This document shows, in pieces, positions 1 through 64,000 of a stretch of DNA of 64,000 bases. Numbering within the stretch: position 1 is the stretch's first letter; every line of letters starts with the position of its first letter. The notes beneath the pieces were generated by a model, which was given only the letters and a program-made list of their open reading frames with translations, did no database searches and was not told the origin of the DNA. The position numbers and the translations under genes are program-made. Source of the stretch: Acidimicrobiaceae bacterium (lineage in GTDB: Bacteria > Actinomycetota > Acidimicrobiia > Acidimicrobiales > RAAP-2); contig PMFN01000013.1 of NCBI GenBank assembly GCA_003155135.1, positions 62,001 through 126,000 on the forward strand, read 5' to 3'.

Positions 1-1020
1 GACGGGGGGCGTGAAGATTCCCGGAGGGGCGGCAACGACGTCGGGAATGGCGTTGAGCACCGGACCGGCCGTGATGTATTGGCCAGCCTTCGTCTGGAAC
101 CGGCTGTCAGTGGGGTCGGCCATGTCAAGGGTGAGGTCGAGGACGGGCTTGCCTTCGAGATGGACGGTCCAGTGGTTCCTGCCCTCGTACTCGGGCATGG
201 TCGGGTCCATCGTCCAGATGACCGACAGCGTCACGAACCGCTTTCCGTCTGCGATGCCGTGCCAGCGCCACTCGGTTGCCGCCACCGTGCCGGCGGGGAT
301 GACGCCGGCACTGACCGCCAGGTCGCGGGTGGCCGGCAACACCCTGTGGTCGGCTTGGATGCGCTCGAAGGTGGTGCCGGTCCGGTCCCCGAAGAAGCGG
401 ATCGCCTCTGCGTACAGCTTGCCGAAGAGCACGGTGAGCGGTCCCGCTGAGAGGTCAAGGGTGGCGGGGTCTGAGCCCATGCCCATGACGTTGAAGACGA
501 AGTCGGGATCGGGCATCGTGGAGGCGTCGAGCATCTCTTCGACATCGACAGACTCGAGCTCGACGCACACGCCGGTCAGCCCGAGGACGAGTCGCTCAAG
601 GAGGAAGCCCGGATTCATGCCGACGCCGTAGAGGGTGGCACCACCGTCGAGCCCGGCCTGCTCGAAGAGTGCCGCGCGCTCGGGGCCGTGGGCCTGGGGG
701 TAGTGGTCGCCCGCGGTGGTGATCACGTTCTTGCCCGAGCGCAGCAGGGCGACGATGTCGGCGTCGTGCGTCTCGTAGGGAACCTGGAGGCGGGCGGTGT
801 GGATGACCACGTCCGCGTCGAGGGCGAGTATCTCGTTGATGTTGCGGGTGGCCCGCACGCCCGTCTCGGGGTAGCGGGCAATGGTCCCCGCGTCGGCCCC
901 CTCCTTTCGCTCCCCGTAGACGTAGAGGCCGACGAGTTCGAGCTCGGGACGGTCCAAGACGCCCCGCAGGCAGGTCTTGCCGATCGCCCCGGTGGCCCAT
1001 TGGACGACGCTGTAGGTCAC
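1..1020 (-). CDS. DapB-like NAD(P)H-dependent reductase / amine dehydrogenase family protein, 3' end cut by window
   Basis: The 340 visible codons start at a GTG preceded by GAGGAG. The N-terminus MTYSVVQWATGAIGK has a Rossmann GxxGxxG-type loop, followed by a dinucleotide-binding half and a central stretch (ALFEQAGLDGGATLYGVGMNPGF cut short here) typical of the dihydrodipicolinate reductase-like family that includes 2,4-diaminopentanoate dehydrogenase. Members are usually about 350 residues, so only the last few residues are missing beyond base 1. The substrate cannot be told from sequence. It lies downstream of the Liv importer genes on the same strand but is separated from them by two hairpins, so it is probably a separate unit. 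Family assignment is fairly sure and function is open. Confidence 0.75.
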   Translation of the reverse strand, partial: MTYSVVQWATGAIGKTCLRGVLDRPELELVGLYVYGERKEGADAGTIARYPETGVRATRNINEILALDADVVIHTARLQVPYETHDADIVALLRSGKNVITTAGDHYPQAHGPERAALFEQAGLDGGATLYGVGMNPGFLLERLVLGLTGVCVELESVDVEEMLDASTMPDPDFVFNVMGMGSDPATLDLSAGPLTVLFGKLYAEAIRFFGDRTGTTFERIQADHRVLPATRDLAVSAGVIPAGTVAATEWRWHGIADGKRFVTLSVIWTMDPTMPEYEGRNHWTVHLEGKPVLDLTLDMADPTDSRFQTKAGQYITAGPVLNAIPDVVAAPPGIFTPPV

Positions 1021-1073
1021 TTCGTCGCGCTCCTCTTCAAGGTTGCGGTGGGAGGCGGCAACCGGATCCACCG

Positions 1074-1101
1074 GGGGAGCGCCGAATGAACGGCGCTCCC
1101 C
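1074..1101 (-). terminator. GC-rich hairpin downstream of the Liv operon
   Basis: A perfect 11-bp stem (GGGGAGCGCCG paired with CGGCGCTCCCC) surrounds a six-base AATGAA loop. It lies between the stop of the substrate-binding protein gene and the start of the next minus-strand gene. There is no run of T after it, as is common for high-GC actinobacterial terminators, so the terminator role is inferred. Confidence 0.6.
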
Positions 1102-1120
1102 TCGGTGGTCGGTGTGGCGA

Positions 1121-1149
1121 TGACGCCCTGTGTCAGGTGCACAGCGTCA
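1121..1149 (-). terminator. Second hairpin of the tandem pair after the Liv operon
   Basis: Two stem blocks, TGACG with CGTCA and CTGTG with CACAG, pair across a seven-base loop with a small CC bulge on one side. It begins 12 bases downstream of the substrate-binding protein stop codon on the minus strand, so it would be the first structure met by transcripts leaving that gene. Confidence 0.5.
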
Positions 1150-1160
1150 CCGCCCCGGCC

Positions 1161-2477
1161 CTACAGACCTGACGGGCAGTTCGACGACCCGAGGATCGCC
1201 GGACAGGTGTTGATGAGGGAGCCGTCGTACTTGAAGCTCTGCGACGAGGCCGAGTACTCGAGAGGCTGCAGGTTCATGACCCCGTAGGCCTCCTTCGAGT
1301 TCATGACCCACTTGATCCCGTTGATGAACAGCGGCTCTTGGTAGTTCTGGTTGCGGGCCGCCTGCATGATGCCGGCCTGACTGAGGCCAAGACTGGACTT
1401 GGCTGCAGTCTGGAAGACGTTGACGTCCATGTCGGCGATCATCCAACCGGTCTCGTAGTAGGTGTTGTTCACCAACGCACCAGGGTCGACGGAGGCGGCG
1501 TCGGCCAGGTAGGCCTTCCAGCCCGGGTCATCCGTGTAGATCGGGTTGCCGGGGTCCTTCTCCCAGAAGACCAGCTTCTGTCCGTTGGCTGCCGCACCTG
1601 CAGGCTGGAACATGAGCGACGCGCTCCCACAGTTCGATGCCTGCACGGTGAGCTTGGGGTTGTAGCCGACCTTGGCCATCGCCTCGGTGAGCTGCACGCA
1701 CTCGGGCACTACCAGAGCACCGAAGACCGCATCAGCGTTGTCCTGCTTCAAGGTGATCGCAGCCGTGCTGGGATCAGTGAAGGGGACGACGTTCTTGATC
1801 TTCACGTCGGTGCCCTTGACCGCTGCCTGGATGCCCTGGAGGTAGGCCGCACCCGAGCCGGTCTGGTCTTCGGCCACGTCGACCGTGATCTCCTTCTGGC
1901 CAGGGAACGAGGCCTGGATGACCTTTACCTCTGCGGTCTCTTCGACATTGTTGGCCGGAAGGAACTCTGTCGTCCACGGGTACTTGGCAATGTTGCGGTA
2001 CTCGTTCGCCGTAGCCGAGGCCAGGAGGAGCGGCAGACAAGCCAAGTTCTGGTCCTCGGCCACTGCGGCCAACGGGCCCGAGCCGAATTCATCGAATGCT
2101 TGAACCGAACCCGACTGAATCCAACCGTCGACGTTGGATTTGGTCATCGCGGGGTTGAACTGGTCGTCCTTTGCCTGCTCGGCCAGCAGCACCCCGTTGA
2201 TGCCCCCATGGGCGTTCTGATAGGCGAACCGGTCCTTCACGCCCTGGACCACCGCGTCGGCGAACGGCGCGATCGGCCCGGACAGAGGTCCGGAGAACCC
2301 GAGCGTCAAGGTCCCGGTGATCTTCTTCTTGGCCTGTGCCGGGTTGGAACAGTTCGCCGTGCTGATCTTGTAGGTGTTCGATGAACTCGAACTGGCACCG
2401 GCGGGAGGACCCCCCACCAGTACCACCGTGGACACGGCGCACAAGAACGCGCCGGCCAATGACAGTTTTGCTCGCAT
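1161..2477 (-). CDS. ABC transporter substrate-binding protein, Liv (branched-chain amino acid) type
   Basis: This 438-residue exported protein has a signal sequence MRAKLSLAGAFLCAVSTVVL, then a periplasmic-binding-protein type 1 fold starting with TLTLGFSGPLSGP and ending with a cysteine pair region. ATG at 2477 was chosen because AAGGGAAA precedes it; an upstream start at 2492 is possible. It is the last gene of a five-gene LivG-F-H-M-binding protein run, so it delivers the ligand to that importer. Binding proteins of this class take amino acids but also aromatic acids and other small organics. The surrounding acyl-CoA genes and shared promoter motif make a carboxylic acid ligand plausible, which is inference. 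Confidence 0.88.
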   Translation of the reverse strand: MRAKLSLAGAFLCAVSTVVLVGGPPAGASSSSSNTYKISTANCSNPAQAKKKITGTLTLGFSGPLSGPIAPFADAVVQGVKDRFAYQNAHGGINGVLLAEQAKDDQFNPAMTKSNVDGWIQSGSVQAFDEFGSGPLAAVAEDQNLACLPLLLASATANEYRNIAKYPWTTEFLPANNVEETAEVKVIQASFPGQKEITVDVAEDQTGSGAAYLQGIQAAVKGTDVKIKNVVPFTDPSTAAITLKQDNADAVFGALVVPECVQLTEAMAKVGYNPKLTVQASNCGSASLMFQPAGAAANGQKLVFWEKDPGNPIYTDDPGWKAYLADAASVDPGALVNNTYYETGWMIADMDVNVFQTAAKSSLGLSQAGIMQAARNQNYQEPLFINGIKWVMNSKEAYGVMNLQPLEYSASSQSFKYDGSLINTCPAILGSSNCPSGL

Positions 2478-2562
2478 TCGATTTCCCTTCATGGTTGTAG
2501 AGGTCGTGATTGCGTTGGAAGTCGCGGCTCGCCGACGTGCTCGTCGTTGGCCGGGCTCGTGG

Positions 2563-3729
2563 TCAATGTGGCGGTATCGCCTGCGTTGGACGTTGCAGTG
2601 GAGTCATCTCCTTCCCCCCGTTTTCGGTGTGGTGCTCACTGGTTGGTGGGACGAGTGGCGCGAGGCGATGGGCGCCCGCGCCCTTGGGCGGTTGCGGGTC
2701 GACGCTCAGCACGTGGCGCGAGATCCGGACGGCGAAACCCACGAGGCCGTCGGGCATCACGAACATCAAAACGATCAGGATCACCCCGAAGAAGAGGCCC
2801 TCGGTCTCGCCCTGGCGGAGGTTCTCGGTCCAGTAGGGGATGAAGATGACGGCGAGGCCGCCGATGATCGGCCCGATCACCGTGGCCACGCCACCGATGA
2901 CGAGGCCGGTGACGAGGGTGATCGAGAGCGTGAGCGTGAAGGACGCGTCGGCCGAGAGGGAGCCCAGGTACATCGCAAAGACCGAGCCAGCCACCCCGGT
3001 GAGCGCGGCGGAAACCCCAAACACGAGCACCTTGGCCCACGCCGGGTTCACGCCGACAGCCGCCGCCGCCGTCTCGCGGTCACGGATGGCCTTCATGGCG
3101 AGCCCGGTTCGGCCTCTCGTCATGTTGGCGCAGACGACGAGCACAAGGGCGAGCAGGAACGCGGCGATCCAGTAGTAGTAGGCGAACCGGTCGGCGATGC
3201 TGATACCGGTCCACTTCGGCGGAAGGAGCTGGAGGAGGGGGATGTTGAGACCCTGGGTCCCTCCTGTCACGCCGGGGAACCGGTCGATGACCTCGGGGAA
3301 GGCCACGGCGAGGGCCAACGTGACGAGTGCCAGGTTGATGCCGCGGATGCGCAGCGCTGGGAGCCCGACGATCAACCCGAAGACAAAGCAGATGCCGAGA
3401 GCCGGCAGGAACGTGACCAACGGCTCCCAGTTGTGCTCCGACACCAAGATGCCGGTCGTGTAGGCACCGATGCCGAAGAACGCCGAATGGCCGATCGAGA
3501 GCATGCCGGTATAGCCGGTCGCCAGATTCAACCCGGCGATGGCCGAGGCGTAGATGAGCGCCTGGGTGAGCTGGCCCTCGCGGAAGGAGTTGGTCCTCGA
3601 CCCGATGATGGCCAGCGCGACCAGCAGCGCGATGCCGAAGACCTGGAGGAATCGATGCGCCGGTGACTTCTGGGTGATCCGCACCGGCAGCAACGGCTGC
3701 TGTCTGGTTGTGGCGAGCGAGGTCGTCAT
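2563..3729 (-). CDS. livM: Liv-type ABC transporter permease LivM
   Basis: The 388-residue polytopic membrane protein carries the LivM family core: GLNLATGYTGMLSIGHSAFF near residue 66 and a conserved loop with RTGLAMKAIRDRETAAAAVG near residue 207. These segments mark the inner-membrane permease that couples to the ATPases. Its start overlaps the livH stop by four bases (ATGA), indicating translational coupling. The hydrophilic C-terminal tail of about 40 residues is longer than usual. The binding-protein gene follows after 85 bases. Confidence 0.9.
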   Translation of the reverse strand: MTTSLATTRQQPLLPVRITQKSPAHRFLQVFGIALLVALAIIGSRTNSFREGQLTQALIYASAIAGLNLATGYTGMLSIGHSAFFGIGAYTTGILVSEHNWEPLVTFLPALGICFVFGLIVGLPALRIRGINLALVTLALAVAFPEVIDRFPGVTGGTQGLNIPLLQLLPPKWTGISIADRFAYYYWIAAFLLALVLVVCANMTRGRTGLAMKAIRDRETAAAAVGVNPAWAKVLVFGVSAALTGVAGSVFAMYLGSLSADASFTLTLSITLVTGLVIGGVATVIGPIIGGLAVIFIPYWTENLRQGETEGLFFGVILIVLMFVMPDGLVGFAVRISRHVLSVDPQPPKGAGAHRLAPLVPPTSEHHTENGGKEMTPLQRPTQAIPPH

Positions 3730-4622
3730 ACCCGCTCGACCTCCTTCGACCCGAAGAGCCCCTGCGGGCGGATGAGCAGGACCATGACGATGGCAACGAA
3801 GGCGATGGCCTCTTGGAGCTGCCCCCCGATCGCCGAGACGTAGCCCGACAGCATCGATTCGGCGACGCCGATCAAGAGGCCGGCGATGACGGCCCCACCC
3901 GGCGAGTCGAGGCCACCGAAGAGGGCGGCGGCCGATGCGTAGATGAGGAGGGGGAACATCTCGCCGAGACCGAGGGCGTCAGGATTGAGCGGCGTGAAGA
4001 GCACCCCTGCCACGGCCCCGATCGCCGCCGAGATGCCCCAGCCCAGCAGCAGGATGCGCCCAGTCGGGATCCCCGCCAGCGCAGCCGACTCGCGGTTCGA
4101 CGCGGTGGCTCGCATGTGCAGTCCGAGGCGAGTGCGGTTGAACAGCTGGAACATCGCACCGACCAAGAGGGCGACGAGGAGCCAGACGCCGAGGTTGGCC
4201 CAGTACAGCCGCGCGCCGTCCACGCTGATGAACGAGTTGACGCCATTCGGGAACAGGCTCGGCATCGAGTGGTTCTGGTTTCCCCACAAGATGCCGTCGA
4301 GCGAGTTGAGGGCAAGGAAGAGCCCGAGGAGCACGATGAGCGTGGCGAGCAGGCTGCGTTTCTCGATCGGCCGCACGAGGACCCGCTCGGTCACCGCCCC
4401 GAGAGTGAAGCCAGCAATTGTGGCGATGAGCAGGCACAGCACCACAGGTATGTTCTTGGTGGTGAGCCCCCAGGCGATGTAAGTGGTGAACAGCGCCATC
4501 TCACCCTGGGCGAAGTTGATGGTTCCCGTCCCACGGAACACCATGACCAGCGCGAGGGCGAGGGCGGCATAGATCGCCCCGTTGCTGATGCCGTCGAAGA
4601 GCCGTTCGAGGAAGACCTGCAC
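3726..4622 (-). CDS. livH: Liv-type ABC transporter permease LivH
   Basis: This 298-residue permease begins VQVFLERLFDGISNGAIYAA. The GTG start at 4622 lies eight bases after the livF stop, with TAGGAG just upstream; reading further upstream gives only arginine-rich non-homologous sequence. LivH hallmarks are INFAQGEMALF near residue 46 and LGLHMRATASNRESAALAG, the cytoplasmic loop touching the ATPase. It pairs with LivM to form the translocation channel of the same importer. Confidence 0.9.
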   Translation of the reverse strand: MQVFLERLFDGISNGAIYAALALALVMVFRGTGTINFAQGEMALFTTYIAWGLTTKNIPVVLCLLIATIAGFTLGAVTERVLVRPIEKRSLLATLIVLLGLFLALNSLDGILWGNQNHSMPSLFPNGVNSFISVDGARLYWANLGVWLLVALLVGAMFQLFNRTRLGLHMRATASNRESAALAGIPTGRILLLGWGISAAIGAVAGVLFTPLNPDALGLGEMFPLLIYASAAALFGGLDSPGGAVIAGLLIGVAESMLSGYVSAIGGQLQEAIAFVAIVMVLLIRPQGLFGSKEVERV

Positions 4623-4630
4623 CGGGGCTC

Positions 4631-5341
4631 CTAGTAGCCCAGGTACGCGCGGCGGACAGCGTCGCTCTCGCGCAGTGATTCGGCGGTTCCCTCGGACACC
4701 ACTTCTCCGGCCTCGAGCAGGTAGGCGCGGCTCGCGATGCCGAGGGCGATCTCGGCGTTCTGCTCGACGATCAGCATGGCCATCTGCTGCTCGGTGTTGA
4801 CACGCTGCAGGACGTTGAAGACCTCTCGCACGATCAGGGGGGCGAGGCCGAGGCTCGGCTCGTCGCACAACAGAAGCCGCGGCCGACTCATAAGCGCCCG
4901 GGCGACGGCGAGCATCTGCTGTTCGCCACCTGAGAGGGTGCCGGCCATCTGCTTGCGGCGTGACGCGAGCACCGGGAAGACCTCGTACCAGCGTGCGAGG
5001 TCTTCCTTAATGCCCTGGCGGTCGCGCCGTTTTGCTGCGCCCACGTGGAGGTTGTCGTCGACGCTGAGCTTCGCGAAGGTGCCGCGGCCCTGCGGCACGA
5101 GCGAGACGCCCGCCGCCACGACCTTGTCGGGGGAAAGGCCAATGATGGAGGCGCCATCGAGATTGACCGTGCCCTTCCGGCCGATGAGCCCGGCGATGGC
5201 GCGCATGGTGGTCGTCTTGCCGGCGCCATTGGCACCGAGGACAACAACAATCTCGGCCTCTTCGACGCGCAGGGACACGCCATGGAGGACCTCGGCCGGC
5301 CCGTAGCCGGCTGTGAGATCTCGCACCTCGAGAAGCGTCAT
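4631..5341 (-). CDS. livF: Liv-type ABC transporter ATP-binding protein LivF
   Basis: The 236-residue ATPase has Walker A GANGAGKT at 36-43, the signature LSGGEQ at 136-141 and Walker B LLLCDEP near 157, with the LivF-typical ending AYLGY. Its ATG overlaps the livG stop (ATGA), so the two ATPases are translationally coupled. It energises uptake by the LivHM permease as a heterodimer with LivG. Confidence 0.93.
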   Translation of the reverse strand: MTLLEVRDLTAGYGPAEVLHGVSLRVEEAEIVVVLGANGAGKTTTMRAIAGLIGRKGTVNLDGASIIGLSPDKVVAAGVSLVPQGRGTFAKLSVDDNLHVGAAKRRDRQGIKEDLARWYEVFPVLASRRKQMAGTLSGGEQQMLAVARALMSRPRLLLCDEPSLGLAPLIVREVFNVLQRVNTEQQMAMLIVEQNAEIALGIASRAYLLEAGEVVSEGTAESLRESDAVRRAYLGY

Positions 5342-6096
5342 GTGGCCCTCCCCAGGTACGCATCGACCACCCGAGGGTCGTCGCGGACCTCTTGGGGGAG
5401 CCCGTCGGCGATCTTCTGCCCGTTGTCCATGGCGACGACGTGGTCGGAGATTCCCATGACGAGGCCCATGTGGTGTTCGACCAATAGCGCCGAGAGGTGG
5501 AACTCATCGCGGATTCGCTTGATCAGCTCGCCCAGCTCGTGCACCTCGCCGTGGGTGAGGCCCCCGGCCGGTTCATCGAGCAGGAGCAGCTTGGGCCGCG
5601 CCGCGAGCGCCCTGGCCAGCTCGACGCGCTTGAGCGTGCCGAAGGGCAGTCCCTCGGCCTTGTGGAAAGCGACATCCTCGAGGTCAAGTGCCGAGAGGAT
5701 GTCGTAGGCCTCGGCTGCAATCCGCCGGTTGCTGCGAAGGGCGCCCGGCCAGCAGAAGATCGCCTCGGCGAAGCTCACCCGCGCCTGGGAGTGGGCACCG
5801 AGAATCGTGTTGTCGAGCACGCTCAGGGAAGGGAAGAGGGCAAGGTTCTGGAACGTCCGGGCGATGCCGAGGTAAGCCACTCGGTACGGCGGTGCCGCAA
5901 GCAGCTCCTTGCCGTCGAAAGTGATGCGACCGCTGTTGGGCTGGACGATGCGGGTGACCGTATTGAAGAGAGTCGTCTTACCGGCACCGTTTGGACCGAT
6001 GAGGCCGCAGATTTCGCCGTCGGCAACCGTGGCGCTGAACTCGTCGAGCGCGGTCACTCCTCCGAAACGAATGGTCACGCTATCGATCGACAGCAT
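5338..6096 (-). CDS. livG: Liv-type ABC transporter ATP-binding protein LivG
   Basis: This 252-residue ATPase has Walker A GPNGAGKT at 34-41, the LivG-type signature LPFGTLKRVE and Walker B LLLLDEP. The ATG at 6096 is preferred because it follows a strong purine stretch (GGGGGGAAGG); a TTG nine codons upstream is less likely. It is the first gene of the importer operon. The promoter region upstream holds two copies of the motif shared with the neighbouring acyl-CoA operons, so expression is probably tied to the same catabolic signal. Confidence 0.92.
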   Translation of the reverse strand: MLSIDSVTIRFGGVTALDEFSATVADGEICGLIGPNGAGKTTLFNTVTRIVQPNSGRITFDGKELLAAPPYRVAYLGIARTFQNLALFPSLSVLDNTILGAHSQARVSFAEAIFCWPGALRSNRRIAAEAYDILSALDLEDVAFHKAEGLPFGTLKRVELARALAARPKLLLLDEPAGGLTHGEVHELGELIKRIRDEFHLSALLVEHHMGLVMGISDHVVAMDNGQKIADGLPQEVRDDPRVVDAYLGRAT

Positions 6097-6151
6097 CCCC
6101 CGCCTTCCCCCCTGCTCCCCCAACCCGGTTCCCCCGGCTCTTGTGCAGTTA

Positions 6152-6192
6152 CTACAACAACAAGAGTAAGCAAGTACTACAACAAGAGAAGT
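6152..6192 (-). promoter_or_regulatory. Two copies of a putative regulator-binding motif in the liv promoter
   Basis: On the plus strand CTACAACAACAAGAGTAA (6152-6169) is followed at 6177 by a shorter CTACAACAAGAG. Reversed, the first reads TTACTCTTGTTGTTGTAG, matching 14 of 18 positions of the site at 14178-14195 in front of the thiolase operon. The copies sit 56 to 96 bases ahead of livG. Binding by a TetR-type repressor is inference. Confidence 0.5.
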
Positions 6193-6271
6193 GAGTCGTC
6201 AACCTTCCGTAACAAATCCGCCGAGCGACTTCGAAGGATCTTTTGCAGCATCGAAAAGTTTGGTGGTGAAG

Positions 6272-6289
6272 TGGCTCCGGTAACTGTAG
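6272..6289 (+). promoter_or_regulatory. Putative regulator-binding motif upstream of the SDR/acyl-CoA synthetase operon
   Basis: The core CTCCGGTAACTGTAG matches 12 of the last 15 positions of the 14178 site. It lies about 30 bases before the SDR start at 6320, where an operator would be expected. Confidence 0.45.
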
Positions 6290-6319
6290 TGTGCGACCAG
6301 GTAGGCAAGGGGGAGGTCG

Positions 6320-7099
6320 ATGATGCCGCGAGTGAACCGGGCTGAGGGTGCTGTCGCGTTGGTCACGGGTGCCAACCGCGGGATCGGCTTGGGCTTCGTT
6401 GAGGAGCTGCTGGAGCGAGGGGCGCGCAAGGTCTACGCCGGCGTGCGGGACCCCGCAGCGCTGGCTGACGAATTCGACAAGCTCAACGGTGACGTCGACG
6501 TCGACGTCGTCACACTCGACGTCACGGATGCCGAGAGCGTCGCCCGCGCCGGGGAGCGATGCGCGGACCTCACCATGCTTGTGAACAACGCCGGATATTT
6601 CGCGAACCGCAGGCTGGTACTGACCGATGACCTCGAGGCGGCTCGCCAGGAGATGGAGGTGAACTATTTCGGTGTTCTGGCCACCACTAGGGCGTTTGCA
6701 CCGGTGCTCGCCTCGAATGGTGGCGGGGCCATCATCAATGTGCTGTCCGTTGCCGGTGCATTTCCTGCGCCGTTCATGGGCGGCTACTCGCCGTCGAAAG
6801 CTGCGGCCCTGTTTCTCAGCTCCATCACCCGAGCGGAGCTCGCCGAGCAGGGCACCGATGTCATCGCCCTGATCGTCGGCTCCGTCGACACCCGGATGGC
6901 GTCGCACGTGGAGGGCCAGAAGGAAGACCCGCGCGACATCGCACAAGCCGGCCTCGATGCACTCAACCGTGGCGAGAACCTCTGCGACACCGACTACATG
7001 GCGATCGAAGCACGAGCTCGCTACAACAGAGATCCTGCCCGCTACGAGCGTCAGATGGCGAAGCTGCTGCGCGTGGACGTGCAGTCCACGGGCCGCTGA
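6320..7099 (+). CDS. Short-chain dehydrogenase/reductase (SDR)
   Basis: A 259-residue classical SDR with cofactor loop TGANRGIG at 16-23, NNAG at 89-92, catalytic Ser143 and the Tyr156-x3-Lys160 pair. It would oxidise or reduce a hydroxyl/keto group with NAD(P). GGGGGAGG precedes the start. It opens a plus-strand operon with an acyl-CoA synthetase 16 bases downstream and a VOC protein, and diverges from the Liv operon. The substrate is unknown; a hydroxyacyl-CoA is reasonable from context. Confidence 0.87.
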   Translation: MMPRVNRAEGAVALVTGANRGIGLGFVEELLERGARKVYAGVRDPAALADEFDKLNGDVDVDVVTLDVTDAESVARAGERCADLTMLVNNAGYFANRRLVLTDDLEAARQEMEVNYFGVLATTRAFAPVLASNGGGAIINVLSVAGAFPAPFMGGYSPSKAAALFLSSITRAELAEQGTDVIALIVGSVDTRMASHVEGQKEDPRDIAQAGLDALNRGENLCDTDYMAIEARARYNRDPARYERQMAKLLRVDVQSTGR

Positions 7100-7115
7100 G
7101 CGCCCGGCTCGTTCA

Positions 7116-8678
7116 GTGACCGTGCCGAACTCGATCGCCGGGATCATCCGAGAGCGGGCAGCGCGCTCCCCGGACCATGTCGCCATCTGCGGCGAGGGAC
7201 GCACCATCACGTTCGGTGAGCTCGACGAGCGATCGAACCGCCTCGCCAACGCGCTGGCCGCACTCGGAGTCAGCAAGGGTGACCGAGTTGTCTATGTGGA
7301 CCGGAATGCAACCGAGTACTGGGAGGTGGCCTTCGCCACTGCCAAGCTCGGCGCAGCGATCACGCCGCTCAACTTCCGGCTCTCAGGCGGCGAGATCGCG
7401 ACGATCATCGCTGATGCTGAGCCGAGCGCCGCGGTCCTCTCGGCGCAGGTGGCACGCGAGCTCGGGCAATCGTGGGCGCCTCGGGGCCTTCCCCTGCTTC
7501 TCGTCGGCGGCGAGGGCGATCTCGCAGGGGCGCAAGATTACGAAGAGGTGATGACCGCGCACGGCGCCCACGACCCCGGTGGCGCCGCGACGGGCACTGA
7601 GCTGGCGGTGCTCATGTACTCATCGGGGACGACCGGCGCGTCCAAGGGCGTCCGAGTGACGGCGTCGAACCTGCTGGCGGGCGTCGACAACTTCACGCGG
7701 GAGTTCACTCCCGATGCTTCCTCGTCCAGTCTGGTGCCGCCTCCCTACTACCACATCGCCGCCTCGGGCTGGTCGTTGATCGCCATGAATGCAGGTGGTC
7801 GGATCGTCCAGGTGCGTGACCCGATGCCCGAGCGGTTACTCGAGCTGATGGTCGCTGAGCGCACGACCCACGCCGCGTTGGTACCGGTCATCATCCGCAT
7901 GCTGGTCGAGATGCCGGAGGCGCAAGAGGCGGACTTCACGAGCCTGCGTACGGTCGTGTACGGCTCCTCGCCCATCGCACCTGGCCTGCTCGCCCGGGCG
8001 GTCGACCTGTTCGACGCGGAGTTCACGCAGTCGTACGGCCTTACCGAGACGGTCGGCATCGGGACGCTGCTGCGCCCAGACGACCACCGGAGCGGCGATC
8101 CCACGCGGCTCAAGAGCGCGGGACGCCCGGCGGCTGACGTCGAACTTCGGATCGTCGAGCCCGGGTCCGGGACGACGCTGACCGCCGGGGAGGTGGGCGA
8201 AATCGTGCTTCGGGGCCCGACAGTGACGCCCGGCTACTGGCGCCAGCCCGAGGAGACGAAGCGCCTGTTCCTTGACGGCGGCTGGCTCCGCACGGGCGAC
8301 GCCGGTTACCAGGACCAAGACGGGTACGTCTTCATCGTCGATCGCATCAAGGACATCATCGTCTCTGGTGGCGAGAACATCGTGCCAGCGGAGATCGAGA
8401 ACGTCCTGGCGGCGCACCCGGCCGTCCTCGAAGTCGCGGTCGTGGGAGTGCCGTCGTCGGAATGGGGCGAGACACCGAGGGCGTTCGTGGCGCGACGGGA
8501 CGGAAGCGACGTCTCCGAGGCGGAGCTGCTCGGCTTCTGTCGAGAGCACCTTGCCCACTTCAAATGCCCGAGCGCAATCCTCTGGATCGACGCGCTTCCA
8601 CGGAACCCGTCGGGCAAAGTGCTGCGCCGCGAGCTCCGCCGACCATTCTGGGAGGAAAGCGACCGGTCTGTCGGATGA
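7116..8678 (+). CDS. Acyl-CoA synthetase (AMP-forming)
   Basis: The 520-residue ANL-superfamily ligase has P-loop YSSGTTGASKG, the TGD motif in WLRTGDAGYQDQDGY and the C-terminal catalytic lysine in NPSGKVLRR. It activates a carboxylic acid to its CoA thioester through an acyl-adenylate. The GTG at 7116 gives a normal N-terminus (VTVPNSIAGIIRERAAR), 16 bases after the SDR stop; a GTG two codons later is equally possible. A 7-bp-stem hairpin follows the stop. Chain-length preference cannot be read from sequence. Confidence 0.9.
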   Translation: MTVPNSIAGIIRERAARSPDHVAICGEGRTITFGELDERSNRLANALAALGVSKGDRVVYVDRNATEYWEVAFATAKLGAAITPLNFRLSGGEIATIIADAEPSAAVLSAQVARELGQSWAPRGLPLLLVGGEGDLAGAQDYEEVMTAHGAHDPGGAATGTELAVLMYSSGTTGASKGVRVTASNLLAGVDNFTREFTPDASSSSLVPPPYYHIAASGWSLIAMNAGGRIVQVRDPMPERLLELMVAERTTHAALVPVIIRMLVEMPEAQEADFTSLRTVVYGSSPIAPGLLARAVDLFDAEFTQSYGLTETVGIGTLLRPDDHRSGDPTRLKSAGRPAADVELRIVEPGSGTTLTAGEVGEIVLRGPTVTPGYWRQPEETKRLFLDGGWLRTGDAGYQDQDGYVFIVDRIKDIIVSGGENIVPAEIENVLAAHPAVLEVAVVGVPSSEWGETPRAFVARRDGSDVSEAELLGFCREHLAHFKCPSAILWIDALPRNPSGKVLRRELRRPFWEESDRSVG

Positions 8679-8688
8679 GCAAGATCGA

Positions 8689-8708
8689 GGGCGCCGTTCG
8701 GGGCGCCC
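8689..8708 (+). terminator. Hairpin between acyl-CoA synthetase and VOC genes
   Basis: GGGCGCC and GGCGCCC form a perfect 7-bp stem around loop GTTCGG, 10 bases after the synthetase stop and 19 before the next ATG. There is no T-run; it may attenuate rather than end transcription, since the next gene has the same orientation and a ribosome site (AAAGGAG). Confidence 0.45.
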
Positions 8709-8727
8709 GACGACGAAAGGAGCACAG

Positions 8728-9459
8728 ATGAGCGAAGCACGCTGGGCAGAGCTGCGACAGGTCGTCCTCGCCACGCTCGACCACGAGGCTGATGTGGAAC
8801 GGGCGCGAAAGGCGCTCCACCTCGGACCGTCCTTCGGCGATCCCGAGCTCACCACGATCGGGCTTGCTGACGCCACCATGCCGATCGGTCCTGCCACCTA
8901 CCTCGAGCTCTGCAGTCCGCTCACACCCGACCACCAGGTGGCCAGATGGCTCGGGAAGGCGGGCGGTTCGTCGGGCTGGGCACTCTCCACCCAGGTGCCC
9001 ACGCTCGAAGGAGTGCGGCAGCGGTGTGAGGAGCTCGGGATCCGCATCGCCATCGAGGCCGTGGCATTCGGTCACGAGATCGTCCAACTCCACCCTCTCG
9101 ACATGGGCATCCTGCTCGAGCTCGACTCGTTCGTCCCGAGGGACGAATGGTTCTGGGACGACCTCGCTGAGGCGAAGGTTGCCCAGTCGGCGCGCAGCAC
9201 CTTCGTCGACGACATCGTTGGGGTCGACATCGCCACGCCCGAACCCGCTGTTCTCGCCGCCAAATGGGCGACCGTGCTCGGCATCGAGGGGCCCGAGGTC
9301 ACTGAGGACGGCGCACTGCTCCGCTTTAGCGAACGCGACGTCCACTTCGTGCTGCCGCTAGGGCGACAAGGTCTCGTCGGCGTGGAGCTGCATGCGAGTG
9401 AGCGCGGGGACGCCGGACAGGTGGTGGAGCTCTGCAACACCGAGCTGCGCCTCGTCTGA
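8728..9459 (+). CDS. Glyoxalase/VOC-like protein
   Basis: This 243-residue protein starts MSEARWAELRQVVLATLDHEAD and resembles the Glyoxalase-like (VOC superfamily) group, which folds as paired beta-alpha-beta-beta-beta modules that often hold a metal. AAAGGAG precedes the ATG. It is clearly paralogous to the protein at 10449-11174: both share the LRxVVLAT start, a TYLE-SPL segment near residue 55 and a W-x-W/F-D segment near residue 135. Each sits in one of two facing catabolic operons. The reaction is unknown. Confidence 0.65.
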   Translation: MSEARWAELRQVVLATLDHEADVERARKALHLGPSFGDPELTTIGLADATMPIGPATYLELCSPLTPDHQVARWLGKAGGSSGWALSTQVPTLEGVRQRCEELGIRIAIEAVAFGHEIVQLHPLDMGILLELDSFVPRDEWFWDDLAEAKVAQSARSTFVDDIVGVDIATPEPAVLAAKWATVLGIEGPEVTEDGALLRFSERDVHFVLPLGRQGLVGVELHASERGDAGQVVELCNTELRLV

Positions 9460-9508
9460 CTGGCGCGCGTCCTCGGCGTTGCGAACAGGGCACAGCGTCA
9501 CGACGAGG

Positions 9509-9526
9509 TAACTCCGTTAAGTGTAA
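9509..9526 (+). promoter_or_regulatory. Motif copy in the gap between converging operons
   Basis: TAACTCCGTTAAGTGTAA matches 14 of 18 positions of the 14178 site, and a partial TTACTCCG lies at about 9562. The 152-base gap (9460-9611) separates the ends of two converging genes, so these copies are not in front of any gene I can see. They may be a promoter relic or an extra binding site. Confidence 0.35.
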
Positions 9527-9611
9527 ATAGCGTACGAGTTCGAGGTCCCGGACTATCTGACTTACTCCGGCGACGCGTCTTTACCGCGGGGGCTCTGCGG
9601 CCGGCGACCCT

Positions 9612-10412
9612 TCAGCTGTTGGTCGGGCGCAGCGCCGGGAACAACGGTGGGCGGCGTTCGACGAAGCTCATCACGCCCTCTTCGAAATCCGCCGACGCCA
9701 GCGCCTGGCGCTCCAGTTCCTCACCCTCGGCGATGGCGGTCAGCAGTGGCTGCTCCCATGCCGCGCGCACCTGCGCCTTGATCGAGCGCATGGACGCCGG
9801 CGAGCAGTTGGCCGCTAGGTCGCCGGCGTACTCGAGGGCAGATGGGACCACCGCATCGGTCTCGACGACGTGGTGGACCAGCCCGAGGGTGGCGGCCTCT
9901 TCGCTGGTGAAGGTCCGCCCGGAGATGAGGAGCTCGAGTGCCCGGCCCTGGCCGATCAGCCGGGGGAGCAACCATGAGCTGGCGTGGAGCGCAGGAAGGC
10001 CCCGTCTGGCGAATGCTGTTGTCATGCGAGCCCCTTGAGCGGCGATGCGCACATCGCACATCATCGCCTGCACGAGGCCGATGCCGGCGCACGCACCGTT
10101 GATCGCCGCGATCATCGGCTTGTCGACGAGCAACGGGTAGTAGTCGGGTTGCTCGATGGCGTGCATCTCGGGGTTGAACTCATGGGTGTCCGTGTAGACC
10201 TGCAGCTCGTCGGTGTCCGCTCCGGGACAGAAGGTCGTCCCCGCACCGGTGACGACGATGGCGCGCACGTCCGGATCGGCGCTGCAGTCGGTGAGCAGCG
10301 AGAGGTAGCGGCGCTGGAGCCCGACGGTCCAGCCGTTGCGTCGTTCCGGTCGGTTCAAGGTGAGCACGGCGACTGGCCCCTCGTCTCGCCGTAGCACCAC
10401 ATCGTCATTCAT
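9612..10412 (-). CDS. Enoyl-CoA hydratase/isomerase (crotonase) family protein lacking both catalytic glutamates
   Basis: The 266-residue crotonase has the CoA-binding GAGTTFCPGAD at 56-65 and the oxyanion segment INGACAGIG at 104-112. ATG at 10412 is preferred because GAGAGGAG precedes it. The position matching Glu144 of rat hydratase is Val114, and the position matching Glu164, usually in an AEHG-like turn, is Leu142 (PALHASSW). A simple hydratase reaction is therefore doubtful; other crotonases use different residues. It ends a five-gene minus-strand operon with VOC, DUF1295, SDR and thiolase genes. Confidence 0.82.
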   Translation of the reverse strand: MNDDVVLRRDEGPVAVLTLNRPERRNGWTVGLQRRYLSLLTDCSADPDVRAIVVTGAGTTFCPGADTDELQVYTDTHEFNPEMHAIEQPDYYPLLVDKPMIAAINGACAGIGLVQAMMCDVRIAAQGARMTTAFARRGLPALHASSWLLPRLIGQGRALELLISGRTFTSEEAATLGLVHHVVETDAVVPSALEYAGDLAANCSPASMRSIKAQVRAAWEQPLLTAIAEGEELERQALASADFEEGVMSFVERRPPLFPALRPTNS

Positions 10413-10448
10413 CGCGACTCCTCTCATCGGGCGCTCCAGGCCGGCGCC

Positions 10449-11174
10449 TCATCCCGGGCCCTCTCTCGGCCCCCGCTGGTCGACGGTCCGCATCCGGACC
10501 CCTGCCACCGATACCTCCTTTCCGACGTTCGCCGGGGAACGCACCGCGACGTCGATGCTCGCCAGGCCCACCGATGCACCTGCAACGAAGCGCACGAGGG
10601 CGTTGTCCGTCGTGACCACGGTGCCGTCGAGCTCGAGCTCGAAGACCTCCGACCATCGCCGCGCCATCGCCTCCGCGTCGGTTGTGACGATCTCGACAGC
10701 CACGACTCCGAGCACCTCGCCGTCACTGATGCTGTCGGCGAAGTGACCGTCCCAGTGCCAGTCCTTCGGGGCATCAACCTGGTCGACTTCGAGGAGGGTG
10801 GAGAAGTCGCGCGGGTGGTACTGGGAGATGGCGCTCCCCTCGTAGGTGTCGCGCAGCACCGGGCTGATGCCGAAGGCGGCCATCCGGCCGAGCGTGGAAT
10901 CGAGTTCGGGGACCTGTAGATCGACCATGTAGCCGCCATCCCCGCCGTTGCGACGCAAGAATCGGGCGGCGGTACTCTCCGCCTCGCCCTGGAGGGGGCT
11001 CAGCACCTCGAGGTAGGTCTCGCCGAGCCGCAGTACCTCATGGGCCAGGCCAAATTCGGCCATCGCCTCTTTGTCGGCGATGCCGGGCGCCACATCGAAC
11101 TCGTCGCGCAGCCGCGACAGTGTGTCGTGAAGGTCGCCGGTGGCGAGCACCACATGACGCAGTCGGGCGCTCAT
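10449..11174 (-). CDS. Glyoxalase/VOC-like protein, paralog of 8728-9459
   Basis: This 241-residue protein begins MSARLRHVVLATGDLHDTL. It has the same two-module layout and several shared short blocks as the plus-strand paralog. AAAGGGGGTGACCC precedes the ATG. It lies between DUF1295 and crotonase genes in the thiolase operon. Possible roles in this superfamily include epimerase, dioxygenase or lactone chemistry, but no metal-ligand set can be assigned by eye. Confidence 0.65.
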   Translation of the reverse strand: MSARLRHVVLATGDLHDTLSRLRDEFDVAPGIADKEAMAEFGLAHEVLRLGETYLEVLSPLQGEAESTAARFLRRNGGDGGYMVDLQVPELDSTLGRMAAFGISPVLRDTYEGSAISQYHPRDFSTLLEVDQVDAPKDWHWDGHFADSISDGEVLGVVAVEIVTTDAEAMARRWSEVFELELDGTVVTTDNALVRFVAGASVGLASIDVAVRSPANVGKEVSVAGVRMRTVDQRGPREGPG

Positions 11175-11198
11175 GGGTCACCCCCTTTGGGTCGGGAG

Positions 11199-12011
11199 CT
11201 AGCTCGGGCCTGGGGCCAGGCGCTTGGGCGGGCGCGGCACGAAGCCGCTCGTGCGCGCCACGTACTCGGCATACTCTGGCCCCTTCGTGCGCCCCATCGT
11301 CTTTTCCAGTAGCGCCTTGCCCGTCCGGTTCACGAGGAGGTGAGTCATGACGATGGGCGAGACGACGGTCACGATCCCGACCCAGTAGGAGCAGGCGATC
11401 AGGAAGAGCCCGAGCCAGACGGCGGAGTCGCCGAAGTAGTTGGGGTGTCGGGTGTAGCGCCAGAGCCCGCGGTCCATGATCTTGCCGGCGTTCGCCGCTT
11501 CGGCCTTGAACCGCCGGAGCTGCCAGTCGCCGATGGACTCGAAGCCGAAGCCGATCGCCCAGACCGCGGTCCCGAGCCACAAGAGAACGCCAGGCCCCGC
11601 ATGTTCGTACATGGCCACCTGGACCGGCAGCGACACCAGCCACATGATCCGGCCCTGCGCCCAGTAGATGTTGCGGAGCACGAACTTCGCCAAGCTCCCC
11701 TTGTTGTGACGCAGGAGCGCCGCGTAACGGGGGTCCTCGCCCTTGCCGTGGTTCCTGGTGAAGATGTAGCTGCCGAGCCGCAGTCCCCAGACCGCGGTGA
11801 GCACCAGCACCACCAGGCGGCGAGTGGGATCGCCGTGTCCTGAGGACAAGAGATAGGTGCACCCGGCGATGAGCACGAAGCCGAGTGCCCAGACCGTGTC
11901 CATGATCGCGTGGACGCCTGTGCGCATCGCATAGGTGAACGTGGCGAGCATGAGCACGGCCACTACCCCGACCGTGACCGCCAGATTGATGAGCAGGGGC
12001 CCCCAGCTCAT
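11199..12011 (-). CDS. DUF1295-family membrane protein (steroid reductase-like fold)
   Basis: A 270-residue multi-pass membrane protein starting MSWGPLLINLAVTVG. The C-terminal half carries GLWRYTRHPNYFGD near residue 195, the NADPH/sterol-reductase-type motif shared by DUF1295 and isoprenylcysteine methyltransferase-like proteins. Its ATG overlaps the upstream SDR stop (ATGA). Family members are poorly characterised; some resemble 3-oxo-5-alpha-steroid 4-dehydrogenases, so reduction of a lipid double bond is one possibility. Confidence 0.8.
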   Translation of the reverse strand: MSWGPLLINLAVTVGVVAVLMLATFTYAMRTGVHAIMDTVWALGFVLIAGCTYLLSSGHGDPTRRLVVLVLTAVWGLRLGSYIFTRNHGKGEDPRYAALLRHNKGSLAKFVLRNIYWAQGRIMWLVSLPVQVAMYEHAGPGVLLWLGTAVWAIGFGFESIGDWQLRRFKAEAANAGKIMDRGLWRYTRHPNYFGDSAVWLGLFLIACSYWVGIVTVVSPIVMTHLLVNRTGKALLEKTMGRTKGPEYAEYVARTSGFVPRPPKRLAPGPS

Positions 12012-12922
12012 TCGGCGCCGCTCTCCATGAGGTCGAAGAACGAGTCGATTGACACAGCGAACTCCTTCGGCTGCCCCTTCTTCGACTGGGCGAGCAGTGT
12101 CGCCAACTCGTCGGGGGACAACTGGTCGCCCGACGGGAGCCGGACCGTGCCCCATTCGACCATCGATGCGCTGCGTAGCAGGCCGCCACCGGTCACGATC
12201 AGCTCACCGTTCAACGTGCAGTGCTCGTCCACGAGGGCGGTGAGGACGGGGGTGACAGCGTCAGGCGGGGTCGCGCGTACGTACTCCTCGGCCATGTCCG
12301 ATTCAGTCATCTGTGTGGCGGCGTAGGGGAGCAGCAGGTTCGTCAGCACCCCTCGTCGTTCTCCTTCGGCGGCCAGCGATCGGCCAAGTGCCAGCATGGC
12401 GCCCTTGCTGGCGGCGTAGGCGGACAGCCCGACGTCGCCGTGGAGTCCCCCTGTCGAGGACACGAGGACGATGCGGCCATAGCCTGCTTCGCGCATGACA
12501 CGGGTAGCCGCCCGGGTCAACCGTGCCGCGCCGAAGAGGTTGATGGCGAGGACGGATTCGAACTCTGCGTCGCTCTCCTTGTGGAAGATCCCACCGTGCC
12601 CGACCCCGGCGTTGGCCACGCAGATATCGAGCCGCCCCCAACGCTCCAGGGCGAGTTGGACCATGGCCTCGCCGCTGCGGGTGTCGGCGGCATCGTGATG
12701 ATCGGCGACGGCCTCACCCCCTCCGGCCACGATCTCGGCGACCACGTGGTCCGCAGGGCCGCGCCCAGAGTCGTCAACGATGCGGTTGCGGTTGTTCACG
12801 ACGACCTTGGCGCCGAGGCGCGCAAGTTGGAGCGCGAAGCTCCGGCCCAGTCCCTTCCCTGCGCCCGAGATGACGGCGACCCTGCTGTCGAGGCTGAGGC
12901 CGCTCATGTCCGGCTGCGACAC
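12008..12922 (-). CDS. Short-chain dehydrogenase, multifunctional-enzyme-2-like
   Basis: This 304-residue SDR has SGAGKGLG at 19-26, ANAG at 103-106 and Tyr169-x3-Lys173. The long loop with NNRNRIVDDSGRGPADHVV after the second strand resembles the (3R)-hydroxyacyl-CoA dehydrogenase domain of peroxisomal-type multifunctional enzyme. An internal ATG at 12907 is an alternative start. It follows the thiolase gene by 28 bases and overlaps the DUF1295 gene, so a beta-oxidation-like dehydrogenation of a hydroxyacyl-CoA is the likely job. Confidence 0.85.
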   Translation of the reverse strand: MSQPDMSGLSLDSRVAVISGAGKGLGRSFALQLARLGAKVVVNNRNRIVDDSGRGPADHVVAEIVAGGGEAVADHHDAADTRSGEAMVQLALERWGRLDICVANAGVGHGGIFHKESDAEFESVLAINLFGAARLTRAATRVMREAGYGRIVLVSSTGGLHGDVGLSAYAASKGAMLALGRSLAAEGERRGVLTNLLLPYAATQMTESDMAEEYVRATPPDAVTPVLTALVDEHCTLNGELIVTGGGLLRSASMVEWGTVRLPSGDQLSPDELATLLAQSKKGQPKEFAVSIDSFFDLMESGAE

Positions 12923-12950
12923 ACCCTGGCGAAGCCCGTGGCACTGGTCA

Positions 12951-14156
12951 TCACGGGGTGACCCGCTCTACCAGGACCGCCACACCGAGGCCCGCTGCCC
13001 CGCTGACGGCGGCGACCCCGTAGCGGCCCTGCCGGCGCTCCAGTTCGTCGACACAGCAGGCGAGGAGGATGGCGCCGGTCGCCCCGAAGGCGTGGCCCAT
13101 GGCGATGGTCCCGCCGTTTGGGTTCATGCGCTCGGGACCGGCGTCCATGTCGCGCCGGAAGCGCAGGCAAAGAGCAGCAAATGCCTCGGCGAACTCAAAC
13201 ACGTCGATGTCCGACGATTTGAGCCCGGCCCGGGCGATGACCTGCTCGACCGCGCTCTGTCCGGCGGTCAGCATGATCACCGGGTCGCAGCTGGCAGTCG
13301 CCGAACCGACGATCCGTGCTCTCGGGGCAAGGCCCATGGCCGAGGACGCTTCCTCAGTGCCGACGAGCACCAGCGCTGCGGCATCGGCCAGGGCGGGGGA
13401 AGTGCCGACCGTATGGTCGTGTCGGATGGTGCCCACCTCGGGATGTGCCGCCAGGGCGATGGCATCCTGGCCCGCTGCTCCCTGTGCGGCAAATGCCGGC
13501 TCGAGGGCAGCAAGCGATTCAAGTGTCGTAGCCGGCCGCAGATGCTCGTCGCGGTCCACGACCCGTCCGTCGGGGCGGGTGATCGGCACGAGTGACCGGT
13601 TGAAGAAGCCTTCGTCCCATGCCCGAGCTGCCTTCTGCTGCGTCTCGAGCCCGTACGCGTCGAGTTGCTCGCGCTTGAACCCCTCCATGGTCGAGACGAG
13701 GTCGGCGGCGATTCCCATGAACACCGAACCCACCCGCTCGATTGTGGGCGGGTCGATCCATAGGGGCCCGTCATCGGAGAACATCGGCACGCGCGACACG
13801 CTCTCGACGCCGCCGGCCACGATCAGCGAGACGTCGCCGCCGCGTATACGGCCCGCAGCTTGCGCCACGCTGTCTATGCCCGAGGCGCAGAACCGGTTGA
13901 GCGTCATACCTGGCACATCGCCCCATCCGGCCAGGATCGTCGCGGTGCGGGCCAGGTTGGCTCCTTGCTCGGCATTCTGCGACGCGATCCCGAGCATCAC
14001 GTCGTCGACCGACTCGGGCTCGAGCCCGGTCCGCTTTACGAGTTCTTGTTGGAGCGTCACCACCAGGTCAACTGGTGAGATCTCGGCGAAGCCTCCTCGC
14101 GGCGACGCCTTCGTACGAGGCGTCCGCAGGGTTTCTAGGACGTACGCGTCTGCCAT
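12951..14156 (-). CDS. Thiolase-family acyl-CoA acyltransferase with altered active site
   Basis: The 401-residue thiolase keeps the acyl-accepting Cys90 in NRFCASG and His355 in GHAFGATG. The usual C-terminal catalytic Cys (CxGGG context) is Ser385 in AAVSGAAGLG, and the usual Asn/His of the NEAFA/HEAFA motif is Ala323 (FAEAFA). GGGGGG precedes the ATG. It heads a five-gene operon behind a motif copy at 14178. Thiolytic cleavage or condensation would need the lost Cys as acid/base, so it may act only as an acyl carrier or perform altered chemistry; this is inference. Confidence 0.87.
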   Translation of the reverse strand: MADAYVLETLRTPRTKASPRGGFAEISPVDLVVTLQQELVKRTGLEPESVDDVMLGIASQNAEQGANLARTATILAGWGDVPGMTLNRFCASGIDSVAQAAGRIRGGDVSLIVAGGVESVSRVPMFSDDGPLWIDPPTIERVGSVFMGIAADLVSTMEGFKREQLDAYGLETQQKAARAWDEGFFNRSLVPITRPDGRVVDRDEHLRPATTLESLAALEPAFAAQGAAGQDAIALAAHPEVGTIRHDHTVGTSPALADAAALVLVGTEEASSAMGLAPRARIVGSATASCDPVIMLTAGQSAVEQVIARAGLKSSDIDVFEFAEAFAALCLRFRRDMDAGPERMNPNGGTIAMGHAFGATGAILLACCVDELERRQGRYGVAAVSGAAGLGVAVLVERVTP

Positions 14157-14177
14157 GACACCCCCCGGGTCGCCTAC

Positions 14178-14195
14178 TTACTCCGTTAGTTGTAG
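14178..14195 (-). promoter_or_regulatory. Reference copy of the shared putative regulatory motif, thiolase promoter
   Basis: TTACTCCGTTAGTTGTAG lies 22 bases upstream of the thiolase ATG and overlaps the last codons of the acyl-CoA synthetase gene behind it. Related sites occur at 6152, 6272 and 9509. An ACT-N5-AGT dyad is visible inside it. Confidence 0.5.
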
Positions 14196-15763
14196 CCTCC
14201 GGTCGCTGCGCCGTCAAGGGACCCTTCGGCCACCAGCGAGCGGAGCTCGTCCTTTCGAACCTTGAGACTGGCGTTGCGGGGAAGCGCGTCCACGAAGTAG
14301 ACGAGCGAAGGCTTCTTGTAGCTCGCCAACCGGCGCTGAACATGGTCGATCACGTCGCGTGCGGCGAGCGTGGCGCCTGGTGCGGCAACCACCGCCACTG
14401 CGACCGCCTCACCCCAACGCTGGTCGGGCATCCCGAAGGCACAGCACTCGGCAACGCCGTAGAGCGAGGTCAGCGCCGCTTCGACTTCAGCCGGGTAGAC
14501 GTTCATGCCGCCCGAGATGATCATGTCCTTCTTCCGGCCGGTCACGTAGACGTAGCCCTGCTCGTCGAGCGCGCCGACGTCGCCGGTGTGGAAGCCGAGT
14601 GGTGAAAAGGATGCAGCGGTGAGCTCCGTGTCACCGAGATAGCCCGAGAACAGGATCTCCGAGTCGACGACGAGCTCCCCCTGCTCGCCCGCAGCGAGCA
14701 CCTGCCCGTCGGGCCCGAGGCTCCGGACGGTCGTGATCGGGAACGGACGCCCGGCCGAAGTGAAGATGTCCCTCGCCCCCGACGTCCCGCGCCAGTCCTC
14801 CCTCGTGGTCGCCGAGAACGGGGCGACGCCCTCGGTCATCCCCCAGACCTCCACGTAGCGGTCACCGATGCGCCCGACCAGCTCCTCGGCATGTTCGCGC
14901 GGGAGGGGAGATGCCGAATGGAGCACCGACTCGAGCGAATTGAGCGCACCCGGGCGCCGGTCGACCGCCTCGATGAAGGCCGGCACGAGCGGCGATGGGG
15001 CATAGGTGAACGTGGAACGGTCCTGCTCGAGGTGGGCGACCCAGGAATCAGGCGTGTAAGGGTGCAAGAAGGTGATGGTCCCGCCCATGTAAAGATGCGG
15101 ATAGATCACGCCCCAGATGCCGGCCACGAACGAGAGGGTGCCGGTGAACGCACAGCGACCGTAAGGGCTGATGCGGTACATGGCGGGCAGCAGCTTGACG
15201 CAGCTGGTCAGCGCCGACTGGCTGATCATCGCCCCCTTCGGGAAACCGGTGGTGCCGCTGCTGTACCCAACGATGGCGAGGTCCTCGGCCGCTCTCGGTG
15301 CCAGGGCGGCCTGTGGCCGAGCAGCGCCGAGGAGCTCCTCGTAACCAACCGCCCCGCTTGGGCGATCGGTGCCGATGCAAGAGAACAACTGCAAGCCCGA
15401 GAGGCCATCCACGCCGCTCACGGCTGCACTGCGCCCATCCGTGTGGATGAATGCGGCGACCCCGGCGTCACGCACGATGTGCGCGACCTCGGGAGCCGCA
15501 AGCCGATCGTTCACGTGGACGATGGGGAATCCACCGATCGCCGACGCGAGGTAGACCTCGAGCGACTCGGTCCGGTCCTCCAGCATCGCGGCGATCCGGT
15601 CCCCAGGGCGCAGTCCCGCTCCCGAGAGCGCGTTCGAGAGACGACTCGCACGCTCGAGGAGCGCACCATAGGTGAGTGACCGGCCGTGGGCGACGACCGC
15701 CACCCGCGAAGAGAAGCGCCGGCACGCGCGGGATAGCAGCTCACCGATGGTGTTGGTGCCCAT
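14186..15763 (-). CDS. Acyl-CoA synthetase (AMP-forming)
   Basis: The 525-residue ANL ligase has P-loop YSSGTTGFPKGAM, TGD in GFHTGDVGALDEQGY and C-terminal NASLKVRKDEL, where the usual Gly before the catalytic Lys is Leu, a variant seen in a subgroup of these ligases. ATG at 15763 has AGGAG five bases upstream. It faces away from another synthetase at 15841 across a 77-base promoter region. The substrate acid is unknown. Confidence 0.9.
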   Translation of the reverse strand: MGTNTIGELLSRACRRFSSRVAVVAHGRSLTYGALLERASRLSNALSGAGLRPGDRIAAMLEDRTESLEVYLASAIGGFPIVHVNDRLAAPEVAHIVRDAGVAAFIHTDGRSAAVSGVDGLSGLQLFSCIGTDRPSGAVGYEELLGAARPQAALAPRAAEDLAIVGYSSGTTGFPKGAMISQSALTSCVKLLPAMYRISPYGRCAFTGTLSFVAGIWGVIYPHLYMGGTITFLHPYTPDSWVAHLEQDRSTFTYAPSPLVPAFIEAVDRRPGALNSLESVLHSASPLPREHAEELVGRIGDRYVEVWGMTEGVAPFSATTREDWRGTSGARDIFTSAGRPFPITTVRSLGPDGQVLAAGEQGELVVDSEILFSGYLGDTELTAASFSPLGFHTGDVGALDEQGYVYVTGRKKDMIISGGMNVYPAEVEAALTSLYGVAECCAFGMPDQRWGEAVAVAVVAAPGATLAARDVIDHVQRRLASYKKPSLVYFVDALPRNASLKVRKDELRSLVAEGSLDGAATGGYN

Positions 15764-15790
15764 GGTCACTCCTGGGTTCGGGACTCTCTG

Positions 15791-15803
15791 TTTACTGTAG
15801 TAT
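15791..15803. promoter_or_regulatory. Short palindrome in the promoter between two divergent acyl-CoA synthetases
   Basis: The sequence TTTACTGTAGTA contains the dyad TACT-GT-AGTA and the same TGTAG end as the motif at 14178. The two synthetases start on either side, so a factor binding here could control both. Confidence 0.35.
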
Positions 15804-15840
15804 TTCGGCGTCGAAGCGGTCTGGCTGACGGGGGTGCGCA

Positions 15841-17439
15841 ATGACCGAACTACCTCCGGGGGAATTCTGGGCGGTGCACGCAGACGGCTCGACCGTGCTG
15901 CGCGTCGGGGACATCATCCGCCGCCGTGCTGTCGCGACGCCAGAGCTCGTCGCCATCCAAGAGCCAGGACGGGTGACGACCTTCGCCGAGCTCGACGCCC
16001 GGTCGAGCCGCGTCGGATCTGGGCTGGTGGCCGACGGGGTTGTTGCGGGGGACAGGGTGGCGTTCATCGGGGCGAATTCGCCGGCCTTCCTCGAGGTGTT
16101 CTATGGCGCAGCCAAAGCCGGCGCCATTGCAACGTCGATCAACAACCGGCTTTCCCGGCGTGAGGTGGAGGCGATTCTCGCCGACGCCGAGCCGGCAGTC
16201 GTTGTGGTCGATCGTGAGGCGCTAGCCCTTGTGGAGGCCGCCAAGGCTCTGCCGTCACTGCGGCGATTGCTCGTAGTCGACAACGAAGGTCCAAGGGACT
16301 ATGCCTCGTGGCGCGACAGCCAGAGTGCTGTCGACCCCGCGGTGCCCGTCGAACCCGACGACACCGCTCTCATCCTCTACACCTCGGGGACCACCGGTCT
16401 GCCGAAGGGCATCATGCTAACGGGACGCAACTTTGGCTGCGCCCTCTATTCGCTCAATCAGGACATTGAGCTCGACGAGACCTCGGTGTGCGCCGCGCCC
16501 ATCCCGTTCTTCCACGTCGCTGGATTGGGACTGGCACTCGCTGCCAACCTGAACGGCGGCCGTCTGCTGCTCGAGACCGCGACGGACCCCCGGGGGGTCC
16601 TGCGCCTCCTCGTCGACCGCCGGGTCTCGCACGCCGCCGTGGTGCCGACGGTCCTGCAACGACTACTCGCCTTGGATGAGACGGCCCATGAGGACTTCGC
16701 AGCTCTCCTCTACATCGTCTACGGGGCCTCCCCCATACCCCTGCCCGTGTTGAAGCAGGCCACCGAGGTCATCGGCTGCAAGTTCCTCCAGTCCTACGGT
16801 CTGACCGAGTCGACGGGTGGCTTCACGCTCCTCGGCCCCGAGGACCACGTTGCCGATGAGGCCTTCGCCCGACGACTCACATCGGCAGGTCGGGCCATGC
16901 CGGACGCACAGGTGCGGGTGGTCGATCCCAGCACCTTGGAGGACGTGCCGACGGGGACGCGCGGGGAGGTGCTGGTTCGAGGGGCGCGGATCATGAAGGG
17001 CTACTGGCGCAAGCCGGAGCAGACTGCCGCGGTGATCGTGGATGGCGGCTGGCTGCGAACTGGTGACGGCGGATCCTTTGACGAGGACGGCTTCTTGTAC
17101 CTCCACGACCGCCTGAAGGACATGATCGTGTCGGGGGCCGAGAACGTGTATCCCGCCGAGGTGGAGAGCACCCTGACCGGGCACCCCGACGTGGCCGAGG
17201 TCGCGGTCATCGGCGTGCCATCAGAGGAGTGGGGAGAGTCCCCCTGGGCGGTGGTCGTCGTGCGCCCTGGTGCGGTGCTGGACGAGCAGGGCCTCATCGA
17301 GTGGTCTCGCGAGCGGCTCGCCCACTACAAGTGTCCGGTCGGCGTCAGCGTCGTCGACCAGCTCCCCCGAACGGCGAGTGGCAAGCTGCAGAAGGCACGA
17401 TTACGCGAACAGTGGAAGCCGCTCGTCGGCCGAGCCTGA
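15841..17439 (+). CDS. Acyl-CoA synthetase (AMP-forming)
   Basis: This 532-residue ligase has P-loop YTSGTTGLPKG near residue 180, WLRTGDGGSFDEDGF and C-terminal TASGKLQKARLR with the catalytic Lys. The start is supported by GGGGGTG upstream. The first 20 residues (with GEFWAVHADG) are not part of the core fold. It is closest in style to the synthetases at 7116 and 18773. It converges with the SnoaL-like gene, whose stop lies four bases downstream. Confidence 0.9.
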   Translation: MTELPPGEFWAVHADGSTVLRVGDIIRRRAVATPELVAIQEPGRVTTFAELDARSSRVGSGLVADGVVAGDRVAFIGANSPAFLEVFYGAAKAGAIATSINNRLSRREVEAILADAEPAVVVVDREALALVEAAKALPSLRRLLVVDNEGPRDYASWRDSQSAVDPAVPVEPDDTALILYTSGTTGLPKGIMLTGRNFGCALYSLNQDIELDETSVCAAPIPFFHVAGLGLALAANLNGGRLLLETATDPRGVLRLLVDRRVSHAAVVPTVLQRLLALDETAHEDFAALLYIVYGASPIPLPVLKQATEVIGCKFLQSYGLTESTGGFTLLGPEDHVADEAFARRLTSAGRAMPDAQVRVVDPSTLEDVPTGTRGEVLVRGARIMKGYWRKPEQTAAVIVDGGWLRTGDGGSFDEDGFLYLHDRLKDMIVSGAENVYPAEVESTLTGHPDVAEVAVIGVPSEEWGESPWAVVVVRPGAVLDEQGLIEWSRERLAHYKCPVGVSVVDQLPRTASGKLQKARLREQWKPLVGRA

Positions 17440-17443
17440 ACGA

Positions 17444-17851
17444 TCAGAGATCGTCGGCGAAGTCCCGCTCGGCGCCCAGTTCGCGCAGCAGGAACGCCCG
17501 GTCGTAGTACTCGCGCCACTCGGTGACCATCCCGTCTTCAATCTCGAGGACCCCGACGACAGGCATCGAGCCTGTTCTGCCATGCACCACGAAGTTGTCG
17601 GTGCGCTCCAAGAACACTGTTCCGTCGATCACCCCGGCGTTGTGCAGCTCGATGCGGATCTCGGTTGCACCTTCGGAGAGTGCTGCAAATCTTGTGCGGA
17701 GCGACTCGCGCCCGACGGTTGCCTCCGCCTCCATCATTGAGTGGAGGGAGCCATTGGGGGCGAACAACTCGAGCACCCCCTCCCAGTCCATCGCGTTCCA
17801 CGCGTCGACCATTTCTCTGGCCGTCGCAAGCTTCTCGGCATCGGACTCCAT
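17444..17851 (-). CDS. SnoaL-like / NTF2-fold protein
   Basis: The 135-residue protein has the NTF2-like cone pattern: an N-terminal helix with AREMVDAWNAMDWEGVLELF, a central sheet and the closing strand GMVTEWREYYDRAFLL. This is the family of SnoaL cyclases, limonene-1,2-epoxide hydrolase and many small isomerases. GGAGAAGAGGGGGAAG precedes the ATG. It is the last gene of the Rieske-oxygenase run on this strand and may process a ring-opened or hydroxylated intermediate. The specific reaction is unknown. Confidence 0.78.
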   Translation of the reverse strand: MESDAEKLATAREMVDAWNAMDWEGVLELFAPNGSLHSMMEAEATVGRESLRTRFAALSEGATEIRIELHNAGVIDGTVFLERTDNFVVHGRTGSMPVVGVLEIEDGMVTEWREYYDRAFLLRELGAERDFADDL

Positions 17852-17928
17852 CGCTTCCCCCTCTTCTCCTGCGCTCAACAAGGGCAGTTCTACTCTCTTG
17901 GCCGCATCCGTGCCGTGCCGGGCGGCAC

Positions 17929-18714
17929 CTACAACGTGGTGACGATGCCCCCATCGACGGGCAGCACCACGCCGGTGATCCATGCCCCGGCAGCCGAAGC
18001 GAGGTAGATGGCGGCCCCGGCAATGTCCTGCGGCCGGCCGAGGCGCCCGAGCGGCGAAGCGCGTGCCAGCTCCGGGGCGTGGTCGGCGAGCGTGTGCGCC
18101 ATCATCTTGGTCTCGAAGGGTCCCGGTGCGATGGCATTCACGGTGATGTGGTCGGGGCCCAGTCTTCCGGCGAGCACTCGGGTCAGATGGTGCAACGCCG
18201 CCTTGCTCGCCGAATACGAGTAGGTCTCCTCGGCCCACGGCTCCCCGCCCGGCGCGTGGATTCCGTCCACCGAGCCGATATTGATGATGCGCGCCGGCGC
18301 ATCGCTCGTGGCGCCTTCCCGCAGTGGTCCGAGGAGGGCCTGGGTCAGGTAGAAGACGCCCTTTAGGTTGACGTCGAGCACCTTGTCCCACGCGGTGGAT
18401 GGGAAGTCGTCGACCGGTGCCCCCCACGTGGTGCCGGCGTTATTCACGAGGATGTCGAGCGGTCCGACCGCCGCATGCGCTGCTCCAGCGAGGCGCACAC
18501 ATTCGTCATGGCGGGCGAGGTCGGCGGGAATGGCGATGCATCGGCCGAACTTGGAGAGCTCGGCGGCCGCCTCGTCACAGACCTCTGCGTTGCGCGACGA
18601 GATGATCGTCGTGGCTCCCGCACGCATGAAGCCGTCGGCGATCATGCGCCCGATGCCGCGGCCGCCGCCGGTGACCAAGGCCGTTTTCCCTTCGAGCGAA
18701 AAAAGGTCATCCAT
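17929..18714 (-). CDS. Short-chain dehydrogenase/reductase (SDR)
   Basis: A 261-residue classical SDR: TGGGRGIG at 15-22, NNAG at 91-94, Ser148 and Tyr167-x3-Lys171. AGGAGG lies seven bases before the ATG. It lies between an acyl-CoA synthetase and a SnoaL-like gene in the same orientation, suggesting oxidation or reduction of a hydroxylated product of the upstream Rieske oxygenase. The C-terminal VVLPVDGG is typical of 3-oxoacyl reductase-like SDRs. Confidence 0.88.
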   Translation of the reverse strand: MDDLFSLEGKTALVTGGGRGIGRMIADGFMRAGATTIISSRNAEVCDEAAAELSKFGRCIAIPADLARHDECVRLAGAAHAAVGPLDILVNNAGTTWGAPVDDFPSTAWDKVLDVNLKGVFYLTQALLGPLREGATSDAPARIINIGSVDGIHAPGGEPWAEETYSYSASKAALHHLTRVLAGRLGPDHITVNAIAPGPFETKMMAHTLADHAPELARASPLGRLGRPQDIAGAAIYLASAAGAWITGVVLPVDGGIVTTL

Positions 18715-18772
18715 GGTAGCGCCTCCTGATGTTGCGGCGGTTGGCTGGTGCGACGGATCGTTGATGTGACGG

Positions 18773-20332
18773 CTAGTTGATCCGACGGTCGCTGCCGGCC
18801 CAGTAGGGGTCCCGGAGTGTGCGGCGCAGCACCTTCCCCGAGGCATTGCGCGGCAGTGCGTCCACCCCCACCACGCTCCGGGGGCACTTGTAATGCGCCA
18901 GCTTCGACCGGCTGAACTCGATGAGGGCACCTTCATCGACCGCGTGTCCGGGGGCAGGTACGACGAAGGCAATGGGCGTCTCGCCCCATCGGTCGTCGGG
19001 GACGCTGATGACCGCCACCTCTGCAACCGAGGGGTGATCCTGGAGCACCGCCTCCACCTCGGCGGGATAGATGTTCTCCCCGCCCGAGACGATCATGTCC
19101 TTCAGTCGGTCGTGTAGGAAGATGTAGCCCTCGTCGTCGATGTGGCCGAGGTCTCCGGTGCGGAACCAGCCGTTGGACCGCAAAACGTCGGCTGTCGCCT
19201 CAGGTGCATTCCAATACCCCTCCATCAGTCGCTCGGTCTGTGCCCAGAGCTCTCCCACCTCGCCCGGGGCTACCTCGAGCCCGGTCTCGGTGTCGACAAC
19301 CTTGAGCACCACGCCCGGACGGGCCCGCCCGCACGACCGGAGGCGTGCGAGCTTCGTTGTATCTCGGAGTGCGCCTGCGTGGTCGTCATCGTCGAGAAGA
19401 GCGAGGACGCCAGTGGTCTCTGTGAGGCCGTAGACCTGGAGAAGTCGGCAGTCGAATCGCTCGATGGCGGCTTTGAGGATGTGTTCGGTGATCGGAGCGG
19501 CGCCATAAGAGACAGTTCGCAACGTCGAGAGGTCGGTCTCGGGCCACGGAGTGGCCTCCACGAGGCCCTGCAGCATCACGGAGGCGAGTATCAGGTTGGT
19601 AACGCCAAAGCGCACCACGTCCGCCAGGGTGGCTGCGGGACTGGCGTCGTTCTCGATGATCAGGCACCCTCCCCGCCACAGTGCGCCGAGGGCCGTTCCG
19701 ACCCCGGCGATGTGGAACATCGGGAGAACGCACAGGACGACTGAGGTCTCGTCGAGCTGCCAGACGTCAGCCGTGTCGGGAATGGTTGCGGCGATGGCGG
19801 CATTGGTCAGCATCGCCCCCTTGGGCCGACCGGTCGTTCCCGAGGTGTAGAGCTGCAACGCGACGTCGCCGGGAGCAGGAGGCGTGGCACCGGGCGCGTT
19901 GACCTGTGCGTCCGGCCACGAGGTCCAAGACGCCTCGCCGTCGCCCACCACCACGACCTCTCGCACCGATTTGGGAAGGGGTGAGGGCAGCGTGTCACGC
20001 AGGTCCTCGGCGACGAAGACGATCTTCGCCTCGCTGTCGCGCAGCACATAGTCGAGCTCGCTCGGGTGCAGCCGCCAGTTGGCGATGGTCAGCACCATGC
20101 CGGCTTTGGCCGCGCCGATCAACAGCTCGACGCAAAACACGCTGTTCTTGCCGATGAAGGCGACGTGGTCCTGGCGTTCGAGGCCAAAGGAGGTGAGACC
20201 GTTGGCGACCCGGTTGGAGGCTCGTTCGAGCTGCGCGTAGGTGGCCTTCCGGGAGCCGTCGCGCACCGCGAGTGTTCCGGGTGCCCCTGAGAAGGCGAGA
20301 TCGGCGATCACAAAGGAACGATGGACGCTCAC
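18773..20332 (-). CDS. Acyl-CoA synthetase (AMP-forming)
   Basis: This ligase has P-loop YTSGTTGRPKGAM, WFRTGDLGHIDDEGY and NASGKVLRR. GTG at 20332 gives 519 residues beginning VSVHRSFVIADLAF, where similarity to the family begins, with GGGGAA upstream. A GTG at 20431 overlapping the previous stop would add 33 residues of no recognisable homology. It is the third gene of the Rieske run and probably activates an acid substrate or product. Confidence 0.88.
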   Translation of the reverse strand: MSVHRSFVIADLAFSGAPGTLAVRDGSRKATYAQLERASNRVANGLTSFGLERQDHVAFIGKNSVFCVELLIGAAKAGMVLTIANWRLHPSELDYVLRDSEAKIVFVAEDLRDTLPSPLPKSVREVVVVGDGEASWTSWPDAQVNAPGATPPAPGDVALQLYTSGTTGRPKGAMLTNAAIAATIPDTADVWQLDETSVVLCVLPMFHIAGVGTALGALWRGGCLIIENDASPAATLADVVRFGVTNLILASVMLQGLVEATPWPETDLSTLRTVSYGAAPITEHILKAAIERFDCRLLQVYGLTETTGVLALLDDDDHAGALRDTTKLARLRSCGRARPGVVLKVVDTETGLEVAPGEVGELWAQTERLMEGYWNAPEATADVLRSNGWFRTGDLGHIDDEGYIFLHDRLKDMIVSGGENIYPAEVEAVLQDHPSVAEVAVISVPDDRWGETPIAFVVPAPGHAVDEGALIEFSRSKLAHYKCPRSVVGVDALPRNASGKVLRRTLRDPYWAGSDRRIN

Positions 20333-20424
20333 GGTTTCCCCGTCCTGGTCACGGAGCGATGGCGGCGACCCGGGGCGCCACTGTCGCGGTCTCGAGGATG
20401 TGAGTGGGATCGACGGCTCGTCAT

Positions 20425-20871
20425 TCAACACAGCCCATAGATCTCGTAGGTCACCCCGTCGACCGCCGGCGTACCGAGGCCGACTGCTTGGATGTTGTTC
20501 AGCCAGGTGTATCTCACTTCCGAGGACTGGAAGGTCGGGGCGACGCGTGGCCCTCTCCCGGAGGGCCCCTCATAGATCCCCTGGTACTCCATGAGGATGA
20601 GGGCGCCATCGCCTGCGTCGAGCATCATGCGAACATCGAGGTGGGAGACGCCGGTGGCACGGACCGTCACCCAATCGGACCCGCCCGGTAGCACGGTTGC
20701 GGTGAGGCGAGCCCCCTCGGCGGTCCCTCCCATGATCCGGCAGAGCACTCGTGTCCCCTCGGGTCCGTCGTGGAGCACCGTGCGGCGGGACAGCTCGAGC
20801 CGCAGCCTGAAGAGGTGTTCGGCCGCCAGTGTCGTGGCCTGGGCCCCTTTGTCCTTCCCCTCCGAACTCAC
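20425..20871 (-). CDS. DUF3237 family protein
   Basis: The 148-residue protein begins with GTG in a GTGA overlap with the Rieske oxygenase stop. It matches the DUF3237 (UPF0311) pattern: an N-terminal HLFRLRLEL strand, central GGSDWVTVRATGVSHLDVRM and a C-terminal WLNNIQAVGLG segment. The family is predicted to form a small beta-barrel and has no established activity. Tight coupling with an oxygenase points to handling of its product or substrate. Confidence 0.8.
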   Translation of the reverse strand: MSSEGKDKGAQATTLAAEHLFRLRLELSRRTVLHDGPEGTRVLCRIMGGTAEGARLTATVLPGGSDWVTVRATGVSHLDVRMMLDAGDGALILMEYQGIYEGPSGRGPRVAPTFQSSEVRYTWLNNIQAVGLGTPAVDGVTYEIYGLC

Positions 20872-22175
20872 TCGCCGAACAGCAACTGGTCGAGGACCTG
20901 GTGGAAGTGCAGGACGCGGATCTCCTGCTCGGAGAGCAGGATGCTCTCGAGCCCGTCCGAATGCATCCCGAGCTGCACGTTGGGAAGGGCGCTGAAATCC
21001 TGGTCCGGGACGCGGCCGACCTCGGTTCCCTCGTCGACGGCCGCGTGCCGGGCTGCCCGCCGCTCGGAGCGCTCCTCGTCGCTCAACCAGTTGAAGATGA
21101 ACATGTCGAAGTAGCACCGCTCGGCATCGGTGGCGTCGGGTCGGATCCGAGCGGTGATGAAGTGGCCGGCGTAGACGTTGCACACGGTGTTCGGGAACAA
21201 GAAGTAGTGGTGGTCGTCCACCATCTGCTCGTCGCTCAGCCCTGAGTAGTCCCGGCCCTGAGCCTCCCCCTCGATGCGGCCGACTTCGAGCAGGGCCTGG
21301 CGGACCGGGACGCCGTCACGGAGCGAGGCCTTGCCGCCCTCCTCCATGAAGTACTCCGACTGGCGGAGCAGCTTGCCGTGGAAACCCGAGCCGGCGCGCG
21401 CCAGTTCGTCGATGACCACCTGCTCGCTGTGGTCGCGCAAGCGGGGACTGGCGACACCCATGGGCATGTACATGGCGCTGTGCCGACCGAGCAGCTCGTA
21501 GGTGGTGTTGACGTCATCGAGAACCTTGAGGAGTTGGGGGTGGACACCCTGGAGGTGGTACACGTCGAGGAACCCGTCGACGATGGTCTTCCAGTTGGCC
21601 GCCAGCGGCATCGTGACGCTGCGAGTGCGGGTGTGCTCCCCGAAGTGGTAGGGGGCGAGCCGTTCGGTGAGGGGCGAGAGATAGTCCAAGAGCGACTCGG
21701 CCTTACTGTCGAGATTGACGAAGACGAAACCCTCCCAAATCTCGCAGCGGACCGAGTTGAGTGAGAAGCAGGCATCGTCGAAGTCGGGGAACCCGTCGCG
21801 GTCGGGGACGTGCTTGAGGTCGCCCCGCAGGTCCCAGGTCCAGCGGTGATACGGGCAGGCGATGTCCTCTCGGGCGGTGCCGGTTCCCGAACGGAGCCGG
21901 TTCCCACGGTGCTGGCACACGTTGTGGAAGGCCCGCACTACCCCGTCGTCGCCGCGGAGCACCAACACGGACTGGTCGCCGACCTGATACTCCACGTAAC
22001 TTCCCGGGTTTGGGAGGTCCTCTTCCAGACAGGCCCACTGCCAAACCCTCTTCCAGACCTGATTCTGTTCGAGCCGCCAGAGTTCCTCGGAGATGTAGCG
22101 CTCCGTTGGCACTCGGCCACCGATTGCGTCGACGCGAAGCGCACGCAGGCCAACAGAGGTCTCGGTTGTTGTCAC
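20868..22175 (-). CDS. Rieske non-heme iron ring-hydroxylating oxygenase, alpha subunit
   Basis: The 435-residue oxygenase has a Rieske [2Fe-2S] site Cys87-x-His89 and Cys107-x2-His110, and a mononuclear-iron site with His207 and His212 in DVYHLQGVH. The helix near residue 390 (HSDGLESILLSEQE) should supply the acidic ligand. AAGGGGGCAGCT precedes the GTG. It dioxygenates or demethylates an aromatic or alicyclic substrate. No ferredoxin, reductase or beta subunit lies nearby, so electrons must come from elsewhere. A palindromic operator lies 37 bases upstream. Confidence 0.9.
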   Translation of the reverse strand: MTTTETSVGLRALRVDAIGGRVPTERYISEELWRLEQNQVWKRVWQWACLEEDLPNPGSYVEYQVGDQSVLVLRGDDGVVRAFHNVCQHRGNRLRSGTGTAREDIACPYHRWTWDLRGDLKHVPDRDGFPDFDDACFSLNSVRCEIWEGFVFVNLDSKAESLLDYLSPLTERLAPYHFGEHTRTRSVTMPLAANWKTIVDGFLDVYHLQGVHPQLLKVLDDVNTTYELLGRHSAMYMPMGVASPRLRDHSEQVVIDELARAGSGFHGKLLRQSEYFMEEGGKASLRDGVPVRQALLEVGRIEGEAQGRDYSGLSDEQMVDDHHYFLFPNTVCNVYAGHFITARIRPDATDAERCYFDMFIFNWLSDEERSERRAARHAAVDEGTEVGRVPDQDFSALPNVQLGMHSDGLESILLSEQEIRVLHFHQVLDQLLFGE

Positions 22176-22211
22176 AGCTGCCCCCTTGAGTCCACGCTGC
22201 CAGCTAACGAT

Positions 22212-22234
22212 ATTCCTGACATGATGTCAAGAAT
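22212..22234 (-). promoter_or_regulatory. 23-bp palindrome, probable TetR operator of the Rieske operon
   Basis: TGACAT and ATGTCA flank a single central G at 22223; outward of one mismatch the arms continue with ATTC and GAAT, so 10 of 11 pairs match. It lies between the TetR gene and the Rieske start, both on the minus strand. Length and symmetry suit a TetR dimer; which protein binds is inferred from proximity. Confidence 0.65.
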
Positions 22235-22261
22235 GTACCGTCTACCCTGCTGAGCGGCCGC

Positions 22262-22951
22262 TCATTCGGCTGGTTCGGGCAGGCCGATCGCCCTCGCCCA
22301 GATCCGCGTAAGCGTGTCGATGGCCGCACCCTCGTCGACGAGCTGGTTCAAGATGTAACAGCCACGTGCGAAGTCATCGACCATCCCTCCGAGGGCATAG
22401 CCGGCGAGCTCGGCGTCGAGCGCCACATCGCCGGTGGCGAGGAGGCGTTGGCGAATGGCTGCAGTGAGGCGCAAACCGAAGCGGGCGCGTACCTCGATCC
22501 TCAGTGCGAGGAAGGAGGGATTCAGCGACACTGCCTGCTCGAAAACCCGGATCATCGGTGCACGGTCCCGGTAGGCATGCATGAACTGGCGCACGGTCGA
22601 TTCGAGCATCAGGTACGGGGAGGTTCCTCGCCCTTGGGGGGCGGCCGACGCCTCGTAGAGGTCGTCGACGAGCTGCTCAACGAGCACCGCCAAGATGTCG
22701 TCCTTCGAGTCGAAATAGGTATAAAAGGTCGCTCGCGAGACGTGTGCCCGCTGGGCGATGTCCTCGACCCGAGTCTCGAAGTAGCCCTGGTCGGCGAATG
22801 TGCTCCGAGCGGCGTCTAGGAGGTCGGATTGACGCCGCCGGCCCTTCGGCGTGGGAGCGTCGCTCAGCTGTACTCGTCCAGTCGGTTCCACCAGCGCCAG
22901 AGGCGAGCCAGTCTGCCCCTTCGCTGTCGGGCCTGCGGGATTGCGTGCCAC
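22262..22951 (-). CDS. TetR-family transcriptional regulator
   Basis: This 229-residue regulator has a TetR helix-turn-helix at about 62-81 (VEDIAQRAHVSRATFYTYF), preceded by a basic, unstructured 40-residue tail. The C-terminal ligand domain is typical in length. The GTG at 22951 has a -10-like TACGCT exactly six bases upstream, so translation may be leaderless. It lies directly upstream of the Rieske operon and its palindrome, making it the candidate repressor. The ligand is likely an aromatic acid or CoA ester, by inference. Confidence 0.88.
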   Translation of the reverse strand: MARNPAGPTAKGQTGSPLALVEPTGRVQLSDAPTPKGRRRQSDLLDAARSTFADQGYFETRVEDIAQRAHVSRATFYTYFDSKDDILAVLVEQLVDDLYEASAAPQGRGTSPYLMLESTVRQFMHAYRDRAPMIRVFEQAVSLNPSFLALRIEVRARFGLRLTAAIRQRLLATGDVALDAELAGYALGGMVDDFARGCYILNQLVDEGAAIDTLTRIWARAIGLPEPAE

Positions 22952-22957
22952 TACCGG

Positions 22958-22963
22958 AGCGTA
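22958..22963 (-). promoter_or_regulatory. -10 element for leaderless TetR transcript
   Basis: TACGCT followed by six bases and the GTG start fits the TANNNT-N6-start geometry of leaderless actinobacterial mRNAs. The same geometry occurs at 23010, 42706 and 48094. Confidence 0.4.
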
Positions 22964-23009
22964 CCCGGCGACTCTCGGGCGGGTCCGAGTCGACGGCCTC
23001 GTTGCTGAT

Positions 23010-23015
23010 TACAGT
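23010..23015 (+). promoter_or_regulatory. -10 element for leaderless PPOX-family transcript
   Basis: TACAGT lies six bases before GTG 23022 and supports that codon over ATG 23031 as the start. It diverges from the TetR promoter in an intergenic stretch of about 70 bases. Confidence 0.4.
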
Positions 23016-23021
23016 GCGAAT

Positions 23022-23483
23022 GTGGCCACCATGACGGACCAAGAGCGCGACGAGTTTCTCCGTGAGTCGAGGCTCTGTACCCTCGGCATCGGCCGAGTAG
23101 GGAAAGGCCCGGTGCTCGCACCCGTCTGGTATCGCTTCTCCGAGTCGCGGATCTTCGAGATGTGCATCGGCGAGGCTTCGGCGAAGGCCACGCGGCTGCG
23201 GGCGGAGGGCCGCGCCACCCTCTCGGTCCTCGACCCGGGGCGCCCAGGGCCTTACCGCTACGTGACCGCCGAGGGTCCGGTCGAGCTCGTGGCACTGGGC
23301 GAGGACACCGAACGCGAGATTCTTGCCATGTCGACGCGTTACCTCGGCGAGCGCGGCGGCTTGCGTTACACAGAGCAGTTCATGGAACGACTTCGACGCG
23401 ATGACCTCCACGACGGGCATGGCGACCGCGAGGTGATGGTGAAATTGACGCCCGAGCGGTGGCGTACCGACGTCCTCGGATGA
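23022..23483 (+). CDS. Pyridoxamine 5'-phosphate oxidase-fold (PPOX/F420-type) protein
   Basis: This 153-residue protein has the split beta-barrel flavin/F420-binding pattern: FLRESRLCTLGIGRVGKGP near residue 12, VWYRF and a central RATLSVLDPG strand, ending REVMVKLTPERWRTDVLG. The family binds FMN or F420 and reduces diverse small molecules or protects against oxidants. GTG 23022 is preferred because a -10 hexamer lies six bases upstream; ATG 23031 is possible. It diverges from the TetR gene and may share its control. Confidence 0.78.
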   Translation: MATMTDQERDEFLRESRLCTLGIGRVGKGPVLAPVWYRFSESRIFEMCIGEASAKATRLRAEGRATLSVLDPGRPGPYRYVTAEGPVELVALGEDTEREILAMSTRYLGERGGLRYTEQFMERLRRDDLHDGHGDREVMVKLTPERWRTDVLG

Positions 23484-23838
23484 ACGGCCGCCACTCGACG
23501 CGAGTCATCTCCTTCATTGTTCTCGAGGATGACGGGGTGCCCACCAATCGTGAGCCCAGACAATGGGCCCGGTTCCACAGAGGCTGGCGTGGGCCAACCG
23601 CCGCCCACGCACTTCACAATCACGACGCTGCGCCCCTTTCAAGGCCCCAAGGCATCTTTCACGCCGGCTTGATGGCTCGCGAGAGGCCCTTCGTCTGTCA
23701 GCGCGTCGATGTGGGTTTGATTTGCCGTCCTGCGCAGGTGGTCCACCGCCGCCTCCGCGACAGTGCGGACTTTCGGCCCTTGCTCCGGACACCAGTGCCA
23801 CCGAGAATGACCTTTGCAACAAGGAAAGCGAGCCCTTT
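23484..23838. other. 355-base stretch with no recognisable gene
   Basis: Open frames here are short, rich in Arg/Pro/Ser and lack family resemblance or ribosome sites. The last 20 bases contain the AAGGA before the small gene at 23839. No convincing palindrome, tRNA or terminator was seen. Confidence 0.5.
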
Positions 23839-24015
23839 ATGGATGTCACACTGACCGACGCACTCGCCGAGGAACTCAGCGACACCCTGGACGAAGTCCT
23901 GGGCGATCTGAGCACCGAGATCGCCGGAACCGACAATGCGCACTTCCGTGCCACGCTCGAGCGGCGCCGTGGCCGGCTCATTGAGATCCGCTCACAGCTG
24001 GCCACCGCTCCGTAG
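23839..24015 (+). CDS. Small acidic protein of unknown function (58 residues)
   Basis: The ATG lies 13 bases after AAGGA. The product, beginning MDVTLTDALAEELSDTLDEV, looks entirely helical and acidic in its first half and basic in the second (LERRRGRLIEIRSQLA), which could be a helical hairpin. I recognise no family. It converges with the GAF-ANTAR gene. Codon usage is like its neighbours, which favours a real gene. Confidence 0.5.
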   Translation: MDVTLTDALAEELSDTLDEVLGDLSTEIAGTDNAHFRATLERRRGRLIEIRSQLATAP

Positions 24016-24077
24016 CGGGACTGCCTAGACCGCCCGCCGGCAAGATGCGCAGGGTCAGTTCCCTGCCCCAGTCCTCT

Positions 24078-24839
24078 TCACGGCGAACGGCGCGCCCCTT
24101 GGGCGGCAGCCGGACGCGCCTCACGCAGTTGCTTCGCTGACACCGTGCCGTCGATGACCGAGGCGGCGACGTGAGCCAGGCGGAGGTTATGGCTCCGGGC
24201 ATAGCCCCGCAGGAGCGCGAACGCCTCGTCCATGCTCGCCCGCTGGCGCTCGGCCAGGACACCCTTCGCCTGCTCGATGGCGATGCGGCTCTGCAGTGCC
24301 GCCTGCAGCTGGGTCGAGAGGTCGCTCAGGTGCCGCACGCTGCGCTCCTGGAGGATGCCAATGGTGGCAACATCGGTGAGCGCCTGCGCCAGGTATACCT
24401 CATGGTGCTCGAGTGGGACGGTTTGTGCGCCGAAGAGGTTCATCGCTCCGATCCGCTCGTTGCGAAGGTGCAGGGGAAGCGCGTGCACGATGGTGAAGCC
24501 TGCTTCGAGCGCACTGGGCGTGAACCGCGGCCAACGCGCTGCTCCGGCGTTCAGACGCTCGTTCAGGATCTGCTGGCCGCTCCCGTAGCACTCGAGGCAC
24601 GGCCCGTCCTCGCTCTGGATCTCGAAGAGCTCCACGACGTGCATCCGCTCCGTCGACGAGGCCAGGTTCTGGAGCGTGCCCTGTTCGTCGGCGAGCACGA
24701 GGCCGACCTCCACCGAGAGGAGCTGTGAGCAGCGCTCGACCAGGACATGAAGGAAGTCGATCAGGTCGAAGTCGGCCACAAGGGTGTCCGACAATTCGAC
24801 GAAGGTCTCGGCCAACCACTGCTCTCGACTTTCTGGCAT
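24078..24839 (-). CDS. GAF-ANTAR RNA-binding antiterminator protein
   Basis: The 253-residue protein has a GAF sensor domain at about 20-165 and a C-terminal ANTAR three-helix domain at about 176-240, beginning with the QSRIAIEQAKGVLAERQRAS helix. ANTAR domains bind dual-hexaloop RNA and prevent termination. GGAGGGCCG precedes the ATG. The GAF region has a small cluster of conserved-looking residues (EDGPCLECY) typical of actinobacterial members. The target RNA is unknown; a second such gene lies at 46924. It diverges from the desaturase gene across 279 bases. Confidence 0.9.
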   Translation of the reverse strand: MPESREQWLAETFVELSDTLVADFDLIDFLHVLVERCSQLLSVEVGLVLADEQGTLQNLASSTERMHVVELFEIQSEDGPCLECYGSGQQILNERLNAGAARWPRFTPSALEAGFTIVHALPLHLRNERIGAMNLFGAQTVPLEHHEVYLAQALTDVATIGILQERSVRHLSDLSTQLQAALQSRIAIEQAKGVLAERQRASMDEAFALLRGYARSHNLRLAHVAASVIDGTVSAKQLREARPAAAQGARRSP

Positions 24840-25118
24840 CGGCCCTCCATGGCATGTTGTTCAGCCGCCCACATTGTCCACCCCCACGGCTCGCCCCGCT
24901 GGCCAACGCCGCAGGGCCACCACTCGAGAAGCGTTCGCCCAGAGCCGACCCGGGGTCCGGGGCGATTCCGTGCCACAATCGGACTGGGCAAGTAGCCCAC
25001 TGGCACCGGCTCTCGTGGCCCTTGCCAAGAGGTAGATCGTCGCCCCGGACTTCGGTGACCTTGACCGCTCCACCGGCATCGCCTTCCAGGCACGCCGGGA
25101 GCGTGGAGAGAGGAAGCT

Positions 25119-26090
25119 ATGCCCGCAAGTCTGCTGGAGACACCGGTCGGCGATGTCCAAGTCGAAGTCGAGGCGCGCCCCCGCTCGGAGAAGGGCCTGA
25201 ACGTCGGGAGGGTGGTGACCGCCCTGCTGGTCGGCGGCCCGCTTGTCGGGCTCATCCTCTTCATCGTCTTTGGCTGGGGAGGACCGGTCACCGTCTGGGC
25301 GGCCGTCCTCGCTCTCGGTTTCTACCTCCTCACCGGCCTCGGCGTGACCGTCGGTTTCCACCGCCTGTTCGCCCACCACAGCTTCCGAGCGAACCGGGCG
25401 CTCAAGGTCATCCTGGCCGTGACCGGGTCGATGGCAATGGAGGGCTCGGTCATCGGCTGGGTGGCGGTCCACCGACGCCATCACGTCTTCAGCGACCAAC
25501 CGGGCGACCCGCACTCTCCATGGGGCCGCGGGGACGGCGCATGGGGGACGGCGCGAGGCTTCCTCTGGGCCCACGTCGGGTGGCTGTTCGCCGGTGCCCC
25601 GACCGACGCCAAGCGCTTCGCTCCGGAGTTGCGCCGCGACCGGGACCTCGTTGTCGTCGACCGGCTGTTCCCGGTCCTCGCCGTGGTCTCGCTCGCTGCC
25701 CCCTTCGGCATCGGCTATGCCATCACCGGCACCCTGGCAGGCGCCTTCGTCTTCTTCCTCTGGGCCGGCCTCATCCGCATGGCCCTCCTCCACCACGTGA
25801 CATGGAGCATCAACTCGATCTGCCACATCTGGGGGCGGCGCCCGTTCGTCACCGGCGACCAGAGCACGAACGTCGCCCCACTCGCCCTGGTGTCCTTCGG
25901 CGAGAGCTGGCACAACTTCCACCACGCGGCACCGGCCTCAGCCCGTCACGGGGTGCTGGCCCACCAGTTCGACCTGTCCGCCGAAGTCATCCGGGTCTTC
26001 GAGCGGGTCGGCTGGGCGACCAAGGTGCGCTGGCCGACCAGCGCCTCGATCGCCGCGCTGATGGTTCCGGTACCGGTCGGCTCGATCTGA
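25119..26090 (+). CDS. Acyl-CoA delta-9 desaturase (membrane di-iron)
   Basis: This 323-residue membrane protein has the three histidine boxes of stearoyl-CoA-type desaturases: His81-x4-His86-His87, His118-x2-His121-His122 and His265-x2-His268-His269. The boxes bind the di-iron centre that inserts a cis double bond into acyl-CoA. Four membrane segments can be seen. GAGAGAGGAAGCT precedes the ATG. No dedicated reductase is adjacent. It helps set membrane fluidity. Confidence 0.92.
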   Translation: MPASLLETPVGDVQVEVEARPRSEKGLNVGRVVTALLVGGPLVGLILFIVFGWGGPVTVWAAVLALGFYLLTGLGVTVGFHRLFAHHSFRANRALKVILAVTGSMAMEGSVIGWVAVHRRHHVFSDQPGDPHSPWGRGDGAWGTARGFLWAHVGWLFAGAPTDAKRFAPELRRDRDLVVVDRLFPVLAVVSLAAPFGIGYAITGTLAGAFVFFLWAGLIRMALLHHVTWSINSICHIWGRRPFVTGDQSTNVAPLALVSFGESWHNFHHAAPASARHGVLAHQFDLSAEVIRVFERVGWATKVRWPTSASIAALMVPVPVGSI

Positions 26091-26112
26091 TGCGGCGGCT
26101 CCCGGTGGCTTC

Positions 26113-26775
26113 CTAGCCGAAGGCGAACGGCGCGCCCGCGTGGGGCTTGCTGAAGCGCATGTGCAGCGCGATCGCTCCGCTCGTGATCGCCGCCCATCCA
26201 CACCACACCGACGCGAAGCCGTCGACGGTGAGCGCGGCGATGACGATGATAGCGAAGAGGTTGACGGCCCCGAAGATGGCCACGTCGCGATAACCCGAGA
26301 GCAGCAGGGCACCGCAGACGGCCACCACGTAGAGCGAGATCAGCAGCAACGTGTCGCCGGTGTGCAGGCTGTAGGCGAGGTGGTACGGCCGGGCCTTCAC
26401 GCCGATGGGCCCGCGCACCATGGCGGCCAGCAGTGTGATGCCAACCGCTGCCCCGAGAACGACGAAGGGGATCATGAGCCGGCGGTGCCGCCCCGTCGGC
26501 TCGAGGGCGAGCACGGCCAGGGGCACGTAGATCGGCAGCACCACGAAGGCGATCAGGAGGTAGACCCACAGGGCCACCTCGGCCAGCCCCGGCGGTACGT
26601 GGCCCTGCTGGCCCCACCACACGAAGGCCTCGACGATCTGGTGGAAGCCGAGCAGGAGGGGCAGGGCGGCGAGGAGAAGGTGGTCACGTCGCTTGCCGAC
26701 GTGTCGCACCGCGTCGATGCCGATGGCGGCGATCACCGTCCCGCCGACCAGGTCGGCCTGGGGTGAGAAGCACAC
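26113..26775 (-). CDS. DUF6629-type integral membrane protein
   Basis: The 220-residue protein begins MCFSPQADLVGGTVIAAIGID, the hallmark start of the DUF6629 group, and has about seven hydrophobic segments with a FHQIVEAFVWW motif in the second. The function is unknown. It converges with the desaturase gene with a gap of 22 bases and diverges from the MauD-like gene. Confidence 0.72.
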   Translation of the reverse strand: MCFSPQADLVGGTVIAAIGIDAVRHVGKRRDHLLLAALPLLLGFHQIVEAFVWWGQQGHVPPGLAEVALWVYLLIAFVVLPIYVPLAVLALEPTGRHRRLMIPFVVLGAAVGITLLAAMVRGPIGVKARPYHLAYSLHTGDTLLLISLYVVAVCGALLLSGYRDVAIFGAVNLFAIIVIAALTVDGFASVWCGWAAITSGAIALHMRFSKPHAGAPFAFG

Positions 26776-26998
26776 GTCCGAAAGCTAGTCCTCCCCGAGG
26801 GCATGCTCTTCCGAGTGCGCGGTTGCGTCGGGTCGCGGGCCTTGCGGACGGAACCATCTTGGCCCTCCTGCCATTGCCCACAGCTTGACGGGCGTCGACT
26901 CGGGGTGTCGGCTGAGCTGCGCGACCGCTTCGGCGTGTGTGAGATCGGGCCGGAGAGGGAATGGCAATCGGCATCGGCTGAGTTCGGGGGTATTGACC

Positions 26999-27826
26999 GT
27001 GGTGGCACTCGTTCTGGCTCTGGCCTTTGTCGTCCTTGTCCTCGGTGTGCTCGTCGCCGGTCTGCTGCGCAGCCACGCCGACATCCTGCGAGCGCTCCAC
27101 GACCTGGGGGCCGGGGTCGGCGACCCGATGGGCGAGGCCCCGCACCGCCATGGACAGCAAGCCGGCGAGACGCCCGTTGCCCTCACGCTCGGGCCGCCCT
27201 TGCCGAGCGAGCGTGACGCCACCTCCGCGGCGGCTCTCACGGGAGTGACGCCAGGCGGGGATGCGATCGCCGTGGACGTCCTCGGTGAACGGCTCACGCT
27301 GCTCGCCTTCCTCTCCTCGGGCTGTGCCACCTGTGCGGGATTCTGGGAGTCCTTCAGCCATCCCGGCTCCCTCGATCTGCCCGAGGGGGTCCGCCTGGTG
27401 GCGGTGACCAAGGGGCCCGAGTTCGAGATCCCCGCCGAGGTGGGCGCGCGCGCTCACCGCTCGCTCACCGTCGTCATGTCGACCGAAGCATGGAGCGACT
27501 ACGAGGTGCCCGGCTCACCGTTCTTCGTGCTGGTCGATGGCCGGACCGGCCGTCGAGTCGGTGAAGGAGTCGCAAACCAGTTCTCGCAGGTGGCTGAGCT
27601 CGTGCGCCGGGCGCAGGGCGACGTGCGGCCCTTCGACGTCGGAAGCCGCAGCCGGGCCTTCGCCGAAGGTCTCGACGGTCCCGCCCGAGAGCGCGCCAAC
27701 GACGATGCCCTCCTGGCCGCCGGTATCCAGCCCGGCCACCCGAGCCTCTACCCCGCGTCCCTGGCCGACGTGTTCGCGGCCGATGCACCACCTGGCGGGG
27801 AGGGTGCGGTGCGGAGGGTTCCCTAG
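26999..27826 (+). CDS. MauD-like membrane-anchored thioredoxin-fold protein
   Basis: This 275-residue protein has one N-terminal membrane anchor (residues 2-23), then a TlpA/thioredoxin-like domain with Cys109-x2-Cys112 in SSGCATCAGFW and a cis-proline loop VPGSPFFVLVD. In methylamine utilisation, MauD assists disulfide formation in the cysteine-rich light chain in the periplasm. GTG 26999 was chosen with GGGGG eight bases upstream; GTG 27002 or TTG 26993 are alternatives. It is first in a cluster with MauE-like and Tat-exported cysteine-rich proteins, which supports the same role. Confidence 0.8.
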   Translation: MVALVLALAFVVLVLGVLVAGLLRSHADILRALHDLGAGVGDPMGEAPHRHGQQAGETPVALTLGPPLPSERDATSAAALTGVTPGGDAIAVDVLGERLTLLAFLSSGCATCAGFWESFSHPGSLDLPEGVRLVAVTKGPEFEIPAEVGARAHRSLTVVMSTEAWSDYEVPGSPFFVLVDGRTGRRVGEGVANQFSQVAELVRRAQGDVRPFDVGSRSRAFAEGLDGPARERANDDALLAAGIQPGHPSLYPASLADVFAADAPPGGEGAVRRVP

Positions 27827-28318
27827 ATGGCCACCCTCAGCGCGCACGGGATCTCGGCGGGACTGCCGAACGGGTTCGAAGGCCGGATCTTCGTCCGACC
27901 CGAAGTGGGCGGCGAAGTCTCCTACCCGGTCGCACACTTCGCCTCCTTCCCGCTGCCCGCGACAGTCGGCGACTTCGGGTCAGGGGCGGTCACGATGATG
28001 GGGCCGAGCGACGTCTTTGCCGTCTTGTTCCAGTACGGGCCCGAGAGCGTGGGCACGGCACTGTTCGCCCGCCAGGGCATGCCGCTGTCGCTCAGCCAGG
28101 CTGACTTCAGCCCGATCCTCTTGCGGCGCGGCCTCACCGGCCAGTCCGGAACGCAGTGGTTCTTCACCGAGGCGGGGCGCCCCTTCACCTTCTACGCCGT
28201 CCTCGGGAGCCACGCCCGCCGTTCGGTGCTCGTACCCAAGGTGAACGCGCTGCTCGCCGGGATCAGCGTCAGCCCGCCCACGCCGTCGACCGCCGGGGGG
28301 ACGGCGCCGTGGAACTGA
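27827..28318 (+). CDS. Unknown protein in the Mau-like cluster
   Basis: The 163-residue product begins at the ATG right after the MauD-like stop and overlaps the next start by 10 bases. It shows no signal peptide, no membrane segment and a mixed alpha/beta pattern (VSYPVAHFASFPLPATVGDF, RPFTFYAVLGSHARRSVLVP). I do not recognise the family. The tight packing suggests it acts with the MauD/MauE-like pair. Confidence 0.7.
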   Translation: MATLSAHGISAGLPNGFEGRIFVRPEVGGEVSYPVAHFASFPLPATVGDFGSGAVTMMGPSDVFAVLFQYGPESVGTALFARQGMPLSLSQADFSPILLRRGLTGQSGTQWFFTEAGRPFTFYAVLGSHARRSVLVPKVNALLAGISVSPPTPSTAGGTAPWN

Positions 28319-28875
28319 TCGGCACCTATCTGGTCGCCTGCGTGCTGCTGGTCACCGCCGGCGTCGCCAAGGCCTTGCGCCCCGGCGACACGGCCCGGGC
28401 GCTGGCCGCCATGCTCGAGGCACGCTCGATCCGCGGCGCTCGGCCTGGTGTGCTGCGCACCGCGGTGCGCCTCGGCGCCCTTGCTGAGGCGGTGCTCGGC
28501 ATCGTCGCCATCGCCCTGCCCAGGCCGCTCACCGCGACACTGGTGGGCGCCTCCTATGTCGCCTTCGCCGGGGTGGTCACCTACGCCCGGGCGACCGGCT
28601 CGCCGCTCGCCACCTGTGGCTGCTTCGCGACCCCGGACTCGCCGGCCACGCTCCTGCACGTGGCCCTCGACGTGCTGCTCGGGGCCGCCGCGCTCGTCGT
28701 CGCCTCCGGTGCCCCGCACACCGGTTCGATCCGCGACGTGCTGGCACACCAGCCCCTCGGCGGCGTGGCCCTGCTGGTCGTCGTCGGCGTGGGCACGTGG
28801 CTCGCCTACCTGGCGTTCACCGTCATGGGCTCGCTCGAGTCGGCGCGTCGACTGGTCGGGGTGCGGCACCGGTGA
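28309..28875 (+). CDS. MauE/DoxX-like redox-associated membrane protein
   Basis: A 188-residue protein with four to five membrane segments and the family mark Cys103-Gly-Cys105-Phe (ATCGCF) between the third and fourth segments. MauE is needed with MauD for maturing the disulfide-rich methylamine dehydrogenase light chain. GTG starts inside the previous gene, and its stop overlaps the next start (GTGA), so all three are coupled. The substrate is probably the Cys-rich protein encoded next. Confidence 0.82.
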   Translation: MELIGTYLVACVLLVTAGVAKALRPGDTARALAAMLEARSIRGARPGVLRTAVRLGALAEAVLGIVAIALPRPLTATLVGASYVAFAGVVTYARATGSPLATCGCFATPDSPATLLHVALDVLLGAAALVVASGAPHTGSIRDVLAHQPLGGVALLVVVGVGTWLAYLAFTVMGSLESARRLVGVRHR

Positions 28876-30278
28876 GTGTCTCTGGAGCCCTGGTCGAGCG
28901 CACGTCGAGCTTCTTGGAGTCGCGCTTCAGCCGGCGCAGCTTCATCAACCGCTCCGCCATGGCCGGGAGCGCGGTCGCCATCGGGGCCGGCATGGACCTC
29001 GCCCTCAAGCCGGGGACGGCCTACGGGGCCATCTGCTCGTGCGGGAATGCGGAGTGCGACTGCGGATCGACGTGCTGTTCGGGCTTCAGTGACTTCTGCT
29101 GCTCGGTCAACGGCGGCTACAACTACTGCCCCTCGAACACGATCATGGGTGGCTGGTGGAAGGCGGACAACTCCACCTACTGCGGCGGCCCCCGCTACTA
29201 CATGGACTGCAACGCGACCTGTCAGTGCCTCGACGGTTGCGGGGGCGGCTTCAATTTCTGCGACACGAGCTGCGACGGGACGAACTGCGGCTGCGGCCCA
29301 GAGGGATGCAATTCGTTCCTGACCGGCTGCCTCCAGTTCCGCTACGGGCAGTGCAACCAGGACGTCGCCTGCATGGGTCGCATCGTGTGCCGGGTGGTCG
29401 CCTGCATCCCGCCGTGGGAGGTCGACCCGAGCTGCACGACGGCCAACGCCGTCGACGACAGCACCGCCGAGCAGAACGTGGCCTGCTGGACCGCAGCGCC
29501 ACCGTCGCCCCCACCGCCGCCGTGCAACTCGCCGGCCACCCAGTGCAAGGTCGTGGGAGTCGGGGCGAGCACCGACGGCGGCGGCTACGCCATCCTCACC
29601 TCGTTCGGCAAGCTGTTCCCCTACGGCGACTTCGCCGACCTCGGTGACGAGTCAGGCGTGGCGCTGAACCGCCCAATGGTCGGCATCAGCGCCCGGCCGG
29701 GCGGCGGCTACTACTTCGTCGCCGCCGACGGCGGCATCTTCTCCTACGGGGCGCCGTTTCTCGGTTCGATGGGGGGGCGAACCCTCAATGCCCCGATGGT
29801 GGGCATGGCGTGCACGCCGACGGGCAACGGCTACTGGACGGTGGCGGCCGACGGTGGGATCTTCACCTTCGGGGACGCGCAGTTCCACGGCTCGATGGGC
29901 GGCAGTCACCTCAATCAGCCCATCGTGGGCATGGCCGCGACACCGAGTGGCAACGGCTACTGGTGCGTCGCGTCCGACGGCGGGATCTTCGCTTTCGGCG
30001 ACGCCCCCTTCCACGGCTCGATGGGCGGCCAACCGCTCAACAAGCCGGTGGTCGGCATGGCGGCGACCCCGAGTGGCAATGGCTACTGGTTCGTGGCGGC
30101 CGACGGGGGCATCTTCGCCTTCGGCGACGCGCCGTTCGACGGTTCCATGGGGGGCCAGCAGCTCAACAAGCCGGTGGTCGGGATGGCCGCGCCGCGCTCG
30201 CCGGCCGGCTACTGGCTGGTCGCCGCCGACGGCGGCATCTTTTCCTTCGACGTCTCGTTCCTCGGTTCACCCGCCTAG
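28872..30278 (+). CDS. Tat-exported Cys-rich MauA-like protein fused to propeller-like repeats
   Basis: The 468-residue protein has a Tat signal (SRRSFINRS at 20-28, hydrophobic run to about 47). A domain at 54-225 holds 28 cysteines and includes [14 protein letters not shown] and RYYMDC near 86-113, which recalls the CPPGT...W...C pattern of the methylamine dehydrogenase light chain. A proline hinge (211-217) leads to six repeats of about 40 residues with GYW-x-VA-DGGIF-x-FG (227-468). No second tryptophan matching the TTQ partner was recognised in the IVCRVVAC region, and no mauG is nearby, so TTQ formation is doubtful. GTGA overlap couples it to the MauE-like gene. Confidence 0.85.
   Translation: [468 protein letters not shown]
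29550..30275 (+). repeat. Six coding repeats of about 40-42 codons
   Basis: Units begin near residues 227, 267, 307, 349, 391 and 433 of the protein above; the last is shortened. The core pattern [34 protein letters not shown] is nearly identical between units 3 to 5, which suggests recent internal duplication. The first unit is the most diverged. Confidence 0.85.
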
Positions 30279-30286
30279 GAGGGTCC

Positions 30287-31093
30287 ATGCACACCATCGA
30301 ACTCATCGCCGTCACCGCCGTGGTGGTCACCGCCGCCGTGCGCTCAACCTGGTCACCGTGCGGTCGCTCGATGCTCGCCAGCATCACGCCGTTGGCCGAG
30401 CGGGGCCGCGGGCATCGCTACGGGATCACCGCCGCATGGTTCGTGGTGGGCGCCACGCTCGGGGGTGCCACACTCGGTGCCGCCATGGCCGTGCTGGCCG
30501 CCGGCGTCGCCGCGGTGTCGCTCGGTCCGACGGTGGTGGCCGCGGTCGCCATCGGTGCGTGCGTGGCGGCGGCAGCATCCGATGAGCGACTCGCGGGATT
30601 CTCGTTGCCGGTCCACCACCGCCAGGTCAACGAGCGCTGGCTCGACCAGTTCCGGCCCTGGGCCTACGGCGCGGGCTTCGGGTGGCAGATCGGCAACGGG
30701 CTGTCGACCTACATCATGACGGCCGCGGTCTATCTCGGCATCGTGCTCGGCGCACTGACCGCCGAGCCGGTGCTGGCGGTGCTCCTCGGTGCGCTCTTCG
30801 GCCTGGTCCGCGGCCTCGGCGTCCTACTCGGCCGTCGCATCGCCAGCACCACCGACCTGCAGGCGTTCCACCGCCGCTTCGATGCCCTCGAGCCGGCCGC
30901 CCAGCTCGGTACCGTCCTCGTCGTGGTCGCCGCTGCCGCGGTCTTCGCCTGGGTGCTCTCGCCATGGGCGCCGCTCGCGGTGGTGGCAACGGTGCTGGCG
31001 GCCTCGGCCCGACGAGTCGCCGCAGTGCGCGTCCGCCGGACGGAGCCAGTGCGCCCGTCCGCGCCGCGACTCGGTGCCGAGACGGGCGCCTGA
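30287..31093 (+). CDS. Multi-pass membrane protein with WSPCG motif, Mau-like cluster
   Basis: The 268-residue product has six or seven hydrophobic segments. Residues 22-26 (WSPCG), followed by SMLASITPL, resemble the start of thiol-transporting CcdA-like proteins, but only one Cys is present, so electron transfer across the membrane is uncertain. AGGAGG lies four bases before the ATG, nine bases after the previous stop. It is probably the last member of the export and maturation set. Confidence 0.75.
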   Translation: MHTIELIAVTAVVVTAAVRSTWSPCGRSMLASITPLAERGRGHRYGITAAWFVVGATLGGATLGAAMAVLAAGVAAVSLGPTVVAAVAIGACVAAAASDERLAGFSLPVHHRQVNERWLDQFRPWAYGAGFGWQIGNGLSTYIMTAAVYLGIVLGALTAEPVLAVLLGALFGLVRGLGVLLGRRIASTTDLQAFHRRFDALEPAAQLGTVLVVVAAAAVFAWVLSPWAPLAVVATVLAASARRVAAVRVRRTEPVRPSAPRLGAETGA

Positions 31094-31095
31094 GC

Positions 31096-31114
31096 TCGGG
31101 CCGTTCGGCCCTGG
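31096..31114 (+). repeat. 19-bp direct repeat, left copy (right copy at 32716-32734)
   Basis: TCGGGCCGTTCGGCCCTGG occurs just before the MFS gene and again inside its 3' end. Each copy contains a GGGCC-GTTC-GGCCC hairpin. Confidence 0.6.
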
Positions 31115-31146
31115 CCCCGCGCCGCCAACCGTGTTCGCCTGGAGGG

Positions 31147-32838
31147 GTGGGCACTACAGAGGTGGCAGGCAGTAGCCCAGTCGCGCCGCGACGCTGGGTC
31201 GTCCTCGCCGTCCTGTGCGTCTCACTGCTGATCGTCTCGCTCGACAACACGATCCTCAACATCGCGCTGCCGACGTTGGTGCGCGACCTCCACGCCTCAG
31301 AGTCGAACCTTCAATGGATCGCCGACATCTACTCGTGCGTCTTCGGGGGCTTCCTCCTGGTGATGGGCAGCGTGGGCGACCGTGTGGGCCGCAAGCGGGT
31401 GTTCTGCACCGGACTTGTCATCTTCGCAGCCGGGTCGGCCGCCTCCGCCTTCTCGGCGACGGTGAACCAGCTGATCGCCGCGCGGGCCGTCATGGGATTC
31501 GGTGCGGCCTGCATCATGCCGGCCACCTTGTCCATCCTCATCACTGTCTTCCGTGACCCCGAGCAGCAGACCCGGGCGATCGGGTTCTGGTCGGGCACCA
31601 CCGGCCTCGGCATCGCCATCGGCCCCATCGCCGGGGGCTGGCTGCTCGCCCACTACTGGTGGGGCTCGGTGTTCCTCATCAATGTGCCGGTGGCGCTTCT
31701 CGGGCTCGTGGCCGCTCTGTGGCTGGTGCCCGAGTCAAAGAGCGCGGTGCCACGACCGGTCGACGCGCCCGGGGCACTGCTCTGTACCGGCGGCCTGGCC
31801 CTCCTCCTCTGGTCGATCATCGACATGCCCACGGCCGGCTGGCATGCCGGCCCGGTGCTCCTCGCCGGCGGTGTGGCGCTGGTGCTCCTGATCGCGTTCG
31901 TCCTGTGGGAGCGCCACACCCCGACACCGATGCTGCTGCTCGAGCCCTTCGGCGACCGGAGGTTCTCGGTGGCGATGCCGGCCGTTGCCCTGGCGGTGTT
32001 CGCCCTCATGGGCTCGCTGTTCGTGCTGACGCAGTACCTGCAGTTCTCTCTCGGCTTCTCGGCGTTCGGTGCCGGGTTGCGCATCCTTCCCATCGCCGTA
32101 GTGCTGGCGGTGGCAGCTCCCGCATCCTCCTACCTCGACCGTTGGCTCGGGACCAAGGTGGTCATCGGCACCGGCCTCGTGCTGGTCGCCTGCGGCCTCG
32201 CGCAGCTCACCACCACCACGACGGCCGAGGGCTTCGGTCACGCACTGATCGGCATGGTGCTCCTCGGCCTGGGCGCCGGGCTCATCATCGCCCCGGGGAC
32301 GGCGTCGGTGATGGGCTCGCTGCCGCGCGACCGGGCCGGGGCGGGCGCGGCGATGAACGGCACAGCCCTCCAGGTGGGCGGCGCGCTCGGCGTAGCCGTC
32401 TTGGGCTCGGTCCTCTCCTCGCGCTACCAGTCGAAGATGGCGCCGGTGCTGTCCGCCCACGCCGTGCCAGCGGTGGCCGCGCACGCCATCTCGAGCGGCA
32501 TCGGTGGCGCGCTGGCCGTCGCCCGCATCGCCGGCGGCGAACTCGGCGCCGAACTGGCCGATGCCGCGCGCGCCGCCTTCGTCACCGGCATGGACGCTGC
32601 CCTCCTGGTCGGCGCAGTTGTCGTCGCGGCGAGCGCGGTGCTGGTGCTGGTGGCACTGCCGGCCCGGCGGCGCCCCCAAGGCCGCCTTGCGAGCGATCCG
32701 GACCCGTCCCCTTCGTCGGGCCGTTCGGCCCTGGATCTGAGCAGCGGGGACGCAGAGACTGGCCACGAGCTGGCGCTCGGGGCGCCCGGCAGCGTTGCGG
32801 ATGCGCGCCAGGTGAGCGAACAAGGAGGAACGCCGTGA
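31147..32838 (+). CDS. MFS drug/metabolite exporter, DHA2 (14-TM) family
   Basis: This 563-residue transporter has the DHA2 motif LDNTILNIALPTL in helix 1, loop GSVGDRVGRKRVF and about 14 membrane segments. The family exports drugs or metabolites by proton antiport. GTG 31147 has GGAGG almost touching it; GTG 31162 is an alternative, so the exact start is uncertain. The hydrophilic C-terminal tail (last 60 residues) contains the right copy of the 19-bp repeat. Its stop overlaps the CBS-domain gene. Confidence 0.85.
   Translation: MGTTEVAGSSPVAPRRWVVLAVLCVSLLIVSLDNTILNIALPTLVRDLHASESNLQWIADIYSCVFGGFLLVMGSVGDRVGRKRVFCTGLVIFAAGSAASAFSATVNQLIAARAVMGFGAACIMPATLSILITVFRDPEQQTRAIGFWSGTTGLGIAIGPIAGGWLLAHYWWGSVFLINVPVALLGLVAALWLVPESKSAVPRPVDAPGALLCTGGLALLLWSIIDMPTAGWHAGPVLLAGGVALVLLIAFVLWERHTPTPMLLLEPFGDRRFSVAMPAVALAVFALMGSLFVLTQYLQFSLGFSAFGAGLRILPIAVVLAVAAPASSYLDRWLGTKVVIGTGLVLVACGLAQLTTTTTAEGFGHALIGMVLLGLGAGLIIAPGTASVMGSLPRDRAGAGAAMNGTALQVGGALGVAVLGSVLSSRYQSKMAPVLSAHAVPAVAAHAISSGIGGALAVARIAGGELGAELADAARAAFVTGMDAALLVGAVVVAASAVLVLVALPARRRPQGRLASDPDPSPSSGRSALDLSSGDAETGHELALGAPGSVADARQVSEQGGTP
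32716..32734 (+). repeat. 19-bp direct repeat, right copy
   Basis: Identical to 31096-31114; here it encodes part of the non-membrane tail of the MFS protein. Confidence 0.6.
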
Positions 32839-33245
32839 AGGTGAGAGATGCGCTCCATAAGGCCCCAGTGACCGTCTCGCCCCGGGCGAGCCTCGCCGAG
32901 ACCGCGACCGTTATGGCTGAGTACAACGTCGGCGCCGTGCTGGTCGTCGAAGGTGACTCGCTGGTAGGGATCGTCACCGACCGCGACCTGGTGGTACGGG
33001 CGCTCGCCTCGGGCCAGGCGGCGGGAGAGGAGGTCGGTTCGGTCATGACCCTCGAGCCATCCACCGTCCAGGGTGGTGCTGAGGTCGACGAGGCCCTCGC
33101 TGTGCTGGCAGAGGGGGGCTTCCGTCGCGTGCCGGTCCTCGAAGATGACCAGCTTGCGGGGATGCTGACCACCGACGACGTGCTGGCCGCCGCCTTGGCC
33201 CTGCTCGGGGCCGCAGTCGCTCCGGTGCTCGGCGAGCGGGACTGA
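32835..33245 (+). CDS. Two-CBS-domain protein
   Basis: A 136-residue protein made of two CBS motifs: residues 1-60 (VRDALHKAPVTVSPRASLAE, GIVTDRDLVVRAL) and 66-125 (VGSVMTLEPSTVQ, GMLTTDDVLAAAL). CBS pairs bind adenosyl nucleotides and act as energy sensors. AAGGAGGA lies five bases before the GTG, which overlaps the MFS stop. As a stand-alone protein its partner is unknown; proximity suggests stress or transport control. Confidence 0.88.
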   Translation: MKVRDALHKAPVTVSPRASLAETATVMAEYNVGAVLVVEGDSLVGIVTDRDLVVRALASGQAAGEEVGSVMTLEPSTVQGGAEVDEALAVLAEGGFRRVPVLEDDQLAGMLTTDDVLAAALALLGAAVAPVLGERD

Positions 33246-33412
33246 TCGGGACGCACCGCCAGCGTGGTGGCGACCACGTCGTCTCTTGACCTTCGGCCCT
33301 AGGCGACGGGGGCCCCGCTGCTTAACGTGGTTGGTGGACGGCGAGGTCGTCGCCGTTCCGGGTCGGAGCACCGATCCGAGCATCTCTTACGACCTTGAGC
33401 AGGGAGGCAATC

Positions 33413-34984
33413 ATGGCCCTCACGACAGATCCCGTGACGACCGAGGCCGCAACGACCAAGGATGCGACGTTCGTCGCGCCGGGACGGGCCGGAAGCGTGG
33501 TGCAAGTGAAGGCCCGCTACGAGAACTTCATCGGCGGCGCCTGGGTCCCCCCGGTGAAGGGCCAGTACATGACCGACCTGAGCCCGGTCAACGGTCAGCC
33601 AATCTGCGAGGTGGCGCGCTCCACCGCCGAGGACGTCGAACTCGCCCTGGACGCCGCGCACGCCGCGAAGGACGCATGGGGCGAGTCCTCCCTCACCGAG
33701 CGCGCCGCGGTGCTCAACGCCATCGCCGACCGCATCGAGGAGAACCTCGAGATGCTGGCGGTGGCCGAGACGTGGGAGAACGGCAAGCCCGTCCGCGAGA
33801 CGCTGGCTGCCGACATCCCGCTCGCCGTCGACCACTTCCGCTACTTCGCCGGCGCGACCCGCTCACTCGAGGGGCGCACCACGGAGATCGACAAGGACAC
33901 CGTCGCCTACCACTTCCACGAGCCGCTGGGCGTGGTGGGCCAGATCATCCCGTTCAACTTCCCGCTGCTGATGGCCGCCTGGAAGATCGCGCCCGCGCTC
34001 GCTGCGGGCAACTGCACCGTCGTCAAGCCGGCGTCGCCCACGCCGTGGTCGATCCTCAAGCTTGCCGAGGTCATCGGCGACGTGGTGCCTCCCGGCGTGC
34101 TCAACGTCGTGACCGGCCCCGGTGCTGAGATCGGCAAGGCCCTGGCCACGAGTCCGCGCATCGCCAAGATCGGCTTCACGGGCGAGACCACAACGGGGCG
34201 GCTGATCATGCAGTACGCAGCCGAGAACATCATCCCGTCCACCGTCGAGCTCGGTGGGAAGTCGCCGAACATCTTCTTCGCCGACGTGATGGAAGAGGAC
34301 GACGAGTACCTGGACAAGGCGGTCGAGGGCCTCGTGCTCTACGCCTTCAACAAGGGCGAGGTCTGCACGTGCCCGTCGCGCGCCCTCATCGAGGAGTCGA
34401 TCTACGACCGCTTCATGGAGCGGGCGCTCGAGCGCATCAGGGCGATCCGCCAAGGTGACCCGCTCGACCTGGCCACCATGATCGGCCCGCAGGTCTCGCG
34501 ACAGCAGATCGAAAAGATCGCCTCCTATGTCGACATCGGCCGCCAGGAGGGCGCTGAGGTTCTGATCGGTGGCGAGCGCGCCCATCTGGGTGGTGAGTTC
34601 GAAGACGGCTACTACTTCGAGCCGACGGTGCTGAAGGGCCACAACGACATGCGGGTCTTCCAAGAGGAGATCTTCGGTCCCGTACTTGCCGTCACCACCT
34701 TCAAGGACGAGGCGGAGGCGGTCGAGATCGCCAACGACACGCTCTACGGGCTCGGTGCAGGTGTGTGGACGCGCAACGGCAACCGTGCGTACCGGATGGG
34801 CCGGGCCATCAAGGCAGGGCGCGTGTGGACCAACTGCTACCACCTGTACCCGGCCGGTGCCGCCTTCGGCGGCTACAAGATCTCCGGTGTCGGGCGGGAG
34901 AACCACGCCATGATGCTCGAGCACTACTCGCAGACGAAGAACGTCCTGGTGAGCTACAGCACGTCACCGCTCGGGTTCTTCTGA
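33413..34984 (+). CDS. NAD(P)-dependent aldehyde dehydrogenase
   Basis: The 523-residue enzyme has catalytic Glu279 in ELGGKSPN and Cys318 in GEVCTCPSR, with the oxyanion Asn in PFNFPL. It oxidises short aldehydes to acids. The ATG at 33413 is supported by GGGAGG upstream; the upstream ATG at 33395 has none. DUF779 and Zn alcohol dehydrogenase genes follow immediately, a combination seen with acetaldehyde dehydrogenases of the ExaC/AcoD type. The full chain alcohol to aldehyde to acid is therefore encoded here. Confidence 0.93.
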
Positions 34985-34992
34985 GACCGGGC

Positions 34993-35391
34993 ATGACCGG
35001 GCTCCGTGCGGAACCTCGGGTGGTCGCCACCGCGGCCGCCCAGCGGGCGGTTGCGGCACTCGTCGCCGAGCGGGGCCCGGTCATGTTCTTCCAGTCGGGT
35101 GGGTGTTGCGACGGGAGCCTCCCCATGTGCTTCGCCGAGGGCGAGTTCCGGCTCGGCGGCCGGGACGTCCACCTCGGTGACGTGGCCGGGGCGCCCTTCT
35201 ACATCGACGGCCGCCAGTTCGAGCGCTGGGCCCACACCCAGCTCATCGTCGACGTGGGCGAGGGTGAGCCGGAGGGCTTCTCCCTCCCCGCCGGCGACGG
35301 GCATTTCATCCTCCGCTCGAGGGTCTTCGGGCCCGGTGAGGACGTGGCTCCTGCACACCTTCACGACGAGAAACAAAGGAGCACCCCATGA
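34993..35391 (+). CDS. DUF779 protein
   Basis: This 132-residue protein has the DUF779 signature FFQSGGCCDGSLPMCF near residue 32 and GAPFYIDGRQFERWAHTQL. It lies eight bases after an aldehyde dehydrogenase gene, the standard location for this family, and overlaps the alcohol dehydrogenase start (ATGA). The role is unknown; the two adjacent cysteines suggest a metal or redox function. Confidence 0.9.
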   Translation: MTGLRAEPRVVATAAAQRAVAALVAERGPVMFFQSGGCCDGSLPMCFAEGEFRLGGRDVHLGDVAGAPFYIDGRQFERWAHTQLIVDVGEGEPEGFSLPAGDGHFILRSRVFGPGEDVAPAHLHDEKQRSTP

Positions 35392-36401
35392 GAGCTGCCG
35401 TCGTCCATGCGTTCGACCAACCTCTGCGCATCGAGGAGGTCCCGGTCCCCGAGCCGGCCCACGGCCAAGTGGTGGTGAGGATGGAGACCTGTGGGATTTG
35501 TCACACGGACATCCACGCCGCCCACGGCGACTGGCCGGTAAAACCCGCGCCGCCGTTCATCCCGGGCCACGAGGGCGTGGGCATCATCGACCGGGTCGGT
35601 GAGGGGGTCACCACTTACGCCGAAGGCGACCGCGTCGCCATTCCCTGGCTGGGCTACGCCTGCGGCGCCTGCGAGTACTGCGCCTCGGGACGAGAGACCC
35701 TCTGCGCCAAGCAAGAGAACTCGGGCTACTCGGTCAACGGTGCGTACGCCGAGTACGCGTTGGCCGACGCGTCCTTCGTGGGAGCGGTGCCCGAGGGCAT
35801 GGACCCGCTCGACGCCGCCCCGCTCACGTGCGCGGGGGTGACCACCTACAAGGCGGTCAAAGTGTCGGGTGCGCGTTCGACGGACCTCGTCGCCGTCTAC
35901 GGCATCGGCGGCCTCGGGCATCTGGCCGTGCAGTACGCGAGGATCGCCGGTGCCTCGGTCGCCGCCGTCGACCTCATCGATTCGAAGCTGGAGCTCGCCA
36001 CCGCCCTCGGCGCCGAATACGTCTTCAACGCCGCCACCGAGGACCCGGTCGAGGGCATCGTGGAGCTTGGCGGCGCCGACCAGGCGATCGTGCTCGCCGT
36101 GTCGCCCACCGCCTGCGAGCAGGCCTACCGCAGCCTGAAGCGGGGTGGGACGCTCGTCCTGGTCGGGCTGCCGGCGGACAACGTCATGGCCCTGCCGATC
36201 TTCGAGACCGTCCTCGGCGGCATCACCGTGACCGGCTCGATCGTTGGTACACGCGTCGACCTGGCCGAGACGTTCCAGCTGCACATGGAGGGCCGCACGC
36301 AGGTCGTGCGCGAGTCCCGGCGCCTGGAGGATGTGAACGAGTCGTTCGAGCAGATCGAAAAGGGGGACGTGGATGCCCGCCTGGTGATCGACTTCCGCTA
36401 G
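35388..36401 (+). CDS. adhP: Zinc-dependent alcohol dehydrogenase, AdhP type
   Basis: The 337-residue MDR enzyme has catalytic zinc ligands Cys38, His61 and Glu62 and the structural-zinc cluster Cys92, Cys95, Cys98, Cys106. The Rossmann loop is GIGGLG near residue 172. The stretch GICHTDIHAAHGDWP is the AdhP hallmark. It converts primary alcohols to aldehydes for the neighbouring aldehyde dehydrogenase. Its TAG stop shares the CTAG palindrome with the stop of the converging gene. Confidence 0.92.
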   Translation: MRAAVVHAFDQPLRIEEVPVPEPAHGQVVVRMETCGICHTDIHAAHGDWPVKPAPPFIPGHEGVGIIDRVGEGVTTYAEGDRVAIPWLGYACGACEYCASGRETLCAKQENSGYSVNGAYAEYALADASFVGAVPEGMDPLDAAPLTCAGVTTYKAVKVSGARSTDLVAVYGIGGLGHLAVQYARIAGASVAAVDLIDSKLELATALGAEYVFNAATEDPVEGIVELGGADQAIVLAVSPTACEQAYRSLKRGGTLVLVGLPADNVMALPIFETVLGGITVTGSIVGTRVDLAETFQLHMEGRTQVVRESRRLEDVNESFEQIEKGDVDARLVIDFR

Positions 36402-37672
36402 GCCGAGCCTGGGCCCACCACGAAGAGCCGTGTGACGTGGGAGAAGGTGGTCAGGTAGACATCGCGCTCGAAGCCCGCGGCAGGGAAGAGCACGGACTGG
36501 AGCGGGCTCTCGGTGTCGACGCGAGCCAGCTCGGCGCCCGTTCGGACGTCGAGGACCACCGCCTGTTCGATGCCGCGCGCCGTGTCGTAGTCACCGGTGA
36601 CCAGCTCGCCGGAGTCGGCGAAGAGCACCATGTGCGCACCGTGGTCCTGCTGGCGGGACCACCGTGGCGTGAGGGAGCCGCCCTCGCCGATCGAAAAGGC
36701 CGCCATCACCCCGTTGCCGGTGTCGAAGCCGACGGCGATCGAGCCGCCCTCGTCGATGACCGGCGGGTTGGCGATGAGGCCACCGACCAGGCCGCAGATC
36801 TCGGCGGTGGTGACCGCCCCGGTGGTGAGATCCGTGCGCACGAGGTGGAGCGGGGCTGACGAGACCCCGTGGCCCCGAAGGGTCCCCGAGTAGTGCTCCG
36901 AGCCCTCGCCGTCGTCGAGGAACCAGGCGGCGCCCGCCGCCAGCACGCAGTCCCAGCCGTAGGTCTGCCCCTCCATGGTGCGGTAGGGGCGGGCGAAGCC
37001 TTCCTCCTCGACGAGGTTCGCGCCGTCCCAGTGCGCCCGCAACAGGGTCGTGTCGCCGACGACGTAGACCGTGTCGTCGTTAGCCGACAACCGGGCGACC
37101 GAGGGCTCGGCGAGGATCGTGCGCCCGATGATCCCGAGGCGCTCGGGCTCGAGCACCACGAGCTCGCAGCGCTCGCGCGCAGCGGGGGCGACCGCGTGAC
37201 CCGGGCGTGAGCCGGCGAAGGCCTTGGTCACGAGCGAGCCGTCGGCGAGGACCACGAAGCCGTTGTAGGGGCGCCGGCGGGGGAGCTCGGTGGTGGCGAG
37301 GAGCGAGAGCTCGGCATCGAGCCGGTGGGCGTGGTTGCCGAACACGACGTAGAGCGATCCATTGGCGTGGGCGGCCAGGCTGCCCGGCCACGTCGGGCCG
37401 CCCTGGAGGTCGGCTGAACGCGCCAGTGGTTCGAGGGTGATGGGATCGATGCGCTCGACGAACGAGATGGCATCATCGCCCGCGGTGTGGCGCAGCAAGA
37501 AGACCTCGCCGGGATCACGGGTGACCACCATGGTCGCCGCGGGGGCGAGCCGAGACAGTGCCGCCACCGTCTCGCCGGGCGAGATGCCAAGCGCGGCGCC
37601 AGCGCCGGGCACCGCCTGACGGCGGGGGCCGCCGTCCTCGCAGGACCACGGACCAGGCCAGTAGGCGCTCAC
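36398..37672 (-). CDS. Uncharacterised protein with beta-propeller-like repeats
   Basis: The 424-residue product begins with GTG in a GTGA overlap with the sulfatase stop. It has repeated strand-turn units such as GSLYVVFGNHAHRLD, GFVVLADGSLVTKAFAG and DTVYVVGDTTLLRAHW, the pattern of NHL/Kelch/SMP-30-like propellers. There is no signal peptide. I cannot assign an activity; lactonase or carbohydrate-binding roles are possible. It is the last gene of the seven-gene sulfatase operon. Confidence 0.72.
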   Translation of the reverse strand: MSAYWPGPWSCEDGGPRRQAVPGAGAALGISPGETVAALSRLAPAATMVVTRDPGEVFLLRHTAGDDAISFVERIDPITLEPLARSADLQGGPTWPGSLAAHANGSLYVVFGNHAHRLDAELSLLATTELPRRRPYNGFVVLADGSLVTKAFAGSRPGHAVAPAARERCELVVLEPERLGIIGRTILAEPSVARLSANDDTVYVVGDTTLLRAHWDGANLVEEEGFARPYRTMEGQTYGWDCVLAAGAAWFLDDGEGSEHYSGTLRGHGVSSAPLHLVRTDLTTGAVTTAEICGLVGGLIANPPVIDEGGSIAVGFDTGNGVMAAFSIGEGGSLTPRWSRQQDHGAHMVLFADSGELVTGDYDTARGIEQAVVLDVRTGAELARVDTESPLQSVLFPAAGFERDVYLTTFSHVTRLFVVGPGSA

Positions 37673-39213
37673 ACCGGCGCCTCGAGGCGCAGCCGCGGCG
37701 ATCGGGTCGGCGGCTGGTTGTCCCACAGGTCAGCCACGAGGTCGTCGCGCTCAGCCCTGTGGGCCGGGTCGTCCCAGAGGTTGCGCTGCTGGCGCGGGTC
37801 CTCGTCCAGGTCATAGAGCTCGCCCTCGGAGCCGTCGTGGCAGGTGCCGGGCAGGTAGGCCGTGCAGACCAGCCCGTCCCGGGTGACGGTGCGGAGGTGG
37901 ACGTCGACGCCGAAGAGCTCACTGTCCCACTCGGTGAGCACTCGCTCGAACCCTCGTGCGTCGGCATCGGTGTCGTCGACCGGCAGCGGCCGGCCCTGCA
38001 TCCACGCGGGGACCTCGACGCCGGCGATGGCGCAGAACGTCGGTGCGAGGTCGATGAGACCGACCGGCTTGTGCACGACGGCCGGAGCCGGCCCGCTCGA
38101 GGGGGCGGGGCGCCATACGAGCGGCAGCCGCATCAGGGCGTCGACGTGGTACGGCCCTTTGAACATGAGGCCGAAGTCACCGCCGAGCTCGCCGTGATCG
38201 GTGGTGAAGACCACGTCGACGTCGTCGCCCCACCCGAGGCGCTCGATGTGCGCGAGCACTCGGCCGAGCGCCTCGTCGAGCAGCTCGCACTCGACCGCGT
38301 TTCGTGCCGTGACCTCTCGCAGCTGGTCGGGGGTGAGGGTGGCGGGAACCCACTTGCTCGGCGCCTCGTAGTTCGACACCAGCGTGCCGTCGTACCAGAG
38401 CCGCCAATGGCGCGGCTTGCCGTCCAGGATGCGCTCGCGCTCGGCCGTGCTCGTCGGGTAGCCCTCGGGTAGTGGCACGTCATGCCAGTCGATGCGGGCC
38501 ATCTCGTCCTCGGGCGGATCCCAGGGGTGGTGGGGGTCGGGGAAGCTCATCCAGCAGAACCAGTCGTCACCGGCATCGAGTGAGTCGAGCCACGCGATGG
38601 TGCGGTCCGCCACCCAGTCCGTGTGGTAATCGGCCCTCCTGATCGGGTTCACCTTCACCTGGGGTGCACCTGTCTCGCCGCCACCGTCAGCGCTCACCTG
38701 GAAGTCGGCGTCGAGCACCGGGTAGAAGCCGGCCAGTTCCTCGGGGTGCTCGGCGGCAAGCCAACGTGCATAGTGCAGCGGGCCCATGGCCCCGTGGGTG
38801 GCGAACTCGAGGTGCTCGAAGCCCCGATGGGCGCCGCTCTCGGGCTCGGTGCCATGCGCGGCGAGGGTGTTCTCCTCGAAGCGGCCGAAGACGTCGAGGA
38901 AGGGCTCGAAGTGCGCCTTGCCGACGATGGCCGTCCGATAACCGGCGTCACGAAGGACCGCTGCCACCGACGGTGCATCGTGGGGGAGCGGCACCCCGTT
39001 CATCCAGACGCCGTGCGTGCTCGGGTGTTGGCCCGTGAGGATGGTCGAGCGCGACGGCATGCACACCACCGATTGGGGGCTGGCTCGCTCGTAGCGGATG
39101 CCCGCCCGTGCCAGCGCGTCGACCGCCGGGGTTCGCGACAGCGAGCCACCGTTGCACCCGAGCGTGTCGTAGCGCTGCTGGTCGGTCGTGACGAAGAGGA
39201 TCTTGCGACCCAT
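37669..39213 (-). CDS. Sulfatase (formylglycine-dependent)
   Basis: The 514-residue enzyme has the formylglycine site Cys51-x-Pro-Ser-Arg in VVCMPSRSTILTG, metal-binding Asp11-Gln12 near the N-terminus and TTDHGELGGD for the second metal site. No signal peptide is present, so it is cytoplasmic, as for choline-sulfatase-like enzymes. Its ATG shares one base with the preceding SRPBCC stop (TGATG). It hydrolyses a sulfate or possibly phosphonate ester. A formylglycine-generating enzyme must be encoded elsewhere. Confidence 0.92.
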   Translation of the reverse strand: MGRKILFVTTDQQRYDTLGCNGGSLSRTPAVDALARAGIRYERASPQSVVCMPSRSTILTGQHPSTHGVWMNGVPLPHDAPSVAAVLRDAGYRTAIVGKAHFEPFLDVFGRFEENTLAAHGTEPESGAHRGFEHLEFATHGAMGPLHYARWLAAEHPEELAGFYPVLDADFQVSADGGGETGAPQVKVNPIRRADYHTDWVADRTIAWLDSLDAGDDWFCWMSFPDPHHPWDPPEDEMARIDWHDVPLPEGYPTSTAERERILDGKPRHWRLWYDGTLVSNYEAPSKWVPATLTPDQLREVTARNAVECELLDEALGRVLAHIERLGWGDDVDVVFTTDHGELGGDFGLMFKGPYHVDALMRLPLVWRPAPSSGPAPAVVHKPVGLIDLAPTFCAIAGVEVPAWMQGRPLPVDDTDADARGFERVLTEWDSELFGVDVHLRTVTRDGLVCTAYLPGTCHDGSEGELYDLDEDPRQQRNLWDDPAHRAERDDLVADLWDNQPPTRSPRLRLEAPV

Positions 39214-39617
39214 CAGTTCCTCGATTCCATGATGGTGCGGAGCTCGTCGAGGGCGCCGGCTGTTCCGCCGCCAATGAGGAGTGCCAAGGTGGCAGGGTCG
39301 GCGTCGGTGCTGTAAGCGACGAGGCTGGTGCCGTCCCCGAGGTCGAAGACATCGATGGTCCCGAGGTGCTCGTGGAACATCGGGGCATCGATGCGGTACT
39401 GGAAGCGGCGCAGGAGCGGGTCGACGGTGAGGAGGCGCTCGGGTATCGGCAGGCCGGTGGCGGTCGTGACGACCCGCTCGTCGCCGTCCACCGCCGACGA
39501 CACGATGCCGGGGAACCACTCGCACAGGCGCGCCGGGTCGCCCACCAGCTCCCAGACGTCGTCGGCGGGAGCGTCGATCCGCTTCTCGTAGCGGACCGAC
39601 CCGCGCCTCCCGTTCAC
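39213..39617 (-). CDS. SRPBCC (START-like) domain protein
   Basis: The 134-residue protein has the SRPBCC pattern: RYEKRIDAPADDVWELVGDP at the N-terminus, a bent sheet and a C-terminal helix ending DELRTIMESRN. The family binds hydrophobic ligands and includes polyketide cyclases. The GTG start overlaps the TetR stop by four bases. It probably binds or isomerises a hydrophobic intermediate of the pathway; no catalytic residues can be named. Confidence 0.82.
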   Translation of the reverse strand: MNGRRGSVRYEKRIDAPADDVWELVGDPARLCEWFPGIVSSAVDGDERVVTTATGLPIPERLLTVDPLLRRFQYRIDAPMFHEHLGTIDVFDLGDGTSLVAYSTDADPATLALLIGGGTAGALDELRTIMESRN

Positions 39618-40255
39618 ACCGGCGACTGCTCGCCGTCGAGCAGGGCGGTGAGCGACGCGACGAGCACAGCGGTCATCGCCTCGGCGCCGAGGTCCTGGTC
39701 ACCGATGAGCAGCTGGTAGGACTCGAACGAGCACAGCACGTCGGCAGCGGCGAGCACCGACGCCGCCCGGTCCTGGCCCATGGCCCCGAGCTCCCCGGCG
39801 AAGAGCTTCGCGATCTGGTGGCGGAGGTACGAGCGGGTGTTGCGCAGCTGGGTGGCCAGCACCGGCTGGAACGGCGAGCGAAGGCGTGACACGGTCGCCG
39901 CCGGCGCGATGGCCTCGAAGAGGCGGAGCCGCTGGGCGACGAGGGCGGCGATGCGCTCGGGCAGCGGCGCACCGGGCACGGCCGCGATCGGGACGAGCGG
40001 AAGGGCCCGCTCCAGCTGGCGCCCGAGGGCCGATCGGCTGAGGTCGTCGACGTCTTCGAAGTAGCGGAAGACCGAACGTGGCGAGAGCCCGGCGCGCTCG
40101 GCCACCTCTGAGGAGCTCGGTCGCAGGTTCCCCTCGCCGTAGAGGTCGAGCAGCGCGTCGACCACCGCCTGGCGGTTGCGGTCACGGCGTATGTGGCGCC
40201 CGTCGAGACTGTTCCCTTCGTCCTCGGGTCCGCTCCCCGCGCCCGGATCACTCAC
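39614..40255 (-). CDS. TetR-family transcriptional regulator in the sulfatase operon
   Basis: This 213-residue regulator has a helix-turn-helix at about 49-68 (SEVAERAGLSPRSVFRYFED). GTG 40255 overlaps the DUF2855 stop. Being in the middle of the operon makes it an autoregulator candidate for the 42717-42745 palindrome at the head of the same operon. The ligand is unknown. Confidence 0.87.
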   Translation of the reverse strand: MSDPGAGSGPEDEGNSLDGRHIRRDRNRQAVVDALLDLYGEGNLRPSSSEVAERAGLSPRSVFRYFEDVDDLSRSALGRQLERALPLVPIAAVPGAPLPERIAALVAQRLRLFEAIAPAATVSRLRSPFQPVLATQLRNTRSYLRHQIAKLFAGELGAMGQDRAASVLAAADVLCSFESYQLLIGDQDLGAEAMTAVLVASLTALLDGEQSPV

Positions 40256-41339
40256 GGGCACCGCCCAGGGTGCAGACATGGCCGACGCGAGGGTCGATGT
40301 GGCCGTCGAGCAGCTCCCGGTAGGTCGACTCGACCGACGCGGCGCCGTCCACGTGGCGGACATCGAGCCACCCGTCGACCCAGGGGATGAAGCGCTCCCA
40401 TGCCTCACGGACCGACGCCTCGAAGCCGTCCCGGCCCCACTCGCGGCGCCGCTTGGCGATCTGGTCCGGCGCGAAGAGCAGCGTGGGTCGCGGGCCCTCG
40501 AGGGCGATGTCGCCGACCTCCTCATTCTCCCAGTGCGTGTCGCCGACGACCATCGAGTAGGCCAGATCGGCACCGAAATGGGCGTGCACGGAGGCGGTCA
40601 CGTCGCGACGGCCGGCGACGTCGATGTACACGGCGGTGCCGGTCGGCAGCTCATCGATGTTCTCGTAGGTGACGACCTTTTCGTAGCAGCCGAGGGACCG
40701 GACGAACTCTGCGTTGGACTCCGATGTGAGGCCCACCACCTCGATCCCCTCGCGCCCGGCCAAGAGGAAGGCCGCACCGATGGCGGTCTTCGCCGACGCA
40801 GACGAGATCACGGCGGTGCTGGCGCCGTAGAGCCCGTGGTCGCCGAGGAAGTCGTCGACGACGAAGGAGGTGACGAACAGGGGCCACAGCAGCATCTGCT
40901 CGGCCTCATGGGCTGCGTCGTAGATGGGGTCGGCAGCCACGTAGGAGTAGCGGTTGTAGACGCTGGGGAGCGGCTGGCGGTGGGCGGCGACGTCGCTGAA
41001 GCCGCTCTCGTCGAGGCGGCCGGCCTCGACGACGAGCTCGTCGCCCATGGGGAAGTAGCCAAAGACCCGGGTCCCGATGGCGAGGTCGGGGGCCTCGGAC
41101 TCCGCGACCGTGGCGAAGCCCCAGACCGGGACGCGGCCCCAGAACACCCCGTCGCCGTCGGCAGCGGGGAAGAACTGCCAGTAGGACATGGCCTCGCCGA
41201 AGACCGCGTACGTGATGTTGTTCGACGTGAGGGCGAACGATTCCACGTGGAGACGCGCCGCACCATGGTGCAGCGGCGGCGTCGGCTCCTCGAGCACCCG
41301 CACGGTGCGCAGGTCCGAGCGGTCGACCTCAATCTGCAT
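40248..41339 (-). CDS. DUF2855 family protein (MDR-like reductase relative)
   Basis: A 363-residue protein with [19 protein letters not shown] near residue 35 and a Rossmann-like half ([19 protein letters not shown] near 175), the layout of the DUF2855 family related to medium-chain reductases. Zinc ligands of alcohol dehydrogenases are absent. Its start overlaps the DsbA-type gene by 11 bases. It may be an NAD(P)H-dependent quinone or enone reductase; this is inference. Confidence 0.83.
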
Positions 41340-42054
41340 GCTGGCCCCCCTCCCCATCCACTCGGGAGGCGAAGTTGATGACCTTTCCCCGGTTGATGCT
41401 GACCCAGTCGCGCGCCTCGAGGTACGGGCGGAAGGTCTCGACGATGCGACGCTCATCGGCGGGGGTCTTCGGTCGCTGCAACTCGAAGAGGTCGGGGAAC
41501 TCTCGCCACGCCAGCACGGCGTCCCACAGGCGAACGGCGGCATCGCCCGAAGGCGGGTCGATCAGCACGGGGCCGAAGAGGCACTGCCCGTCGGCGAAGA
41601 AGAGCGTGGGGACACCGAAGCCGCCTGCATCGATGACTCGTTGGTGTTCGGCGAGTACCTCCTCGCTTGTGCTCGGGTCGGCGATGGCCTCGTCGACCAA
41701 GCCCGGGTCGAGCCCGAGCTCTTCGAGGAGCGCCCTCGCCACGTCCGGTACGTGGGGCTTGTGGCCCTCCACGTGGAGGGCCCGCCCGGCGCGGGCGTAC
41801 CAGGCGTCGAGCTCGGCCATGTCGCGCCGCCGGAGCAGCGCGCCCACGCGCATCATGGACCAGCCGTAGGACCAGTCCCGCTCCCAGGGGTGCTTCTTGC
41901 CCTCGACGCGGTTGACCTCCTCGAGGCTGAAGAACCGCCAGTTGATGACGAGTCCGGTCCGCTCGCGCACCGAGCGGATCCACAGCGAGGTCTGGTACGC
42001 GTACGGGCACATCACGTCGAAGTGGAAATCGACGGTGTCGGGGCGCTGGCTCAT
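41329..42054 (-). CDS. DsbA-fold oxidoreductase/isomerase (mycothiol- or HCCA-isomerase type)
   Basis: The 241-residue protein has a DsbA fold with [16 protein letters not shown], a single active-site-like Cys16 in place of CxxC, and GVPTLFF near residue 147. This fits the group containing 2-hydroxychromene-2-carboxylate isomerase and mycothiol-dependent nitroreductases rather than true disulfide oxidases. It is cytoplasmic. The gene lies nine bases after the first gene of the operon. It could conjugate, isomerise or dehalogenate a substrate with mycothiol. Confidence 0.82.
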
Positions 42055-42063
42055 CGTCTTGCC

Positions 42064-42705
42064 TCAGTCCCCCGACGCCTCGCCGACCAGGTTGCGGATC
42101 TGATCGATGAGGGCCCGGGAGCGCACGACCATGGTGTCGGCGCCCTCGGTCTCGCCGGCACCGTCGGTCCACGAGATCCGCAGCGAGCCCCAACGGCGGT
42201 CGTCGCCGATGATGGTTCCTTCGACCTCGAACAGGGCGCCCTCCACGGTCGGCTCCGGTGTCGAGCCCGACGGCTCGGCGATGAAGCGCACGATCCCCGA
42301 GTCGTCGCCCTCCCCGCGCACCGGGCCGGCAGGCAGGGCGCACATGATGACCGTGAAGGCCATGCCGGCCTCCTTGTGGACGAGCTTGTCCTTGAAGTCT
42401 CGCCGGGACTGCATCTCGATGAAGGAACGGCGCGTCGGGTAGACGACGATGCCCATACGGTCCCAGGTGCCGTCGCCGTCGATGACGTCGCCGAAGTAGG
42501 CGACCTCGGCACCGATCGCGGCCAGCACCTCGACGGGTGCGTACCGGTCGTCCGCTGCGCGCCCGGAGATCTCGGGGCCGTCCCCGCCGTAGTCGGCGCG
42601 CTCTTTGTACTTCATGAAATTGACCATCCAGATGGGCCCATCGAGCGCCGGGTCGATGGTCGCCAGGTGCGCGCCGTAGGTGGTGTCGATGGCGCCGAAG
42701 TCCAT
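42064..42705 (-). CDS. DUF1330-like ferredoxin-fold protein, first gene of operon
   Basis: The 213-residue product starts MDFGAIDTTYGAHLATIDPA. Segments MVNFMKYKERADYGG and RYAPVEVLAAIGAEVAYFGDV resemble the DUF1330-type dimeric alpha-beta barrel proteins. The second half (GALFEVEGTIIGDDRRWG) has no clear relative. The ATG lies six bases after the -10-like TACCTT, so the mRNA may be leaderless. Such folds often house small monooxygenases or lyases; function is unknown. Confidence 0.68.
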   Translation of the reverse strand: MDFGAIDTTYGAHLATIDPALDGPIWMVNFMKYKERADYGGDGPEISGRAADDRYAPVEVLAAIGAEVAYFGDVIDGDGTWDRMGIVVYPTRRSFIEMQSRRDFKDKLVHKEAGMAFTVIMCALPAGPVRGEGDDSGIVRFIAEPSGSTPEPTVEGALFEVEGTIIGDDRRWGSLRISWTDGAGETEGADTMVVRSRALIDQIRNLVGEASGD

Positions 42706-42716
42706 GTCGTTAAGGT

Positions 42717-42745
42717 AACAGTTGACAGTCGTAATGACAACTGTT
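42717..42745. promoter_or_regulatory. 29-bp palindromic operator overlapping two divergent promoters
   Basis: AACAGTTG and CAACTGTT are perfect 8-bp arms around 13 bases, with further paired CA/TG inside. On the plus strand TTGACA at 42722-42727 is a -35 candidate. On the minus strand TTGTCA with 17-base spacing to TACCTT (42706-42711 region) gives a -35/-10 pair that ends six bases before the ATG at 42705. A bound repressor would block both directions. Confidence 0.65.
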
Positions 42746-42846
42746 TAGCCTCGGCGGGGAGGGTCCAGCGAAGGAAGGGGTACGGGAGTGAACGGCAGTC
42801 ACGGAAAGCTCCGGCAGACCGGCGCGCGGGGCTTCGGGGGACGGTC

Positions 42847-45105
42847 GTGACCACCGAACCCGGCTTCGCCGGGCGGATCGGCCGCACGTACCAGGACTCC
42901 GTGCCGGCCTGGCCCGACCTCCCGGCCGGCCTCGGTGGGCCCGATGTCGTGATGATCGTCCTCGATGACACCGGCTTCTCGCACTTCGGCTGCTACGGCT
43001 CGACGCTCGCCACACCGAACATCGACCGCCTGGCGGCGGGGGGGCTCCGCTACACGGGCTTCCACACGACCGCGTTGTGCTCCCCGTCGCGGGCGTGCCT
43101 GCTGACCGGGCGCAACCACCACAGCGTCGGGATGCGGGCGGTGTCGAACTGGAACACCGGCTTCCCGCACATGCGCGGTGGCATCACGCCGAGGGCCGCG
43201 ACGGTGGCCGAGCTGCTCCGTGCCCACGGGTACGCGACCTATGCGGCGGGGAAGTGGCACCTGGCCCCGATGGCGGAGACCTCCGCGGCGGGCCCGCACA
43301 CCAACTGGCCGCTGCAGAAGGGCTTCGACCGCTTCTACGGCTTCCTCCAGGGCGAGACGGACCAGTTCTTCCCGGAGCTGACCCACGACAACCACCACAT
43401 CGACCCGCCCGGGCGGCTCGAGGACGGCTACCACGTGAGCGAGGACATCGTCGAGCACTCGATCGGCTGGGTCCGCGACCTCGTCTCGGTCCGACCCGAC
43501 CGTCCGTTCTTCTTGTACCTGGCCTTCGGCGCCACTCATGCGCCCCATCAGTCACCCGAGTCGTACCGGGCGCGTTGGCGAGGCAAGTTCGACGAGGGCT
43601 ACGACGTGGCGCGCCAGCGCTTCTACGAGCGACAGCTCGAGCTCGGGATCATCCCAAAGGGCACCACCCTTGCCCCGCGCAACCCCGGCGTGCCGCCCTG
43701 GGACGACTTGACCGACGCCCAAAAGGCGTTCTCGTCCCGCCTCCAAGAGGCCTTCGCGGCGATGCTCGAGCACACCGACGCGCAGATCGGCCGCCTTGTC
43801 GAGTTCCTGGCGGAAGAGGGGCGGCTCGACAACACGTTGCTCATGGTGGTCTCGGACAACGGTGCGAGCCGTGAGGGCGGCCCGTTCGGGGTGATGGACG
43901 AGTTCAGCTTCTTCAACGGCCAGGCCGAAGACGTCGACCGGCTGGTGGCCGAACGCCTGGACGACATCGGGGGGCCGCACTCGCACAGCAACTACCCGTG
44001 GGGATGGGCCCAGGCGGGCAACTCGCCACTGCGCTGGTACAAGCAGAACACCTACGGGGGAGGGGTCCGTGACCCGCTCGTCGTGCACTGGCCCGAGAGG
44101 GTGGAGCAGACCGGGGAGCTCCGGACCCAGTTCTGCCATGCCATCGACATCGCCGCCACCATCCTCGACGCCACCGCAGCGCCCCTGCCCGAGCAGTTCG
44201 GGGGCGTGGCGCAGATCCCGCTCCACGGCCGCTCCATCGTGCCGACCTTCAACGACGCCGGGGCGCCATCCCCGCGCACCGTGCAGTACTTCGAGCAGAT
44301 GGGCCACCGCGGCATCGTCGCCGACGGATGGAAGGCGACCACCTACCACGAGCAGGGTTCGGGCTACGGCGAGGACGAGTGGGAGTTGTTCTGCCTCGAC
44401 AATGATTTTTCCGAGTGCCACAACCTGGCAGCGGCTGAGCCCGAACGGCTCCGCAAGCTGATCGACTTGTGGTGGTCCGAGGCGGGCGAGATGGGCGTAC
44501 TGCCGCTCGACGACCGCACCATCGAGCTCTTTGGTGGCGACGCGCGGCCAGGAAGCCCGCACGCGCGCAGCACGTACCGCTACCTCGCACCGATCTCGCA
44601 CATCCCTGCCGACGCGTCGCCGACCCTCGGCGGTCGTGCCTGGACCATCACCGCCGACGTCGACGTCGACGTGGAGGGCCAACCCCACGGCGTGCTCTAC
44701 GCACGGGGAAGCCACAATGTGGGACACACCTTCTTCTTGGGCGACGGCGCGCTGGTGTTCGACTACAACGCGCTCGGCACCCACCACCGGGCCAGCGCAC
44801 CGGTGGACCTCGGCCCGGGCCGCCACTCGCTGGTGGCTCGCTTTGATCGTGACGGCTCCGGTGGCATGCTCACCATCGCCGCCGACGGCGCCGACCTGGC
44901 GAGCGTGGCCATCCCTCGGATCATCCGGATGCTCGGATCGACCGGCATGGACATCGGGCGCGATGCCCTCTCCACGGTGGTCGACGACTACGAGGGTCCC
45001 AACCCGTTCACCGGCACCGTCGAACAGGTGACCGTCGAGGTGCGGAGCCAGCCCGGGCCGGCCGACGTGGCGGCCCAAGCGGCCACCGAGATGGCGCGCG
45101 AATGA
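42847..45105 (+). CDS. Arylsulfatase-type sulfatase
   Basis: This 752-residue sulfatase has Cys78-Ser-Pro-Ser-Arg (formylglycine site) in TALCSPSRACLLTGRN, metal Asp40-Asp41 and VSDNGASREGG in the middle. The length with a C-terminal beta domain is that of the large actinobacterial arylsulfatases. No signal peptide is seen. GTG 42847 is used; the open frame continues upstream but is antisense to the divergent operon. It is first in a three-gene operon with DinB and haloalkane dehalogenase, and is divergent from the smaller sulfatase operon. Confidence 0.92.
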   Translation: MTTEPGFAGRIGRTYQDSVPAWPDLPAGLGGPDVVMIVLDDTGFSHFGCYGSTLATPNIDRLAAGGLRYTGFHTTALCSPSRACLLTGRNHHSVGMRAVSNWNTGFPHMRGGITPRAATVAELLRAHGYATYAAGKWHLAPMAETSAAGPHTNWPLQKGFDRFYGFLQGETDQFFPELTHDNHHIDPPGRLEDGYHVSEDIVEHSIGWVRDLVSVRPDRPFFLYLAFGATHAPHQSPESYRARWRGKFDEGYDVARQRFYERQLELGIIPKGTTLAPRNPGVPPWDDLTDAQKAFSSRLQEAFAAMLEHTDAQIGRLVEFLAEEGRLDNTLLMVVSDNGASREGGPFGVMDEFSFFNGQAEDVDRLVAERLDDIGGPHSHSNYPWGWAQAGNSPLRWYKQNTYGGGVRDPLVVHWPERVEQTGELRTQFCHAIDIAATILDATAAPLPEQFGGVAQIPLHGRSIVPTFNDAGAPSPRTVQYFEQMGHRGIVADGWKATTYHEQGSGYGEDEWELFCLDNDFSECHNLAAAEPERLRKLIDLWWSEAGEMGVLPLDDRTIELFGGDARPGSPHARSTYRYLAPISHIPADASPTLGGRAWTITADVDVDVEGQPHGVLYARGSHNVGHTFFLGDGALVFDYNALGTHHRASAPVDLGPGRHSLVARFDRDGSGGMLTIAADGADLASVAIPRIIRMLGSTGMDIGRDALSTVVDDYEGPNPFTGTVEQVTVEVRSQPGPADVAAQAATEMARE

Positions 45106-45674
45106 CGGGCCCGGCGTTGGTCCTCGATTCCCTGCAACGGCGAATGCGAGCCCTGCACTCGCTCTATGACGACGCGCTCGCCACCATGGACATCGACCAG
45201 GTGAACCACTTCGAGCGCGAGGGCGTCGTGCCCATAGCCTTCAGCATCTTTCACATCGTGAACATGATGGACGCCTCGTTCTTCCTCATGACCGGTACCC
45301 CACCCATCTGGGACGACGAGTGGGAGGCAACGGTCCTCCCGGCCATCGCCGACCACGGCAAGCACCGCAGCGTGGCCGAGATGGTGCACCAGCGCATCGG
45401 CGGCTACGAGGCGTTCGGCGACTACATGCGGGCGGTCTTCGACCGCACAGAAGCATGGCTGGCTGCACTCGACGCGAGCGAGCTCAACCGGGTGGTCATC
45501 GGGCGGCCGCTCCCCGAGCAGATCGCCAGCACGTACAGCGCCCGTGTGGCAGGCCCACAGGGCATCACCCTGCTCGACGCCGCCGAGTGCTGGATCTACC
45601 AGCACGGCCTGCGCCACATGGGCGAGATCGAGCTTGCCCGGGGCCTGGTCGGCCTCGGCGGCATGACCTCGTAG
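45102..45674 (+). CDS. DinB-superfamily protein
   Basis: The 190-residue protein starts in an ATGA overlap with the sulfatase stop. It is helical, with His51 in SIFHIVNMMD and a late QHGLRHMGEIELARG segment, matching the three-histidine metal site of DinB/YfiT four-helix bundles. Family members include mycothiol-dependent maleylpyruvate isomerases and thiol transferases. The coupling with a dehalogenase suggests mycothiol-linked detoxification, as inference. Confidence 0.78.
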   Translation: MTGPALVLDSLQRRMRALHSLYDDALATMDIDQVNHFEREGVVPIAFSIFHIVNMMDASFFLMTGTPPIWDDEWEATVLPAIADHGKHRSVAEMVHQRIGGYEAFGDYMRAVFDRTEAWLAALDASELNRVVIGRPLPEQIASTYSARVAGPQGITLLDAAECWIYQHGLRHMGEIELARGLVGLGGMTS

Positions 45675-45744
45675 GCACCGACGGTCCCGACGGCCGACGA
45701 GCAACGACCAACGACCAACGCGAACAACCGAAAGGAACGCCATC

Positions 45745-46656
45745 ATGGAGACCCTGCGCACTCCCGACGAACGCTTCGCCGGGCTGGCCGACTTCGACTT
45801 CGCCCCCCACTACGCCGAGATCGACGACGGCGACGGTGGGCAGCTGCGGGTCCATTACTTGGACGAGGGTCCGCCTGCCGGCCCTGTGGTGCTGTTGCTG
45901 CACGGCGAGCCCTCGTGGTCGTACCTCTACCGGCACATGATCCCGGTCCTCGTCGCACGGGGCCACCGCTGCATCGCGCCGGACCTGGTCGGCTTCGGCC
46001 GGAGCGACAAGCCGGCCGCCACGTCGGACTACACCTACACCGCGCACGTGGATTGGATGTCCGAGCTCCTCTTCGGCACGCTCGACCTGCGCGGCGCCAC
46101 GCTGGTGGGCCAGGATTGGGGAGGCCTCATCGGGCTGCGGTTGCTGGCGGGACGCCCGGAGCGCTTCGCCGGCGCAGTGATCGCCAATACCGGCCTCCCG
46201 ACGGGCGACGCCCCCATGAGCGACGCCTTCTTGGCCTGGCAGCAGTTCTCGAAGGAGTCGCCCACGTTCCCCATCGGGCGCATCATCGACGGCGGGTGCA
46301 CGAGCACGCTGGACGACGAGGTGGTCGCCGCGTATGACGCGCCCTTCCCCGACGACGCCTTCAAGGCGGGCGCACGGATCTTCCCGACCCTGGTGCCGAC
46401 CACGCCCGATGACCCGGCCCACGACGACAACGAGGCTGCGTGGGCGGTGCTGCGCACGCTCGAGAAGCCGTTCCTCTGCGCGTTCAGCGACTCGGACCCC
46501 ATCACTAGAGGGGGCGACGCCGTCTTCCGCCATGAGGTTCCCGGCGCGACCGGCCAGCCCCATACGACGATCGTCGGCGGCGGCCACTTCCTCCAAGAGG
46601 ACCGGGGCCCCGAGCTGGCGGGCGTCGTTGCGGACTTCATCGCCTCCAACAGCTGA
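45745..46656 (+). CDS. Haloalkane dehalogenase (HLD-I type)
   Basis: The 303-residue alpha/beta hydrolase has nucleophile Asp124-Trp125 in VGQDWGG, HGEPSWSYLYR at 53-63 (Glu55 and oxyanion residues), acid Asp251 in FSDSDP and His281 in GGGHFLQ. Trp165 in the cap can be the second halide ligand. It hydrolyses carbon-halogen bonds to an alcohol and halide. AAAGGAACG precedes the ATG. Some close relatives act on other esters or epoxides, so the activity is well supported but not certain. Confidence 0.87.
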   Translation: METLRTPDERFAGLADFDFAPHYAEIDDGDGGQLRVHYLDEGPPAGPVVLLLHGEPSWSYLYRHMIPVLVARGHRCIAPDLVGFGRSDKPAATSDYTYTAHVDWMSELLFGTLDLRGATLVGQDWGGLIGLRLLAGRPERFAGAVIANTGLPTGDAPMSDAFLAWQQFSKESPTFPIGRIIDGGCTSTLDDEVVAAYDAPFPDDAFKAGARIFPTLVPTTPDDPAHDDNEAAWAVLRTLEKPFLCAFSDSDPITRGGDAVFRHEVPGATGQPHTTIVGGGHFLQEDRGPELAGVVADFIASNS

Positions 46657-46923
46657 ACTCCGGCGGGCGTCCGCCCACGAACCGAGGTCCTGGCCTGCGC
46701 GCCGGCGGGTGCGGCAGTGCCATGAGCACTGGGACTGCTCCCGCGGCCGAGAAGGACCCGGGGACCGGGCACGGGTGACGAGCCGATGACCGGCCCACAG
46801 CAGTCCTCGCGGACCGACGGGGGCATGCTCTGAGCACAGTGTTCGACGACACGGTCGAGAACCTTGCTCACCCGACAGCTCCTCGGAACCCAGCCTCTCA
46901 GGTGATGGCCGGGCTCTCACCCA

Positions 46924-47685
46924 TTAGTCGCTCGGGACCTCGTCGCCACTGGGCTGGCGCTCGGCGGCGTGCTCGACCATCTCGCGGGCGATGTCGCGCA
47001 GCTTGCGGTTCTCGCGTTGGGAGGCGCGGACGAGGATCTGGAACGCGTCATCGGGCGTGGTGGCGCCGTTGGCCAGCAGTATGCCGATGGCGTAGTCGAT
47101 GGTGGAACGCGAGTCCATGGCCTGTGTGAGGTTCTCGCTCAGCTGTTGTGCGTCCCAGTAGACCTGCGTGTTGGCGAGGACGATGGCGGCCTGCTCGGCG
47201 AAGACGCTGGCCCGATCGCTGGCCTGGTCGTCGAAGATCCTGTTCCGTGAGTAGAGGTTCAGCGCGCCCAAGCTGACGTCCCGGGCGACGAGCGGCAAGG
47301 AGAGGGTGGCGATGATCCCGTGGGCGGCGGCCATGGCGGCGAGCTCGGGCCAACGCTGCTCGGCCGCCGTCGAGTCGATGCGGTACGTCTCCTGGTGGCG
47401 GAAGGCGTCGAGGCAGGGTCCCTTGCCCGATTTGTACTGGGCCTCGTCGATCTCTGGTGCCTCGGGATCGGTGAAGACGCCGGTGCGGGCCTTGCCCCCG
47501 ACCAGCATGGTGATGCCGGCCATGTCGGCGGGTGCAACGTCGCAGGCCAGCTGGGAGACTTTCAGTAAAGTATCGCCGAGCGTCCCGTCGTTCACGAAAA
47601 AACGCGAAAGTGCGTGCACGCCCGCGGCCCGCGGATCCTCGGCCACCGTCGCTCCTGACTCGGTGAGCGACCATTTGCGTCCCAC
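46924..47685 (-). CDS. GAF-ANTAR RNA-binding antiterminator protein
   Basis: The 253-residue protein has a GAF domain at about 30-180 and ANTAR at about 184-240 (STIDYAIGILLANGATTPDD helix pair). GAF segment KSGKGPCLDAFRH is like the one at 24078. It starts at GTG with no clear ribosome site. Two large hairpins lie in the 144 bases upstream on its own strand, which might form a structured leader. The target RNA is unknown. Confidence 0.88.
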   Translation of the reverse strand: MGRKWSLTESGATVAEDPRAAGVHALSRFFVNDGTLGDTLLKVSQLACDVAPADMAGITMLVGGKARTGVFTDPEAPEIDEAQYKSGKGPCLDAFRHQETYRIDSTAAEQRWPELAAMAAAHGIIATLSLPLVARDVSLGALNLYSRNRIFDDQASDRASVFAEQAAIVLANTQVYWDAQQLSENLTQAMDSRSTIDYAIGILLANGATTPDDAFQILVRASQRENRKLRDIAREMVEHAAERQPSGDEVPSD

Positions 47686-47732
47686 CGGGTCGAAGGAGAA
47701 TGGGCCAACTCAGGAAGTGGGATGAGCATACG

Positions 47733-47761
47733 CTGGTTTCAGCACCTGGGTTCTGAACCAG
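47733..47761 (-). promoter_or_regulatory. Inverted repeat upstream of the GAF-ANTAR gene
   Basis: CTGGTTTCAG and CTGAACCAG pair around a 10-base loop with one bulged base. It lies 48 to 76 bases before the GTG start at 47685. Confidence 0.4.
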
Positions 47762-47775
47762 GGCTGGGTGTTAGT

Positions 47776-47807
47776 GCTGGTCCATGGCCCCGGGGTCATG
47801 GACCAGC
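47776..47807 (-). terminator. Long hairpin after the DUF2277 gene
   Basis: GCTGGTCCATG pairs perfectly with CATGGACCAGC, and the inner CCCC/GGGG extends the stem, leaving a near 32-base perfect palindrome with one G-T pair. It starts 23 bases after the DUF2277 stop on the minus strand. It may end that transcript or form part of the leader of the next gene. Confidence 0.55.
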
Positions 47808-47829
47808 CCGCGCCGCATCAGGTGCATCG

Positions 47830-48087
47830 TCAGAGCGAGGTCTGGCGTGCCAGTCGGCGAAGTGGCGGCTCCGTCGGTGGCGCCTGACGTCGCGGTGGCA
47901 GCTCGTCGAGCAGCGCGGCCGTGGCGTCGGCGACGGCCCGGACCGCGCCTTCGACCGCGGCGTCGGTCTTTGCCGAGCGAGACGTGATGCCGGCGACCTT
48001 GCGCACGTACTGAAGGGCGGCGGCCTCGATCTCCTCGGCGGTGGCTCTCGGCTCAAGCCCTCGCAGGGTGGTGATGTTGCGGCACAT
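47830..48087 (-). CDS. DUF2277 protein
   Basis: An 85-residue protein starting MCRNITTLRGLEPRAT, with AALQYVRKVAGITSRSAKTD, the defining pattern of the DUF2277 family, and a helical C-terminal part. The family has no known function. The ATG lies six bases after TATCGT, so the mRNA is likely leaderless. Confidence 0.9.
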   Translation of the reverse strand: MCRNITTLRGLEPRATAEEIEAAALQYVRKVAGITSRSAKTDAAVEGAVRAVADATAALLDELPPRRQAPPTEPPLRRLARQTSL

Positions 48088-48093
48088 GGGGCC

Positions 48094-48099
48094 ACGATA
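48094..48099 (-). promoter_or_regulatory. -10 element of the DUF2277 leaderless promoter
   Basis: TATCGT followed by GGCCCC and ATG; a TANNNT hexamer six bases before the start codon as at 22958, 23010 and 42706. Confidence 0.45.
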
Positions 48100-48142
48100 G
48101 GCAGTCCGCTCGCCGGCCGCGTCGTCGCGACCCAGCCGTGGC

Positions 48143-48904
48143 CTATTCGAGGAATTCGACGATGGTGGAGCGGAACATCTCGCCGAACACCGCGCTCACG
48201 TGATCACCGGGCACGATGCACACCGCGGCCCCTCGGATGCCGGCGGCGAGGGCGGCCGGGGACCCGGCATTCTGGTCGTCTTCGCCGGCGATGACCAGCG
48301 TCTCGGCCTGGATGCGGCTCAAGTCGATCGCGGGCGCATGCGGTGCCTCCGCTTGCGCGGCCATGGCGAGTCGGTCTGCATGGGTCTGGTCGGCGAAGCG
48401 GCAGAACGAGCGCAACGAGTCGTCGCCGATCGACGCGATGTCATCGGTGCGAAGGGCCGCAGCGAGGCGCTGGTCGCGTGACACCCGCCTGCCGATGGCG
48501 GTTGTGTTGGTCACGTCGTGGCCGACGCCTCCGACGACGAGCCGGCGGACCCGGATGTCCCGGCTGGCAACGAGCATTGCCACGATGGCGCCGAGCGAAT
48601 AGCCGACGAGGTCGAACGACGTGGCGCCGGTGAGAGTCAACAGCAGCTCAAGGTCCTCTGCCATCTTCGACTCGCCGTAGTAGGAGGAGTGATGCGGCGC
48701 ATCGGAGAGGCCGTGGCCCCGCGCGTCGAGTGCGAACACCTTGTGGCCGGCGAGGACGAGTGCGCCGACGATCCCGGGCGTCACCCAGTTCATCTGGGAG
48801 TCGGCGGCGAATCCGTGCTGGAGGATCACGGGCGGCCGAAGGTCGTCTTCGCCCCACTCCCCATAGGACAGGTCCACCCCGTCATATGTCATCAACCTGC
48901 CCAT
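48143..48904 (-). CDS. Alpha/beta hydrolase
   Basis: This 253-residue hydrolase has nucleophile Ser103 in GYSLGA, an acid in IAGEDDQNAGSP and His in PGDHVSAVF; HGFAADSQMNW near 30 supplies the oxyanion hole. ATG 48904 follows GGGGAGGGGCAGG and gives the same N-terminus as the paralog next door (MGRLMTYDG against LSTLTTYDG). It is a paralog of 49126-49884. Such enzymes hydrolyse esters, lactones or C-C bonds; the substrate is unknown. Confidence 0.88.
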   Translation of the reverse strand: MGRLMTYDGVDLSYGEWGEDDLRPPVILQHGFAADSQMNWVTPGIVGALVLAGHKVFALDARGHGLSDAPHHSSYYGESKMAEDLELLLTLTGATSFDLVGYSLGAIVAMLVASRDIRVRRLVVGGVGHDVTNTTAIGRRVSRDQRLAAALRTDDIASIGDDSLRSFCRFADQTHADRLAMAAQAEAPHAPAIDLSRIQAETLVIAGEDDQNAGSPAALAAGIRGAAVCIVPGDHVSAVFGEMFRSTIVEFLE

Positions 48905-49125
48905 GGCCCTGCCCCTCCCCGGAAGTTCCGGGCCGACCCTGGGTCCGTCTACCACGACGCTGTGTGAGCGAACCTCAGATGCTTCGTCGCCTTCCGGTTG
49001 GTTCAGCCGGATGCGATACTGAAAATTACCTGACGCTGCGCAGGGTTACTAGGGCCTTATGGCAGTGGTCGCCTTCCACCAAGGAGGGAGGAGCAAACCT
49101 CCAGCTCAGTGGGTGCACGGTGCCC

Positions 49126-49884
49126 TCACTCCAAGAACTTGACGACCGCAGACTTGAATTCCTTGGAGAAGACGGCGCCGAGGTGGTCGCCGGGCACGAG
49201 GGCCACCGACGCGCCGATCACCGCGGCGAGACCGGCCGGAGAGCCGACGTACTCGTCGTCCTCGCCGGCGACCACGAGCGTCTCGACCCCGATACCGTCG
49301 AGCGAGATGGGCGGTGCGTGCTCGCCTTCGGCATGGGCGGCCAGTGCGAGGCGGTCCGCCTTCGCCTGCTCGGCGAACCGTCGGACCGATCGCAACCCGA
49401 CGTCGGCGATGGCCCCCTCGTCGTCCAGGCGCAGTGCTTCGGCCAACTGCCGGTCCCGCAGCTTGCGCCGCCCCACTGCGCTGGCATCGGCCACCTCGGT
49501 GCCGATGCCACCGACTACCAGGCGACGGACACGCGGGTCGTGTCCGGCAACGAGGAGCGCGATCACCGCACCCCAGGCGTAGCCGACGAGATCGAACTGC
49601 TCGGTACCGAGCAGGTCGGCCAGCAGCGAGACGTCCTGGGCCATCGTCGCCTCGCCGTAGAACGAGGCCTCGTGCGGCGCGTCCGATTGGCCGTGGCCCC
49701 GGGCGTCGAGGGCGATGACCCGGTGGCCGCCCAGCACGAGCGCGCCGGCGATGCCTGGTGCGACCCAGTTCATGTACGAGTCCGCCGCGTAGCCGTGCAG
49801 TAGCACGACCGGCGGCCGTCGAGTGTCCTCACCCGACTCCGTGTACGACAGGCTCAAGCCGTCGTACGTCGTTAGCGTGCTCAA
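49126..49884 (-). CDS. Alpha/beta hydrolase paralog without nucleophile serine
   Basis: The 252-residue product aligns without gaps to the 48143 paralog over at least the first 110 residues. The nucleophile elbow reads GYAWGA, so position 103 is Ala (GCC codon); the acid (VAGEDDEYVGSP) and His (PGDHLGAVF) remain. TTG 49884 is the start that matches the paralog, with GGAAGGGGCGGAA upstream. It could be a non-hydrolytic binding protein or perform a decarboxylase/lyase-type reaction; the gene is intact, not decayed. Confidence 0.85.
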   Translation of the reverse strand: MSTLTTYDGLSLSYTESGEDTRRPPVVLLHGYAADSYMNWVAPGIAGALVLGGHRVIALDARGHGQSDAPHEASFYGEATMAQDVSLLADLLGTEQFDLVGYAWGAVIALLVAGHDPRVRRLVVGGIGTEVADASAVGRRKLRDRQLAEALRLDDEGAIADVGLRSVRRFAEQAKADRLALAAHAEGEHAPPISLDGIGVETLVVAGEDDEYVGSPAGLAAVIGASVALVPGDHLGAVFSKEFKSAVVKFLE

Positions 49885-50148
49885 TTCCGCCCCTTCCCGC
49901 CAAAAGCAGGGACACTTGTTGCAGCCTGCGCGCTCTGCAAGTGACACCAACTTGGACACATGACTAACTGATCTCGGCTCAAGAGTCAACGACCGTTTTC
50001 TCAGGATACGCCGAGGTTCAGCGGCGACACGGTAGTGCGAAACCCGGGGTGCGCAACGTCGGGGGTCGCGATTCCCGCGAGGTGGCACATGGCCCGACAA
50101 CGCGAAGCTGGTGGCTCTCGGCGCCGGAGTCCTTGGCTTTGCTAGAAG

Positions 50149-52353
50149 ATGGGGGTGGCAGCGGCGGTTTCGCTGACCGCCGGGGGCGGCGCACGCGAGG
50201 GGGACGGTGAGACCGACGAGGTGAGCGGCGCGCTCAGCGGCCGGTACGTCCCCGCGCTCGACGGCGTCCGCGCGATGGCCGTCGCTGCGGTGATCGCTTA
50301 TCACTTCGGGGCGCACTGGGCGTCGGGCGGCTATCTCGGCGTCGACCTCTTCTTCGTCCTTTCGGGCTTCCTCATCACCACGTTGCTGCTCGAGGAGTGG
50401 CACTCGAGCGCGACCATCAAATTGGGCGCCTTCTGGGCGCGCCGAGCGCGCCGGCTCCTGCCGGCCCTCCTCGTGATGCTGGCCGCGGTCGCTCTTTACG
50501 TCGCGCTCGACGGCCGCTTCGGCCCACCTGCGTCATCGCTCGTCGATCTCAGCGGCCTGCGGGGCGACGGCCTTGCCACGTTGTTCTACGTCGCCAACTG
50601 GCACTCGATCTTCGCCCACCAGTCCTACTTCGCACAGTTCTCGGCGCCCTCGCCCCTCGAGCACACCTGGTCGCTCGCCATCGAGGAGCAGTTCTACCTT
50701 GTCTGGCCACTGGTCATTCTTGCCCTGGTGAGCGTCACCCGACGCCACTGGCGCCGCGCCGGGATCGTGTTCAGCGTCACCGGCGCCCTCGCATCGGCGC
50801 TCGCCATGGCCTTGCTGTACCGTCCCGGCACGGACCCGACCATGGTCTATTTCGGCACCGGCACACGGGCGTTCGACATGCTGGCCGGCGCGACCGTCGC
50901 CATGCTCTGCGTTGCGCGCCCCATGCCGGGGCCGGCGGCGCGCCGGGTGCTCCACGTTGCCGGGCTGCTGTCAGCGGTCCTGCTCGGCTGCTGCTGGATG
51001 TGGGCCGGAAGCGGCGACGGGCTCCCGCCCGGATGGATGTTCCGAGGAGGCTTTCTCGCCTGTGCGGTCCTGGCGGCGGTCATCGTGGCCGATGTGCGCC
51101 AGGTGCAATCCGGAGGCCTCGGCCGCGCGCTGTCGCTCCCGCCGATCCGCTGGGTCGGCATGATCTCCTACGGCCTCTATCTCTGGCACTGGCCGGTCGA
51201 GGTGTTCATGAGCGCCCCGCGCACCGGTCTGTCCGGGGCGCCCCTCGACGCCGCCCGCCTGGCGGTCACCTTCGCCGCGGCTACGGCGAGCTTCTACGTC
51301 GTCGAGCGGCCGGTGCGCGCCTGGCGTGCGCCCGCGTGGCGGCAGGTCGCGACCGTCCCGGTGGCCGCAGGCCTCGTGGCCGCGTGCCTCGTCGTGGGCA
51401 CGCTGCCGGCGGTGGCCACGAGGCCGGTGGCCCCCGTCCACCTCGCCGCCGCCAAGGTCGCAGCACCCGCGGCGGTCGCCGGCGCGGGGGGCTTCGCCGA
51501 CCAGCAGATGATCGCCCTGCCATCCGGGCGCGTCGTGAGCGCCGCCGACCCGCTGCGCATCCTGTTGCTCGGCGACAGCGTGGCCCAGCGGACCGCGCCC
51601 GCATTGGGCGCCGCCCTGGCCTCGACCGGCGAGGCCGTGCTGCTCGACGAATCCGCTGGCGGCTGGGGCCTCACCACGTCGGCCTGGGTACTCTCCGGCG
51701 GCCTGTCCCAGCTGGTGGCGAGCGAGCACCCCGACATCGTGATGGCCGAGTGGTCCTGGGACGACCAGGCGGCGCTCGACGACCCAGCTGGTTATACGGC
51801 CCTGCTCGAGCAGGCGGTGCGCGAGCTCCTCGCTCCCGGCGACGGCGTGGCCGGCGTGCTCTTCTTGCAGTTCCCGAAGATCGGGCCCCCGCTCGGCCTC
51901 CTGACGCCGAACCTGCTCAGCCCGACGCAGCTGGCGGCCGAGCGCGGACAGAACGACTCGGCCTTCCTGGCGTGGGCGTCGATCGCACGGTCGATGACGA
52001 CCATCTTCCCCGGGCGCGTCATGTACCTGCCCGCCGCCACCTCGATCCTCTTGCACGGTCGATTCAGCGCGTGGCTGCCGCCGATCGGCGACCCGAGTGC
52101 ACCGCCCGACCGGTGGCTGCGCGTCCGGGCCGTTGACAACATCCACCCGTGCGCGGCCGGCGCCGCCCGTTACGCCGCGGCCGTGCTCGCCGACACACAG
52201 CTCATCTTCGGCCTGCCGGTCGGCTCGAACGCATGGCAGGCGGGCGAATGGTCCGAAGACGCCGTCTACACCTCGCCACCCGGTTGGTGCCCGGACGACC
52301 ACCCGCCCCCGAGCGTCGCCGAGGCGTCGCTCACCGCGCACCGCGTCGGATAG
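50149..52353 (+). CDS. Membrane acyltransferase 3 / SGNH fusion (OafA-type)
   Basis: The 734-residue protein has an acyltransferase-3 domain at about 33-400 with catalytic His52 in AYHFGAHW and about 10 membrane segments, then an SGNH-like domain from about 465 with LLLGDSVAQR and late DNIHPCAAGAA. This is the OafA/PatB-like layout that O-acetylates cell-surface polysaccharides. Start choice is uncertain: GTG 50221 (VSGALSGRYVPAL) would remove a non-conserved 24 residues. It is followed by a Rieske gene nine bases later. Confidence 0.9.
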   Translation: MGVAAAVSLTAGGGAREGDGETDEVSGALSGRYVPALDGVRAMAVAAVIAYHFGAHWASGGYLGVDLFFVLSGFLITTLLLEEWHSSATIKLGAFWARRARRLLPALLVMLAAVALYVALDGRFGPPASSLVDLSGLRGDGLATLFYVANWHSIFAHQSYFAQFSAPSPLEHTWSLAIEEQFYLVWPLVILALVSVTRRHWRRAGIVFSVTGALASALAMALLYRPGTDPTMVYFGTGTRAFDMLAGATVAMLCVARPMPGPAARRVLHVAGLLSAVLLGCCWMWAGSGDGLPPGWMFRGGFLACAVLAAVIVADVRQVQSGGLGRALSLPPIRWVGMISYGLYLWHWPVEVFMSAPRTGLSGAPLDAARLAVTFAAATASFYVVERPVRAWRAPAWRQVATVPVAAGLVAACLVVGTLPAVATRPVAPVHLAAAKVAAPAAVAGAGGFADQQMIALPSGRVVSAADPLRILLLGDSVAQRTAPALGAALASTGEAVLLDESAGGWGLTTSAWVLSGGLSQLVASEHPDIVMAEWSWDDQAALDDPAGYTALLEQAVRELLAPGDGVAGVLFLQFPKIGPPLGLLTPNLLSPTQLAAERGQNDSAFLAWASIARSMTTIFPGRVMYLPAATSILLHGRFSAWLPPIGDPSAPPDRWLRVRAVDNIHPCAAGAARYAAAVLADTQLIFGLPVGSNAWQAGEWSEDAVYTSPPGWCPDDHPPPSVAEASLTAHRVG

Positions 52354-52362
52354 CTTCGGTCG

Positions 52363-53415
52363 ATGACTGAGACCGGCGTGGCCGTCACGGCCCCACGTGC
52401 GCCCTCGATCACCTCCACCCTCCCGTCGGAGTGGTACCACGGCGAGTCCCAATGGGAGCTCGACCGCCGGGCCGTGTTCTCCCGCGAGTGGGCCGTCGTG
52501 GGCCATGTCTCGGACCTGCGGGCTGCGGGCTCGTACCTGGCGACTGACATCGCCGGGAGCCCCGTGGTGATCGTGCGCGGTGCCGACGGCGCACTCAGCG
52601 CCTTCCACAACGTGTGCCGACACCGGGCCGGGCCCCTCGTGTGGGACGGCACCGGACATGTGTCGTCGTTCGTCTGTCGCTACCACGGCTGGGTCTATGA
52701 GCTCGATGGACGGTTGCGCTCACCGCGCGACTTCGGCGACGACCCGCCCCTCGACCGCGGTGCCTGCGGCCTGTTCGGTGCCACGGTCGACGTCTGGCGG
52801 GGCCTTGTCTGGGCCAACCTCGACCCGGCGGCGCCCGCGCTCAGCGAGTCCCTCGGGGGCTTCGCCGAGGCCACGGCCGGGTTCCCCATGGAAGAGCTCG
52901 TCCCCGCCCACGAACTTTCCCACGAGATCGTCGCCGACTGGAAGGTGTACGCGGAGAACTACCTCGAGGGCTACCACATCCCCCTCGTCCACCGTGAGCT
53001 CAACCGCGAGATCGACGCCGCCCGCTACGAGGTCCACGTCGGTGACCGCTGGTGCCGGCACGAGGCGCCGACGAGGAGCGGCGCGGTCAACGCCGGCCGC
53101 TGGCTCTGGCGCTGGCCCAACGTGGCCCTCAACCTGTACCCGGACTCGATGAACTTGGAGCGCTTCTTGCCAACTGGGCCTGGCCGTGTCCGCATCTCCT
53201 ACCGCTACTTCACAAGGGACGGCAGCTCCGACGACGAGGTCGTGCGCATCTCGAGCACGGTGCTCGAAGAAGACGCCCGCATCTGCGCCGCCGTCCAGCG
53301 CAACCTGGCAGCTGGTACCTACCGGTCCGGCGTGCTGAGCCCGCGCCATGAAGATGGCGTGGCCGCCTTCCAGCACCTCGTGCGCACCGCGCGCGAGCGG
53401 CTCGCCCCCGCCTGA
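52363..53415 (+). CDS. Rieske non-heme iron oxygenase
   Basis: This 350-residue oxygenase has the Rieske site Cys85-x-His87 and Cys105-x2-His108, and the mononuclear-iron ligands His205 and His210 in ENYLEGYHIPLVH. It is shorter than the 435-residue enzyme at 20868 and belongs to the compact subgroup. The gene follows the acyltransferase by nine bases and converges with the acyl-CoA dehydrogenase operon. Its substrate is unknown; carnitine, choline or aromatic compounds are used by relatives. Confidence 0.9.
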   Translation: MTETGVAVTAPRAPSITSTLPSEWYHGESQWELDRRAVFSREWAVVGHVSDLRAAGSYLATDIAGSPVVIVRGADGALSAFHNVCRHRAGPLVWDGTGHVSSFVCRYHGWVYELDGRLRSPRDFGDDPPLDRGACGLFGATVDVWRGLVWANLDPAAPALSESLGGFAEATAGFPMEELVPAHELSHEIVADWKVYAENYLEGYHIPLVHRELNREIDAARYEVHVGDRWCRHEAPTRSGAVNAGRWLWRWPNVALNLYPDSMNLERFLPTGPGRVRISYRYFTRDGSSDDEVVRISSTVLEEDARICAAVQRNLAAGTYRSGVLSPRHEDGVAAFQHLVRTARERLAPA

Positions 53416-53422
53416 GCCGGGG

Positions 53423-54583
53423 TCAGCCGCGCGGCAGGCCGAGCCCGCGCTGGGCGATGATCGTCCGTTGGATCTCGCTGGTGCCGCCGTAGATAGTGGT
53501 GCCCTGGGCGAAGCGGTATGCCCACTCGACCTCGCCCCGGGCGGGTGCACCCCGGTCCTCCTCGGTGCGGATCCCCTCCGGCCCGAGCAGGTCGATGAAC
53601 TGGGCGGACTGGCGCGTGATCGCCTCGGATGAGAAGAGCTTGGCCATGGAGCCCTCGACGCCCGGCAGCTCCCCGATCGAGTCGAGCCATGCCGAACGGC
53701 GGCTCAGGAGGACCGACACCTCGTTCTCGGTCGCCGCGCGCCCGAACGCCTCGTGCACCCGCTCGTCGTGGTCGGCGGATCGCCCGTGTGGCGTCCCCCC
53801 CACGGCCCAATCCTCCATGGCCTCGAGCAAGCGGATCGAGTCGCCACCGGCCGCGGAGGTCCGCTCGTACGTGAGCCCGACGGTCATCACCTCCCAGCCA
53901 CCGTTGACCTCCCCGATGCGCAGCGCGTCGGGGACCCGGGCGTCGGCGTAGAAGGTGATGTTGGTCCTCTCGCCCGACAGCGTGGTGATGGGCCGGATCT
54001 CGACACCCTCCTGGCGAAGGGGGACCAGGAACGTGGTGAGCCCGCGGTGCTTGGGCAGCGTGGGGTCGGTCCGGGCCAGCAGGAAGGCGTAGTCCGCCTC
54101 GTGGGCGTTGGTGGTGAACATCTTCTGGCCGTTCACGACCCACTCGTCGCCGTCTCGCACGGCGCGCGTCTGGGCGGCGGCGACGTCGGAGCCCGATTCG
54201 GGCTCGGAGAACCCGAGGGCGATGAGGATCTCGCCGGCGAGCGCGGGGCGCACAACCGCCTCCTTCTGTGCCGCGGTGCCGAGGTGGCGGAGCACGCTCG
54301 CCACCAGCATGGTGGTGCCGAGGCCCAGCATGGGGGCACCGGCGCGCTGGAGCTCCTCGGCGATGGCGAGCACCTCGAGGGGGGGACGGCCCTGGCCGCC
54401 GAGCTCGACCGGCCAGCCAGGTGCCATCCACCCCTTGGCGACGAGCGCCCGGTGGAAGTCCCAGTCGTGATAGGTGCCGCCCCGCCGCACCCGGGCGAGC
54501 AGCTCAGGGGTCAGGTGCTCGCCCAAGAACCGGCGGACGTCGTCGACCAGCGCGTCATGCCCGCCCCCGAGGCCGAACTCCAC
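53423..54583 (-). CDS. Acyl-CoA dehydrogenase, catalytic-type subunit
   Basis: The 386-residue protein has FAD-binding FSEPESGSDVAA at 125-136, NGQKMFTTNA and the C-terminal IYGGTSEIQRTII. Glu240 in GLTYERT stands at the helix-G position of the catalytic base in long-chain-type enzymes. GTG 54583 lies one base after the partner stop. The pair with the 337-residue gene upstream resembles the heteromeric FadE pairs of steroid side-chain degradation. Confidence 0.9.
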   Translation of the reverse strand: MEFGLGGGHDALVDDVRRFLGEHLTPELLARVRRGGTYHDWDFHRALVAKGWMAPGWPVELGGQGRPPLEVLAIAEELQRAGAPMLGLGTTMLVASVLRHLGTAAQKEAVVRPALAGEILIALGFSEPESGSDVAAAQTRAVRDGDEWVVNGQKMFTTNAHEADYAFLLARTDPTLPKHRGLTTFLVPLRQEGVEIRPITTLSGERTNITFYADARVPDALRIGEVNGGWEVMTVGLTYERTSAAGGDSIRLLEAMEDWAVGGTPHGRSADHDERVHEAFGRAATENEVSVLLSRRSAWLDSIGELPGVEGSMAKLFSSEAITRQSAQFIDLLGPEGIRTEEDRGAPARGEVEWAYRFAQGTTIYGGTSEIQRTIIAQRGLGLPRG

Positions 54584-54584
54584 G

Positions 54585-55598
54585 TCAGGCCCGCCTGGCG
54601 AGCGCCCGGGCACCGAGACCGGCGTACACGCGGCCGGGGTCCGAGTAGACGGCGGCCCACCCCTTTGCCCGCCGGAAGTAGAGCTGCACGTCGTACTCGA
54701 GCATGAAGCCATAGCCCCCGTGGACGTGCAGGCTCCATTCGCCCGCCACCTGGGCAGCCTCCGCGGCGAAGGCAAACGCCATCGCTGCGAGGTCGCTCGC
54801 CCGGGCCGGATCGCCCTCGGACGCCCAGGCGGCCTCGCGGCTGAGCAGGGTGGCACCGTCGAGGGCGGTGGCCGCATCGGCCAGGCGGTGCGCCACCGCC
54901 TGGAAGGAGCCGATGGGCGCGCCGAAGGCCTGGCGCGTCGTTGCATAGTCGACCGCCAGCTCGAGGGCGCGGCGACCGAGCCCGACCAGGGCGCTGGCGG
55001 TCAGGGCCATCCACTCGTCGAGCGCCGTCGCGAACGAGCGCCGGGCCTCCTCCCCGCCGAAGGTGGCGAGCGGGTCGGCGTCGAGGCGGACATCGGCGAG
55101 CGGGAGGGCGGCGAGGTTGTGCACCGGCGTGCGCGCGTCGGCCAAGCCGACCAGCGCCACGCACCTGTCGTCGAGCACGAGCACAGCATCGGCGACCATG
55201 GCGGCCGGCACACCACGCGCGGTGCCCGAGCCTGGGGGAGCGAGGGCAACGGTCAGGATCTGACGGCCGGCGGCCACGTCGGCGACCACGGGGGCGGCCC
55301 CGCCCAGCCGCTCGAGAAGACGTGCCGACACCTGCGCCTCGACGAGTGGCGCGGAGCCGAGATGGCGTCCGTGTACCTCGGCGACGAGCGCGAGGTCGAG
55401 GAGGCTCGCACCCGAGCCGCCCGCCCGAAGCGGTAGTGCCATCTCGACGCCGCCCGCGCCAGCCAGCGCCTCCCAGAGCCCTGGGTCGAAACCGGTGGCC
55501 TCCGCGGCGCGCACCCGCTCGGTGGTGGACTCGCCACGGTAGAGGGTGCTGAACGCCTCGACGAGCTGGCGCTGTTCGAACGAGGGGTTGAGGTCCAT
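54585..55598 (-). CDS. Acyl-CoA dehydrogenase-like partner subunit
   Basis: This 337-residue protein keeps the ACAD fold (LALVAEVHGRHLGSAPLVEA; TTRQAFGAPIGSFQAVAHRL) but lacks the GxGSD-type FAD loop, and the helix-G position of the catalytic Glu is Trp (DEWMALTAS), with no YxGTxEI ending. It is therefore probably the non-catalytic partner in an alpha2-beta2 complex with the next gene. It diverges from the thioesterase gene. Confidence 0.85.
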   Translation of the reverse strand: MDLNPSFEQRQLVEAFSTLYRGESTTERVRAAEATGFDPGLWEALAGAGGVEMALPLRAGGSGASLLDLALVAEVHGRHLGSAPLVEAQVSARLLERLGGAAPVVADVAAGRQILTVALAPPGSGTARGVPAAMVADAVLVLDDRCVALVGLADARTPVHNLAALPLADVRLDADPLATFGGEEARRSFATALDEWMALTASALVGLGRRALELAVDYATTRQAFGAPIGSFQAVAHRLADAATALDGATLLSREAAWASEGDPARASDLAAMAFAFAAEAAQVAGEWSLHVHGGYGFMLEYDVQLYFRRAKGWAAVYSDPGRVYAGLGARALARRA

Positions 55599-55723
55599 GC
55601 CGGGCGCCTGACGGTACCGGCGCAGTCCCGGGGTGTCAACGGAGGCGCCGTTGCGGGTGCCAAGCTGACCCGGCGCTGTGCTTTCGCACCGGGCACCGAC
55701 ACCCCACGTCTGCGAGGAGCGAG

Positions 55724-56545
55724 ATGGCTGCTGACTTCGTTGTCCCCGAGAGCTTCGTCTTCGAGCGGGTGGGGGAGCACCGCTACCGCTTCGATGCGGT
55801 GGCCGGCGCAGACCCGGGCTACGTCATCTTCGGTGGCCAGCTCCTCGCCCAGATGCTGCTCGCCTCGGCGGCATCCGTGCCGGCCAAGGCGCTCAAATCC
55901 ATCCAGGCGCTGTTCGTGCGCGGGGGCGACGTCAGCGAGGCGGTCGACATCGAGCTCGAACCGCTGCACAACGGCCGCAGCTTCGCCAGCGTGAACGTTG
56001 CGGTCCGGCAGTCCGAGCGCCTGTGCGCCACGGCCCTCGTGTTGCTGCACGCCCCAGAAGACGACGGCATCCGCCACGTGCCACCGATGCCCGACATCGA
56101 AGGGCCCGAACGGGCGGTCCGCCTCGGCCCCCCCGGTTTGGTGGCCCCCGGCGCGGAGTACCGGGTGGTCGGGGGGATCGACCTGTGGGGAGAGGGTGAC
56201 GAGACAGGCCCGCCGGAGCTCTCCGTCTGGGTGCGCTGGCCCCCGAACCGTGCCCCCCTGGCGCTCAACCAGGCCATGCTGGCTTTTGCCACCGACGGGT
56301 TCCTCATCGGCACCGCCATGCGTCCCCACGAAGGTGTCGGCCAGCACCTGGCACATGCACGCGTCGCCACCGGGGTGCTGTCGCACGCCGTGTACTTCCA
56401 CGACCCGGTCCCCTCGGGGGAGTGGCTGCTGCTGGCGCAGGCGAGCCCCTTCGCCGGCGGCGCCCGCGCCCTCGGCGAAGGGCGGGTGTTCCGAGAGGAC
56501 GGTCGGCTCGTCGCCACCTTCGTCCAGGAGTCCCTCATCCGCTGA
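55724..56545 (+). CDS. TesB-type acyl-CoA thioesterase
   Basis: A 273-residue double-hotdog protein. The N-terminal hotdog has VIFGGQLLAQML, with LHNGRSFASVNVAVRQS in the middle. The C-terminal hotdog has FATDGFLIG, carrying the acid, and ends with SPFAGGARALGEGRVF. It hydrolyses acyl-CoA to free acid and CoA. GCGAGGAGCGAG precedes the ATG. It is divergent from two acyl-CoA dehydrogenase genes, so it may relieve CoA ester build-up. Confidence 0.83.
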   Translation: MAADFVVPESFVFERVGEHRYRFDAVAGADPGYVIFGGQLLAQMLLASAASVPAKALKSIQALFVRGGDVSEAVDIELEPLHNGRSFASVNVAVRQSERLCATALVLLHAPEDDGIRHVPPMPDIEGPERAVRLGPPGLVAPGAEYRVVGGIDLWGEGDETGPPELSVWVRWPPNRAPLALNQAMLAFATDGFLIGTAMRPHEGVGQHLAHARVATGVLSHAVYFHDPVPSGEWLLLAQASPFAGGARALGEGRVFREDGRLVATFVQESLIR

Positions 56546-56591
56546 GAGGCCGACGATGCCTGCAGCTACTCGCGCCACGTAGCCTCGGAGC

Positions 56592-57374
56592 ATGAGCACC
56601 CTGCCAGCGGCCTTCATCGGACACGGCAATCCCATGAACGCCCTCGAGACGAACCGCTTCACCGATGCCTGGGCGGCCCTCGGCCGCGCCATGGGCACAC
56701 CGCGCGCCGTGCTGGCCATCTCCGCCCACTGGTACATCGCCGCCACCGCGGTCACCGCCATGGCGCGGCCGCGCACCATCCACGACTTCTTCGGCTTCCC
56801 CCAGGCGCTCTTCGAGTTCGAGTACCCGGCCCCCGGGCTCCCCGCACTCGCCGAGGAGGTGGCGACGGCCGCAGCACCCGACTGGGTCGGCGCGGACCAC
56901 GACAGCTGGGGCCTCGACCACGGGACGTGGTCGGTGCTGACCCACATGTTCCCCGACGCGAACGTTCCGGTGGTGCAGCTCTCCGTCAACGCCGCCCAAC
57001 CCCTCGAGTACCACGTCGGGCTCGGGCGCAAGCTCGCTCCCCTCCGAGAGCAGGGCATCTTCATCGTGGCGAGCGGCAATGTGGTTCACAACCTGCGGCG
57101 GATGGACTTCTCGCTCGAAGGCCGCGGCTACGACTGGGCCGAGCGGTTCGACGCGGCGGTCACCGCCGCCATGACCTCGGACCCTTCGTCGCTCGCCTCG
57201 CTCGCCGGCCACCCCGACTATGCGCTCGCCGTGCCCACGCCCGACCACTACCTGCCCGCCGCCTACCTGGCCGGGCTCGCCGAGGTTGCAGGTGAGCCCT
57301 GTGCCGTGCTGGCCGAGGGCTGTGAGCTCGGTGGCATCTCGATGACCTCCTTCAGCGTCGGACTGTCCGGCTGA
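56592..57374 (+). CDS. ygiD: Extradiol dioxygenase, YgiD/LigB type
   Basis: The 260-residue protein has PAAFIGHGNPMNAL near the start, ISAHWYI with a metal His, DSWGLDHGTWSVLTHMFP and VASGNVVHNLRRMDF: the YgiD/DODA-type hallmarks of 4,5-DOPA extradiol dioxygenases that use Fe or Zn with three His. It cleaves catechol-type rings. The gene stands alone between the thioesterase and DUF4389 genes. Confidence 0.9.
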   Translation: MSTLPAAFIGHGNPMNALETNRFTDAWAALGRAMGTPRAVLAISAHWYIAATAVTAMARPRTIHDFFGFPQALFEFEYPAPGLPALAEEVATAAAPDWVGADHDSWGLDHGTWSVLTHMFPDANVPVVQLSVNAAQPLEYHVGLGRKLAPLREQGIFIVASGNVVHNLRRMDFSLEGRGYDWAERFDAAVTAAMTSDPSSLASLAGHPDYALAVPTPDHYLPAAYLAGLAEVAGEPCAVLAEGCELGGISMTSFSVGLSG

Positions 57375-57472
57375 CGCACCCAGCCGGATGGGCCCGTGAA
57401 CTGGAAGAACCACGCAGGACACCAGGTGCGTGGTTAGCATCGGGCCCGGATCCCTAGAGAGGCGGCACAACC

Positions 57473-58195
57473 ATGGCAAGCATCCCACCTTCGCTGGGCG
57501 GGCAACCCCTCCCGTTGTACCTGTCGGCGCAGCAGCCGGCTGAGCGCAACCGCCTGACGGCGGCGCTGCGCCTCATCTGGGTCATCCCCCAGGCGATCGT
57601 GCTGTACTTCGTCTACATCGCTGCGTTCTTCGTGGCCATCGTCGGGTGGTTCGGCGCGCTGTTCACCGGCGAGCTGCCCGGGTTCGCTGAGGACTTCCTC
57701 TCCGGCGTCGTGCGCTGGGGGGCACGGGTCAGCGGCTACTTCTACTTCCTCACCGACGACTACCCCGCCTACACGCTCGAGCAGGAGCCGAACTACGCGA
57801 TCCAGATCGCTGTCCCGCCGCGTGTGCCGCTCAACCGCCTCGCCGTCCTGTTCCGCATCATCTTGGTCATCCCCGGCGCCATCGTGGCCGGCCTCGCCGG
57901 ATCTGGCCTCGGGGTCCTCTCGGTCGGCAGCTGGTTCATGATCACCTTCACCGGCGCGCAGCCGATCCCGCTCTACGAGGCCACCCGCACCATCATCCGG
58001 TTCCAGGTCCGGCTGGCTGGCTACTTCTGGATGCTGACGGCGGAGTACCCCTGGGGCCTGCTCGGCGACGCCACCGCCACGAACGAGCGCGCCGACGGCA
58101 GCGGCTGGGAAATCCAGCTCAGCGACGGCGGGCGCTACGCGGTGATCGCCGCCCTGGTGATCGGTGTCATCTACGCACTCTTCAACTACGCGTAA
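57473..58195 (+). CDS. DUF4389 membrane protein
   Basis: This 240-residue protein has two DUF4389 repeats: residues 20-95 (RNRLTAALRLIWVIPQAIV) and 115-190 (LNRLAVLFRIILVIPGAIV), each with paired membrane segments ending in a Y-F/W-x-L-x-x-x-YP motif (YFYFLTDDYPAYTL, YFWMLTAEYPWGL). A final hydrophobic segment closes the protein. Function is unknown. AGAGAGGCGG precedes the ATG. Confidence 0.88.
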   Translation: MASIPPSLGGQPLPLYLSAQQPAERNRLTAALRLIWVIPQAIVLYFVYIAAFFVAIVGWFGALFTGELPGFAEDFLSGVVRWGARVSGYFYFLTDDYPAYTLEQEPNYAIQIAVPPRVPLNRLAVLFRIILVIPGAIVAGLAGSGLGVLSVGSWFMITFTGAQPIPLYEATRTIIRFQVRLAGYFWMLTAEYPWGLLGDATATNERADGSGWEIQLSDGGRYAVIAALVIGVIYALFNYA

Positions 58196-58234
58196 GCCAA
58201 GCGCGCCGCCGCCGACCGGCGGGCACCATGTGGC

Positions 58235-59089
58235 TCAGATGATCGTCCAGCCGCCGTCGATGACCAGCACCTGGCCGGTGACGTAGGACGAGGCATCCGA
58301 GGCGAGGAAGAGCAGCGCCCCGTCGAGCTCGTGCTCGGCGCCCGGACGGCCCATCGGGGTGTTGCGTTCGACGTAGGCGAAGCCCTTCGGGTCGTCGATC
58401 ATCGTCTCGGCGGTCATCTCCGTGCGGAACCACCCCGGGGCGATGGCGTTCACCCGGATCGACGAGCGCGCCCACTGGTTCGCCAGCTCACGGGTCAGCT
58501 GCTCGAGGCCGCCCTTGCTGGCGGCGTAGGAGGCCTGGGGGATCGACCGTGCCCCCACCCGGGCCAGGATCGAGGTGATGTTGACCACCGAGAGGGGGGA
58601 CTCGGCGAGAAGGGCGAGTCGGGCGCAGCCCCGGGTCAACTCGTAGGGGGCATGGAGGTTGAGCTCGACGACGTCGCGAAACGTGGTGTCGTCCTCGGCC
58701 GGCCCGACGACCAGCGTGCCGGCGTTGTTGACAAGGACGTCGACGCCGCCGAGCCCTTCGACCACGGCGTCGAGCACTGCGCCCGGCGCGCTCGGGTCTG
58801 CGAGGTCGGCGGTCACCACGACCGCATCGTGCAGGTCGGCGGCCAAGTCCTCGAGGCGCGCTGCTCGCCGGGCGACGACCGCCACGCGGGCCCCGGCAGC
58901 GTCGAGCACCTGGGCGAAGCGCCGCCCGAGCCCCGAGCTCGCCCCGGTCACCAGCGCCCGCCGGCCGTCGAGGCGGAACTGGCCGAGCGCACCGTCGGGG
59001 GCGACGGGAGGTGGCACGGGCGCTGCTGTGTCCTCGTCCATCCGGTCTCCTTGTGCGCCCGCTTGCGCCGTGGGCGTGCCCTCGTTCAT
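58235..59089 (-). CDS. Short-chain dehydrogenase/reductase (SDR)
   Basis: A 284-residue SDR with TGASSGLG at 48-55, NNAG at 121-124, Ser173 and Tyr188-x3-Lys192. ATG 59089 overlaps the acyl-CoA dehydrogenase stop (ATGA), so a 40-residue N-terminal extension rich in Ala and Pro is real by position; ATG 59041 is an alternative. It is the last gene of a run with three acyl-CoA dehydrogenases and likely acts on the hydroxyacyl-CoA level. Confidence 0.87.
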   Translation of the reverse strand: MNEGTPTAQAGAQGDRMDEDTAAPVPPPVAPDGALGQFRLDGRRALVTGASSGLGRRFAQVLDAAGARVAVVARRAARLEDLAADLHDAVVVTADLADPSAPGAVLDAVVEGLGGVDVLVNNAGTLVVGPAEDDTTFRDVVELNLHAPYELTRGCARLALLAESPLSVVNITSILARVGARSIPQASYAASKGGLEQLTRELANQWARSSIRVNAIAPGWFRTEMTAETMIDDPKGFAYVERNTPMGRPGAEHELDGALLFLASDASSYVTGQVLVIDGGWTII

Positions 59090-60117
59090 ACGGTGAGTGG
59101 CCCCGGGGCGTCGAGCAGCTCGCATAGGTGCGCGGCCCGGCCGCCCAGGAGGGCTTCGAGGAGATGGGCCCGCTTCAGGTAGAGGTGCGCGTCGTGCTCC
59201 CACGTGAAGCCGAGACCGCCGTGGTTCGAGATGTTGCGCGTGGCGTTGCCCATGGCGGCGGTGGTGGCGACGAACGTGGCGCTGGCGCACTGGAAGGCGG
59301 CGTCGGGGGAGGAGCGATCAAGTGCGAGGGCGGCGAAGAAGGCCTGGGCGCTCGCCGCCACGGCAGCCACGGCCATGTCGGCGCAGCGGTGCTTCACCGC
59401 CTGGTGGGCGCCGATCGGCTTGCCGAACTGCTGGCGCGCCAGCGCGTAGGCGACCGAGATGTCGCGCGTCGCCTCGGCGATCCCGGCGGCCTCCGCCGCC
59501 ACGAGCACCTGGGCACGCAGCCCCACCGGCTCGGTGGCGGCGTCGACGAAGTGCAGTGGCGCCAGGTCGCTCACCTCGGCGGTGGCGAGCCGCACGCCGG
59601 GATCGAGGGAGTCGAGCCTCTGCAACGGACCGACCTCGCCGATCGCCAGGAGGGCGGCGCCCGAGGTATCGCAGACGACCACGTAGTCCGAGCCCGGGGC
59701 GTCGAGGAGGAGCAGGCGGCCGTCGAGCCTGGGCCCGACGACGGCGCCGGCGTCCGGGTCGCCGAACGCGACCAGGGCCTCCCCGGCGAGGATCGACCGA
59801 CAGCGTGTGGCGTCGCCGCAGGCCGCGGCGACCCGGGCGCCGAGGACAGCGCCGAGCACCGGGCCCGGAGCGAGGCAGCGGCCGAGCTCGCGGAACATGA
59901 AGGCCTCTTCGACCACCGAGTAGCCCGCACCGCCCTGATCGGCGCCCAGGCCGAGGCCGAACCAGCCGAGCTCGGCGAGTCGCGCCCAGGTGGCTGGGTC
60001 GACGGCGGCCGCCTCGCCGATGCGGGAGCGCAGTTGTCGGATCGACAGGTGCTCAGCACAAAAGGCCGCCACGGTGGCAGCGATCTCTTCTTGCTCCGGG
60101 CTCGCCAGCAGGTCCAC
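59086..60117 (-). CDS. Acyl-CoA dehydrogenase-like partner subunit
   Basis: The 343-residue ACAD-fold protein has LARQQFGKPIGAHQAVKHRC and HGGLGFTWEHDAHLYLKRA, but the helix-G catalytic Glu position is Ala (26 residues before the RQQFG Arg) and no YxGTxEI ending is present. It pairs with the 391-residue enzyme encoded 12 bases upstream, mirroring the 53423/54585 pair. GGAG precedes the GTG. Confidence 0.85.
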   Translation of the reverse strand: MDLLASPEQEEIAATVAAFCAEHLSIRQLRSRIGEAAAVDPATWARLAELGWFGLGLGADQGGAGYSVVEEAFMFRELGRCLAPGPVLGAVLGARVAAACGDATRCRSILAGEALVAFGDPDAGAVVGPRLDGRLLLLDAPGSDYVVVCDTSGAALLAIGEVGPLQRLDSLDPGVRLATAEVSDLAPLHFVDAATEPVGLRAQVLVAAEAAGIAEATRDISVAYALARQQFGKPIGAHQAVKHRCADMAVAAVAASAQAFFAALALDRSSPDAAFQCASATFVATTAAMGNATRNISNHGGLGFTWEHDAHLYLKRAHLLEALLGGRAAHLCELLDAPGPLTV

Positions 60118-60129
60118 GGTGCTCCGATC

Positions 60130-61305
60130 TCAGCGGGGGAGGCCGAGGACGCGCTCGGCGATGATGTTGCGCTGGATGTCAGGGGTGCCGCCGCCCATGG
60201 AGACGCCGTAGCCGCGTAGGTACCACGCCGGCCAGCCCTCGCCGACCAACGGGTCGTGCACGAGGTCGAACGCGGCGTGGCCCAGGATGTCCATGGCGAG
60301 GCGCCCGACGCGTTGTTGGAGCTCGGCGTAGAAGACCTTCGAGATCGAGGCCTCGGGACCCGGCGTCTGCTGGCGGAGGTTGCGGCTCACGCTCGCGTAG
60401 GTCATGGCCCGAAGGGCCGCCACTTCGGCGCGCGCCGTCGCCAGCCGCCGGGCCACCTCCTCGTCGGCGATGGCCGGCCGGCGGCCGTCGGGGCCCGTGG
60501 TCGTCCGGGCCAGGGCGATGAGGTCGTCGACGGTGCGGGCCAGCTCGACCTGGTCGGCCATGAAGCCGGTGCCGCGCTCGAACGAGAGCGTCGACATGGC
60601 GACGCTCCAGCCCTCGTTCAGGCCGCCCACGACATTGGCGAGCGGGATGCGGACCTCGTCGTAGAACACCTCGGAGAAGTGCGCGGTGCGGTTCATGGTG
60701 CGGATGGGCCGCACCTCGATGCCCGGCGAGCGCATGTCGCAGATGATCCACGTGATGCCCTTGTGCTTGGGGGCGTCGCGGTCGGTGCGCACGAGCAGCT
60801 CCTGGTAGTCGGCGAGGTTGGCGAAGCTGGTCCAGACCTTGGAACCGGTCACCACCAGCTCGTCGCCGTCGATCTCGCCTCTGGTCTGGAGCCCCGCCAG
60901 GTCCGAGCCCGCACCGGGCTCGGAGAAGCCCTGGCACCACACGACGTCGCCACGCAGGATGGGCGGCAGGTGGGCGGCGCGCTGGCCGTCGGAGGCCCGG
61001 GCGATAAGGGTCGGCCCGGCGTGGTTGATCCCGACGAAGTTTGCGCCGATGGAGGGTGCGCCGGCGCGTGCGTACTCCTCGAACCAGATCAGCTGCTCGA
61101 TGGTGGAGAGCCCGCGGCCGCCGAACTGCACCGGCCACGAGATGCCGGCCCACCCGCCGTCGTACTGCGTGCGCTGCCACGCCAGGTCGTAGTCGCGCAT
61201 GGCCGGGCCGTCCTCGGGCGCCTTGTCGGCGGGCACGTGCTCGGCCAGCCAGGTGCGGACCTCCTCGCGGAACGCGAGCTCCTCGTCTGAGAAATCGAAA
61301 TCCAC
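60130..61305 (-). CDS. Acyl-CoA dehydrogenase, catalytic-type subunit
   Basis: This 391-residue enzyme has FSEPGAGSDLAG at 127-138, VTGSKVWTSFAN and Glu243 in STLSFERGT at the helix-G base position, with a DIQRNIIAERVLGLPR end. GTG 61305 follows a weak purine stretch and gives the typical start VDFDFSDEEL. It forms a likely heteromer with the next gene and lies downstream of a single-type enzyme on the same strand. Confidence 0.9.
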   Translation of the reverse strand: MDFDFSDEELAFREEVRTWLAEHVPADKAPEDGPAMRDYDLAWQRTQYDGGWAGISWPVQFGGRGLSTIEQLIWFEEYARAGAPSIGANFVGINHAGPTLIARASDGQRAAHLPPILRGDVVWCQGFSEPGAGSDLAGLQTRGEIDGDELVVTGSKVWTSFANLADYQELLVRTDRDAPKHKGITWIICDMRSPGIEVRPIRTMNRTAHFSEVFYDEVRIPLANVVGGLNEGWSVAMSTLSFERGTGFMADQVELARTVDDLIALARTTTGPDGRRPAIADEEVARRLATARAEVAALRAMTYASVSRNLRQQTPGPEASISKVFYAELQQRVGRLAMDILGHAAFDLVHDPLVGEGWPAWYLRGYGVSMGGGTPDIQRNIIAERVLGLPR

Positions 61306-61388
61306 CTCTGCCCCCTCGGACCCGGCGCGCGGCGGCGGGTGCCGGCGCGCGGTGGCAGCGACCGGGGCGGGGCCCCGGCGCGGCGCGG

Positions 61389-62537
61389 CTAGATGCCCAT
61401 CGACCGGCCGATGATCTCCTTCATGATCTCGGTGGTGCCGCCGTAGATGGTGGTGACCCGTGCGTCGAGATAGGCCTGGGCGATGGGGTACTCGGCCATG
61501 TAGCCGTAGCCGCCGTGGAGCTGGAGGCATCGATCGATGGTGCGCTTTTGGAGCTCGGTCGACCACCACTTGGCCATGGCCGCCTCCTCGGCGGTGAGGC
61601 GGCCCTCATTCAAGGCGAGCACGCACTGGTCGATGAACGCCTGACCGATAGTCACCTCAGTCTCGGCCTCGGCCAGCACGAAGCGCGAGTTCTGGAACGA
61701 GCCCACCGACTGGCCGAACGCCTGGCGCTCCTTCACGTAGGCGAGCGTCCAGTCGATGGCCGCCCTGGCCGCGGCGATGCCGGCGATGGCGATCGAGAGC
61801 CGCTCCTGGGGGAGGTTGGCCACGAGCATGGCGAAGCCCTCGCCCTCGTTGCCCAAGAGGTTCCCGGCCGGGACGTGGACGTCGGAGAAGAACAGCTCAG
61901 CGGTGTCCTGGGCGTGGAGGCCGATCTTGTCGAGGTTGCGGCCGCGCTCGAACCCGGCCAGGCCCCGCTCCATGATGATGATGCTCATCCCCTTGTGCCG
62001 CTGGCTCGGGTCGGTCTTGACGGCCAGCACCACCAGGTCGGCGTTGATGCCGTTGGTGATGAAGGTCTTCTGGCCGTTCACCACGAACTCGTCGCCGTCG
62101 CGCAGTGCGGTGGTGGCCATCGAGGCCAGATCGGAGCCGATGGATGGCTCGGTCATGCCGATGGCGGTGATGAGCTCGCCCGACGCGATGCCCGGCAGCC
62201 ACCGTTGCTTCTGCTCGTCGGTGCAGTAGCTCAAGAAGTACGGCACGCAGATGTCGTTGTGCAACGTGAGGCCGAGACCCGAGGCACCGACACCGGCCGC
62301 CTGGATCTCCTCGTCGATGATCTGGTGGTACCGGAAGTCGGCCACCCCGCCGCCGCCGTACTCCGTCGGGATGTCCATGCCGATGTAGCCCTGGGCCCCG
62401 GCGCTGGCGAAGACCTCGCGCGGCACGATGCCGTCGGCGTTCCACTTCTCGTGATTCGGGACGATCTCCTTCGCCAGCCAGCGGGAGAAGCTGTCGCGGA
62501 ACTGCTCGTGTTCGTCGTCGAAGAGTGTGCGTTCCAT
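61389..62537 (-). CDS. Acyl-CoA dehydrogenase, single-type (long-chain/isovaleryl-like)
   Basis: The 382-residue flavoenzyme has all core motifs: MTEPSIGSDLAS at 128-139, NGQKTFITNG, catalytic Glu245 in NLPQERLSIA at the LCAD/IVD position, KERQAFGQ and IYGGTTEIMKE. Unlike the paired enzymes it should be a homotetramer. It is the first gene of the minus-strand run, with GAGGACAC before the ATG, and diverges from the F420-type oxidoreductase across 206 bases. Confidence 0.93.
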   Translation of the reverse strand: MERTLFDDEHEQFRDSFSRWLAKEIVPNHEKWNADGIVPREVFASAGAQGYIGMDIPTEYGGGGVADFRYHQIIDEEIQAAGVGASGLGLTLHNDICVPYFLSYCTDEQKQRWLPGIASGELITAIGMTEPSIGSDLASMATTALRDGDEFVVNGQKTFITNGINADLVVLAVKTDPSQRHKGMSIIIMERGLAGFERGRNLDKIGLHAQDTAELFFSDVHVPAGNLLGNEGEGFAMLVANLPQERLSIAIAGIAAARAAIDWTLAYVKERQAFGQSVGSFQNSRFVLAEAETEVTIGQAFIDQCVLALNEGRLTAEEAAMAKWWSTELQKRTIDRCLQLHGGYGYMAEYPIAQAYLDARVTTIYGGTTEIMKEIIGRSMGI

Positions 62538-62743
62538 GTGTCCTCGATGGTCCTTCCTCGATCGGGCGGTGCCCAGGTGCTTTCTCGCAACCGGTACACC
62601 TCCCCTGATTGTGCCGCGTCAGCGGGGGCGGGCGCACCTTTGGGCTGCCTCGGGCGCCACCGCAGGGGGGTCGAGCGAGTACGGTCAGGCTGGGATTGTC
62701 GAGGACCCGGCTCGCCTGCGGGCCAAAGGGACGGGGGAGAACC

Positions 62744-63793
62744 ATGAAGATCAGCACCATGCTCAGCTATGCCGGCGGCTTCCGGGAGTCGGCGGCCCAG
62801 GTGGCCGAGTTCGAGAAGGCGGGCCTCGACCTGGTGTGGGTCGCCGAGGCCTACGGCCTCGACGGCCCGAGCCTCATGGGCTATCTCGCCGCCCTCACCG
62901 AGACGGTCGAGATCGGGTCGGCCATCCTGCCCATCTACACCCGCACCCCGACCCTCCTCGCCATGACCGCGGCCGGCATCGACGCGCTCTCCGAGGGCCG
63001 GTTCCATCTCGGCCTCGGCGCGTCGGGCCCCCAGGTCATCGAGGGTTGGCACGGCGTGCCCTACACCGCCCCTCTCGGGCGGACGAGGGAGATCGTCGAG
63101 ATCTGCCGGAAGGTCTGGGCACGCGAGGCGCCGCTCACCCACGATGGCTCGATCTTCACGCTGCCCCTCCCTCCCGACCAGGGCACCGGCCTCGGCAAGG
63201 CGCTCAAGATCATCGGCCGGCCGGTGCGCAGCGAGATCCCGATCTGGCTCGCGTCGCTCGGTGAGAAGAACGTGGCCCTCACCGCCGAGATCGCGAACGG
63301 CTGGATCCCCATGCTCTTCATTCCCGAGAAGGTGAAGAACGTGTGGGGCGGTGCCCTCGACGCGGGGATGGCCAAGCGCGACCCGGCGCTCGGTCCCCTC
63401 CAGATCACCGCGGGCGGCCTCCTCGCCATCGGGGACGGCGACGACGTGAAGGCCGTGCGCGACCTGTCCCGGGCGCACTTCGCGCTCTACATCGGCGGCA
63501 TGGGGGCCAAGGGCCGCAACTTCTACAACGACGTGGCGCGCCGCAGCGGCTTCGAAGAGGCTGCCGCCACCATCCAGGACCTCTACCTCGACGGCAAGAA
63601 GAAGGAGGCCGAGGCGGCCGTCCCCGACGAGCTGCTCGAGTTGACCACGCTGTGCGGCCCCGAGTCCTACGTCGCCGAGCGCATCGCCGCCTTCGCCGAG
63701 GCGGGGGTCACCCATCTCCAGGTCATCCCGGTGCCGACCGGCGGCCAGCGACCGGTCGACCTGATCGAGAAGGTCAAGCAACTCGCGGGCTGA
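62744..63793 (+). CDS. LLM-class F420-dependent oxidoreductase
   Basis: A 349-residue TIM-barrel protein of the luciferase-like family: residues 1-40 with KISTMLSYAGG and DLVWVAEAYG, then the RFHLGLGASGPQVIEGWHG substrate/cofactor segment, the pattern of actinobacterial F420-dependent enzymes (methylenetetrahydromethanopterin reductase-like). It transfers hydride between F420 and an unknown substrate. GGGGGAG precedes the ATG. The thiolase gene follows after 66 bases. Confidence 0.9.
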   Translation: MKISTMLSYAGGFRESAAQVAEFEKAGLDLVWVAEAYGLDGPSLMGYLAALTETVEIGSAILPIYTRTPTLLAMTAAGIDALSEGRFHLGLGASGPQVIEGWHGVPYTAPLGRTREIVEICRKVWAREAPLTHDGSIFTLPLPPDQGTGLGKALKIIGRPVRSEIPIWLASLGEKNVALTAEIANGWIPMLFIPEKVKNVWGGALDAGMAKRDPALGPLQITAGGLLAIGDGDDVKAVRDLSRAHFALYIGGMGAKGRNFYNDVARRSGFEEAAATIQDLYLDGKKKEAEAAVPDELLELTTLCGPESYVAERIAAFAEAGVTHLQVIPVPTGGQRPVDLIEKVKQLAG

Positions 63794-63859
63794 AGCGGGG
63801 ACCGGGCCGCCCCGATGGCGTGTCCCACCGCAGCACCGACCGCAGTACGAGAGGACGCC

Positions 63860-64000
63860 ATGGCTGAGGCCTACATCATCGACACGCTCCGCACCCCCGT
63901 CGGCCGCCGAAACGGCGGACTGTCCCATGTGCACCCGATCGACCTCGGCGCCTTCCCCCTGCGTGCGCTCATGGCGAGAAACGACGTCGACCCCGAGGCG
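63860..64000 (+). CDS. Thiolase-family protein, N-terminus only (cut by window end)
   Basis: The 47 visible codons begin MAEAYIIDTLRTPVGRRNGG, the N-terminal strand and turn of thiolases (compare MADAYVLETLRTPRTK at 14156). AGAGGACG precedes the ATG. Active-site residues lie beyond the window, so it cannot be said whether they are normal. Confidence 0.8.
   Translation, partial: MAEAYIIDTLRTPVGRRNGGLSHVHPIDLGAFPLRALMARNDVDPEA

Follow-up and report, generated by a model that had tools for sequence, protein, structure and literature searches.

The 23-bp palindrome at positions 22212–22234 of the window (the whole stretch of 64 000 nucleotides analysed here), ATTCCTGACATgATGTCAAGAAT, is on its sequence a putative operator with the core TGACA-N3-TGTCA, and we consider it fairly likely to be that of the adjacent TetR repressor of EthR-like fold, through which the promoter of an oxidative operon of five genes would be controlled. 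A TetR dimer would sit on two TGACAT half-sites; once bound, it would cover the promoter of the Rieske–DUF3237–synthetase–SDR–SnoaL operon and keep the operon silent; a compound of the pathway, or the CoA ester of that compound, would loosen the repressor and release the genes. TetR binding, repression, the promoter position and the ligand are what we infer; the position of the site, its AT-richness, a good ribosome-binding site, the packing of the operon, the TetR_N domain, the uniqueness of the site and the recurrence of its half-site support this reading, whereas the fact that the TetR gene is not divergent to the operon counts against it. Palindrome and TetR are probably a real case of a well-known regulatory kind, an ordinary on/off switch, and even if true the reading would leave the understanding of TetR repression unchanged. 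It would, if true, provide a testable operator and repressor for an uncharacterised Rieske/DUF3237 operon, offer a handle on the substrate of that operon and possibly a sensor part, and suggest a half-site that some members of a hitherto unassigned TetR group may recognise.

The site reads ATTCCTGACAT-g-ATGTCAAGAAT, with 10 of 11 pairs matched and a sole mismatch at C22216/A22230. It sits in an 86-bp gap between the TetR stop codon (22262) and the Rieske GTG (22175), both genes being on the minus strand, 27 bp from the former and 36 bp from the latter. A sequence-only reading had described a 23-bp palindrome around a central G, upstream of the Rieske gene and downstream of TetR: its coordinates and its ten pairs were exact, and the placement is true. 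This two-fold symmetric site falls in the predicted promoter region of the Rieske operon; since TetR is encoded upstream on that strand too, the site would control the operon and not TetR's own promoter.

Read along the minus strand, TetR and the palindrome are followed by five tightly packed genes, coding for a Rieske oxygenase alpha subunit (20868–22175; 435 aa, with an AAGGGGG ribosome-binding site before its GTG), a DUF3237 protein (20425–20871), an AMP-binding acyl-CoA synthetase (18773–20431), an SDR oxidoreductase (17929–18714) and a SnoaL-like protein (17444–17851). The first three overlap end-to-start, the DUF3237 GTG overlapping the Rieske stop (GTGA) and the synthetase gene overlapping the DUF3237 end by 7 bp, and the ATGs of the SDR and SnoaL genes are each preceded by purine-rich ribosome sites. 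The gene content and order proposed beforehand were borne out by the domains detected (TetR_N, Rieske/Ring_hydroxyl_A, DUF3237, AMP-ligase, SDR and SnoaL), all encoded on one strand. Between 5338 and 22175, the window also holds catabolic genes for an ABC branched-chain ATPase, an enoyl-CoA hydratase, a glyoxalase-like protein, a thiolase and several acyl-CoA ligases; given this large catabolic neighbourhood, the Rieske operon may serve as a single branch of a longer pathway.

By raw count, the palindrome is nothing special: the window has nine of equal size and quality, where 20 Markov sequences average 1.35. That it arose by chance and has no function is nevertheless very unlikely in our judgement. 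Chance is favoured by these nine palindromes of equal grade, by the selection of the site by eye among dozens of gaps and by the fact that conservation cannot be shown, no orthologous operon having been found; it is opposed by the recurrence of the half-site beside TetR homologues (described below), by composition and by shuffling. Among the 16 intergenic-centred palindromes of the window scoring at least 8 (crude gene calls), this one alone is AT-rich, with a GC content of 35% versus at least 63% for the other 15 and 69% for the window. Dinucleotide shuffles of the 86-bp gap reached its score in 11 of 3000 cases, and in 17 of 5000 in a second run (about 0.3–0.4%), a significance that becomes modest after correction because the gap was picked out of some dozens. 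The search elsewhere in the genome that had been suggested as a check was run, and the core was found once in 3.14 Mb, the next-nearest place being two mismatches off. Such uniqueness is what one would expect of a local regulator more than of a global one. A REP/MITE-like repeat was ruled out, the site being single-copy.

The neighbouring gene (22262–22951, minus strand, with an alternative later start at GTG 22891) encodes a TetR-family regulator of 229 aa, in which TetR_N (PF00440) was detected at residues 44–88 (58.6 bits, cutoff 24). Its AF2 model (pLDDT 83.2, nine helices) predicts the all-helical fold with a C-terminal ligand/dimer domain that is characteristic of the family. Foldseek matches of this model include EthR, FadR and FasR (E down to 2.4e-8), PDB ranks 1–23 all being EthR (TMt about 0.8). 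No NCBIfam equivalog reached its own cutoff against this protein, the KstR model scoring 20.8 for a cutoff of 280.

EthR of Mycobacterium tuberculosis, whose operator is a longer multi-repeat region, is thus the protein whose fold the modelled TetR matches best. It also controls a monooxygenase gene, as stated in the consulted part of PMC1995591. The window protein is not an EthR orthologue: the two are 22–24% identical, and the window oxygenase operon is co-directional with its regulator, whereas EthR is listed with the TetR regulators that are divergent from their neighbour, at a gap of 75 bp (excerpt of PMC3511530). KstR and KstR2 are described as repressors of the TetR type that control catabolic genes and whose short palindromes lie near start codons, the motif-to-start distance of KstR2 being 22–82 bp for most targets (excerpts of PMC1995591 and PMC3068626), a range in which the 36 bp of the window falls. 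Their motifs as given in those excerpts, TnnAACnnGTTnnA and AnCAAGnnCTTGnT, do not match the window's TGACATnATGTCA. The Streptomyces SCO7222 operator TGGAACGNCGTTCCA is a 15-bp dyad centred on one base and shares the geometry of YTGACATNATGTCAA, but its half-site is another one and the excerpt of PMC3511530 gives three copies in a divergent gap, versus one copy in a co-directional gap here. PheR was dropped as a comparison, being an IclR protein according to the available part of PMC13273656. Among the literature titles and abstract openings listed (20 of 39 for TGACAT/ATGTCA), those on TetR with DUF3237 included, we found no TetR operator of the palindrome's sequence (TTGACAT/ATGTCAA, TGACA/TGTCA or TGACAT/ATGTCA).

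The arrangement of the TetR gene also points to another possible target, as a PPOX-like (PNPOx_N) gene lies divergent to it (23034–23483, plus strand) across a gap of 82 bp. In the Streptomyces survey, TetR genes less than 200 bp from a divergent neighbour most likely regulate that neighbour, a rule within which this gap falls, and co-directional pairs with a gap above 35 bp form an unassigned group of 18% (both from the excerpt of PMC3511530). The TetR might accordingly regulate mainly itself and the PPOX-like gene, the palindrome serving a regulator encoded elsewhere; its own genome yields 16 TetR-like matches, this protein included. We regard this as unlikely, since no palindrome in the divergent gap stands out from shuffles, its best being reached by 3130 of 5000, and the single-copy palindrome fits a local regulator.

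Within the co-directional gap, the distal arm of the palindrome contains TTGACA (22225–22230, minus strand), by sequence a perfect −35 hexamer that may serve as part of the promoter. No convincing −10 element was found 16–18 bp from it, and a sigma-70 scan called no promoter. The palindrome is also the centre of an extended imperfect inverted repeat (22207–22241; outer arms ACGATA and TACCGT, with a 2-nt bulge), whose two mismatches both become G-U on the minus (operon) strand. The operon-strand fold of a 43-nt stretch reached −15.8 kcal/mol (z −4.3; 0 of 200 shuffles), versus −10.0 kcal/mol (z −2.8; 2 of 200) for the opposite strand. These features, together with the place of the hairpin between two co-directional genes, would suit a site that acts as RNA, through a hairpin in a TetR–Rieske transcript affecting termination, processing or translation of the Rieske cistron. 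However, the hairpin lacks a U-tract, no terminator was called on the minus strand and no Rfam family was found there; two transitions both giving G-U on one strand are weak evidence, expected by our estimate about 1 time in 4, and there are no relatives for covariation. Action as RNA is thus distinctly unlikely. An intrinsic terminator was ruled out on the same grounds, as was a known RNA family, the one sub-threshold miRNA match lying elsewhere. Next to the site, a perfect 14-bp GC-rich palindrome, TGAGCGGCCGCTCA (22251–22264), spans the TetR stop codon; as a minus-strand hairpin it has five pairs and is likewise without a U-tract.

Orthologous copies of the operon were sought with both proteins, the full gene set being looked for in the fetched loci. 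TetR matched in 59 of 298 order genomes at E 1e-15 (best non-self identity 41%) and in 16 of 172 family genomes (non-self identities 26–35%), and no operon copy appeared in either set. The Rieske protein matched in 23 of 397 order genomes at E 1e-80, the others being 37–42% identical and again without an operon copy; among 396 phylum genomes at E 1e-95, only its own genome was retrieved. Plasmid searches with the Rieske protein and with TetR found no operon copy, and phages gave five records with weak TetR matches only. With no orthologous operon turning up in the samples of family, order or phylum, direct footprinting of the palindrome is impossible. The closest TetR homologue, in a GTDB MAG (L102; 54% identity), has no Rieske gene adjoining it and no comparable palindrome nearby. 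The 23-mer was absent, within three mismatches, from all nine genomes with TetR homologues, that of L102 among them; around 31 TetR loci, own included, palindromes passing a strict score were mostly GC-rich, and none resembled that at 22212–22234 beyond its own locus.

Looser patterns were more widespread. The 14-mer core occurred with at most one mismatch in 18 of 61 genomes, and the 21-mer with at most two in 9 of 397, own genome counted in both cases and the other eight of the latter all being at two mismatches. Matches elsewhere mostly lay within or adjoining unrelated open reading frames (ORFs). Identical palindromes before unrelated genes without TetR, which had been named as evidence against the operator, were not seen in the own genome, whereas looser TetR-less matches, at one or two mismatches, do occur in other genomes. 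The apparent enrichment of the 14-mer over a reversed control in the 61 genomes was discarded: the reversed pattern is an unfair control because it contains TA steps. A TetR profile run on all 40 pattern-matched loci (L001–L031 and L156–L164) detected the own locus three times, L004, L010 and L159. At L004 (two dyads) and L159 (one dyad), both found by pattern, TGACA-N3-TGTCA lies in the gap that separates a TetR-like ORF from a divergent one, which we take in both cases to be an amidohydrolase from its DADSH start; at L010, about 600 bp separate the TetR from the site. Outside the own genome, the exact dyad was found in 12 places, two of them (L004 and L159) with a TetR-like ORF next to it. 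A further locus (L009, G014:C10:62044–62058) carries TTGACATCCTGTCAAGAAT about 40 bp past a helicase-like ORF, presumably of SNF2 type, with the start of the next ORF 3 bp further on; no TetR was found there.

A test that does not start from the motif was provided by 67 loci chosen by TetR protein similarity (29 from the order, 1 from GTDB, 19 from the family and 18 from plasmids, these last taken by score and diversity out of 443 TetR-matching records). Three near-identical loci were removed, and in the remaining 64 the 300 bp upstream and 260 bp downstream of each TetR homologue were scanned. Exact TGACAT-N0-4-ATGTCA was found at two loci, L167 (a Rhodococcus ruber plasmid) and L182 (a Martelella plasmid), and at three (L167, L182 and L046) when up to one mismatch was allowed; the shuffle means were 0.003 and 0.15, respectively, and none of 300 shuffles reached either observed count. 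TGACAT ranked first among 180 letter permutations of the half-site, and no other half-site with at least four A/T had its exact dyad at two or more loci; many GC-rich ones did, at up to three. TGACA-N3/4-TGTCA gave four sites in two loci, three of them in one L182 promoter, the next-best of 60 permutations giving one. The exact TGACAT dyad was absent at 62 of the 64 loci, and the TGACA dyad at all of 31 remoter GTDB homologues (L103–L133) tested apart.

The R. ruber locus is laid out like the window, with TetR, a 90-bp gap holding the dyad, and a co-directional NAD(P)-dependent oxidoreductase gene, into whose annotated start codon the dyad runs. The TetRs of L167 and L182 are 29–32% identical to that of the window, the spacing at the dyad centre differs (N3 in the window, N4 in both plasmids), and no close plasmid relatives of these two TetRs were found. 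In L182 (NZ_CP054860.1, Martelella sp. NC18 plasmid; 1154–1440), three TGACA-N4-TGTCA dyads lie between the TetR gene and a gene for an ABC substrate-binding protein, the two being divergent. The sequence-only reading had taken TetR and palindrome for a likely repressor–operator unit; the link to TetR is supported in part, and indirectly, by half-site dyads beside some TetR homologues and between TetR-like and divergent ORFs, whereas binding, repression and ligand are inferred. It is possible, if doubtful, that TGACA-N3/4-TGTCA is an operator half-site common to a scattered EthR-fold TetR clade that guards operons of oxidative catabolism, in Actinomycetota as well as on plasmids of proteobacteria; in the layout of the window and of R. 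ruber, an operator past the repressor stop would then switch the enzymes without autoregulation there.

Two other places in the window deserve mention. An ORF at 39614–40573, near DUF2855 and sulfatase genes, has a sub-threshold TetR_N match (20.2 bits, cutoff 24). Further along, at 42717–42745, another AT-rich inverted repeat, AACAGTTGaCA-N7-TGaCAACTGTT, is single-copy in the genome and lies upstream of a sulfatase domain; it probably also serves as an operator, whose half-site differs from that at 22212–22234.

Follow-up and report, generated by a model that had tools for sequence, protein, structure and literature searches.

A predicted TetR-family operator across two interlocked divergent promoters of a sulfatase-centred gene cluster in Acidimicrobiales

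By comparing regulator loci across the order, we find that the 29-bp palindrome at 42717-42745 is very probably the operator of the TetR-family regulator encoded at 39614-40255, which would repress the two divergent operons on either side of it and be released by a ligand. The palindrome lies in a 64,000-nucleotide stretch of an Acidimicrobiales genome, here called the window. This reading is carried by features documented by sequence comparison: the palindrome itself, the promoter elements it covers, the conserved linkage of site and regulator gene, the fixed spacing of the two core halves, and their constant distance to start codons.

Results

The palindrome separates a plus-strand operon that begins with a sulfatase gene from a minus-strand operon (Table 1). 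Neighboring genes of the minus operon overlap or are separated by gaps of 9 bp. The original prediction that the TetR gene belongs to this operon was confirmed, and its start is probably a GTG at 40255 that overlaps the stop codon of the DUF2855 gene. Sulfatases of this type require a formylglycine-generating enzyme, and a candidate for one is encoded in the genome. Across Acidimicrobiales, the gene set of 36398-46656 (two sulfatases, SRPBCC, DinB, DsbA/Rv2466c-like, DUF2855, and haloalkane-dehalogenase-type hydrolase) occurs in reshuffled order. In the literature, we found no paper describing the sulfatase-centred cluster, or a TetR regulator with a sulfatase in Acidimicrobiia as a system, and a search on DUF2855 returned nothing. 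The idea of a chlorosulfolipid substrate was dropped for lack of any evidence, as no paper was found on bacterial degradation of such compounds by sulfatases. Separately, a minus-strand open reading frame at 46924-47685 resembles a GAF-ANTAR regulator on inspection by eye alone.

Table 1. Predicted regulatory elements and genes of the cluster, in window coordinates
Feature	Position	Strand	Basis or remark
Predicted operator palindrome, 29 bp, AACAGTTGACAGTCGTAATGACAACTGTT	42717..42745	.	Symmetry and family consensus
Conserved operator core TTGWCA-N7-TGWCAA, here TTGACA-GTCGTAA-TGACAA	42722..42740	.	Spacing-7 specificity, 80 + 40 hold-out loci
-35 of plus (sulfatase) promoter, TTGACA	42722..42727	+	
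-10 of plus promoter, TAGCCT, 18-bp spacer	42746..42751	+	Best candidate; agrees with relatives
-35 of minus (TetR operon) promoter, TTGTCA	42735..42740	-	
-10 of minus promoter, TACCTT, 17-bp spacer	42712..42717	-	
ATG of first minus-operon gene, offset 35 from -35	42703..42705	-	Family-wide offset statistics
Sulfatase (PF00884), first plus-operon gene, GTG start behind GGGGGA	42847..45105	+	Start fits homologues
DinB_2 protein, weakly resembling mycothiol transferase	45102..45674	+	
Alpha/beta hydrolase, haloalkane-dehalogenase subfamily model PRK00870	45745..46656	+	
First minus-operon gene, no Pfam/NCBIfam match	42064..42705	-	Homologues adjoin TetR in other genomes
DsbA / Rv2466c-like mycothiol-dependent nitroreductase family	41329..42054	-	
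DUF2855 protein	40248..41339	-	
TetR-family regulator, proposed binder	39614..40255	-	Recognition helix SPRSVFRYF (R66, P0001 numbering)
SRPBCC / Polyketide_cyc2 protein, overlapping TetR stop	39213..39617	-	
Second sulfatase (PF00884)	37669..39219	-	
Conserved protein without family match, last minus-operon gene	36398..37726	-	Recurrent in clusters

The regulator itself scored 21.2 bits against Pfam TetR_N, below the cut-off of 24; this model was matched by 20 of its 24 aligned homologues (best 1.1e-8), and a profile of the family retrieves TetR-family repressors of solved structure, among them LfrR (2v57) and KstR. By homology, the protein appears to carry the N-terminal TetR_N helix-turn-helix by which the TetR family is recognized. 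A single-sequence structure model was poor (pLDDT 63), with TetR-type PDB matches at E values of at least 1.8e-3 and TM scores of 0.3-0.44. Members of the subfamily were found almost exclusively in the order to which the window belongs, and the genome itself holds four matches to other, weak homologues.

The original prediction described perfect 8-bp arms with additional inner symmetry, and the palindrome agrees: AACAGTTG and CAACTGTT match perfectly, and three further pairs inside them bring the symmetric positions to 11 of 14. The genome scan that was proposed for it, run by pattern like all our own-genome searches (AACAGTTGNCAN7TGNCAACTGTT, up to 3 mismatches), returned this palindrome as the single match in the 3.14-Mb genome. 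Of the window's perfect 8-bp inverted repeats (gaps 0-20, 88 in all), only two have AT-rich arms, this one included; when the local 55-bp segment was shuffled, some perfect 8-bp inverted repeat (gap 4-20) appeared in 0.45% of shuffles. Taken by itself, the palindrome is thus suggestive: a chance origin is only mildly improbable, and the symmetry is indecisive. A second AT-rich palindrome, GATATTCCTGACATGATGTCAAGAATGTA, is also symmetric at 11 of 14 positions and lies at 22209-22237 of the window.

The original prediction also placed a TTGACA on the plus strand under the palindrome and a TTGTCA...TACCTT promoter on the minus strand, and both were found exactly so. It named no plus-strand -10 box, which we supply as TAGCCT. 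The two promoters point outwards and interlock, each -35 box sitting within the spacer of the other. A generic promoter scan reported neither of them because it demands at least 9 of 12 matches. On the plus strand, transcription would be expected to start near 42757, giving a predicted leader of ~90 nt before the sulfatase start codon.

Looking outward from predicted sites with a cluster gene downstream, a TAnnnT lay 16-19 bp past the -35 in 35 of 45 site directions (background 0.6%) and a start codon lay at offset 34-37 from the -35 in 32 of 45 (background 15%), with contrasts that are somewhat overstated because the background rates come from random locus positions rather than AT-rich promoters only. 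An offset of 34-37 coincides with the expected transcription start, which implies leaderless mRNAs. The minus promoter of the window matches the family pattern exactly (TTGTCA, 17 bp, TACCTT, ATG at offset 35), and its transcript is predicted to be leaderless, starting at 42705. There is no start codon at the predicted plus-strand +1, so in the window one side only would be leaderless. As a side observation, the promoter on the TetR side tends to carry TTGTCA and the opposite one TTGACA, as though the regulator were given the weaker promoter of the two. This held in 9 divergent pairs (the window, L075, L078, L086, L104, L106, L234, L236, and L237) vs 2, and at p = 0.065 we make no claim of it.

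The comparison rests on a search for TetR homologues across 198 genomes of the order, from which 80 TetR loci (810 kb, window included) were read. In most loci examined, the homologues adjoin the same gene set, often divergently and in varying gene order. An exact search of relatives for the full AACAGTTG/CAACTGTT arms gave no match outside the palindrome's own genome, because the outer arms vary too much. The inner core emerged only when the divergent intergenic regions of relatives were read, which revealed a shared dyad TTGWCA-N7-TGWCAA. These inner 19 bp are the best-conserved part, which refines the earlier reading of a 29-bp palindrome; the outer AACAG/CTGTT letters are more loosely conserved (A-A-S-W) and extend into the -10 boxes. 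Drawn from 11 cluster promoters, the family consensus is AASWnTTGWCA-N7-TGWCAAnWSTT.

The spacing within this core is close to invariant. Exact cores at spacing 7 numbered 11 in the 80 loci, every one of them at most 121 bp upstream of a cluster gene, and a single further core occurred across the remaining spacings between 0 and 20 (spacing 8, L080). For the order as a whole, a summed count of about 97 exact matches in the 198 genomes (roughly 0.6 Gb) corresponds to an expectation of about 0.1 in 0.8 Mb. With a symmetric position weight matrix applied leave-one-out, the best match exceeded the 99% level of shuffled loci in ~35 loci; most of these matches lie no more than 130 bp upstream of a cluster gene. 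We then turned to a hold-out of 40 loci from genomes outside the motif derivation, with predictions written before the loci were fetched. Here, spacing 7 gave 7 exact cores and 22 with at most 1 mismatch, compared to at most 1 and 4, respectively, for any other spacing.

Among TetRs of group A, whose recognition helix reads x-R-S-x-F-R, a site with at most 2 mismatches lay within 220 bp of a recognized cluster gene in 16 of 31 loci of the first set, and a core with at most 1 mismatch was present in 13 of 24 hold-out loci. About half of the group-A loci had no recognizable site within 220 bp of a recognized cluster gene. Loci with a homologue of the first minus-operon gene and no TetR homologue held only scattered 1-mismatch matches (4 of 33). 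Elsewhere in the order, most exact cores lack a TetR of this kind in their neighborhood, and the core therefore cannot serve as a diagnostic mark by itself. In the window's own genome, a search for a wider regulon found 1 exact core, and relaxing it to 2 mismatches gave 77 matches vs 50 for a reversed control, which are mostly chance; we rejected these as candidates.

The operator also varies with the regulator. In group B, Ser or Ala replaces Arg66 of the recognition helix, and in the first set these loci (helix x[SA]S) carry TGNGAGTNNNACTCNCA in 12 of 14 cases vs 0 of the 66 others. Because these B loci contributed in part to the motif, the hold-out gives the less biased figure: TGNGAGTNNNACTCNCA in 5 of 5 group-B loci (helix x-[SA]-[ST]) vs 2 of 35 others. 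In a tree built without the recognition-helix columns, all TetRs with the B operator fell in one clade, which indicates one evolutionary change rather than independent events and left a test of independence for the covariation of helix and operator without power. Our prediction that TetRs with an xRS.Y helix would have neither operator did not hold for 2 of 6 loci in the hold-out.

Some loci fit neither type neatly. In L112 (4670-4712), a near-perfect 29-bp dyad, AACTATTGCGAGTCACTCTTGCAATAGTT, precedes a TetR that is transcribed together with a sulfatase and looks intermediate between types A and B. The type A operator is absent from most SHRS loci, and two loci whose TetRs have a SHRSVFRYF helix hold a different dyad, TTTGGCAGTCTGACTGCCA (L102, 6274-6316; L103, 9190-9232), possibly a third operator type.

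These comparisons bear on what the symmetry is for. It could reflect a bidirectional promoter and nothing more, with divergent -35 hexamers kept at a fixed distance for RNA polymerase; each arm is indeed a -35 hexamer with its own matching -10 box and start codon, and bacteria commonly have bidirectional promoters that arise from DNA symmetry (PMC12825309). We consider this unlikely, given that the dyad is retained where one promoter only is evident (L164) and where the -35 arms are poor (the L112 dyad), that the clade with an altered recognition helix has other dyad letters, and that the W and S letters, which lie outside the -35 and -10 boxes, are symmetrically conserved as well. Slightly less probable still is an operator for a different regulator encoded elsewhere in the genome. 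Sites can be read from afar, and the weak TetR homologues noted above would be at hand, but the regulator met next to the site again and again in the order is this TetR, with a recognition helix that tracks operator type, and a single exact core in the genome suits a local regulator. A chance palindrome without regulatory role, for which the shuffles and the choice of the segment out of 64 kb might speak, can be set aside almost entirely, contradicted as it is by the same dyad, spacing, and start-codon position in many loci, including the hold-out.

An operator of the neighboring TetR is thus the reading we prefer. The palindrome overlaps a promoter, and its fixed spacing is conserved together with the regulator gene across genomes, the features looked for in a TetR operator. 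The original prediction, an operator over both divergent promoters with the 39614 TetR as the candidate binder, gains support in both respects from linkage, from the fixed-spacing dyad in the first set and the hold-out, from the covariation of helix and dyad, and from the conserved promoter overlap with its constant distance to start codons.

Discussion

In the proposed mechanism, the predicted operator covers both -35 boxes of the interlocked divergent promoters together with the spacer they share. With one TetR dimer, or two, seated on the 19-bp core, RNA polymerase would be excluded from both promoters. This would repress the minus operon, and with it tetR itself, so that the regulator represses its own gene, and it would repress the plus-strand sulfatase operon at the same time. 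TetR would then be released by a ligand, probably one of the pathway's substrates or products. Binding, repression, and induction by a ligand are inferred here from the usual behavior of TetR-family proteins. For comparison, TetR occupies a 15-bp dimer site and QacR a 28-bp tetramer site (sizes quoted in PMC4482099). These operators are palindromic like ours, and the comparison is one of size: the 19-bp core would suit one dimer, and the 29-bp whole could take two.

TetR autorepression at divergent promoters is a known kind of control and not a new one here. In E. coli, PacrA/acrR is a bidirectional promoter at which AcrR is a TetR-family autorepressor, and it shares with the window a TetR-family gene divergent from its target, with regulator sites overlapping the promoter (PMC12825309). 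However, its promoters share a -10 sequence, whereas those of the window have nested -35 boxes and -10 boxes at the outer ends. Also unlike PacrA/acrR, the window has the -35 pair inside the predicted operator and at least one transcript predicted to lack a leader.

Related systems are found in mycobacteria, where about 60% of TetR genes are divergent to their neighbor and palindromic operators are typical; those divergent to metabolic genes include KstR, KstR2, and BkaR, along with 11 palindrome-predicted motifs (PMC4482099). That set and the window share actinobacterial TetRs, palindromic operators, short divergent intergenic regions, and enzyme targets (PMC4482099). By contrast, our subfamily is nearly confined to its own order and tied to a sulfatase-centred cluster, with the operators compared by description only, and the window TetR lies inside its operon instead of being the first divergent gene as in the KstR/KstR2/BkaR-type set. 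The differences from these systems are the nested -35 boxes, the predicted leaderless start, the near one-order subfamily, and the target cluster.

We also advance a broader reading, tentatively and at somewhat less than even chances. In it, the dyad would be TetR operator and -35 pair at once, for two promoters that exclude each other and are largely leaderless, and would have been kept across the order despite reshuffled genes; the change of Arg66 to Ser/Ala would have moved one clade to a different operator with the same center.

Together, these results provide a proposed regulator, a predicted operator, and a map of promoters for a sulfatase-centred cluster that is widespread in Acidimicrobiales, and tie two operator consensus sequences to the type of recognition helix. 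The system is compact, lending itself to the joint study of repression, promoter competition, and leaderless starts. If the dual role of the dyad and the Arg66 switch hold true, these loci would form a natural series for operator-specificity switching and polymerase competition.
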